Shown here piece after piece: positions 1 to 35,789 of a stretch of DNA of 35,789 nt. The DNA lies in the IMG/VR virus record IMGVR_UViG_3300020054_001200, positions 1-35,789 of that record, one strand, 5' to 3'. This DNA comes from a virus. The notes under the pieces were generated by a model. It did not search any database, was not told where the DNA came from, and saw only the letters and a program-made list of their open reading frames with translations. Position numbers and translations under genes: made by a program. Numbering within the stretch: the stretch's first letter is position 1; the number at the start of each line of letters is the position of its first letter.

Positions 1-70
1 CTTTTACTTTTAAAGACGGATAATTTTCATAAAGAATTTTATAATGGCCCCAAGGTTTTTCAGTTATCAT
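1..70 (-). CDS. Cupin, type II mannose-6-phosphate isomerase-like (3' part cut by window edge)
   Basis: A minus-strand reading frame opens at ATG 70-68 and stays open to the left edge, giving 23 codons that start MITEKPWGHYKILYENYP. The E-K-P-W-G-x-Y block followed by a K-V-K is the typical opening of cupin-type mannose-6-phosphate isomerases and of the C-terminal half of mannose-1-phosphate guanylyltransferases, where it leads into the metal-binding His motifs. Those motifs lie outside the window, so enzyme activity cannot be judged. The start overlaps the stop of the upstream methyltransferase gene by 11 bases, which suggests translational coupling; a weak GGA lies about nine bases upstream. 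Family knowledge points to activated-mannose metabolism or a related sugar-binding cupin. The frame and start are seen directly; the family call rests on 23 residues. Confidence 0.65.
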   Translation of the reverse strand, partial: MITEKPWGHYKILYENYPSLKVK

Positions 71-1301
71 AAAAATAATTCCAAACAAAAACTCTATCTG
101 AATTTGATTTCATTTGCTTTAATATCCTATCTGTTAAATAACTTTTATGAACCCACCAATCTTCAACTTCTCCATCTCGAAACCACATTGACATATTAGG
201 TACAACTAATACGTAATCTTGAGATTGAAATATTTCTCTAGACCTAGATCTCATCGTTGCCCCCTCATCTTTATATCTATAAGCATCGTGTTCGAAAGTT
301 ATAACACCAAACTTATATTTGTCAAAAGGAATATTCTCTAAGGTTTCAATTGTTGAATCATCTACGTCCAAAGAAAGATAATCAATGTTTCTTGGCATTG
401 TATGAGAATCTAACAAATCAGAAAAATTAACAAATCTCGTGTCTTGATTAACAACAGGATTATTTCTATTTAATCGGAATTCGTAACATAGTGCTGGGTC
501 TATTTCAACCGAAAGACCTTTCCACCCAAACTCCTTTTCAAGCAAAGCTGTATTGTTTGCGTGAGTTGGTAAACCAGATCCCAATTCCAAATAAGTACCA
601 TTTCTTTTACCGTCAAGAACGGAAAGAACAAACATATCTTGAAAATGTTTTGCATAATTTCTTTCTATGATTTCTTGACCTGAAAATTTAAACTTCCATC
701 GATTATAATCTTCTTTAAGATATTTAATACCTTCAGGAACTCCAGTATTGCAAAGAAAATCCCATATCATATCCTTTACTTTTTGATTAGTTACTTTATT
801 TCTATATAAGAGATCAAACATTTCTTCTTTCGTTCTGTGTAACCCGTGAATTCTCCAAGAAGAATACGTATCAAAATATTTAAAATAATCGTAAGATTCA
901 AAACCCAAATCTAAATCTTCACCGTCCCAATCATCTTGATGCAATAACGCAATTTTTGCAAAAATACTACATTCGATAAACGAGTACGTTTCATGCGCAT
1001 TATATTGACAAAGCCAATAATATGCTTCAGGTCTTGCTGGGAATAACCTTATTGCTCTTTTCAATAAACTTTTTACGGTTATCCATCTTCTTCCTTGTCT
1101 GCCATAACATTTGGCTGCTCGGATAGCGCATTTATATTGAAGCAAATCATCATCAGTTAAATCGCCAGCTTTAATATACAAAGATACGGCCATTGCGCCT
1201 TGACCTAAATTGTCATATTCTTTTGCTAAATCAAATATGATTAGCGGATCTTTTGAATCCATTGCATGTTTAGTTACAAGTTCTTTTAATACAGATGACA
1301 T
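60..1301 (-). CDS. TPR domain fused to FkbM-type SAM-dependent methyltransferase
   Basis: The protein has 413 residues. The first 120 or so are helical and TPR-like, with small and aromatic residues spaced as in tetratricopeptide helices (for example around 23-45, 56-70 and 79-100). From about residue 205 it reads as an FkbM-type methyltransferase: motif I is LELGSG at 238-243, the acidic residue ending strand 2 is Glu266 in VEID, and the core strand LSLDVDD lies at 309-315, followed by the strand that ends FEHD at 336-339. FkbM enzymes usually O-methylate sugars or related small molecules using S-adenosylmethionine; the substrate here is unknown. The start ATG follows AAGGAG by eight bases, three bases after the stop of the propeller gene, and its end overlaps the cupin gene. 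The N-terminal TPR may bind a protein partner such as a fibre, which is inference. Confidence 0.75.
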   Translation of the reverse strand: MSSVLKELVTKHAMDSKDPLIIFDLAKEYDNLGQGAMAVSLYIKAGDLTDDDLLQYKCAIRAAKCYGRQGRRWITVKSLLKRAIRLFPARPEAYYWLCQYNAHETYSFIECSIFAKIALLHQDDWDGEDLDLGFESYDYFKYFDTYSSWRIHGLHRTKEEMFDLLYRNKVTNQKVKDMIWDFLCNTGVPEGIKYLKEDYNRWKFKFSGQEIIERNYAKHFQDMFVLSVLDGKRNGTYLELGSGLPTHANNTALLEKEFGWKGLSVEIDPALCYEFRLNRNNPVVNQDTRFVNFSDLLDSHTMPRNIDYLSLDVDDSTIETLENIPFDKYKFGVITFEHDAYRYKDEGATMRSRSREIFQSQDYVLVVPNMSMWFRDGEVEDWWVHKSYLTDRILKQMKSNSDRVFVWNYFYDN

Positions 1302-1304
1302 TAA

Positions 1305-2348
1305 TTAGGCTCCTTGTAAAAATTCGCTGAATGCATGTTGAGGTATTTGAAGAATAAACGTTGCATTGTCTTGATAACCGAAAGAAATTAAAACGTCGTT
1401 TTTATGGAATGCAATCCCAGTTACAAATTCAATTACATATTTTCTTCCAGTCTCAGGAACCATGTGTTGACCAAAAAAACTAAATTCTCGTGTCATCTTT
1501 GTAATATTCCAATCGTTATCCCAAAGAATTGCGCGGTGAACATAATTACCGTCTTTCCTTGCAAATACATCTTTGTTTAAATCAACTTCGTGTGTGATTG
1601 CTAATCTTTCGTTTGGACTTATACGTATTACGTGAGAACCTCCACGCAAATCTCTTTTGAAATTATGAATGTATTTTGATTCATCTAATACTACAGATTC
1701 TGTTGTGCCTTCTTCAATATCAAACTTAACAACTTCAACAGGATTACACCATTTTAAAAAATGATAAGGCATGTCTAAAATTGGCATCCAGTTTTTTTCG
1801 CAATATGTGCCATCATCACCAGGCGCAGGAATAGGATTTCGTGAAATTTCTTTCCACTTACCATCAACTTTTGCAATTTCTTGCATTTCCATTCGGCCTT
1901 TGCCTTTATCATCATAACAATCGCGTCGAACACCACAAAGGAAAAGACGATTATCCCATTCAAATAAGCGGCCGTCTTCTAAACCTATAAATGTCCAAGT
2001 TGGTTTTGTATCTTTTTCAGAAGTATCAATTACATCGTATGAAATTAATTCTAAAGTGTCTGGGTGTAATTCACATAAAATATTTTGCGTTCTTAGCGTA
2101 ATATCATTTTCAGGATGAACGTAAACAAGAGGACCCCATTCGTGGTTCATCTTTTTACCTTCTGAATGATAAAGTGTATAATTAACGTGACGTATGTTTA
2201 ATAAAACAGTACCATCTTTTGTAATAAAGATGGAAGGATTCATTAAACCAGTTTCTTTTGAAATTTCAGGGGGAATAATTATAGGATGAATTTGTCCTCC
2301 GCGTTGTAATGCGTAATGAACAAGTCCATAATAATCCAAGTCATGCAT
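1305..2348 (-). CDS. GH130-like five-bladed beta-propeller protein (possible glycoside hydrolase/phosphorylase)
   Basis: The protein has 347 residues. The string of blade motifs resembles the GH130 mannoside phosphorylase/mannosidase fold: NPS at 37-39, LEDGRLF at 123-129, EKNWMP at 184-189, LRGGS at 234-238, HRA at 271-273, and a last blade with VTGIAFHKNDVLISFGYQD at 309-327. In GH130 an acidic residue in the E-D region and the K-N-W region line the sugar site, and equivalents are visible here (Glu124-Asp125, Lys185-Asn186-Trp187). Whether it is catalytic or only binds sugar cannot be told. The start is supported by GGAG five bases upstream. A 42-base AT-rich gap separates it from the upstream gene, and the methyltransferase follows after three bases, so the two are probably co-translated. 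Its place beside a sugar-type methyltransferase and a mannose-related cupin supports a glycan role. Confidence 0.65.
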   Translation of the reverse strand: MHDLDYYGLVHYALQRGGQIHPIIIPPEISKETGLMNPSIFITKDGTVLLNIRHVNYTLYHSEGKKMNHEWGPLVYVHPENDITLRTQNILCELHPDTLELISYDVIDTSEKDTKPTWTFIGLEDGRLFEWDNRLFLCGVRRDCYDDKGKGRMEMQEIAKVDGKWKEISRNPIPAPGDDGTYCEKNWMPILDMPYHFLKWCNPVEVVKFDIEEGTTESVVLDESKYIHNFKRDLRGGSHVIRISPNERLAITHEVDLNKDVFARKDGNYVHRAILWDNDWNITKMTREFSFFGQHMVPETGRKYVIEFVTGIAFHKNDVLISFGYQDNATFILQIPQHAFSEFLQGA

Positions 2349-2390
2349 ATCAGCTCCACATAATATAAAATATTGTATTATATATTTAAT

Positions 2391-2723
2391 TTACCAAGGA
2401 ATTTTTTCTTGACGAGTTATCTCTCTTATTGTTTGTTTGCGCAGGCCTTCCTTTATTTGTTCCATTTTTTCATCTGAAATGCTGTTATGAATCCATTTTA
2501 CAACAGTATCTTCATAAAGATTGCCATAAAGAATATAATCTTTTGTAGAAATATTTTCAGTTGAAAGGTCTGTTCTACCAGTCCAATATTTTGTGATACC
2601 TTGATCGCTCGTGCCAGAGATTCTCCATTCAATTCTATACACTGCTCGAGGAAGGAAGGCGCCTTCAATACTTGTGACGCCATCCTTAATCTTTAAAGAA
2701 TCAACTAACGTTTTATATTTCAT
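2391..2723 (-). CDS. Small phage protein, paralogue of the upstream 174-residue protein
   Basis: The protein has 110 residues and I know no function for it. It aligns over its whole length with the first ~125 residues of the gene just upstream: VDSLKIKDG matches VDSIKVQDQ, RIEWRISG matches TTWSVRA, VVKWIHN matches VLKWIQD, and both end the shared part with a Pro-Trp (KIPW and EPPW). It is probably a mixed alpha/beta fold with a Trp-centred core. The start codon overlaps the upstream stop as TAATG and no strong ribosome site precedes it, so its translation probably depends on the upstream gene. Small proteins of this plan sit next to fibre genes in marine T4-like phages, but a structural role is inferred from position only. 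Confidence 0.6.
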   Translation of the reverse strand: MKYKTLVDSLKIKDGVTSIEGAFLPRAVYRIEWRISGTSDQGITKYWTGRTDLSTENISTKDYILYGNLYEDTVVKWIHNSISDEKMEQIKEGLRKQTIREITRQEKIPW

Positions 2724-3247
2724 TATACCGTTGGATCGGATTCTGATTCTGGTAAAGGATCTGGTAAAACTTCTTCACCTGGTGCTGGTTCGCCATTCTC
2801 ATAAGGATTTTCGATTCCGATACCTCCTTCTTCTGGGCCGACCGGTTCTTCGATTGAAGGTTCGACAGCAGACCAAGGTGGTTCCTTATCAAGGACCGGC
2901 TTTATTTGCAGTTCAATCTCATTGTCTAACACCTTTTTCATATGTTCTGTAATTGGATTGCCTTCCAAAGAAAATGTCGAAGAATAATCTTGAATCCATT
3001 TAAGAACTTGGACTTCAGTTAAATTATTAAAGTCGACAAATTCGGTAGAAGATAATTCCGTAGCAGAAAATGGGGTCGCCCCATAAAAGGTTGCTTCGTA
3101 ATAATTACCGTCTCCAGCGTCATATAATGCTCTTACAGACCACGTCGTTTGGACGATTGCATTTTTTGCTATTTCGCCGTCTGTTAATGTTTGATCTTGG
3201 ACTTTTATCGAATCGACTTTCCAAGTGTAATCGTATTCGTAGCTCAT
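2723..3247 (-). CDS. Small phage protein with acidic Pro/Glu-rich C-terminal tail
   Basis: The protein has 174 residues and no known function that I recognise. Residues 1-125 form a domain homologous to the whole of the downstream 110-residue protein. Residues from about 126 on form a tail rich in Glu, Pro, Gly and Asp with almost no basic residues, which looks disordered. The start ATG follows AGGAG by five bases, seven bases after the stop of the 150-residue gene. The two neighbours look like a tandem duplication in which this copy gained, or the other lost, the acidic tail. A role as a minor virion or assembly protein is inferred from its place between fibre genes and glycan genes. Confidence 0.6.
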   Translation of the reverse strand: MSYEYDYTWKVDSIKVQDQTLTDGEIAKNAIVQTTWSVRALYDAGDGNYYEATFYGATPFSATELSSTEFVDFNNLTEVQVLKWIQDYSSTFSLEGNPITEHMKKVLDNEIELQIKPVLDKEPPWSAVEPSIEEPVGPEEGGIGIENPYENGEPAPGEEVLPDPLPESESDPTV

Positions 3248-3255
3248 TTTTTCTC

Positions 3256-3708
3256 CTATTCGTCAGATGTTGCGTCTGAAAAGTAATCTACATTATTTCT
3301 TAAATGATCGTATGCTTGTTTAAAACAAGATGTCCCAGCTGCTTCATCATAACTAAAAGTCAAGTTTTGTAATATACTATTATATATGTTATCTGGGTTT
3401 GTATCGTCAGGCGAATTAGATGATGGGCGCGCAGAAAAATATCCTATAGGATTTTTTGTTTCGTCATTTCTCGCTTCGGAAGAAGCATATACCACCATAG
3501 TAAATGTACAGTGCCAACCTGCTTTCCATAAAAATTCAGGGATGTTACTGCGATCGTTTCCGTCAGTAAAGCCGCTAGGATGATTAGGATCCATTGGCAA
3601 ATTTTCATCAAACTTTCTTTTTGATAAAGAAATATGATCTATAACAAAATATGCATTTGGTACAGTTAGTCCTAATTCCGCAACTTCATAATCTCTAATT
3701 AGTGCCAT
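3256..3708 (-). CDS. Small conserved phage protein of unknown function (MALIRDYE N-terminus)
   Basis: The protein has 150 residues. The opening MALIRDYEVAELGLTVPNAY, leading into a probable beta strand, resembles a family of small proteins found among tail and baseplate genes of marine T4-like phages; I know no assigned function. The rest has a Trp-containing central strand (FLWKAGWHCTFTMVVY), a loop of polar residues around 90-110, and a C-terminal helix that ends in an acidic tip. The start overlaps the 3' end of the giant fibre gene by 14 bases in another frame and is preceded by GGAG ten bases upstream. A perfect late promoter box lies 63 bases upstream, inside the fibre gene, so this gene and those after it can be made separately from the fibre. 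Confidence 0.65.
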   Translation of the reverse strand: MALIRDYEVAELGLTVPNAYFVIDHISLSKRKFDENLPMDPNHPSGFTDGNDRSNIPEFLWKAGWHCTFTMVVYASSEARNDETKNPIGYFSARPSSNSPDDTNPDNIYNSILQNLTFSYDEAAGTSCFKQAYDHLRNNVDYFSDATSDE

Positions 3709-6700
3709 TATTTAATTTCTCCATTAAATTATATACCATTTCTTCTAGTTTGTCAATCTTTTCTTGTTGACTATTTATAATCTGTTGCTGATCTTTAATT
3801 GCTTCGATAAATAAGCCTGCCATTTTACTGTAATCAACTCCATAAGTATCAACGTCTTCAGCGTATGTAACAACTTCTGGAAGTACTTCCAATACTTCTT
3901 GTGCAATTACACCAACCTTTCTCTTAAGATTATCCTGCCTGGTACGCTCCTTCGTTTCTTCTGAATCATCAGGTTGAATATGAGCTTCAATATCTTTAAG
4001 GTTATAATAAACACCTCTTAATTGCAAAACTTTTTCTAAAGCATTATCAATAGTAACGATGTTTTTCTTACTTCTAGCATCAGAATAAGCAACGATATTT
4101 CCAGTAGCATATATGCTTCCTCTGACATACATTTGATATGCCGAGGCAGTCGCAGACCATCCCCATCCCCAACAAGAATTGGAATAATTGTAATAAGTTG
4201 CCCATCGACCAGTTTGATAATATAAACCACCATTGCCATGAGTATAATAATACATCCAAGTTGGATTGCGATACCCATTATTGCCACCGCCGTACGTACC
4301 GTATGGAGTATGGTGAGTAATGCCAACCCAGCCATATTTAGAACCCTTAAGCATCATTGTACCATAATTTGATACGTTATGATTAAATATTAGTTCTGCG
4401 CTTATGCCTTGTTGGGGTGGTGTCCCTGACCATTCTGTAACTCCCCGAGAAGGAGTATCGGTTATGGTCAGACCTTTGTTTCTTTGAATGACTAATGGTT
4501 CATATACAGTAATATGCTCATGGTTGTTCCGGGTTGGACCTCCAATTTGAAGGTACAGCGATGAAGTAGAAACGTCTTTCTTAAATTTAACTCCACCATA
4601 AAGGCCTAAGGCACCAAATGTTATACCAGTGTGATAATTAAGAACTAAATCTTTATATTCTGGGTATTGCCACCCTTGGAGAAACCCAGAAGTATTTGAT
4701 TCAAATATACACCTATATGAATAATCGCTAGTATATTGTTGAAGCCCATTAGTTTCGGGGCCAGTTATATTACCAGGTAAGATACCATAAAGTACTTGGA
4801 GACGGTTTATTCTAGATTGTCCACGTGGATATAAGTACCATTCGGTTCCGCTAGATCCTGTGTAGTTGTCTCGGATGTAAGATGTATATATGCTATTGGA
4901 GTTTACATAAGTGTTATTGCCGAGTAAATAATTATCCCCTGTTGTAATATCAGTGTGACGATTGTCATACATAACAGCCGTATACCATTGACTCCATGTC
5001 CCAGCTGCTTTTCTAAAATGTAACCCTCCCCTATCGCCCATCTCACTCCAAATCGACGAGGCCAATTGCCAGCCATAAGTTCCAGTGTTTGTCCCATCCA
5101 CCCGATGAAGAACATTTATCCCTTGAAAATGACTGTAAGCGCTATATTTGTAATAAAAATCTTGATTACCGCTGCCTGCACGACGAGGACGATTACCAAC
5201 TCCGTTGCCCCAAGAATCCCAAGGTACCGATCCCCAATTTGTCAATTCGGTATGGTCTCTCCATCCCCATCCCCAGGTTCCGACCCAATATCTTTCAGGA
5301 GAGTTGGCGGGGTTACCGTATATATTAGGTCTTCTAGAATAATATGAATGGCCGCTCAAACGATCGTATGGATTAGCTGTCAATCCATTTTGGGCTCTAG
5401 AATATCTTGACAGATAATAAATTTGAGTTTCACCAGATGGATCTATATACCAGTTGGTGTTTTTTGTGCCATCGGAATTAACTTTCCAAATTTTGTTTAA
5501 ATACCAATCATTTAGTGTACGCATATCTCCATAATTGTAAACATGCGTAGTACCGTCCCAATACCATAACCAACCTTGGGTGTTATCGTGAACACCAAAC
5601 TGAGCGCCAAGTTGTGACATCATTACCCATCTGTCTCCAATGGCGTATCCATGCCATCCACCTCGGCCATTACCATAAGTTGCTACATTACCATAAGCAC
5701 TCCCTGATTGCTGTGGATTCCATATACCTCGAGTCGCTTCTGTACCTTCAAACAAATATCCTGCAGACCCTTGAGCATAAAAATCAATATTAGCTTTAAC
5801 AGTTCTTAATTGAGAAGTACCGTCAGGATTAAGAAAATAATTTCTATCAGTATCATAAAAAATAGACGCTTCAACTTCACCGCCATGTCTAAATCTTGAA
5901 GTATTTAAATATGCTTGTTCGTTTCCTTGATACAACCATTGCATCATAGTTGTATTGTCTGAGCTAAATAAATTTGAATCTACAACGGTTCTTCCTTGAA
6001 GCCTAATAAAATCTTCTACAGTACCTGTACCATCATTCTCAACACCAATAACCAGTGCTGCATTTTCGCCAGAGTTATTATAATCCGGATCCCACGTAAT
6101 ATAACCAAAGTCAGAAGGAGCATTTGGTCCAGATCTGAAATAAATTGTAATAGGCCGATCTTCTCCAGGATTCCCTCCCCAAAATTCGGCGCCGACATTG
6201 CTCAAATAATGGCGTAATCTAGTATTGCCAGCAACATAGCCATAACTGTTAGCGCTGTCCGTGCGGCCACGAGCTCTAAATTTAGGAACGCCGTACCAAG
6301 TTGCGTCGCGTAAGATGCTTTCAGAGCGAGGGTCTACATAATAATTAATGTCGTCTATATCATAATATCTTCTAGCATAAACATCTTCTTGAAAATAGGC
6401 GTCCCCGTCAACGTCCAATGTCCTAGTAGGAGTTGTAGTGTCGCTAGTTCCAAATCCGACTCTTATTGCATTTGCAATTGTTAAATTGCCTCTAGTCGAT
6501 AAAGCCATTGCGCCTTGGCCGGAGGTCCCGGAATGTCCGACGTCTCCCCACCACCAGCCTCGCTCATTGACGTTTGGCATCCTAAACGTCATAGCCCAAT
6601 CATTGAGGTCTCCGTAAGTAACATCATTGACCATACCGATGGCCCATTGATTTGAATCATATAGGCGAACTTTATCATAAGTGGAACTAGTGTTGCCGCG

Positions 6701-9700
6701 AAGCAAATTAAATCTCATTGAATTAATACGAGACGTTGATGCGGGATCTACATAATAAGATGTACTATTTCTATCAACAAATCTTGTAGCATATACGTAT
6801 GATCTAAAATACGCGTATCCATCTCCACCAGTTATTAACAGGTTTTCATCACCGCCTCGACCGCCGTCTCTGAATGAAATTTCTTCGCCGCCTGAAGTAG
6901 AAATAACTAACCCATAAAGATTTTCTTGCCCACCAGGTTTGAGTTGAGTTTCTATTGGAGTTCCAACCGGGCCTTCAGTCGCTTCAATATATCCGCGAAT
7001 GGTCGTGTTGTTATTTGTATAAAACTTAATTGAATTACCAGCGCGCAATCTTATATCATTTGCGTCAAGTCTATTTAAATAGCTTGTATTTACTGGGGTT
7101 ACTTGATAACTAGCATTTCTCGAACCGTCTTGAGAATTTAAACCTTGGAACGTATATGAAGAAATTTCAGTTCTAGAACGTATTTGGCCAAGTCTGACTA
7201 AACTAGGATATGGACCTTGATAAGGACTTCCTATATTTGATTGACGCAGTCTTACTTGATAACCAGTTTTTATAATTGGTGAACTGTTCGGAGGCTGATA
7301 ATTATAATTGTTGGGGCTAGCTAAACGCGTTGAGACTAATGTTGCATCATCTTGCTCTGGTGTATATCCAACCGCATAAATATGATGCCAATATAATCTG
7401 GAACTCCAAGTATTTCCCCAGAGCTGTAACCATACGTATCTGTTTGAATCAACGACAACTCTAGCTTCTGCGCCAAAACCACCTTGTCTCGCTGTAGACA
7501 ATCCACTGCTATTTTCAAAATACGATTGGTCTCCATCAACTCCAGTATTTTCGTGTTGAACGCTTAATGAATAGCCGCCATAACTGCTTACTGTTATTCT
7601 TCCTGATGTAGCGAAAGGATAATTCGCATCATCGTGCGCATAATATTCAATAACAACACGAGCGCCACTACTAGCTGTAACTCGACCAATTCTATACCAA
7701 TAATAGTAATACACACCAGTATAGCTATAAGTTGCTACGTTTTTCCAAAAGCCGGTGATAGGATTATTTTGTTCCCATCCACCAACATTTAATAAATTCA
7801 AATTTGATCTGTTAGAAGGATTTAAATAATAAGCATTATTATCTGTATCAATTAAATTAGGCGCATAAAAATTGCCGCTTTCAACAACAGTTCCAGCGTT
7901 TTCAGTAAAGGCTGCTCCAGTACCACCTATATAATTGTTACGAGTTTGTCTTCTTCCGACACTAAAACGAAGTGTTCCTAGATCTTCGCTATCGTATATA
8001 CGAGTACCGCCGTAGACTGCCTGAGCACCCATACGAATACCAGTATGCCAGCGCAAATCAAGCTTGGTGTAATCACCGTTATAGTTTTCTTTTTCAGTAC
8101 CAATAAAATAATTTGCTTCCGCGTCGCCATTTCCTCCGCCAAAAAATAATCTAGTTGAAGCTACACTATTATACGCATTATTACCAAAGTTTCCACCAAT
8201 GACTGCGCGACCGGCGTTGCCGCCAGTAATAATATCAGGACGTAATTCAAAAGAATGAAATCTAGAAGTCCCGGCAAAATTTCCATAAAAACCTGTGTTT
8301 TGAGAATCATAATATGTAGGAGATTGTATAAAGCTTGGAATGTTAACATAGCCTACGTTTGTACTAGTTCCAGGAATTGCCCCGTATGCAGTTTGAAAAG
8401 CAAGAGTGTCGTGAGCATAGATCTTTACTGTATGGGTGTTTGTATTCCCGCCAGTATTTTCGGCAATAATAATATCATTTGCGCCGGCTGACCCGCCTCT
8501 TATATGAATACCTCTATAAACATTCCATTTAATTCCATCAAAGCCAGAGTTTGCAGCGCCTCTTCCACCAGGTCCGCCGTAATAATCATTCCATAATACA
8601 TGATTGAAATCTTGAGTACCTGCTCCATTAAACCATATACCATTATGAGCTTTAGATCGATCTAATCGAAGGCCGTCATTATGAATAAGAACGTTTTTAA
8701 GTACGCTATCAGTTGCAGGGTCTACATAATAAGTATCATCGTCGTCGTCTATAAATTTAGGAGCTCGAAAAGCAGTATCTGAAAATCCTATACCAGCAAC
8801 ATTAAGTTTATAACCAGGATCGCCAGATGCGTCAATATTATAACCTAATGACAATTGTCCATTATTTTTTAATTGGAATAATTCTGTTCCTTGGCTTGTC
8901 CAATTAGAAGGAAACGGCGTGCTTCTAAATCTAATAACAAAAGAGCCGACGTCGCGATCATCCGCCCCAACAGCCCAAGCCTGATCTCCTCCGGCCGCAC
9001 CATCCGTCCAATCGCTAAATTCTATGACAGGATCGCCTCTATAAGCCCAGGCTTTAATTCTTCCATAACCGGCGCTTGCAGAATTTAAATCTAACCACGT
9101 GTCATCATCACCGCCGTCAATCTTAATTGTGCCGCGAACATTTATTGAAGTTCCAGTATTTCCTGGATCGACATAATAAGAATTTGTGTCTCGATCCCTA
9201 AATATATTTCCATAAATTGTGTCGCCAGTGATATCGCCGCCAGCAGTAATATCGTCTATTGCATAAAGATCGTCTACTGTCAAATGAGATTCGGCATTAC
9301 GTCGTTTAAGCATAATACCGCCAAATTGTCGCAACGATCCGCCGGTATTATAATTGCTATAAAAAATTAAACGGACCCAACGAACACCGCCGCCGTCAGA
9401 ACCATTATAAGGAGTATGAGTTGTAGGAATAGTCCAATGACCGCGATATGTAGTCCAAGCTGTATCTGTGAGAATTTGGCCACTTAATACAAAATATTGA
9501 ATACCGAGATTGCTTGTAATTGGGTTCTTATCTTTATCATATTGACAAACACCAAAATAACAGTTACCACCGCTACCGCTAATATAGCGCATAGTAACTT
9601 CGCCGTATATTTCTTCGCCAGGAGCAACCGGAATGAAGTCAGAATAATATTGTTTAAACGCAGAAGATTGAATTACGTTCGAACCTGCGAATGGGCCATC

Positions 9701-12700
9701 AGATACTTTTGTGTATTCAGCCTCTAAGAAATTGTTAACTTCATTACTTTGGACTGGCCCTGTTATTTTTGCTTCAAAGTATTGTGTAAGATCTAATAAT
9801 ACGAGATCCGCACCGCCAGATCCGTATGCTGGATTTAATGAAATATTTCCAGCAGGTCCAACAATGTTAAAGTTGTCGGCATATACTTGCCCGGCAAAAA
9901 ATGCATTACCATTATCAAGATCAATAGAAGCTTTTAGAACACCGTCGCCTATAAATACAATTTCGTTAGGATTGCCGGTACTAAAATAAGAACGATATGG
10001 ATTATTATTTCCTGCCCAGAAGATACCCCAATCCGTGGCTGTATTCCAAATCCAATGAGAATAATCTTGAGCTACTAGTAGTTTATTATCATTACCATCA
10101 CCAGACTGAGTAAACCCAAGCCTTTGAATTTGGCTGCTGATTTTCAATCCTACATTAGTATTAGTTTCACCAAGATCCAAAAAGTTAACTTGTGTTGCGG
10201 TATCATAAAAGACTGGAGCTCTTACAGAATTGACCGCTTCAAACCATCCAATTTTAACATGAGCCTCTGCAACTCCGTCCGCATACAATGACATGCCAAT
10301 GTTGCCATTATCTGTGGCGGTTCTCCACCATTGTGTCATCCATTGATTATCTAAATCATTGTATATACCATTTCTTGCGTTATCAGGCGACATCCATACA
10401 TAACGGCCGTTGATTGAATATCCTTCCCAACCGCCTTTACCGCCACCGTTAACCTGGATTGATCCGTAATCACCAGTTGGATAATCGATGTAAATTGCAG
10501 TATTGTTATCATATGCGGGATAGATTCGATTCGCCTGAATTGTGTTCATCCTCGACGTTGCCGAGAAATTTCCATAAAAATCGGTGTTGTCCGAATCATA
10601 ATAAATTGGAGCATGCATTTCATTTATTGCAAGGAAATATCCATTTGCAGTTTCTGCTTCAGGTGAACCTTGGTAATACAATTGAAGTTTACTATCAAAG
10701 TCTGCGCGCCAAATCCATTGATTGTTAACGTCATTCATTAATCCGGTTTCAGAAGTACCATCATAAAGAAAATGAACGTCTCCTGCAATACCTAATCCTT
10801 CATATCCAGTAATACCGACTGAACCACCTGAAACTTCAAACGAACCGTATTCACCGCTTGACTTTCTAAGAATGACTCCGTTTGTGTCTAAACTAATTGT
10901 GTTGAGTCTGGACTGACCGGCTGGGTCTGCATACCAATTTGTATTTGTGTAATCATAATAGATAGGAGATCTAATTTGATGATAAACAATCATCCTACTA
11001 TCATTAATGTTTACACGCTGAGCACCGCCTGTATAAATCGAAACTGTATTAGAAGAAGCCGCAGGGAAATTAATATATGTTGCTGCGTCTCCGTCCTTAT
11101 GAAGAATCCCATCAAGAGCAATGTTATTTACTCTAGAAGTACTGGCAAAATCGCCATAAAAACTGTCGTCGTCAGTGTCATAATAAATTGGAGAATATGC
11201 GTTATTACCAGCAGAGACAACTAAATCTGCATTAACTCTAACATTTTTCTGGAATCTAAATTCAATCGTGCCTGCAGTAGGACTTATTATATCAAAGTTA
11301 AACGCATGAGTGGTAAGTGCAGGCGCGGCTTCATCCTGATAATATCTAAAATAACCTTGCCCGTCAGTTACATAAAGATTAATTCTTTCGTTTGCATTTC
11401 TACCAATATTAACTGTATTGGTTGTGGCACCGCTATAAAAGTTTGCAGAGTGCAATTCAGATAATGAATTTGGATCTAAATAATATGAGTTATTATCCGT
11501 GTCGATAAACTTTGGACCATATACATCAACAGTACTTGTGACTGCAGTGTTTGCAACCTGCAATCTTTGAACGCCGTTTGTTGCAAAAACAATTGTATCT
11601 GCAAAAGGAAATCCAAAATAAGTATTAAGATCTCCACGATGACGAACATAATCATCAATGTCTAACGTATTAAATTGTGAATCACCTGCTGGGTTAGCAT
11701 AATAATTAATATCATCAGCATCGTAAAAAATAGAACCAGTGATTACGCCGGCAGTGTAAAGATGGGCGTCATTTCTTATTTTAACAGTGGTAGCTTCATC
11801 CATATAGAATCCGCCGCCTTGCCCAAATCCTAATTCATCTTGCTTTAGGAATGTAGCTGTGCCAGCACCAAAAACAATTGCGCCATCGTTATCGTTTAAT
11901 TGAATACTACCAGTTTCTATATGAACTTTGTTATCTGCAATTGTACCTACTATTGCAGCGTTATCGCTTGCCGTATAGGTGCTTTGAAAATTTCCAATTA
12001 TCAATTCGCCGTCGTGTTTTAAATTTAATAATGCAGCAAAGGCAGAATTCCAAATTTGAAAGTTATTACCGCCAGCCGCGGCTGACGTGGCATCTTGTAA
12101 TATCAAATATAAATTGTCGGCGCCAGCTGTTATAAGGTCCGGTGCTAATGCAAAATTTGCCTTTAACACTCCATTATGACGGAAATCAAGAAAAGTTGTT
12201 TCTCCACCGTATGGATTGAATTGTTGAGTTCCTAGGCGATTGAGTGATAACAGAGGAATAACTTCTGGCTCTGAACTAAACGGATCTCCTCCTACACCGC
12301 TGATTTGTACACCGGCATTTGCGCCTGCGCCATCATACCCATCAACATTAATTGCTATACCGCCATCACCAGTTGTATCATCTTTTCGGTTTCCATCAGT
12401 AATAATACCAAACCTACCAGATCCTGCCGCTAAAACTGATACAGCGGTATTTGCTAAATCAATATAATAATTAGTATCGTTACGATCATAATAAATCGGC
12501 GATGTGACTGAGCCATATACGTCAAGAGCTTGAGTAGATGGCGTGAATGTCATACCGATGGCACCTGACGTATAACCTACATTTCCAAATTCAAATGTTT
12601 GTGCATCAAGCGCTAGAGTTGTTCCAGTTCGATTATAAATTCTTCCTTTCCAACTATTAATCGTAGTTGAACTAACGCCAAAATACAATGGGCTAGCTCC

Positions 12701-15700
12701 GCGGAGACTTAAAGGTCCGCTGATATCAACAGTGGAATCAGTTGCTGTTGCACCGGCGTTAACATTAAGAGACAACGTATTAAAATAAGATCTGCCTGCA
12801 AAATCGCCATAAAATAAAACATTATCTGAATCATAATAAATCGGTGAATACATTGCTGTTAAAGCAATTACATTATTTGCAGTAACAGCACCAGCAAACG
12901 TACCGTCACCAGTACCACCTTCTAATGTAATTCCCCCAGCAACAATATCGCCAGCAATATTCAAAGACGTGCCAGTTGAAGCTGGATCTAAGAAAAAGGC
13001 TGGGTTGTCTAAATCGTAAAGATTTGGGGCATAAAAATCTTCGTTTACAGTAACTTGATTTTCTTCGATTTGTAATCTTATACCGCTTGTAGCGCCAGTA
13101 TTAAAAACAATAACGTTATCGTTTTGAAATCCGAAGAATGAATTAAGATTATTAATGTGTCTTATGTAATCATCAATCTGAATTTGATTCATTACAGAAT
13201 CACCACTTGGATTAACAAGATAAGTATTATTATCCGTGTCAATCATTCGTGGCGCGTATAAGTCAGGCGTTACCGTAACCGCAGTATTAGTAACTGTTAC
13301 TCGCGCACTGTTACCTGTGTTAATTTGAAAGCTATCAACGCCATTAAAATCAAGATAAGTACCAACATCGCCATCTGATTGTATAATCCCAACTAAACTT
13401 ATATCATTAATAACAGATGTACTATCAAAGTCCCCATAAAAATATGAATTTGCAGAATCTATAAATTGGTTGAAAGTGGCGGTTTCATCTCCACCATGCC
13501 CTCGAATACTGCCATCAAAACTAACTAATTTGTCAAAATAATATGCGGGGCGGTCAGTAAGAAAGTGAGAATAAGAAGTATTTCTTGGGCCAATAGTAAG
13601 ATACCCAGAAGGAGTATAAAATCTATGAGCTGAATCTGTATTGGGGTCCCAATAGTATGTGTTATCAATACTATCCCTATATAAAGGAGATTGCATTTCA
13701 TTTGTTGCTAATACATAAGAATTGGTTATTAATAACCTTTGATTTCCACCGGTATTAAATTCAATCTGATCGGTACCAGGAAACTGAATATTAGTATTAG
13801 TATCGCTATCTTTTTCTATTTGTGAAACAATCGCAACAGTGTTAAGTCTTGAAGTAGACGCAGGATCTGCATAAAACAAAACATTATCCGAATCGTAATA
13901 TCTAGGGGCATATACATCTACACTAAAATCAATTCTTGTATTCTGAATAAGAGCCCTTTGTACATTATCGGTATAAAACGTAATTTGTCCGTTATTAGGA
14001 AATCCAAGATAAGTATCGAGATCTCCACGATGACGAATATAATCATCAATGTCGATTGTGTTTAATTGAGAATCGCTAGCTGGGTCAACAAAATAAGTAT
14101 TATTATCTGTATCTACAAATCGCTTACCGTAAACATAATTACCGGCAGTAATGTCTCCTAACGTTGTAGTAATGTTATTATTAACTGTTAGGCTGCCAAA
14201 AAATTCGCCATTAGTTGCGGTTATATTTCCGCCAATGTCTGCGTCTAAAGTAGTAACTAAATTGTTTGCAGAGAGTGTCCATCCTGCAGTAATGTTTTGT
14301 CCTGCAGTTATATTCGTTCCTGCAGTAATATAACTCCCTGAAGTAATATAACCGTTCGTAGTTGTGATATTATTATTTGCATTAATATCGTTGCCTGAAA
14401 TGATATCGCCATTAAGAGACGTAATATTATTATTGGCAGTTACTTGATTCCAAGCAATAACATCATCTCTTGCAATAATATCTTCACCAGTTATATTCCC
14501 GCCTGCTGTGATGTAAGTTCCTGCAGTAATATAACCGCCGGCGGTAATTTGTTGGTTAGCTGAAATATATCCAGTTAGTGCTTGTATGTTTCCTGTCGCA
14601 GAAACAATATTACCTTGCGCGTCTACATTAAAGTTTGTTACTAAGCTACCGTAGTCTACGTTCCAATCATAATTTGCATCTTGATATGAAGCGTAATTTC
14701 CAAGTTGATCTAAGAATCCAATATCTAAGCCGCTACTTGCTAATTTAGTAACATTGAAATTATTAGTTGCAAAATTGATTACCGAATCAGCAACATTGTC
14801 GCCAATTGTAATATTATCAAGAAAAGTAATATGGCCGTTAGCAATATCAGCAACGTCACTTCTTAAAAATTGATAACCTTCTAAACCGTCAACAGTGTCA
14901 GCGTCAAAACCATTACCTGGGCCTTCGTCTGCTGTTGTAATAATACGACCTAGGTCTGTGCCAGTTCCGTCTATTAATTTCCAATAATCGTTTGTCTCAT
15001 CCCAAAGTAAAAAAGCATTACTTAAAAAACCGCGATTAATTTCAAGACCGGCGTCTAACGTAGGGGCGCTTCCAATGTAATCATTATTAAGTACAATAAT
15101 ATTATCAGAAACAGTCAATTCAGTGGTGTTAATAGAAGTTACATTACCTTGTACAACAAGATCACCATTAATTAAGACATCGTTTTGAACCGTAAGATTC
15201 CCAGTAATTTGATAATTTGCGTCCATGATATCGTCAACATCAGAACGAACAAATTGAGTTGAATCTAATCCATCGAGAGTGTCGGCATCAATAATACTAG
15301 CATCAGTTAATATTTCGTTTCCTTGCCAACGTAAAGTATAATCTGTGTTAGAAGATTCGAAGTTTAAATCACTATTTGCATATAATTGTACAAGCCATTT
15401 TCCATTACCGGATTGCCTAAAATCCAATATGTCTCGCAAACTTGTGTCTGCATTAAAAATAACATTGTGTCCAACAGAATTAAAATGCGCCGATCCATCA
15501 ACATCCAAACCTCCAGAAATTGTGACTGCTTGCTGACTGCCTGTTGTAAGGCTTGATGTGGTATTTGTAAGATCGACAAGACCGGTGATTTCAACACCGC
15601 CTGTAAGAAGGGAGCTGCCCGTTACCTGAAGAGCATCGGTACCATTATCTGTACTTGATCCAAAGACACCTCGAACGGGTGTAAGTATGCCATTCTTCGC

Positions 15701-15724
15701 TATGAAGAATTTATTATTTGCCAT
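3695..15724 (-). CDS. Giant tail fibre/adhesin with ~23 Y-x-D-P repeats and C-terminal peptidase S74 chaperone
   Basis: The protein has about 4009 residues from the ATG at 15724. That start is preferred because GGGGAG lies ten bases upstream; an in-frame GTG at 15733 touches that site. The N-terminus has fibre motifs DADTLDGLDSTQF (~147-159) and DADTVDGLEGYQF (~274-286). A region at ~377-532 is built of short ITAG/NNNIT repeats and is probably beta-helical. From ~536 to ~3640 about 23 copies of a D-x-D-N-x-x-Y-Y-x-D-P-x-x-x-S-x-L-N motif alternate with beta-strand units. Globular inserts include a carbohydrate-binding-like beta-sandwich (~1975-2150) and another at ~2650-2795. The S74 domain at the end has catalytic Ser3881 and Lys3886 and releases itself after trimer folding, by family knowledge. 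The end is a coiled coil. The likely role is host surface binding at a fibre. Confidence 0.85.
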   Translation of the reverse strand: MANNKFFIAKNGILTPVRGVFGSSTDNGTDALQVTGSSLLTGGVEITGLVDLTNTTSSLTTGSQQAVTISGGLDVDGSAHFNSVGHNVIFNADTSLRDILDFRQSGNGKWLVQLYANSDLNFESSNTDYTLRWQGNEILTDASIIDADTLDGLDSTQFVRSDVDDIMDANYQITGNLTVQNDVLINGDLVVQGNVTSINTTELTVSDNIIVLNNDYIGSAPTLDAGLEINRGFLSNAFLLWDETNDYWKLIDGTGTDLGRIITTADEGPGNGFDADTVDGLEGYQFLRSDVADIANGHITFLDNITIGDNVADSVINFATNNFNVTKLASSGLDIGFLDQLGNYASYQDANYDWNVDYGSLVTNFNVDAQGNIVSATGNIQALTGYISANQQITAGGYITAGTYITAGGNITGEDIIARDDVIAWNQVTANNNITSLNGDIISGNDINANNNITTTNGYITSGSYITAGTNITAGQNITAGWTLSANNLVTTLDADIGGNITATNGEFFGSLTVNNNITTTLGDITAGNYVYGKRFVDTDNNTYFVDPASDSQLNTIDIDDYIRHRGDLDTYLGFPNNGQITFYTDNVQRALIQNTRIDFSVDVYAPRYYDSDNVLFYADPASTSRLNTVAIVSQIEKDSDTNTNIQFPGTDQIEFNTGGNQRLLITNSYVLATNEMQSPLYRDSIDNTYYWDPNTDSAHRFYTPSGYLTIGPRNTSYSHFLTDRPAYYFDKLVSFDGSIRGHGGDETATFNQFIDSANSYFYGDFDSTSVINDISLVGIIQSDGDVGTYLDFNGVDSFQINTGNSARVTVTNTAVTVTPDLYAPRMIDTDNNTYLVNPSGDSVMNQIQIDDYIRHINNLNSFFGFQNDNVIVFNTGATSGIRLQIEENQVTVNEDFYAPNLYDLDNPAFFLDPASTGTSLNIAGDIVAGGITLEGGTGDGTFAGAVTANNVIALTAMYSPIYYDSDNVLFYGDFAGRSYFNTLSLNVNAGATATDSTVDISGPLSLRGASPLYFGVSSTTINSWKGRIYNRTGTTLALDAQTFEFGNVGYTSGAIGMTFTPSTQALDVYGSVTSPIYYDRNDTNYYIDLANTAVSVLAAGSGRFGIITDGNRKDDTTGDGGIAINVDGYDGAGANAGVQISGVGGDPFSSEPEVIPLLSLNRLGTQQFNPYGGETTFLDFRHNGVLKANFALAPDLITAGADNLYLILQDATSAAAGGNNFQIWNSAFAALLNLKHDGELIIGNFQSTYTASDNAAIVGTIADNKVHIETGSIQLNDNDGAIVFGAGTATFLKQDELGFGQGGGFYMDEATTVKIRNDAHLYTAGVITGSIFYDADDINYYANPAGDSQFNTLDIDDYVRHRGDLNTYFGFPFADTIVFATNGVQRLQVANTAVTSTVDVYGPKFIDTDNNSYYLDPNSLSELHSANFYSGATTNTVNIGRNANERINLYVTDGQGYFRYYQDEAAPALTTHAFNFDIISPTAGTIEFRFQKNVRVNADLVVSAGNNAYSPIYYDTDDDSFYGDFASTSRVNNIALDGILHKDGDAATYINFPAASSNTVSIYTGGAQRVNINDSRMIVYHQIRSPIYYDYTNTNWYADPAGQSRLNTISLDTNGVILRKSSGEYGSFEVSGGSVGITGYEGLGIAGDVHFLYDGTSETGLMNDVNNQWIWRADFDSKLQLYYQGSPEAETANGYFLAINEMHAPIYYDSDNTDFYGNFSATSRMNTIQANRIYPAYDNNTAIYIDYPTGDYGSIQVNGGGKGGWEGYSINGRYVWMSPDNARNGIYNDLDNQWMTQWWRTATDNGNIGMSLYADGVAEAHVKIGWFEAVNSVRAPVFYDTATQVNFLDLGETNTNVGLKISSQIQRLGFTQSGDGNDNKLLVAQDYSHWIWNTATDWGIFWAGNNNPYRSYFSTGNPNEIVFIGDGVLKASIDLDNGNAFFAGQVYADNFNIVGPAGNISLNPAYGSGGADLVLLDLTQYFEAKITGPVQSNEVNNFLEAEYTKVSDGPFAGSNVIQSSAFKQYYSDFIPVAPGEEIYGEVTMRYISGSGGNCYFGVCQYDKDKNPITSNLGIQYFVLSGQILTDTAWTTYRGHWTIPTTHTPYNGSDGGGVRWVRLIFYSNYNTGGSLRQFGGIMLKRRNAESHLTVDDLYAIDDITAGGDITGDTIYGNIFRDRDTNSYYVDPGNTGTSINVRGTIKIDGGDDDTWLDLNSASAGYGRIKAWAYRGDPVIEFSDWTDGAAGGDQAWAVGADDRDVGSFVIRFRSTPFPSNWTSQGTELFQLKNNGQLSLGYNIDASGDPGYKLNVAGIGFSDTAFRAPKFIDDDDDTYYVDPATDSVLKNVLIHNDGLRLDRSKAHNGIWFNGAGTQDFNHVLWNDYYGGPGGRGAANSGFDGIKWNVYRGIHIRGGSAGANDIIIAENTGGNTNTHTVKIYAHDTLAFQTAYGAIPGTSTNVGYVNIPSFIQSPTYYDSQNTGFYGNFAGTSRFHSFELRPDIITGGNAGRAVIGGNFGNNAYNSVASTRLFFGGGNGDAEANYFIGTEKENYNGDYTKLDLRWHTGIRMGAQAVYGGTRIYDSEDLGTLRFSVGRRQTRNNYIGGTGAAFTENAGTVVESGNFYAPNLIDTDNNAYYLNPSNRSNLNLLNVGGWEQNNPITGFWKNVATYSYTGVYYYYWYRIGRVTASSGARVVIEYYAHDDANYPFATSGRITVSSYGGYSLSVQHENTGVDGDQSYFENSSGLSTARQGGFGAEARVVVDSNRYVWLQLWGNTWSSRLYWHHIYAVGYTPEQDDATLVSTRLASPNNYNYQPPNSSPIIKTGYQVRLRQSNIGSPYQGPYPSLVRLGQIRSRTEISSYTFQGLNSQDGSRNASYQVTPVNTSYLNRLDANDIRLRAGNSIKFYTNNNTTIRGYIEATEGPVGTPIETQLKPGGQENLYGLVISTSGGEEISFRDGGRGGDENLLITGGDGYAYFRSYVYATRFVDRNSTSYYVDPASTSRINSMRFNLLRGNTSSTYDKVRLYDSNQWAIGMVNDVTYGDLNDWAMTFRMPNVNERGWWWGDVGHSGTSGQGAMALSTRGNLTIANAIRVGFGTSDTTTPTRTLDVDGDAYFQEDVYARRYYDIDDINYYVDPRSESILRDATWYGVPKFRARGRTDSANSYGYVAGNTRLRHYLSNVGAEFWGGNPGEDRPITIYFRSGPNAPSDFGYITWDPDYNNSGENAALVIGVENDGTGTVEDFIRLQGRTVVDSNLFSSDNTTMMQWLYQGNEQAYLNTSRFRHGGEVEASIFYDTDRNYFLNPDGTSQLRTVKANIDFYAQGSAGYLFEGTEATRGIWNPQQSGSAYGNVATYGNGRGGWHGYAIGDRWVMMSQLGAQFGVHDNTQGWLWYWDGTTHVYNYGDMRTLNDWYLNKIWKVNSDGTKNTNWYIDPSGETQIYYLSRYSRAQNGLTANPYDRLSGHSYYSRRPNIYGNPANSPERYWVGTWGWGWRDHTELTNWGSVPWDSWGNGVGNRPRRAGSGNQDFYYKYSAYSHFQGINVLHRVDGTNTGTYGWQLASSIWSEMGDRGGLHFRKAAGTWSQWYTAVMYDNRHTDITTGDNYLLGNNTYVNSNSIYTSYIRDNYTGSSGTEWYLYPRGQSRINRLQVLYGILPGNITGPETNGLQQYTSDYSYRCIFESNTSGFLQGWQYPEYKDLVLNYHTGITFGALGLYGGVKFKKDVSTSSLYLQIGGPTRNNHEHITVYEPLVIQRNKGLTITDTPSRGVTEWSGTPPQQGISAELIFNHNVSNYGTMMLKGSKYGWVGITHHTPYGTYGGGNNGYRNPTWMYYYTHGNGGLYYQTGRWATYYNYSNSCWGWGWSATASAYQMYVRGSIYATGNIVAYSDARSKKNIVTIDNALEKVLQLRGVYYNLKDIEAHIQPDDSEETKERTRQDNLKRKVGVIAQEVLEVLPEVVTYAEDVDTYGVDYSKMAGLFIEAIKDQQQIINSQQEKIDKLEEMVYNLMEKLNNGTN
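3698..4084 (-). other. Peptidase S74 intramolecular chaperone domain of the giant fibre
   Basis: This codes the last 129 residues. SDARSK carries the Ser-Lys dyad (Ser codon 4082-4084, Lys five residues on), cleavage being expected just before this Ser-Asp. The family core TIDNALEKVLQLRGVYYN and KVGVIAQEVLEVLPEVV follow, then a heptad-like coiled coil rich in Gln, Ile and Leu. Compared with the collagen-like fibre's domain it has an inserted charged loop of about 20 residues (EAHIQPDDSEETKERTRQ) before KVGVIAQEV. Confidence 0.85.
3772..3779 (-). promoter_or_regulatory. T4-type late promoter box TATAAATA inside the end of the giant fibre gene
   Basis: The minus strand reads TATAAATA exactly, the consensus bound by the gp55 sigma factor of T4-like phages. 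It lies in the sequence coding the C-terminal coiled coil of the giant fibre, 63 bases before the ATG of the 150-residue gene. Initiation would be expected a few bases downstream. The consensus match is seen; promoter activity is inferred from position and phage type. Confidence 0.6.
4797..14122 (-). repeat. Protein-level repeat array: about 23 copies of D-x-D-N-x-x-Y-Y-x-D-P motif
   Basis: Copies counted by eye include VDTDNNTYFVDPASDSQLN, YDSDNVLFYADPASTSRLN, IDTDNNSYYLDPNSLSELH and YDIDDINYYVDPRSESILR. The last two copies, near 5440 and 4820, are degenerate. Some units are joined by a second conserved block of the type RHRGDLNTYFGFP, then a QRLQV strand, then V-D-V-Y-x-P before the next motif. 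Spacing is irregular because other modules are inserted. The same motif is known from phage fibres and from the PilV-type adhesins of conjugative pili. Five copies also occur in the neighbouring 2271-residue fibre. Confidence 0.8.
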
Positions 15725-15732
15725 ACGGTTCA

Positions 15733-15740
15733 CTCTCCCC
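15733..15740 (-). promoter_or_regulatory. Ribosome binding site GGGGAGAG that decides the giant fibre start
   Basis: GGGGAG ends ten bases before the ATG at 15724, a workable spacing. The alternative GTG at 15733 overlaps the last base of this element, so it cannot use it. Only three residues differ between the two starts. Confidence 0.6.
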
Positions 15741-15764
15741 AGTTGGCGGTTTATGTTACTTAAT

Positions 15765-15772
15765 TATTTATC
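15765..15772 (-). promoter_or_regulatory. Candidate late promoter box GATAAATA before the giant fibre
   Basis: The minus strand reads GATAAATA, one base away from the T4 late consensus, and it overlaps the TGA stop of the upstream fibre gene. It ends 40 bases before the ATG at 15724, the expected distance for a late leader. The same string also occurs at 30162-30169 inside a gene, so a chance match is possible. Confidence 0.35.
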
Positions 15773-18700
15773 AAACATCAGCCAATGTAGCAAAGATAGT
15801 CCATTGAGTCGATGTTGCAGACGCTGGCGAAATTTCAAAAAATACTAATCCAAAGTTTGTTGTAAAATCAAAAGTGCCTAAAGATGACCCCGTTATAACC
15901 TCGCCGTATTCTGTTGCAATTGGTGTTGCGCCATCATGCACTACAAGAATCCTTGTTAAGTGTACATCAGAACCTTGTTTACCTGTAATAGTATATTCAA
16001 CACTCGAATATGCGCTCATTGCCCACGCATCTGCTGTTTGCGCACCAGTAGCAGTTGTTGTTAACCTAAAAGATTTGTTTGTATGATATGCATAATTAAC
16101 ATTACCTGTTACTGTTATTCCATTGTCAACAGTTAAATTAAAATCTATAAATGCATTGTTTGCGTAAAAATCTTGATTGGTTGTTATATCATTATTTGCT
16201 ATGATTGTATTATTTACAGTCAAATTATTAACAACGTGTAAGTTATTTGCAGTTAATAAATTATCTACAAATAACGGCCCTGTCATTGTATCGCCGTCAA
16301 CGTTTACAAATAATGCGTTAGCCTCGGCCTCTGATAATCCAAATTCTGCATTTGCAACTTGTACACCAACGACGTGACCAAACGTGTCAAAATCAATTGA
16401 ACTAATAATTTGATTATTACCAACAGCGGTGTTTGCAACTGAAGAGGTATCATCGTGATTAAAGGTTATTTCAGAATTTGATACTTGGTTGACGCTGAAC
16501 GTCCCGCCGCCAGCGATTGCGTCGCCAGCAGTGAGAGTAATTGTTGCGGTGCCAATATTACTATTTGCTTCAAGAACTGCTTGGTCGATAATATCCTGGG
16601 CTTCTAGGCCGTCAAGAAAATCTGCATCTAATAAAGAGCCATCGCCGTCCACTGGTAACAACAATGCAAGGATTTCCGCTCCAGTCTGATCCGCAGTAGC
16701 GCCAGGTTCAATACCGTCTAATTTCAAACCATCTGCTGCAATGTCGCGACCATCGACTGTACCGTCAACAATGATGTCTCCATTAACGCTAAGATCGTTA
16801 TTAACATGAAGCCATTCGGTCGTAATTGAATTTGCGCTAATATCTGTAAAGGTATCAATAACCGCGTTGAATGTTGAACCGTCACCGGTTAATATTTGTA
16901 ATGTATTATTTGCTGAATACCAATCAACGCTGTCTACACCAGCCACTGACGTATTACTCGCGGCAGTTAATCGACCGTCTTCGTCAACAGTAAAAATTGG
17001 AATTTGAGAAGAAGATCCATAAGTACCAGGTGTGACTGTTGTGTTTGCTAATTCTGTAACTACTGTCATAATGCCAGTATTTGATGTCACAGTACCTGTC
17101 ACCTTTCCAGTTAATGTGACAGTAAGATCTTCTTCAATACGATCAAGTTTTTCGCCATCAAGCGCAATGTCTCTTCCGTCAACAAGTCCTGTAAGATTGA
17201 TGTCTCCGTTAACATATATGTCACCAGTAAATGGTGTGTTTGCGCCTGGGCTGCTAATTTGTGTTGTTTCAATATTACTAAAAGTTACGGCAGAATCAAA
17301 ATCATCGATCTTGGTATTAAATACAGACCCATCTTGTGTATTAATTTGGAAAGTATTATTTGCAGAATACCAATCTGTATTTGAAATACCAGCGACAGCT
17401 GCCGTGGTCGCTGCGGTTATTCTCCCGTCAACGTCGACCGTAATAATAGGAATTTGAGAAGCAGACCCGTAAGTGTTTGCAGTAACACCAGTGTCAGTCA
17501 ATTCCGCAGTGATAGTCATTATACCGGTGTTCGTATAGGCATTGCCTTCGACATCACCGGTGATTGTCAAATCTAAATCTGTTGGAGGAACATTAGTAAA
17601 GTTATTAAAGTCAAGATAATAATCACTGTTTGCCCCGTCAAGCAAATCAGCATCAATGCCTGACCCGGCGCCATCAATCGTTAGTATTGTTGTTAAGAGC
17701 GCCGCGGTATTAGTAAAGTTTTGATAATCGAGGTAGTAATCACTATTTGCGCCGTCAAGTAAATCGGCATCCAAACCAGAGCCTGCACCATCAACTGTCT
17801 TAATTAATTCTAATAATTCTGAAGGATCCGCAGTAAAAGTAATTAAAGTATTTGCGTTTGTTGTTGGGTTGTGTTGCTTAAGGAACAACTTTCCTTCAAA
17901 AGTATTTGCAACTAATTCTCCTAATTCTAAATCTTCAAGAACAGGGGTCCAGCCTGGAGTTGTATTAGCAATGGGATTACGATCAAGCTGAATTAAAGTA
18001 TCTAAACCGTCAATTTCAACAACTTCAACTAAACCTGAAGTAACTGTAAAATTGTTGGATGAAAAAGAAGCTATACCAATATTTGATGTTGTTGCTAATT
18101 CGCCAGCGATTGTAATTACATTATTTGAGACGGTGGTATCAATTCCTTCACCGGCCGTAAATGTAATTGTTTCACCAAGATTAACATTATCGGCAGAACC
18201 AAATTCGCCGGCAAAGGTAATATACGGATTAGTAATTTTTGCATTAGTAATTCCGCCGTCTTTAACTTGCAATGCGTCTGAAACAATTTCTATTGTTGAA
18301 TCGTCAACATTAACATCAAACGTTGTATTTGCAACAGTATATGTTAAACCTTCGCCGCCAATTAAATTGTTTGCAACACCTTGCGAAGACGTATCAACAT
18401 AATCTTTTGTCGCGGCATCTTGAGGATTAATTGGATTTGAAACATCGATGATGCGAGAAGTATTAACATCAACCGTGCCAGACCCAGCTGTAATAGTTAC
18501 TGCGGCAGCGGAAGTTAATGAAAATGTTCCAAAGTTTTGTATTTGGTTTGAAGTAATATACATTTGACCAACTTCTAAACGAGTCGTTGCGTCAAATATG
18601 CTTGCGGTTGCAGTATTTTCTACATCAAGCGCACTTATATTAGATGTGCTATTAGGATCAATATAATAATTGTTATCGTCTGCATCATATAAGATTGGCG

Positions 18701-21700
18701 AATCAATCGATCCTGTAGGAACCACAAATTTATCAGCAGCTTTATCTACATACGCAAGATAAGTAAACCCACTGTTATAAAAACCTACCTTCCCGCCAAC
18801 ACCTACAAAATATGTTGTAGAATTAGTATCTTCAGTAAATTGAATAACGGAGCTAGTACCGCCAAATCCAAAAATAGCCTGATTAAGTCTTGAAGTTCCT
18901 GCTGGGTCTGCATAAAAGGCGGTGTCGTCCGCGTCAATATATCTTGACGCTGTAATATTTCCAGTTGTTGATAAGTTTTGACTAATCGTCAAATCTTCAA
19001 TTGTTACATCAGCAAGTACAGACGTGCCGTCTGGGTCAAGATAATAATTTGCATTATTTGCATCAACAATAATCGGCGTATTTAAAATACCACTAATATT
19101 AAGATTATTTAATTCCGTTGTCCCAGAAGGAGTTACAAAGAAGCTATTGTTTGTACTGTCTAAAAATGTTGGGGCAATAAGGTTGTTTGCAGCGACAATA
19201 TTGTTTCCGCTTGTAATTGTATTTGCGGTATTAACAGTATTAAGTTCGGAAGTTTGATCCGGGTCAAGATAATAATTTGAGTTATTTGCGTCGATGATTA
19301 AAGGTACTGTAAGAGCGCCTGTCATCGAGTCTCCGTCTGCATTTACAAAGTTGACATTTAAGTCTTCTGAAATTACATTTACGACGTGACCAAATTCATC
19401 AAATTCAATATCGTTAATTACAACGCCAGTACCGTTATTTGTATTTGCAACATTTGAAGTGTTTGCGTGGCGAATGTCCGCGATAGCAGCAACACCGGGA
19501 GTTAAATTAATCTCTATTCCACTGTTTGCAGTAATATTAGAAATATAATCAACCGTAATCGTTGTAGTAATTTCTGTGTTTGAATTACGTATGACCGTAT
19601 TAGAACCAACGACGTCTCCAACTAAATCGATGTCAAAATTATGTACATAAATTTCCATCTTTCCAGGCTCAGGAGGATTGCCTGTAGGAGAGTCGTTGTA
19701 AATAACATCAACACCTTCATTAACCGTAAATTGCCACATTTGGCCGGCAATGTCTTGCGTCGTTTCAGTTAAGTCTATTACCGCGTTTGCAGAAAAAGCG
19801 ATCGGAATATCAAATGCGCTTTGAATACGACCATCAGATCCTACTACAATTTGAGGAATGAATCCTTCAACACCGTAGGTATCTGCGTCCACCCCAGTGT
19901 TTGAAATTTGAAAATTAATTTCGTTATTTGCTTGATCATAATAAAACCGCAATCCTTGCCCACGAGTAATTACGGGATTGTTTTCTAACAGATCTAAGTT
20001 ATAAGTATTGCCACCGTCTTGAAAAGAAAATTGCCTTGCAAATCCGCCATTTTCTAAATAGTTGTAATTAACTGCGTGACTGTTTGCGGTAGGATCGCTA
20101 ACACCAATGATTTGATTGTTTGATGCATCAATACTACCGATTGGATCAAGTACTAAATTACCTGGTGAAGTTATTTCACCGACTGTAATAATTCCTTCAA
20201 TTTGAATATTCCCAGTCGGTTGAGCAACAATTTTATCTAAAGAATTACCAAATCTTAATGTACCATCGTCGTCAATTTGTAATCTTTGAATGCCTGCGGT
20301 ATAGAAGTCTAATTGATCGTTGTCAGCGCCTGTAGGATCTTCTGCAACAATTTTTGTATCTTGGTCGATATCAATTACAGATCCAGATAAACCTGACCAC
20401 AGTGTACCATTATATGCCTCGAACCGCTGATCATCCGTATTAAATCGAATCATACCAGTTTGCGGAGTCGGCCGATTTCCTGTACCACCTATAGGAACAA
20501 TGATTGCTCCTGTCATATCAAAACTAACTATTTCAGTATTGCTATCAATGATTCTTGTATAAAGGCGATTCCAATTTTTAGTTAATGAACCAAGATTAAA
20601 TACCGCGTCTTGGTCTGGGACAAGATTACTTGTGAAATCAGCAATAACTTCAATGGTATCGACATCCTGATCACCAATCCTAATATTACCGCCAAGAGTA
20701 ATATCGCCGACGACATCAAGATTACCTGCAATGTTTGTGTCGCCAGTTGAATAATCAATTGTAAATTTATTTAAGCCTGCGCCGTAATCAAACGACCCGT
20801 CAGCATCAATTCTTAATCTTTGAACACCAGCGGTATAAAAGTCTAACTGGTCGTTATCTAAACCAGGCGCAGATTCTGCAACGACATAAGTATCTTGATC
20901 TACATCTATTGTCCCGCCGAGGCCAGTCCAAGCAACACCGTTATAAGCTTCAAATCTAGAGTCCGTTGTATTATAACGGATCATACCTTGTTCTGGTGGA
21001 GGTCGCTGTAAGGTTGTACCGACAGGAATATTTAAACCGCCAGTACTTTCGGAATGAATGATAATACTATCAAATGTTAAACGATTATTTCTTCCATCAA
21101 TTTCTGTAACTTCAAGTAAATCAAGTTGTCTTATTTCTGTTGCTGATTGACCTAATTCTACAAATGTACTACCGATAATGATATCTTTATTTTGTAGCTT
21201 TGCATTACTAATGCCAAGATCTTTAACCTGAAGTGTATCATTAACAATTTCAATTGTAACGTCATCAACATTAACTGCAATGTTTCCACCAGTTAATGTT
21301 ATTCCGTCTCCGCCTGAAAATGTGCCTTCTCCAGAAAATTGTTTAAACGTAACTGTATCAGAATCTAATACAAATGTTTCAGTATCGGATACAGTAGCTA
21401 CCCAAGATGTATCTCTGTTAACATTACCGTCTGTTACAAAAACAAACGATCCTGGTATTTCTTTTGTTTCGTTATTGAAATCTTCACGTTGAAACAACCA
21501 CGGATCAAAACTTCCGCCCAAATCGATTAACTTGTATATACCATTTTGAGATGGCGTCAATTGATCCTTTACAAGAAGCAGATCGCCAACATTCCAAGAC
21601 GTAACACCATCGATATTTAAAGTGCTAGCGTTAGGTAATGTTAATACAGTGTTTGCAGAATCATATGTTGCAGTCAAATCAATTGTAGTTGCTGCCTTTG

Positions 21701-22586
21701 CAGATCTTCTTAGAGATAAGATTTCTATTAATTCATCTACGTATTGCTTATTTGCAGCATCAGTTGGATTTACAGGGTCTGGTACATCGAGTAAATCAGC
21801 CTCAAGTAAACTTAATTCTGTATCGACGTAATTCTTTGTTGCGGCATCTTGTGGGTTGGTTGGATCAAATAAATCTACAATTTTGCTGCCGGATATATTG
21901 ACATCTCCGACAGTTTGTATTATAATACCATTATTGGTGCTAAGGATATTATTAGCAAGAGAAAAATTGCCAACGGTGAGATTATCGAGTCCGAGGATTT
22001 CAGGAGTCGTTTCACCAAGAGTAAGACTAGTTGTTCCTAAAGTAAAGTCAACTGATGTAGTATTTATAACTACATTCGCAGTTCCATCAAAAGAAACAGC
22101 ACCTGAAATAACTCCATTCAAAGCTATTTCAACTGGTGTCTCTAATGAAGAGGCAAATTCTATCGTGTTGTTAGATTCAATTAAAGTGATATGACCAAAT
22201 TGGTCTATCTCAATATTTGAAATATAATAACCAACAGCGTTAGTACTACTTGTTTCGGTTGTCGTATTTGCGTGAGAAATAACAACATTTGCTGATTCAA
22301 CATCATCTTCAGGAAATACAATAATTCCAGGTCCACCATCAATCCTTCTTATATAAGGACCAATAGTGTCGACGCCCAAGACAATAGAATCAGGAACAAT
22401 AACAGGTTTCTTTTCGCCCTGTGCAACAATAGGTCGGGTTGTTTCCTGTTTAGGAACAGACCTTATTGCAGTTGACGAACCTACACGAACCTGAATATTA
22501 CCGGTAGTCTTTACAGTCGTTTGGGATTCCTGTTCACTAACGTTCGCCGTAACACCGCCGTTTTCGCCGACAGTAACTTGAACCAT
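15771..22586 (-). CDS. Large beta-structured tail fibre with internal duplications and a tip domain, no S74
   Basis: The protein has 2271 residues. GGAGGT six bases upstream of the ATG is the strongest ribosome site in the window, and the start overlaps the BppU-like stop as TAATG. Fibre motifs include FGH strand endings (GHITLI at 131, FGHVV at 1065 and 2069), D-P-x-N-P-x-D-A-A-x-K-x-Y-V-D (241-255, 270-284, and variant 1384-1398), five Y-x-D-P motifs (about 1098-1320), DADLLDG (1606 and 1645) and KLDGIEPGATADQTGAEI (1955-1972). Several blocks are duplicated within the protein. Residues ~2165-2271 form a distinct C-terminal domain with SAYSSVEY, VVHDG and TEYG, resembling tip domains of marine phage fibres; it probably binds the host or a partner fibre, which is inference. 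It lacks the S74 chaperone present in the other two fibres, so folding may need another factor. Confidence 0.85.
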   Translation of the reverse strand: MVQVTVGENGGVTANVSEQESQTTVKTTGNIQVRVGSSTAIRSVPKQETTRPIVAQGEKKPVIVPDSIVLGVDTIGPYIRRIDGGPGIIVFPEDDVESANVVISHANTTTETSSTNAVGYYISNIEIDQFGHITLIESNNTIEFASSLETPVEIALNGVISGAVSFDGTANVVINTTSVDFTLGTTSLTLGETTPEILGLDNLTVGNFSLANNILSTNNGIIIQTVGDVNISGSKIVDLFDPTNPQDAATKNYVDTELSLLEADLLDVPDPVNPTDAANKQYVDELIEILSLRRSAKAATTIDLTATYDSANTVLTLPNASTLNIDGVTSWNVGDLLLVKDQLTPSQNGIYKLIDLGGSFDPWLFQREDFNNETKEIPGSFVFVTDGNVNRDTSWVATVSDTETFVLDSDTVTFKQFSGEGTFSGGDGITLTGGNIAVNVDDVTIEIVNDTLQVKDLGISNAKLQNKDIIIGSTFVELGQSATEIRQLDLLEVTEIDGRNNRLTFDSIIIHSESTGGLNIPVGTTLQRPPPEQGMIRYNTTDSRFEAYNGVAWTGLGGTIDVDQDTYVVAESAPGLDNDQLDFYTAGVQRLRIDADGSFDYGAGLNKFTIDYSTGDTNIAGNLDVVGDITLGGNIRIGDQDVDTIEVIADFTSNLVPDQDAVFNLGSLTKNWNRLYTRIIDSNTEIVSFDMTGAIIVPIGGTGNRPTPQTGMIRFNTDDQRFEAYNGTLWSGLSGSVIDIDQDTKIVAEDPTGADNDQLDFYTAGIQRLQIDDDGTLRFGNSLDKIVAQPTGNIQIEGIITVGEITSPGNLVLDPIGSIDASNNQIIGVSDPTANSHAVNYNYLENGGFARQFSFQDGGNTYNLDLLENNPVITRGQGLRFYYDQANNEINFQISNTGVDADTYGVEGFIPQIVVGSDGRIQSAFDIPIAFSANAVIDLTETTQDIAGQMWQFTVNEGVDVIYNDSPTGNPPEPGKMEIYVHNFDIDLVGDVVGSNTVIRNSNTEITTTITVDYISNITANSGIEINLTPGVAAIADIRHANTSNVANTNNGTGVVINDIEFDEFGHVVNVISEDLNVNFVNADGDSMTGALTVPLIIDANNSNYYLDPDQTSELNTVNTANTITSGNNIVAANNLIAPTFLDSTNNSFFVTPSGTTELNNLNISGILNTPIIVDANNANYYLDPDGTSVLADVTIEDLTISQNLSTTGNITASRYIDADDTAFYADPAGTSRLNQAIFGFGGTSSVIQFTEDTNSTTYFVGVGGKVGFYNSGFTYLAYVDKAADKFVVPTGSIDSPILYDADDNNYYIDPNSTSNISALDVENTATASIFDATTRLEVGQMYITSNQIQNFGTFSLTSAAAVTITAGSGTVDVNTSRIIDVSNPINPQDAATKDYVDTSSQGVANNLIGGEGLTYTVANTTFDVNVDDSTIEIVSDALQVKDGGITNAKITNPYITFAGEFGSADNVNLGETITFTAGEGIDTTVSNNVITIAGELATTSNIGIASFSSNNFTVTSGLVEVVEIDGLDTLIQLDRNPIANTTPGWTPVLEDLELGELVANTFEGKLFLKQHNPTTNANTLITFTADPSELLELIKTVDGAGSGLDADLLDGANSDYYLDYQNFTNTAALLTTILTIDGAGSGIDADLLDGANSDYYLDFNNFTNVPPTDLDLTITGDVEGNAYTNTGIMTITAELTDTGVTANTYGSASQIPIITVDVDGRITAATTAAVAGISNTDWYSANNTFQINTQDGSVFNTKIDDFDSAVTFSNIETTQISSPGANTPFTGDIYVNGDINLTGLVDGRDIALDGEKLDRIEEDLTVTLTGKVTGTVTSNTGIMTVVTELANTTVTPGTYGSSSQIPIFTVDEDGRLTAASNTSVAGVDSVDWYSANNTLQILTGDGSTFNAVIDTFTDISANSITTEWLHVNNDLSVNGDIIVDGTVDGRDIAADGLKLDGIEPGATADQTGAEILALLLPVDGDGSLLDADFLDGLEAQDIIDQAVLEANSNIGTATITLTAGDAIAGGGTFSVNQVSNSEITFNHDDTSSVANTAVGNNQIISSIDFDTFGHVVGVQVANAEFGLSEAEANALFVNVDGDTMTGPLFVDNLLTANNLHVVNNLTVNNTIIANNDITTNQDFYANNAFIDFNLTVDNGITVTGNVNYAYHTNKSFRLTTTATGAQTADAWAMSAYSSVEYTITGKQGSDVHLTRILVVHDGATPIATEYGEVITGSSLGTFDFTTNFGLVFFEISPASATSTQWTIFATLADV

Positions 22587-22921
22587 TAGATCACCTCCGA
22601 AATAGTCGGAACTATTACTGCAAGTCCTTCAACTACTTTCGATATTTCTCCTGATGTTTTACGCATTAATACGTCGTATTGATATTTGCCAGGCTTAAGA
22701 CTTGCCGTGTCAGCGTCAGTCAATACAAGTGTGATTGAACTATTCGGTGAATCCTTTTCAATAGTAAAAGTCGCAATACTAGTTGACGAATACATCTTTC
22801 TCATACTAGCAAAAAAATCATATGTTTCAATAGGCAAAGGTGTACCGTCAGTATCAGAAATACCAATTGAGATTCTAAAATCCGTACTTTGATCTACGTA
22901 TATATTTGCTCTCGATGCCAT
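22586..22921 (-). CDS. BppU-like N-terminal-domain small baseplate/fibre adaptor protein
   Basis: The protein has 111 residues and starts MASRANIYVDQSTDFRI. The pattern is that of the beta-sandwich found at the N-terminus of BppU-type baseplate proteins and in small free-standing proteins of marine T4-like phages: a polar opening strand, D-x-D-G-x-P-L, a middle strand with FASMRKMYSS, a D-x-x-T-x-x-L-K-P-G-K-Y-x-Y-D-V turn (about 72-85), and a final strand ending EGLAVIVP. It is the first gene after a terminator and a perfect late promoter box, and its stop is fused to the start of the 2271-residue fibre, so the two are made together. A role in attaching that fibre to the baseplate is inferred from this coupling. 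The domain assignment is by recognition only. Confidence 0.6.
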   Translation of the reverse strand: MASRANIYVDQSTDFRISIGISDTDGTPLPIETYDFFASMRKMYSSTSIATFTIEKDSPNSSITLVLTDADTASLKPGKYQYDVLMRKTSGEISKVVEGLAVIVPTISEVI

Positions 22922-22950
22922 CTGTATAGATCTCTTTATTCTTATTATAC

Positions 22951-22958
22951 TATTTATA
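22951..22958 (-). promoter_or_regulatory. T4-type late promoter box TATAAATA before the BppU-like gene
   Basis: This is an exact TATAAATA on the minus strand in the only sizeable intergenic gap, 29 bases before the ATG at 22921 and just downstream of a terminator. A TATAAT follows three bases later on the same strand, but no well-spaced -35 is visible, so the late box is the better explanation. Confidence 0.75.
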
Positions 22959-22963
22959 AATGC

Positions 22964-22986
22964 AAAAAAGGGGCAAGAAGCCCCTT
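22964..22986 (-). terminator. Intrinsic (Rho-independent) terminator of the collagen-like fibre gene
   Basis: On the minus strand AAGGGGC pairs with GCCCCTT around a five-base TTCTT loop, a perfect seven-pair stem, followed by four further T residues (six T in a row with the stem end). It begins 28 bases after the stop codon of the collagen-like fibre. It should end transcripts arriving from the right-hand genes. Confidence 0.85.
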
Positions 22987-23014
22987 AATTGTTTGTTGTT
23001 TGTGGGGTAACGAA

Positions 23015-26000
23015 TTATTTATTCTTTAGGTCTTCGATTTGTTTCTTAAGATCGTCAATTTGACTTTGTTGTTCTTTCATTGCCTCGATTAATAAACCAA
23101 CCATATTACCATAACTGACTGCTAAATAATCTTCTTCTTCAATATTAGATTCAACGACAACTTCTGGAAGTACCTCCATGACTTCTTGTGCAATGACCCC
23201 AACTTTACGTGTTTTAAGTTCGTCATTAATTTTATTGAAATAAACACCCCTTAATTGTAAAACTTTTTCTAAGGCATTATCAATAGTAATAATATTTTCT
23301 TTGAATCTAGCATCAGAAGAAGAAATAACATCTCCGTTTGCTTGTATATCACCATACGAGATAAATATAGAATCCGTACTGGTATCGCCTGGAGAGAATA
23401 AAAAACAAGCCTCGTTAGAAGGATTTCTTATTGAGAAAAACAAAGCCTGGCCGAGCGTTGTAAGAGCGGTTAGTCTTTGAAGAACTAAACCTCCAGGCGG
23501 GGTGCCACCAAAACCATTGGCAGCATCTTGGAACATCTTCCAATCGCCGGCGCCATCCGCGGTTCCACTACCAAAATATAATGCATTGTTTGTGCTGCTA
23601 TCTCTGAACTGTAAATAACCAGAAGTATCAAATATTAAACCGCCGTCCGTTTTAACCGCAACATTAGTCTCATCTAAGAAAACCGTAATTGCGTCTGTAA
23701 TATCTGATATGTCAGCACCAGCTGCAACAGTAACTGTAGCTCCAGATTCAATATTAAGAAACGCGCCGTCTTGGATATCAATCTGGCCATTAGGACCAAC
23801 AATGTCTATATCACCTACAACATTAATATTAGTAACTTTCAATAAGTCTAACGTATTGTTATATGTGAATCTATTTAAGGAATCCGGTATACCAGTTGCA
23901 GGATCTGTGTTGGTCACGCCTCTCGTGGCATAAGTTTGAGCAAACCCTTCATCATCGGTATCAGATACCCAAACGATTGGCCCATCAAAATTACCGTCAC
24001 CAGAAGTTAATGTATAAGAATTTATTGGCGCAAAATTATCTACCGCTGATGCGCCTTGTGCTCCTTGCGGCCCAGGTGGCCCCTCTGGCCCAAAAGGTCC
24101 TTGAAAACCTTCTCCGCTTGGTCCTTGCGGGCCCGTACCACCCTGTGCGCCTTGACCCGCTGGGCCTTGAGCACCTTCTCCTGCGAAACCTTGGAATCCT
24201 CTATAACCTTGAATACCTGGTTGCCCAGGGCCTCCATCAAATCCTTGAGGTCCTTGAAAACCGTTTGCGCCTTGGGGTCCTTGGAAACCTTGATTACCTA
24301 CACCCAAGCCACCTTGAAAACCTTGCGGTCCATCAAATCCTTGGAATCCTCTGTAACCTTGAACACCGAAGCCACCGTCGTATCCTTGAAAACCTTGAGG
24401 GCCAATAGTACCTTGTGGTCCTTGAAAACCAGGCTCACCAGATCCTTGGAAACCTTGGAAGCCTTGAGGACCTAATCCGCCTTGTATACCAGGCTCCCCA
24501 ACACCCGGCCCACCTTGTAAACCTTGGGGTCCTTGAAAACCTTGGACACCTTGGTCAGATGTTGCGCCATCGGCTCCCTGTGGACCAAATCCGCCTTGAA
24601 TACCTTGCGGTCCTTGCGATCCAACTCCATCGTTTCCAGTTAAACCTTGGAATCCTCTTTCACCTTGAATACCTTGATCGCCGACACCGGCCGCACCTTG
24701 AGTACCAAAGTCACCTTGAATGCCTTGGGCACCTTGTACCCCCTGAACACCTTGTAAACCCTGCGCACCAGGAGAACCAGGACCACCACCTAATCCAGCC
24801 GCACCTTGATTACCTTGTAAACCTTGCGTTCCCTGCGGGCCTTGAACACCTTGTAAACCTTGCGCCCCTTGTGAACCTGGTGTACCATCTTGGCCGAACC
24901 CTTGGGCACCTTGTACCCCCTGAACACCTTGGTCCCCTTGTCCTTCAGGACCTTGCGTTCCTCCAAACCCTTGCGGACCAAAACCGCCTTGCAGACCTTG
25001 AATACCTTGCGGACCTAAAGCTCCTTGCGTTCCAAGCGAGCCGTTTATACCGTTAGCGCCTTGTAAACCTTGAGTACCTTGCGCTCCAGCGCCAGTTGCG
25101 CCTTGGAATCCTCTATCTCCTTGAATACCTTGAGTACCTTGGAAACCTTGAGAACCAGGCAAACCGCCAGGACCAGTGTCACCAGTTCTTGCAAAAGTTA
25201 CAATTACATCTTCACCTTGAATGAAAGCATTATTGTTTCCGCTTACATACGCTACATCAATTGCAAAATATGATGCAGATTCTGTTAATCCTGAAATAGT
25301 AAATAAAGCAAAATCTGCAGGTGCCGACTTTTTAGAAACCTTCATGTGTCCTTTAATAGGACTGGTTGAATCGTCAATAGTTCTTAAATACGCTTCAATT
25401 AATACGCCGTAATCATCCCTGTCGCCCATATAAACAATGGTCGCCGCTGCCGCAGTTGAAGCATTCCAACTTAAAACACCAGTTGCTGCGAATGGATTCG
25501 GCGCTGTATTTGAAGTACTATAAGTGTAATCAAATGTTACACCGCCAAATCCGCCAGAGTCTCCTTGAAAACCACCAGCGCCTTGAATACCTGTCGCGCC
25601 TTGAGTGCCGCCTTCGCCAGTTGTTCCTTGTACACCTTGTACACCTTGTGGTCCTTGAATACCTGTTGCACCTTGAGCACCAGATGAACCTTGAATCCCT
25701 GCAGGACCAGCTGGTATAAAAGTTATATAAGTCTCAGGTGAATAACCGTTAGCAGTTATGATACCGTTAAGAGATACTGTATTGGTACTGATAGCAGTAA
25801 CATCGAACGTTGCCCAGGCCTGGGATCCACTATCCCAGGTAATATTGTTTATTTCATAAAAAAGATCGACTGTGACAGAGTCTTTAAGCCGAAGAATTAA
25901 ATGACCTTTTGGATCGGAAGGATTTGCAATTAGGTAATCATAAAAATCATCAATGTCATTATTTTCACCTATAGGCAAATCATCAATAGTAATTACAGTA

Positions 26001-28765
26001 GCTAAATTATCAAGATTATTATTTGTCTTGAAATAACTAACTCCAGGATTTGTACCAGGAGTTGTATTATTACTGAAGTTAAACAAATATGTAAAACCAC
26101 CAGGCTGCCCTTCGCCTTCGTTACCTTGAAGACCTGTTTGTCCTTGTACACCTTGTGGGCCTAAATCTCCTTGAATACCAAACGTGCCTTGAGTACCCTG
26201 CGGACCTTGAGGACCTTGTATACCTTGTAATCCGCGATCTCCTGATGGATCAATTGCAAAAATTACAGTTGATCCGGCAGCGGCAGCGCCACCGTTGTCA
26301 TTATACCATTGCGTGGTAGTACCAGCACCTTGACTGTATATGTGATTTACGTCAAATACATAATAATCATCAGGATACGCACCACCGGCCGGTTGATCCG
26401 TTGCTTGTATAAAACTGTATGAATATAATGCATAATATTCATCAGGATTATTATAATTTAATATCTTTAAATATCCTAGCGGGGTTGTTTGACGAGTTGC
26501 TGCTTCTGCATATATGTCGCCGACATAATGAACACCAGCGCCAAAGTTAAGTTCAATATTATCAAAGCAAGATCTATTAACTGCAATCTGTGTTGTGCTT
26601 GTAAAACTTGCATTGTTTAATACAATATTTGCAGCGTTCGACGCGTCAGTTAATGCGGTCGATACGTGATATAATTGATATCCAAAGTCAAGAGGACCTA
26701 AAGAAACTGGCCCGGGCACGCCAGCGCCACCCTGAATACCAGTCGCGCCTTGAACCCCAGGTGCACCAATTGGTATAAAAGTAATTAATGTTTCAGTGCC
26801 GTGAGAAGAAACAATAGTGTTCCAATTGCTAACGTTACCGTCGATATGTGATACGGTAAAATAACCCCAATTTTTGCCAACGCCATCCCAAGTCCAATCG
26901 TTAACTTCGTATACCAACCAATGATGACCACCAGCGCCAACTCCACTCGCCGGCGCTTGTACTTTTAGATAACCTCGAACACCTGCCCCACCAGCAAGAC
27001 CGTCGATCCAATCTAAAAAGTCATCAATTTCAGTATTATATTGATCGTCAGGAATGTCATCAATATACAGTTGTGTTGCAAGGACCGGATCGGATGAATT
27101 TAATTTCCAATTGTTTACGCCTGGATCAAGACCTTGCGTAGTATTTGAATTAAAATTCCATTGGAAAGTCAAGCCGCCGTATTCACCTTGTTCCCCTTGA
27201 AGACCAAGACTACCTTGTAAACCTTGAGACCCAGTTGCGCCTTGAACTCCAGATTCGCCATCTGTTCCTTGAACACCTTGAGGTCCTTGTAAACCTTGAA
27301 GACCCTGCGGGCCTTGAGTGCCTTGAGTACCCTGCGGTCCTTGAGTGCCTTGAAGACCTTGTGGTCCTTGTAAACCTTGAAGACCCTGCGGGCCTTGCGA
27401 ACCAGTTGTACCTTGATTGCCTTGCGGTCCAATCGCGCCTTGAATACCAGTGCCGCCTGTTAAACCTACAAAATTGAAATTAAGCTCAAATAATTGACCA
27501 TAAACCCCAATTTGTGTTCCCCAATCAGCACGGCCATCGACATATGTACAAGTTAATTCCCAGTGAGTAGTTTGATCTGTTAAAGAATCGACTTCAACCC
27601 AAGTGTAATCATTATCACTTGCAGCGTCTGCCCGTTGTTTCATTAACATAAAAGCTTTTGGGTTTGAGCTTCGAGCTTGTAAATTTGCAAACGCACCTGA
27701 AACCGTTGCAACCGCAGGCCCATCAATTGCGGAAAAGTCGTCTATGTATAAAGTAAATGTACCAGCGGCTTGTAAATCATTAACACTAGTATAAAAATAA
27801 GTATTTCCTGGATCTGTTGTATTACCGTTACTTGCATAATCATAATTAAAAATGAAAGTCAAACCGCCAGTGAGACCTTCTTGTCCTGTCGAACCTTGAA
27901 TACCTTGAAGACCTTGTGGTCCTTGTAAACCTTGAAGACCTTGTGGTCCTTGGATCGACTGCGGTCCTTGTAAACCCTGAACGCCTTGTAAACCTTGAAG
28001 ACCTTGTGGTCCTTGAAAAGCTTGGGGACCTTGCAAACCTTGCAACCCCTGAGGACCTTGTGGTCCTTGCAAGCCTTGAACACCTTGAAAAGCTTGAGGA
28101 CCTTGTATACCCTGAGCACCTTGGAATCCTTGTACGCCTTGATCACCTTGAAGGCCAGTAAGACCTTGTGGTCCTTGCGCCCCAATAAATCCTTGGGTAC
28201 CTTGAAAACCGCGATCTCCTTGAATACCAGTTGATCCTTGTGGACCTTGAACACCTTGATCTCCGCGGAATCCACGAGTACCTTGAATACCTTCGTATCC
28301 TAATTGACCTTGGACACCTTGATTACCTTGTACACCCTGAAACCCTTGTACTCCGCGGAAAGAACCAATATTAACCCAATTAGTACCATCGTAAATCCAA
28401 AGTTCGTCTAATAAATCATCGATAACACCTTCACCAATATTTGCTGTTGGAAAGGTTGTGGATAATAGTGTTTGAGGATCACCAGTTGAATTAACATCAG
28501 CTACGGAACCAATAATTGTAAAACCAGGACCGTAATCGCCTTGTATGCCTTGTGTACCTGTGTTACCTTGTAAACCTTGAACGCCTTGAGGGCCTGTGCC
28601 AAGGTCTAACCATTGTGTACCGTCTGAATATTTTAAAGTACCATCATCTGCATAAACGATAGCACCTTCAAATGGAGCGGGATCCAATTGAATTGGAAAC
28701 GCTTGAGGTACACCTTGGCCAATTGTAGGCGTTTTACCTGATACTGTTCTAAACCCGCTAGGCAT
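23015..28765 (-). CDS. Collagen-like tail fibre with five globular modules and C-terminal peptidase S74 chaperone
   Basis: The protein has 1916 residues; GGAG lies nine bases before the ATG. Residues 1-57 form a head with a Y-A-D-D-G-T-L-K-Y-S-D-G-T-Q-W strand pair. Gly-X-Y runs, mostly with Gln in the third position (GPQ, GLQ, GVQ, GFQ), occupy about 58-82, 137-300, 434-531, 669-689, 843-889, 1021-1074 and 1195-1572. Between them lie a short insert (83-136) and five globular modules at about 301-433, 531-668, 690-842, 890-1020 and 1075-1194. Residues 1573-1816 are a beta-rich shaft or tip, and 1817-1916 are the S74 domain (Ser1817, Lys1822) ending in a coiled coil. Family knowledge predicts a trimer: a collagen triple helix with bead-like domains. 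It probably reaches towards the host surface. A terminator follows its stop. Confidence 0.85.
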   Translation of the reverse strand: MPSGFRTVSGKTPTIGQGVPQAFPIQLDPAPFEGAIVYADDGTLKYSDGTQWLDLGTGPQGVQGLQGNTGTQGIQGDYGPGFTIIGSVADVNSTGDPQTLLSTTFPTANIGEGVIDDLLDELWIYDGTNWVNIGSFRGVQGFQGVQGNQGVQGQLGYEGIQGTRGFRGDQGVQGPQGSTGIQGDRGFQGTQGFIGAQGPQGLTGLQGDQGVQGFQGAQGIQGPQAFQGVQGLQGPQGPQGLQGLQGPQAFQGPQGLQGLQGVQGLQGPQSIQGPQGLQGLQGPQGLQGIQGSTGQEGLTGGLTFIFNYDYASNGNTTDPGNTYFYTSVNDLQAAGTFTLYIDDFSAIDGPAVATVSGAFANLQARSSNPKAFMLMKQRADAASDNDYTWVEVDSLTDQTTHWELTCTYVDGRADWGTQIGVYGQLFELNFNFVGLTGGTGIQGAIGPQGNQGTTGSQGPQGLQGLQGPQGLQGTQGPQGTQGTQGPQGLQGLQGPQGVQGTDGESGVQGATGSQGLQGSLGLQGEQGEYGGLTFQWNFNSNTTQGLDPGVNNWKLNSSDPVLATQLYIDDIPDDQYNTEIDDFLDWIDGLAGGAGVRGYLKVQAPASGVGAGGHHWLVYEVNDWTWDGVGKNWGYFTVSHIDGNVSNWNTIVSSHGTETLITFIPIGAPGVQGATGIQGGAGVPGPVSLGPLDFGYQLYHVSTALTDASNAANIVLNNASFTSTTQIAVNRSCFDNIELNFGAGVHYVGDIYAEAATRQTTPLGYLKILNYNNPDEYYALYSYSFIQATDQPAGGAYPDDYYVFDVNHIYSQGAGTTTQWYNDNGGAAAAGSTVIFAIDPSGDRGLQGIQGPQGPQGTQGTFGIQGDLGPQGVQGQTGLQGNEGEGQPGGFTYLFNFSNNTTPGTNPGVSYFKTNNNLDNLATVITIDDLPIGENNDIDDFYDYLIANPSDPKGHLILRLKDSVTVDLFYEINNITWDSGSQAWATFDVTAISTNTVSLNGIITANGYSPETYITFIPAGPAGIQGSSGAQGATGIQGPQGVQGVQGTTGEGGTQGATGIQGAGGFQGDSGGFGGVTFDYTYSTSNTAPNPFAATGVLSWNASTAAAATIVYMGDRDDYGVLIEAYLRTIDDSTSPIKGHMKVSKKSAPADFALFTISGLTESASYFAIDVAYVSGNNNAFIQGEDVIVTFARTGDTGPGGLPGSQGFQGTQGIQGDRGFQGATGAGAQGTQGLQGANGINGSLGTQGALGPQGIQGLQGGFGPQGFGGTQGPEGQGDQGVQGVQGAQGFGQDGTPGSQGAQGLQGVQGPQGTQGLQGNQGAAGLGGGPGSPGAQGLQGVQGVQGAQGIQGDFGTQGAAGVGDQGIQGERGFQGLTGNDGVGSQGPQGIQGGFGPQGADGATSDQGVQGFQGPQGLQGGPGVGEPGIQGGLGPQGFQGFQGSGEPGFQGPQGTIGPQGFQGYDGGFGVQGYRGFQGFDGPQGFQGGLGVGNQGFQGPQGANGFQGPQGFDGGPGQPGIQGYRGFQGFAGEGAQGPAGQGAQGGTGPQGPSGEGFQGPFGPEGPPGPQGAQGASAVDNFAPINSYTLTSGDGNFDGPIVWVSDTDDEGFAQTYATRGVTNTDPATGIPDSLNRFTYNNTLDLLKVTNINVVGDIDIVGPNGQIDIQDGAFLNIESGATVTVAAGADISDITDAITVFLDETNVAVKTDGGLIFDTSGYLQFRDSSTNNALYFGSGTADGAGDWKMFQDAANGFGGTPPGGLVLQRLTALTTLGQALFFSIRNPSNEACFLFSPGDTSTDSIFISYGDIQANGDVISSSDARFKENIITIDNALEKVLQLRGVYFNKINDELKTRKVGVIAQEVMEVLPEVVVESNIEEEDYLAVSYGNMVGLLIEAMKEQQSQIDDLKKQIEDLKNK
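23018..23317 (-). other. Peptidase S74 intramolecular chaperone domain of the collagen-like fibre
   Basis: This codes the last 100 residues. SDARFK gives the Ser-Lys dyad (Ser codon 23315-23317), followed by TIDNALEKVLQLRGVYFN, KVGVIAQEVMEVLPEVVV and a C-terminal coiled coil. It is the shorter paralogue of the domain that ends the giant fibre. Confidence 0.85.
24050..25183 (-). repeat. Collagen-like Gly-X-Y coding repeat, longest block
   Basis: This codes residues 1195-1572 of the collagen-like fibre. On the plus strand it appears as endlessly varied ACCTTG/CCTTG words, the reverse complement of CAAGG across Gln-Gly. Compared with the N-terminal blocks it is richer in GFQ, GVG and GEG triplets and has several one- or two-residue breaks of the Gly period (for example around GVGEPG and GSGEPG). 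Confidence 0.8.
27866..28357 (-). repeat. Collagen-like Gly-X-Gln coding repeat, most regular block
   Basis: This codes residues 137-300 of the collagen-like fibre. The run is nearly pure GPQ/GLQ/GVQ, with only three Gly replacements in the stretch 213-300, and has strong DNA-level repetition. A similar but shorter block (residues 434-531) lies at 27173-27466. Confidence 0.8.
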
Positions 28766-28780
28766 TAATTAGATCTCCAA

Positions 28781-29206
28781 TTATACAACGTCATCTTCTT
28801 CAGACTGACCTAACGTAAACGATAAGGTAGTATGAACGGCTAAATCAACATCAGCCTTAGCTTCTAAAATATCTCCAGATTTTAAAAATTGACCGTTTAA
28901 TGAAATAGGAATTGTTTCATATGCAGGTAATTGCAAATTCCTAATAATGTAAAATGTCGTATTAAGATCATAACGATATACTTGAACATCAACAACAACT
29001 GTGCTAGCTGTAGTGTTGCATAAAATTAATGGTGAAATAACTTCAGCAACACCGGGCTCAACAGTCGTAGATCCGCCAAATACTAATTCTGGGACTTCAT
29101 AATTTGGCACATTGATAATTTCTTGCCAATTAGTCGACAAAATTAAATTTTTGGCGACTGGTTTTGCGTCAGGCGCCTGCGATGTTACGATTGTAGTAAT
29201 TGACAT
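28781..29206 (-). CDS. Small beta-rich phage structural protein of unknown function
   Basis: The protein has 141 residues and no named function that I recognise. It opens MSITTIVTSQAPDAKPVAKN, then alternates beta strands (TTVEPGVAEVISPLILCN, STVVVDVQVYRYD, TFYIIRNLQLPAYETIPISL, HTTLSFTLG) in a pattern that suggests a jelly-roll or Ig-like sandwich, and ends in an acidic EEDD tail. AAAGGA lies seven bases before the ATG, and the gene sits 11 bases after the large repeat protein and 15 bases before the collagen-like fibre, so all three are probably read from one late transcript. A role as a connector or fibre-attachment protein is possible from its position, but this is inference. Confidence 0.6.
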   Translation of the reverse strand: MSITTIVTSQAPDAKPVAKNLILSTNWQEIINVPNYEVPELVFGGSTTVEPGVAEVISPLILCNTTASTVVVDVQVYRYDLNTTFYIIRNLQLPAYETIPISLNGQFLKSGDILEAKADVDLAVHTTLSFTLGQSEEDDVV

Positions 29207-29217
29207 TTTTTAATCCT

Positions 29218-32200
29218 TTATACAAATGCTCTACTTTGAGAAGCACGTCTTGCAAGTTTTCTTACTGATGAAGTAAACGGTCTTCCTTCGATTCTACCTG
29301 TTCTACCGTTAATTCTCAATCCTCTAGCAAAATATTGGTTGTTTAATTCGTCTGAACCTGACCATCTTACCCTGCCACCATCTTCATATAATACAGATGC
29401 TAAAGCTGAAATTGCACTACCCAAGTTTCTAAAGTTAAGAGGCAATGCATTCCTGTTAACACCGGCTGACGCGCCATTAAACTGATGGGCAATTGATTCG
29501 ACCAAGGATCCAAATACTAATGTGTCTGGCCTTAACAAATTATCAATAATACAATCATCAATTAAACCTTGAATCATTAATATTGTTGTTGGGTCCACTG
29601 TATAAGTACTAACTACATCTCTAATTTTTACAAATGAACTAACAAACGCGTCCAACAAGTTAGTATTATTAGGTCCATCATTAAACCAAATTGCGCCATT
29701 CCAGTAATATATATCTCCTTTGTAATAGCTAACGGAAATATCGTCAGCAACAATATACGCATCATTAACTAATGCCTGTCCAATTCCAGGCAATTCTCCA
29801 ATATTTGCCTTAGTACCTTTGAACTTTAAGTAAGGAGTATTTGAATTAAATACTGGGAATACATGATCTCCTTTGTAATCAAAGAAAGATGCAGCAAAAG
29901 TTCTTGTTGCCTGTTGACTTCCAGTTGTCCCTGCAGAAGGATTTGTATACAAGAAATCATTTGTAAACGCAGTCAAGAAATTAATCGTATCTCTTCTTGT
30001 TAAAGGAATATCAATATACTTATACGTCGCATTAACATATTTGACAACATCAAATGATAATTCAATCTTACGCTGTTTCAATACATTTAACGCGTTTGTA
30101 TAATCAATTCCAACCCAATCTAAATCAGGTTCTTCTCTTACATCAAGGTATTTTGTATCATTATTTATCAAAGTCTCGTAAAACATTTGGCCTATCTTTA
30201 AGGCTTTCTTACTTTCTGTTTCTCCGCCAACACCGCTATTGATAACTTGGTTTGGATAATCCCCAGTTACAATTTTTGAAGCAATCCTACCTAATTCTCT
30301 ATAAGACCTTGCCGTTGCTTCAAGCTGATCTTCAGGCAAACGTAATTCATTATTCCAATAATAAAATTCAATATTCCATCGAGATGCAATATTTCCATCG
30401 TAATTCATATCGTAACTCATTGCATCAACCAAGTATTCCACGTCACGACGACATTTTGCCCTGTTGTAATCAAGAACTGTAAATTCTTTTGCAATCCAGG
30501 AAATTAGGTCGCTTGATAAATCTGCAGTATTTGTTACCAATGCATCAGCAGCTTCTACAATCGATGCGTCAACCCAGCTAAAATCAGGTTCTTCAATTTC
30601 TGGGATAGTATCAATAGTTTCGTTTCTAATACAATCTTCGATGATTCTTACTAATTCTAAACCACGAGCACCTTCAACGCCTGATCCAGCATCTTCAGCA
30701 AAATTTTGTGGAGTTGAAGTATAAGCTGAATTTTGTACGTCTTCTTTAATAATTACGCTTCTAATTAATTCACCAAGATACTCGTAAGCATCCGCGGTTT
30801 GTACTCTAGTTCCACGGGACAATACACTTGAACCGTTTTCAAAATAAATTTGAGCATTGATTCTTGTTGCTGTATTACCGCCGTATTGGATATCATGAGA
30901 AAGAGCATCAACAATAAACCCAACGTCACGACGACAAGATTTTTCATCATACCCAAGTCCGTTTAGGTTTTCCGCAATATAAACAATTGTTGAATCGATT
31001 AATGTAGAAATTTGTCGTGTTATAGTTTCTTTTGAATCAATATATGTTTGTGCAACCCAACTTGTATCAGGATCGATCCTTTCAGGTATTGCTGTAGGTC
31101 CTAAGTTTTGCGCTGCGGTCGCAACAATTAATGCTAATTGTTCAACTGCATCGCCAGTATTTGGATTTGCTGCAACGTATGTAAAGTCTTGCGCAACAGT
31201 ATTTCCTTCTGAAGGAACGATTGTAAATTCTCTAGTGATTTCATTCATCACTCTAGCCAAGTGAGTAAATGCTCTCTTTGTTGGAATTCTTTGCAACTCA
31301 GGCAATACGTTAATAGCGTTTTCAAAATAAATTTGGGCCGCTTGAACAGTTGCTGAATTGCCACCGTATTGAATATCGTGTGATACCGCATCAACAATAA
31401 ATCCTGTATCGCGATAACACTTAGATTGATTATAACCTAAGCCATTAAAGTTTTCAGCCAGCCAAGTAATTACAGTTTCTTGCAATTCAGGCTTAACATT
31501 TGATATCACCGTAGAAGAAACGGAATTTGAAACGCCGTATATTGAAGCAGTCGGTTCTTGTAAGGTTGGCAATCCATCTAGACTATTTGCTGCTATCACA
31601 TTTGGAGTAATATCAAACAAACCTTTAACTTTTGCTGCAACCTCAGGACCAGCATCTCCGGCAGTAACTTGTGTTTCAGAATTTCCTGTTGTTGGGGTTA
31701 CTGCTTGGCTTCTTGCAATTGATTCCGTGATTGCTGATAAGTGCCTAAACCCATCAACAGTTGCAGCTCTTTGATGAACAGGTAATACGCTAGTTGCATT
31801 GATAAAATACATTTCAGCATCCCACCTAGAGGCAGCATTGCTGTTATGTTTGATATCCCAAGTAACAGCATCAACCAAGTATCCAACATCTCTTTCACAC
31901 TTGGCCTCGTTATAACCCAAACTCCTTGGGTAATTTGTATTTAAATATGAAATTGCATTTGTAATGATTGAGGTTTGATTAGTAGCAATTTCTGTAGCTT
32001 GTCCAGCCGTAGCCGATCCAGTAAAGTCAGGTTCAATAGTTGCAGGTATACTTGAAATATTGCCGGCAGTCAACGCATTAATGACAATGTCCAATAAGTC
32101 GTTAACTCTTGTTTGTTCAGCTGAAGTTACAACATAAGTATTAGTTATTGTTTTTAATTGACCATAAGCAGCAATTGAAGCTGTTGTTTCTTCCGAGCTT

Positions 32201-35200
32201 CCTAACTGACTAACTGCGCCATCAAAGTATGCAATTGCGCTAAGTCTTGATGAACTGTTGCCGCCGTATTTAATATCGTGTGTTAAAGAATCAAGAATAA
32301 ATCCAGTGTCACGCTCGCAATCAGCAACGTTGTATGTTGGCCAATTTACGTTAACCCAACTTACTGTATCAGAAATAACAGTTGCTTGGTTTGTTGTAAT
32401 CTCATCAAATTCTGTTGTATCTAAACCAGTTGTATTAATTTCAACCGTTGCCGGGAGGCCTGTCAAATTGCCTGCATTTATAACATCAATTATTATTTGC
32501 ACTAATGCGTTTGAATCGGTTGTAAGTTGCGCTGGCAAATCAACTAGTAAATCTGCTATAGCGCTTCGCAACGTTGTGAACGCCGCGGCGGTTGGCCCTT
32601 CTTCACCGGTTCCTAACAATAATGTTGCTCCTTCAAAATAAGATTCTGCATTTAATCTTGAAGAACTATTTCCGCCGTATAACAAGTCATGACATACGCC
32701 GTCAATTATAAATCCTGTGTCTCTTTCACACTTTGCAACATCATAAGTTAACGCTGGATATGTAACCGATATCCAGGCGGTTAAATCATTAATTAAAGTT
32801 CCGCGATTTCCTGCAATGAGTGCAACAGCGGTTTGACGATCTTCGTCTTGATATGTTGCGCCTTCAGTTGCAGGGAAGAAAGAAGGTTGAATAGTCGTAA
32901 CAGTTCCATCAATAAATTGAGTAACATTACGGAACAAATCTCCAATTTCGCCAACACTTGTTACATTAGGTAATTGCTGTACAAGATCTCTTGCATAATT
33001 AACAGCGGCAACAGTTGCATTAACTTGGTCGTTTGCAGGGTATCCGCTATTAGGTCGGAGATAAGCATTACCTGCTGTAATTGTATTATGATTAGTGCCA
33101 AGCAACAAATCTCTACGAACCGCATCAATAATATAGCCAAGGTCTCGAGTACACTTGGTGTTATCATAATAAATTTCTGGATGATTTGTCTGAATCCAAG
33201 TTGACAACTCAGAAATAATTGTTGATCTGTTTGCAATTATTGCGTCTGCGGCTGCAATGCGATCTGCTGTTTGATATGTTGCACCAGCGGTCGTCGGGAA
33301 TGTTGAAGATTGCAAAGTGGTAATAGAGCCACTAATAACATCAGTAATTCTTGCAAAAAGAATATCAATTGAAGCGCCAGTTGAAGGCAATGCATTAATA
33401 GCTTGTCTAACTTGATCTATAACGTCAAGTTCTTCTTCTTTCCTTGCTCCAGTATAAGTATCGCGTAAGTACGCATTCCCTGCAGTAATTGTGTTATGAT
33501 CTGTACCCAAACCAATATCGCGACGAACGGCATCGACAATATAACCAAGATCTCTTTCGCAAATTTCGTTTGTGTAATCAATTGACAAGAAATCAACAAC
33601 TGCGCCTTGATATGTCTCTCTGTTATTTGCAACTGTTGCGTGATCGGTTTGATATTGTAATGCAACAAACGTTGTATTTGGCTCAACCTTAGCAGGAATG
33701 TTTTCAGGAGTTGCATCGTTAATTATCTCTGCAAACATCGTTCCAAGATCAAGAACAAACGCAGCTTCTGTTGCAGTCGCTGGATTCCCAGAAACGTCTT
33801 GAGTTAACAAAACGCCAGGAGACGAAGTTACTGCAGTTTCAGTAACAACTTGCGACATTACTTCAGCCAATCTTTCGTATGCAGCTGCAGTTGAAATTTG
33901 ATCGTTCAACGGTAATACATTGGTACCATCAACATTGAAATAAATTTTTGCGGCCGCAACTGACGCACGATTACCGCCGTATTGAACGTCGTGAGAAATT
34001 GCATCAATGATATATCCTGTATCTCTTTCGCATGCAGCCACATCATATACTGGGTAATTGCTATCAATAAACGTAGTGACTCCAGTTTGAATTGTTGCAG
34101 TTGATGTTTGAATATCGTCATGGACTGTTGTTACATACCCAGTTAAATCCGGTTCAACAACGGCTGGCAAACCTGCAACAGATCCTGCAGAAATAACATC
34201 AATTATAATGTCAAGCAATGCAGAAATTTCAGACTGTTCTGGGAATGTTGTTACATATTCATTAATAATTTCTTTAAGTTTTGAATATGCAAAAATCGTT
34301 GGCGGTATTTCGTCAGGGCCTAATTGAGAAGCGGTACCAACAAAATAAGCATCAGCCGCACGTATAATTGCAGAGTTACCACCGTACAATATATCGTGAG
34401 ACAAAGCATCGATGATATATCCTGTATCTCTTTCGCAATCTGCAACGTCGTATTTGTGAGTCGGATAATTGTTAGTAATTTCTAATAATAATGTAGTTTG
34501 AATTGCTTGACGATTATTTTGCAATCCATCTTTTGCTGCAATACGATCGGCTGTTTGATATGTCGCGCTTGGAGAATTTGGATAAGTTGGCTGAGTATAA
34601 GTTGTTACAGTTCCGTTTAATACATCAGTTACTCTCTTGAATAAAGTACTAACAACACTTGTTACACCGGCCGATACGACAGAGGCAATAGAGTTTACAA
34701 GTAGTTCTGCTTGATTAATTCCGGCAATCGTATATTCTAATTGATTGCTTAATACGTATGCAGATCCAGTTCTTAAGTAAGCATCCCCGGCAGTGATCGT
34801 GTTATGATCTGTACCTAATGTCAAATCTCTTCTTACAGCATCAAGAATATAACCAATGTCTCGTTGACATTTAACTTGGTCATATTCTGGCAAATTATTT
34901 TCAATCCATCTAGTGATTTCTTCAATAATGAAACTACGGTTTGCTTGTAATTGTTGTCTTGCATATAAACGTTCAGTTGCAATTCCTGGGTCTGTCCAAA
35001 CTAATGCATTTGCTGCCGCAGTTCCGTTATCAATAATATCGTTGATTTCGTCTATTGAATTCGTGATTCTTGTTTGAGAATTAGCGTCCGATATATCATC
35101 AAGTAACAAACGCTTAAGTTCATTAAACGCTGCAATTGTTTGAGACTTTTCATTTGCGATTGTATTCGCCGCGGTTGCAGTGTGATAAGCAACGCCAGCT

Positions 35201-35789
35201 TGTATTGAATTAAAGTTAGTACCTAACAACAAATCTAATTGAACCGCATCAAGAATCAAACCTACATCCCTAAAACATTTTTCATTATCATACGTGAAAT
35301 AATTATCATTAAGATATGCTGTCAATTCTTTTTGTAAGAATGTTTTGTTGGCTTGAATTAATGCGCTGGCCGTATCATGGCTTGCATCGAAAGATTGAGC
35401 GCCAAAGTTAATAACATCAGCAGCGCTAGAACCATTTTTCATTATATCAATAATTTCATTAAACGCATCTGTTGCTGCAGCTTTGCCAGTCAAATCACCA
35501 ATATAATTTACTGTTTTGTCTCTTACGTATTCAATTGCGCCAACTGTTTCTGTAAGTTGTTCATTAATAACTTTGTCTGATCCAGCAGTTCCACCTCTGT
35601 ATGCAAGGCCAGCAAAAATTGAATTAAAATTAGAACCTGTTAATACGTCTCTTGATACCGCATCCAATATTGTCCCGGTATCTCGACTACACTTGTCTCC
35701 GTCGTACGTAAAGTAATGATTATCCAAAAAGCTAATCATTTCTTGTTGTAGGAATGCCTTATTGGCCTGCAATTGTTGTCTTGCAACTG
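29218..35789 (-). CDS. Giant repeat protein with Cys-x-Arg-Asp units (5' end beyond window)
   Basis: At least 2184 residues are visible and the frame remains open to the right edge. The first possible start in view, TTG at 35772, lies inside a repeat (VARQQLQAN, matched by YARQQLQAN at residues 270-278), so the real start is upstream. Numbering from 35772, 13 units share Y-D/N-x-x-K/D-C-x-R-D-x-G-x-I/L-x-D-A, with Cys at 28, 166, 302, 446, 581, 738, 874, 1015, 1152, 1292, 1452, 1613 and 1774; a 14th near 1925 has Thr for Cys. The units are mainly helical. Residues ~1980-2035 contain a sugar-fibre-like YYKGDIYYWNGAIW strand pair. The basic C-terminus (GLRINGRTGRIEGRPF and on) resembles large virion proteins of marine T4-like phages. 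I know no function; a virion or fibre role is inferred. Confidence 0.75.
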   Translation of the reverse strand, partial: VARQQLQANKAFLQQEMISFLDNHYFTYDGDKCSRDTGTILDAVSRDVLTGSNFNSIFAGLAYRGGTAGSDKVINEQLTETVGAIEYVRDKTVNYIGDLTGKAAATDAFNEIIDIMKNGSSAADVINFGAQSFDASHDTASALIQANKTFLQKELTAYLNDNYFTYDNEKCFRDVGLILDAVQLDLLLGTNFNSIQAGVAYHTATAANTIANEKSQTIAAFNELKRLLLDDISDANSQTRITNSIDEINDIIDNGTAAANALVWTDPGIATERLYARQQLQANRSFIIEEITRWIENNLPEYDQVKCQRDIGYILDAVRRDLTLGTDHNTITAGDAYLRTGSAYVLSNQLEYTIAGINQAELLVNSIASVVSAGVTSVVSTLFKRVTDVLNGTVTTYTQPTYPNSPSATYQTADRIAAKDGLQNNRQAIQTTLLLEITNNYPTHKYDVADCERDTGYIIDALSHDILYGGNSAIIRAADAYFVGTASQLGPDEIPPTIFAYSKLKEIINEYVTTFPEQSEISALLDIIIDVISAGSVAGLPAVVEPDLTGYVTTVHDDIQTSTATIQTGVTTFIDSNYPVYDVAACERDTGYIIDAISHDVQYGGNRASVAAAKIYFNVDGTNVLPLNDQISTAAAYERLAEVMSQVVTETAVTSSPGVLLTQDVSGNPATATEAAFVLDLGTMFAEIINDATPENIPAKVEPNTTFVALQYQTDHATVANNRETYQGAVVDFLSIDYTNEICERDLGYIVDAVRRDIGLGTDHNTITAGNAYLRDTYTGARKEEELDVIDQVRQAINALPSTGASIDILFARITDVISGSITTLQSSTFPTTAGATYQTADRIAAADAIIANRSTIISELSTWIQTNHPEIYYDNTKCTRDLGYIIDAVRRDLLLGTNHNTITAGNAYLRPNSGYPANDQVNATVAAVNYARDLVQQLPNVTSVGEIGDLFRNVTQFIDGTVTTIQPSFFPATEGATYQDEDRQTAVALIAGNRGTLINDLTAWISVTYPALTYDVAKCERDTGFIIDGVCHDLLYGGNSSSRLNAESYFEGATLLLGTGEEGPTAAAFTTLRSAIADLLVDLPAQLTTDSNALVQIIIDVINAGNLTGLPATVEINTTGLDTTEFDEITTNQATVISDTVSWVNVNWPTYNVADCERDTGFILDSLTHDIKYGGNSSSRLSAIAYFDGAVSQLGSSEETTASIAAYGQLKTITNTYVVTSAEQTRVNDLLDIVINALTAGNISSIPATIEPDFTGSATAGQATEIATNQTSIITNAISYLNTNYPRSLGYNEAKCERDVGYLVDAVTWDIKHNSNAASRWDAEMYFINATSVLPVHQRAATVDGFRHLSAITESIARSQAVTPTTGNSETQVTAGDAGPEVAAKVKGLFDITPNVIAANSLDGLPTLQEPTASIYGVSNSVSSTVISNVKPELQETVITWLAENFNGLGYNQSKCYRDTGFIVDAVSHDIQYGGNSATVQAAQIYFENAINVLPELQRIPTKRAFTHLARVMNEITREFTIVPSEGNTVAQDFTYVAANPNTGDAVEQLALIVATAAQNLGPTAIPERIDPDTSWVAQTYIDSKETITRQISTLIDSTIVYIAENLNGLGYDEKSCRRDVGFIVDALSHDIQYGGNTATRINAQIYFENGSSVLSRGTRVQTADAYEYLGELIRSVIIKEDVQNSAYTSTPQNFAEDAGSGVEGARGLELVRIIEDCIRNETIDTIPEIEEPDFSWVDASIVEAADALVTNTADLSSDLISWIAKEFTVLDYNRAKCRRDVEYLVDAMSYDMNYDGNIASRWNIEFYYWNNELRLPEDQLEATARSYRELGRIASKIVTGDYPNQVINSGVGGETESKKALKIGQMFYETLINNDTKYLDVREEPDLDWVGIDYTNALNVLKQRKIELSFDVVKYVNATYKYIDIPLTRRDTINFLTAFTNDFLYTNPSAGTTGSQQATRTFAASFFDYKGDHVFPVFNSNTPYLKFKGTKANIGELPGIGQALVNDAYIVADDISVSYYKGDIYYWNGAIWFNDGPNNTNLLDAFVSSFVKIRDVVSTYTVDPTTILMIQGLIDDCIIDNLLRPDTLVFGSLVESIAHQFNGASAGVNRNALPLNFRNLGSAISALASVLYEDGGRVRWSGSDELNNQYFARGLRINGRTGRIEGRPFTSSVRKLARRASQSRAFV
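29970..35789 (-). repeat. Array of 13-14 Cys-x-Arg-Asp units of about 135-161 residues
   Basis: Distances between the conserved Cys residues are 138, 136, 144, 135, 157, 136, 141, 137, 140, 160, 161 and 161. The units fall into three classes by sequence and length: those with HNTITAG or NFNSIxAG after the motif, short ones with GGNS and a GLPAxVEPD linker, and long ones with VLPxxQR. Similarity is at protein level; the DNA has diverged. Confidence 0.8.

Follow-up and report, generated by a model that had tools for sequence, protein, structure and literature searches.

Phycobiliproteins and the giant tail proteins of cyanophages

Phycobiliproteins (PF00502: phycocyanin, allophycocyanin and phycoerythrin, including ApcF and the scaffolded phycoerythrin beta chain of red algae) hold their bilin with Cys84, Arg86 and Asp87, Cys84 being the point of attachment, and their X-Y hairpin is needed for alpha-beta pairing. 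The repeat units of the phage protein described here share with them a C-x-R-D at the start of helix E and the helix order A-B-E-F′-G-H, and a Cys that precedes helix H in beta chains resembles the second Cys of S-PM2-type units. Unlike phycobiliproteins, the phage domains stand in tandem in one virion protein of 2,000–4,000 aa and the X-Y hairpin is missing. Bilin-binding proteins of the smURFP type, of which 6fzo is among our profile matches, consist of a small stand-alone domain of the phycobiliprotein fold and are engineered, not viral. Cyanobacterial CpeT serves host antenna proteins, while in many of these phages the gene for a T-type lyase (CpcT/CpeT, PF06206), a class specific for beta-Cys155, adjoins the unit-bearing fibre gene.

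The giant tail proteins of cyanophages in PHROG 4527, 5342, 701 and 18802, which include the S-PM2 short tail fibre (3,779 aa) and P-HM1 proteins annotated as baseplate wedge initiator gp7, belong to the same repeat family and lie in the same fibre-gene neighbourhood; compared with the others, the clade of the present protein has more units and is without the second Cys. In the literature searched these giants are known as structural or hypothetical, with none of it linking them to phycobiliproteins, and there is no description of pigment-bearing cyanophage tail fibres. Even without pigment, the use of a light-harvesting fold to build tail fibres, seen in hundreds of phage genomes, is new to that literature, and if pigment is present these would be, to our knowledge, the first virions with a phycobiliprotein-type chromophore. 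The finding joins three questions, namely the identity of the giant repeat tail proteins, the purpose of phage cpeT and the light-only adsorption of some cyanophages, all of which are open to tests in existing isolates such as S-PM2 and P-HM2.

A giant tail fibre with fourteen repeat units in the window

The window, a stretch of 35,789 nucleotides of viral DNA, ends in a minus-strand ORF that stops at a codon at 29218 and is open at its 5′ end (Table 1). The initial annotation had set the repeat protein at 29970–35789, a span which needs extension to the stop codon. In a full-length homologue, L031 (4,182 aa), the unit profile finds 20 units, placing the true start of the window protein outside the window. 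The protein had been described as of unknown function, which proved too pessimistic: it matches the short tail fiber family phrog_4527 at 5e-117 and the Phycobilisome family PF00502 at 4e-7 (30.5 bits, cut-off 22.2), although no single stretch clears that cut-off alone and L031 stays under it (17.9). The giant protein of S-PM2 matches PF00502 at 1e-9 (38.8 bits). A scan of the window sequence with PF00502 missed the units at first look, and hmmscan of the protein detects them. Both its profile and its fibre-gene neighbours, with an S74 chaperone and collagen repeats, fit the PHROG 4527 tail-fibre family, and it forms the C-terminal portion of a giant fibre from the tail of a T4-like phage, most likely a cyanophage.

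The motif C-x-R-D occurs 13 times in the ORF (0.05 expected from composition) and accounts for 13 of its 16 Cys. The repeats first counted as 13 are thus real and number 14, the last reading TRRD with Thr in place of Cys. All 14 are recovered by the unit profile, with E-values from 3e-22 to 2e-46.

Among 50,697 phage records the unit was found in 395, every one a cyanophage or a member of Kyanoviridae, and in none of the other phages; plasmids gave no match, and all named relatives are cyanophages. The photosystem genes psbA and psbD, used as host markers, were found in none of 23 window-clade fragments, and a further tail gene has its nearest relative in a Methylophilales phage.

Table 1. Features of the giant tail-fibre locus (positions in the window; aa, residue of the ORF)
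Feature	Position	Strand	Description	Evidence
111-aa tail-fibre assembly-like protein	22586..22921	-	Relatives in cyanophages and Methylophilales phages	phrog_3304 2e-15
Neighbouring tail fibre	23015..28765	-	Collagen-like repeats, C-terminal endosialidase chaperone (Peptidase_S74)	PF01391 1e-75, PF13884 6e-16
141-aa gene	28781..29206	-	Directly downstream of giant gene; similar-size gene follows giant gene in L033, L046, L053	No family match
Giant tail-fibre/virion protein	29218..35787	-	2,189 aa shown; 5′ end outside window	ORF, PHROG, Pfam, full-length relative
Unit 1	35422..35787	-	Class A, Cys aa 33; truncated N-terminally at window edge	Unit HMM 8.9e-40
Unit 2	35014..35418	-	Class A, Cys aa 171	Unit HMM 1e-36
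Unit 3	34603..35001	-	Class A, Cys aa 307; clusters with units 6 and 7	Unit HMM 1.8e-35; tree
Unit 4	34174..34587	-	B short, Cys aa 451; strongest stretch for Pfam Phycobilisome; clusters with units 8 and 9	Unit HMM 2.4e-39; Pfam; tree
Unit 5	33706..34170	-	B long, Cys aa 586	Unit HMM 6e-43
Unit 6	33319..33699	-	Class A, Cys aa 743	Unit HMM 2.1e-24
Unit 7	32896..33300	-	Class A, Cys aa 879	Unit HMM 2.2e-34
Unit 8	32461..32877	-	B short, Cys aa 1020	Unit HMM 4.4e-38
Unit 9	32053..32457	-	B short, Cys aa 1157	Unit HMM 6.2e-34
Unit 10	31576..32049	-	B long, Cys aa 1297	Unit HMM 8.4e-45
Unit 11	31099..31572	-	B long, Cys aa 1457; modelled with AlphaFold as first of two units	Unit HMM 2e-46; model pLDDT 86
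Unit 12	30610..31089	-	B long, Cys aa 1618; modelled with AlphaFold as second of two units	Unit HMM 1.3e-45; model
Unit 13	30151..30606	-	B long, Cys aa 1779	Unit HMM 2e-42
Unit 14	29593..30147	-	End unit, Thr aa 1930 for Cys, insertion	Unit HMM 2.7e-22; tree support 100

Homology of the units to phycobiliproteins

Profile searches give a link to phycobiliproteins, which the initial annotation had missed. S-PM2-type units match PF00502 in 41 of 48 cases (next family, 2/48), and window-clade unit pairs do so in 23 of 84 (next family, 4). When the unit profile was compared with all PDB sequences, the best 60 matches listed consisted entirely of phycobiliproteins and their relative smURFP (top match 1.1e-4), and a profile of window units only ranked allophycocyanin beta-18 first (0.007), collinear across positions 14–138. 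Alignment of units with phycobiliproteins in hhalign gave probabilities of 93.8% and 94.6%, against 0.4% for a reversed control and maxima of 0.7% and 1.3% over 30 column shuffles. The signal falls to 5.5% when C-x-R-D is masked, and the C-terminal half of the units (helices G-H) aligns weakly in sequence. Against beta chains, a narrowly chosen set of 16 S-PM2-type units was weak (15%); a broad set reached 81% with beta chains and 94.6% with all chains. Identity to phycobiliproteins is about 15%, and the phage units have strictly kept residues of their own, an Asp, an Asn and a Tyr after helix E, unlike phycobiliproteins. We are highly confident that the units are distant homologues of phycobiliproteins with the same fold, their first Cys being equivalent to Cys84.

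Structure prediction with AlphaFold used no templates and phage sequences only. A model of two neighbouring units, as proposed at the outset, covers window units 11–12 (pLDDT 86, pTM 0.75), and a single S-PM2 unit gave 93.7 and 0.90. Helices A, B, E, F′, G and H are modelled and helix F is not predicted separately, with the invariant Cys placed at the start of helix E; the units begin at helix A, with no helix before residue 10, and the N-terminal X-Y hairpin is absent from the models. In Foldseek both models match phycobiliproteins with probability 1.00 (TMt 0.74 for the window model, up to 0.77 for the S-PM2 unit), and the top 50 PDB matches of the S-PM2 unit comprise nothing but phycobiliproteins and a related fluorescent protein, with E-values that are modest, 0.0016 at best. 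Each unit thus very probably belongs to the phycobiliprotein branch of globin-like folds, the units following one another in tandem to make up what is probably a rod.

Since this is a fold of the globin superfamily, and since the first Foldseek list included some globins, the pocket might instead hold another tetrapyrrole or a haem-like ligand, not a covalent bilin. We find this very improbable, because the list of the better S-PM2 model contains no globin and the C-x-R-D signature matches bilin sites. A globin rather than a phycobiliprotein fold is disfavored by that same list.

Putative bilin sites

The C-x-R-D of the units aligns with Cys84, Arg86 and Asp87 in the hhalign, PDB and Pfam matches. 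Within the window clade, Asp is kept in 277 of 277 units, Arg in 273 and Cys in 256; the first Cys is present in 46/48 units of isolates with a long CpeT and in 456/459 S-PM2-like units. In phages with a short CpeT the Arg is often lost, being kept in 10 of 31. The conservation of the Cys noted at first is supported, and its explanation by interchain disulfides or a metal site gives way to the coincidence with the bilin-binding triad. That window-clade units have one Cys each would suit a disulfide or metal site. Against it stand the Arg-Asp following each Cys within a helix, just as phycobiliproteins have it, the lack of a conserved His or second Cys alongside in that clade, and the position at the start of helix E in the AlphaFold models, so that we give this explanation hardly any weight.

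A second Cys occurs in all 36 aligned units of long-CpeT isolates and in 368/382 units of IMG relatives, and in none of 132 window-clade units. It falls on the GDCS of beta chains in hhalign at a relaxed threshold only, and lies directly before the last helix of the S-PM2 unit model (C142; helix 143–162). T-type lyases load Cys155 (PMC2327270). The first site would still bind bilin from the cyanobacterial host, covalently at its Cys, and in S-PM2-type phages the second Cys before helix H (approximately beta-Cys155) may also be loaded, by the adjacent CpeT of the phage.

A T-type lyase gene beside the fibre gene

In seven annotated phages cpeT lies 0.4–1.4 kb upstream of the giant gene on the same strand, as it also lies upstream in 16 of 23 IMG loci that were found by the unit alone and had enough flank. 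Of 13 myoviruses picked by accession only, eight have both units and CpeT, one has units without CpeT, four have neither and none has CpeT alone (Fisher p 0.007, on counts that ignore phylogeny). S-ShM2 and DSL-LC03 have units without CpeT, and in P-HM1, S-CAM22 and S-SCSM2R CpeT is distant from any unit. No cpeT was found on 31 window-clade contigs, which are fragments, nor did contigs of this clade show a CpeS; in 48 records there was no S-type lyase CpeS as a partner for the first Cys. The target and role of phage CpeT have been called unresolved (PMC3037559), and the fibre units would be a candidate target.

A colorless structural brick is the main competing explanation, and we hold it to be possible though the less probable one. 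The fold would have been recruited without pigment, Cys, Arg and Asp would cap or lock helix E, and CpeT would act only on host phycobiliproteins, neighboring the fibre gene by a conserved late-gene order. Several observations suit it: the window clade keeps Asp and Arg more strictly than Cys, as a structural role predicts; the X-Y hairpin is lost; cyanomyoviruses share a conserved gene order near gp5 and the fibre genes; and S-PM2 infection raises host phycoerythrin per cell, with cpeT proposed as the driver (PMC2984593). Genes of phage bilin synthesis (PebS/PcyA) also fail to track the units, P-SSM2 and S-SSM7 having a bilin reductase and no units. However, a buried structural Cys should sometimes be Ala, Ser or Val, yet S-PM2-like units keep it almost throughout; the second Cys probably occupies the T-lyase position in CpeT-bearing lineages; and among the 50,697 records the unit is restricted to phages of bilin-making hosts.

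Overall, phycobiliprotein-like tail-fibre domains that are putative bilin carriers are the explanation we favor, as probably correct. For the units of cpeT-bearing phages taken by themselves, we put the chances of a bilin at about even; in the clade of the window, where the first site only would be used, a bilin is somewhat doubtful.

Light-dependent adsorption

A pigmented fibre would act at adsorption, either because an abundant host cofactor helps the fibre to fold or makes it stiffer, or because the pigment responds to light; such a use at adsorption is a weaker, rather unlikely proposition. S-PM2 adsorbs in a light-dependent manner; P-SSM2, a phage without units, can adsorb in darkness. 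Light dependence has been reported for several marine cyanomyoviruses (PMC2984593), and P-HM2 shows no adsorption in the dark, in contrast to the podovirus P-SSP7, which adsorbs (PMC7112961). P-HM2 has units and CpeT, P-SSP7 neither, and their contrast would fit a pigment-based mechanism, as would the other cases. The full proposal, that cyanophage virions are pigmented by host bilins, attached by CpeT in many phages, on tandem phycobiliprotein-like domains in their tail fibres and that this makes adsorption light-dependent, is speculative and on balance improbable.

History of the unit array

The unit classes described at first are borne out by a tree of the 14 units, in which class A forms a single group (support 95/95) and B long (69/70) and B short (46/80) both group without firm support. 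An internal block duplication had been suggested, and in a 92-unit tree units 3, 6 and 7 of the window protein and L031 indeed group together (97), as do units 4, 8 and 9 (88). Growth at the C-terminal end does not hold: the three C-terminal units are common to seven phages by position (100/100/97), and the extra units of the window protein and L031 sit mid-array. Thr replaces Cys in the last unit of the relatives L031 and L044 as well, and the last units of the seven phages form one clade (100), in keeping with the end cap that had been proposed.

Repeat units and their likeness to phycobiliproteins

The giant minus-strand ORF that runs off the window carries 14 repeat units, 13 with a C-x-R-D motif (0.05 occurrences expected by chance from composition) and a final one with T-x-R-D; the initial annotation had the terminal Thr right but counted thirteen units. 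Across the 12 complete Cys-bearing units, aligned residues Y46, C51, R53, D54, D60, D65 and Y81 (unit 11 numbering) are invariant. A profile HMM built up on 30 relatives found 336 unit domains. Full-length IMG/VR relatives span 3,000-4,200 aa, the longest of those checked being L031, a homologue with 20 units. At the N-terminus of L031 (aa 129-197) lies a pentapeptide-repeat beta-helix match (PF13599, 3e-13), so that, judging from this homologue, the fibre may start as a beta-helix and finish as a phycobiliprotein-like array.

The sole Pfam match of the window giant protein is Phycobilisome (30.5 bits, cut-off 22.2), which also matches cyanophage relatives, each time within giant ORFs. This family is matched by 23 of 84 two-unit segments from the window clade (the window protein and its IMG/VR relatives; any other family ≤4) and by 41 of 48 S-PM2-type units, from the giant tail proteins of S-PM2-like cyanophages (any other family ≤2). 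Searched against all PDB sequences, the window-unit profile placed allophycocyanin beta-18 at the top (0.007), collinear across the entire domain, while the best 60 matches listed for the S-PM2-type profile were all phycobiliproteins (top 1.1e-4), one of them the engineered smURFP. Against 38 phycobiliproteins, hhalign probability was 93.8% for window-type and 94.6% for S-PM2-type units, with reversed or column-shuffled profiles giving ≤1.3%. The C-x-R-D motif is the source of much of this signal, because masking it lowered the probability to 5.5%, with the collinear path unchanged; shuffles retaining the motif reached up to 7.0%. Homology of the units to phycobiliproteins is shown by computation.

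AlphaFold, given no templates and only phage-sequence alignments, produced a two-unit model (pLDDT 86, pTM 0.75) and an S-PM2 unit model (pLDDT 93.7, pTM 0.90). In Foldseek searches of the PDB, single-domain matches to the two-unit model at probability 1.00 were phycobiliproteins (5y6p_jI, TM 0.74); fused haemoglobins also matched, in a loose alignment spanning both units (TM 0.3). For the S-PM2 unit, each of the top 50 matches was a phycobiliprotein or 8u0f, a related ‘bacterial fluorescent protein’ (TM ≤0.77). The predicted fold is phycobiliprotein-like, with helices equivalent to A, B, E, F′, G and H. The predicted unit models contain no X-Y hairpin, and the unit is therefore a divergent relative rather than a standard phycobiliprotein. 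In two S-PM2-type arrays (L010, aa 1171-1904; L009, aa 1140-1537), helices A and B are missing from following units, each of which may therefore be completed by the last helix of the unit before it.

Array history

Ordered classes of units had been proposed initially. In a tree of the window's units, class A forms one clade (support 95/95), whereas the B classes, short and long, cluster without firm support. A larger tree, with 92 units of seven phages, shows the three C-terminal positions to be orthologous between phages (support 100, 100 and 97); extra units occur only in the window and L031, grouping among themselves as 3, 6, 7 (support 97) and 4, 8, 9 (support 88). The suggested block duplication is thus borne out, as a mid-array event in the window/L031 lineage, but the suggested growth at the C-terminal end is not, the extra units lying in the middle.

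The cysteine aligned with the bilin site, and a second cysteine

In phycobiliproteins, Arg86 and Asp87 hold the bilin. The unit Cys, Arg and Asp align with Cys84, Arg86 and Asp87, by which the first Cys of the unit is equated with the bilin Cys. Conservation in the window clade is 256/277 units for Cys, 273/277 for Arg and 277/277 for Asp; S-PM2-like units in IMG/VR keep the Cys in 456 of 459 cases. A second Cys, directly N-terminal to the last helix in the S-PM2 unit model, is present in 368/382 S-PM2-like units (96%), in 36/36 units of isolates with a long CpeT (T-type bilin lyase), and in 0/132 units of the window clade. With a relaxed hhalign threshold it falls, at a low-confidence end of the alignment, onto the GDCS Cys of beta chains, the site loaded by T-type lyases (PMC2327270). 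Units also occur in 4,400-7,300-aa ORFs annotated as baseplate wedge initiator gp7 or structural protein (L315-L324, W13, W15-W17, W20-W24; Syn9, S-SM1, P-HM1 and others), where the Arg is frequently gone (C-K-T-D, C-E-D-D) and both Cys are mostly kept.

Association with cpeT

In S-RSM4, Syn1, S-WAM2, ACG-2014i, S-CAM1, S-PM2 and Sf-CH1a, cpeT precedes the giant gene by 0.4-1.4 kb and shares its strand, and the two frames almost touch in single-cell virus AG-345-P14. Upstream cpeT is also present at 16 of 23 IMG/VR loci retrieved by the unit alone (≥1.5 kb flank). Exceptions to adjacency are P-HM1, S-CAM22 and S-SCSM2R, which encode CpeT in or close to the fibre locus and have their units elsewhere. 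Among 13 T4-like cyanophages chosen by accession number only, eight have units and CpeT, one has units only (S-ShM2), four have neither (P-SSM2, S-SM2, S-SSM7, S-CRM01), and CpeT without units occurs in none (p 0.007, phylogeny not taken into account). Presence of bilin reductase genes does not track that of units. What cpeT and bilin genes do for phages has been called unresolved or a mystery (PMC3037559). Within the S-PM2 giant CDS (NC_006820 168556-173383; L178 24602-29429), RefSeq places 16 tRNAs; ARAGORN found none in this stretch and six only, all upstream, and the annotation seems misplaced.

Proposed role of the fibre

The fibre is most likely built as a rod from domains of phycobiliprotein fold, which would still bind host-derived bilin; bilin binding by the units is our inference. 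The second site of S-PM2-type phages would be loaded by CpeT, and their first site by a host lyase or by autocatalysis. The window clade retains the first site alone. More speculatively, there could be a light-dependent step at adsorption, as suggested by P-HM2 (units and CpeT), which does not adsorb in the dark, versus P-SSP7 (neither), which does (PMC7112961), and by reports of light-dependent adsorption in several cyanomyoviruses (PMC2984593). S-PM2 ORFs of 3,338 and 3,779 aa, matched by size to its two unit-bearing giants, acquired mutations while phage and host coexisted (PMC9910659), as would be in keeping with a role at the host surface. In the open-access literature searched, we found no report of phage tails with phycobiliprotein or phycobilisome domains, and no paper drawing this conclusion for these proteins, even though Pfam recognises the domain in some giants and the match is therefore visible to anyone scanning them.

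Host range and neighbouring genes

Searched leniently with the S-PM2 unit, 50,697 phage records gave 395 matches, all cyanophages but one, a single-cell marine Kyanoviridae virus. Available fragments of the window's contig relatives carry no psbA or psbD. One window tail gene has its nearest relatives in Methylophilales phages, in which no units were found at this sensitivity, and a sugar-related gene is closest to Synechococcus phages. Relatives of the 347-aa protein are annotated as beta-mannosyltransferase or similar. The DUF7936 gene pair is an apparent tandem duplication, judged by shared family membership.

Features of the 35,789-base virus record
Feature	Position	Strand	Remarks
347-aa protein	1305-2348	minus	relatives confined to Synechococcus phages DSL-LC02 and S-SCSM2R (43-46%)
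Adjoining, overlapping gene pair	2391-2723, 2723-3247	minus	both match DUF7936 (PF25590)
Giant fibre, 4,012 aa	3695-15733	minus	many short YYDxDNxxFYxDPxxTS-type repeats; S74-like chaperone region at end
Giant fibre, 2,271 aa	15771-22586	minus	many short YYDxDNxxFYxDPxxTS-type repeats
Giant unit-bearing ORF, 2,189 aa	29218-35787	minus	ORF call; runs past window edge
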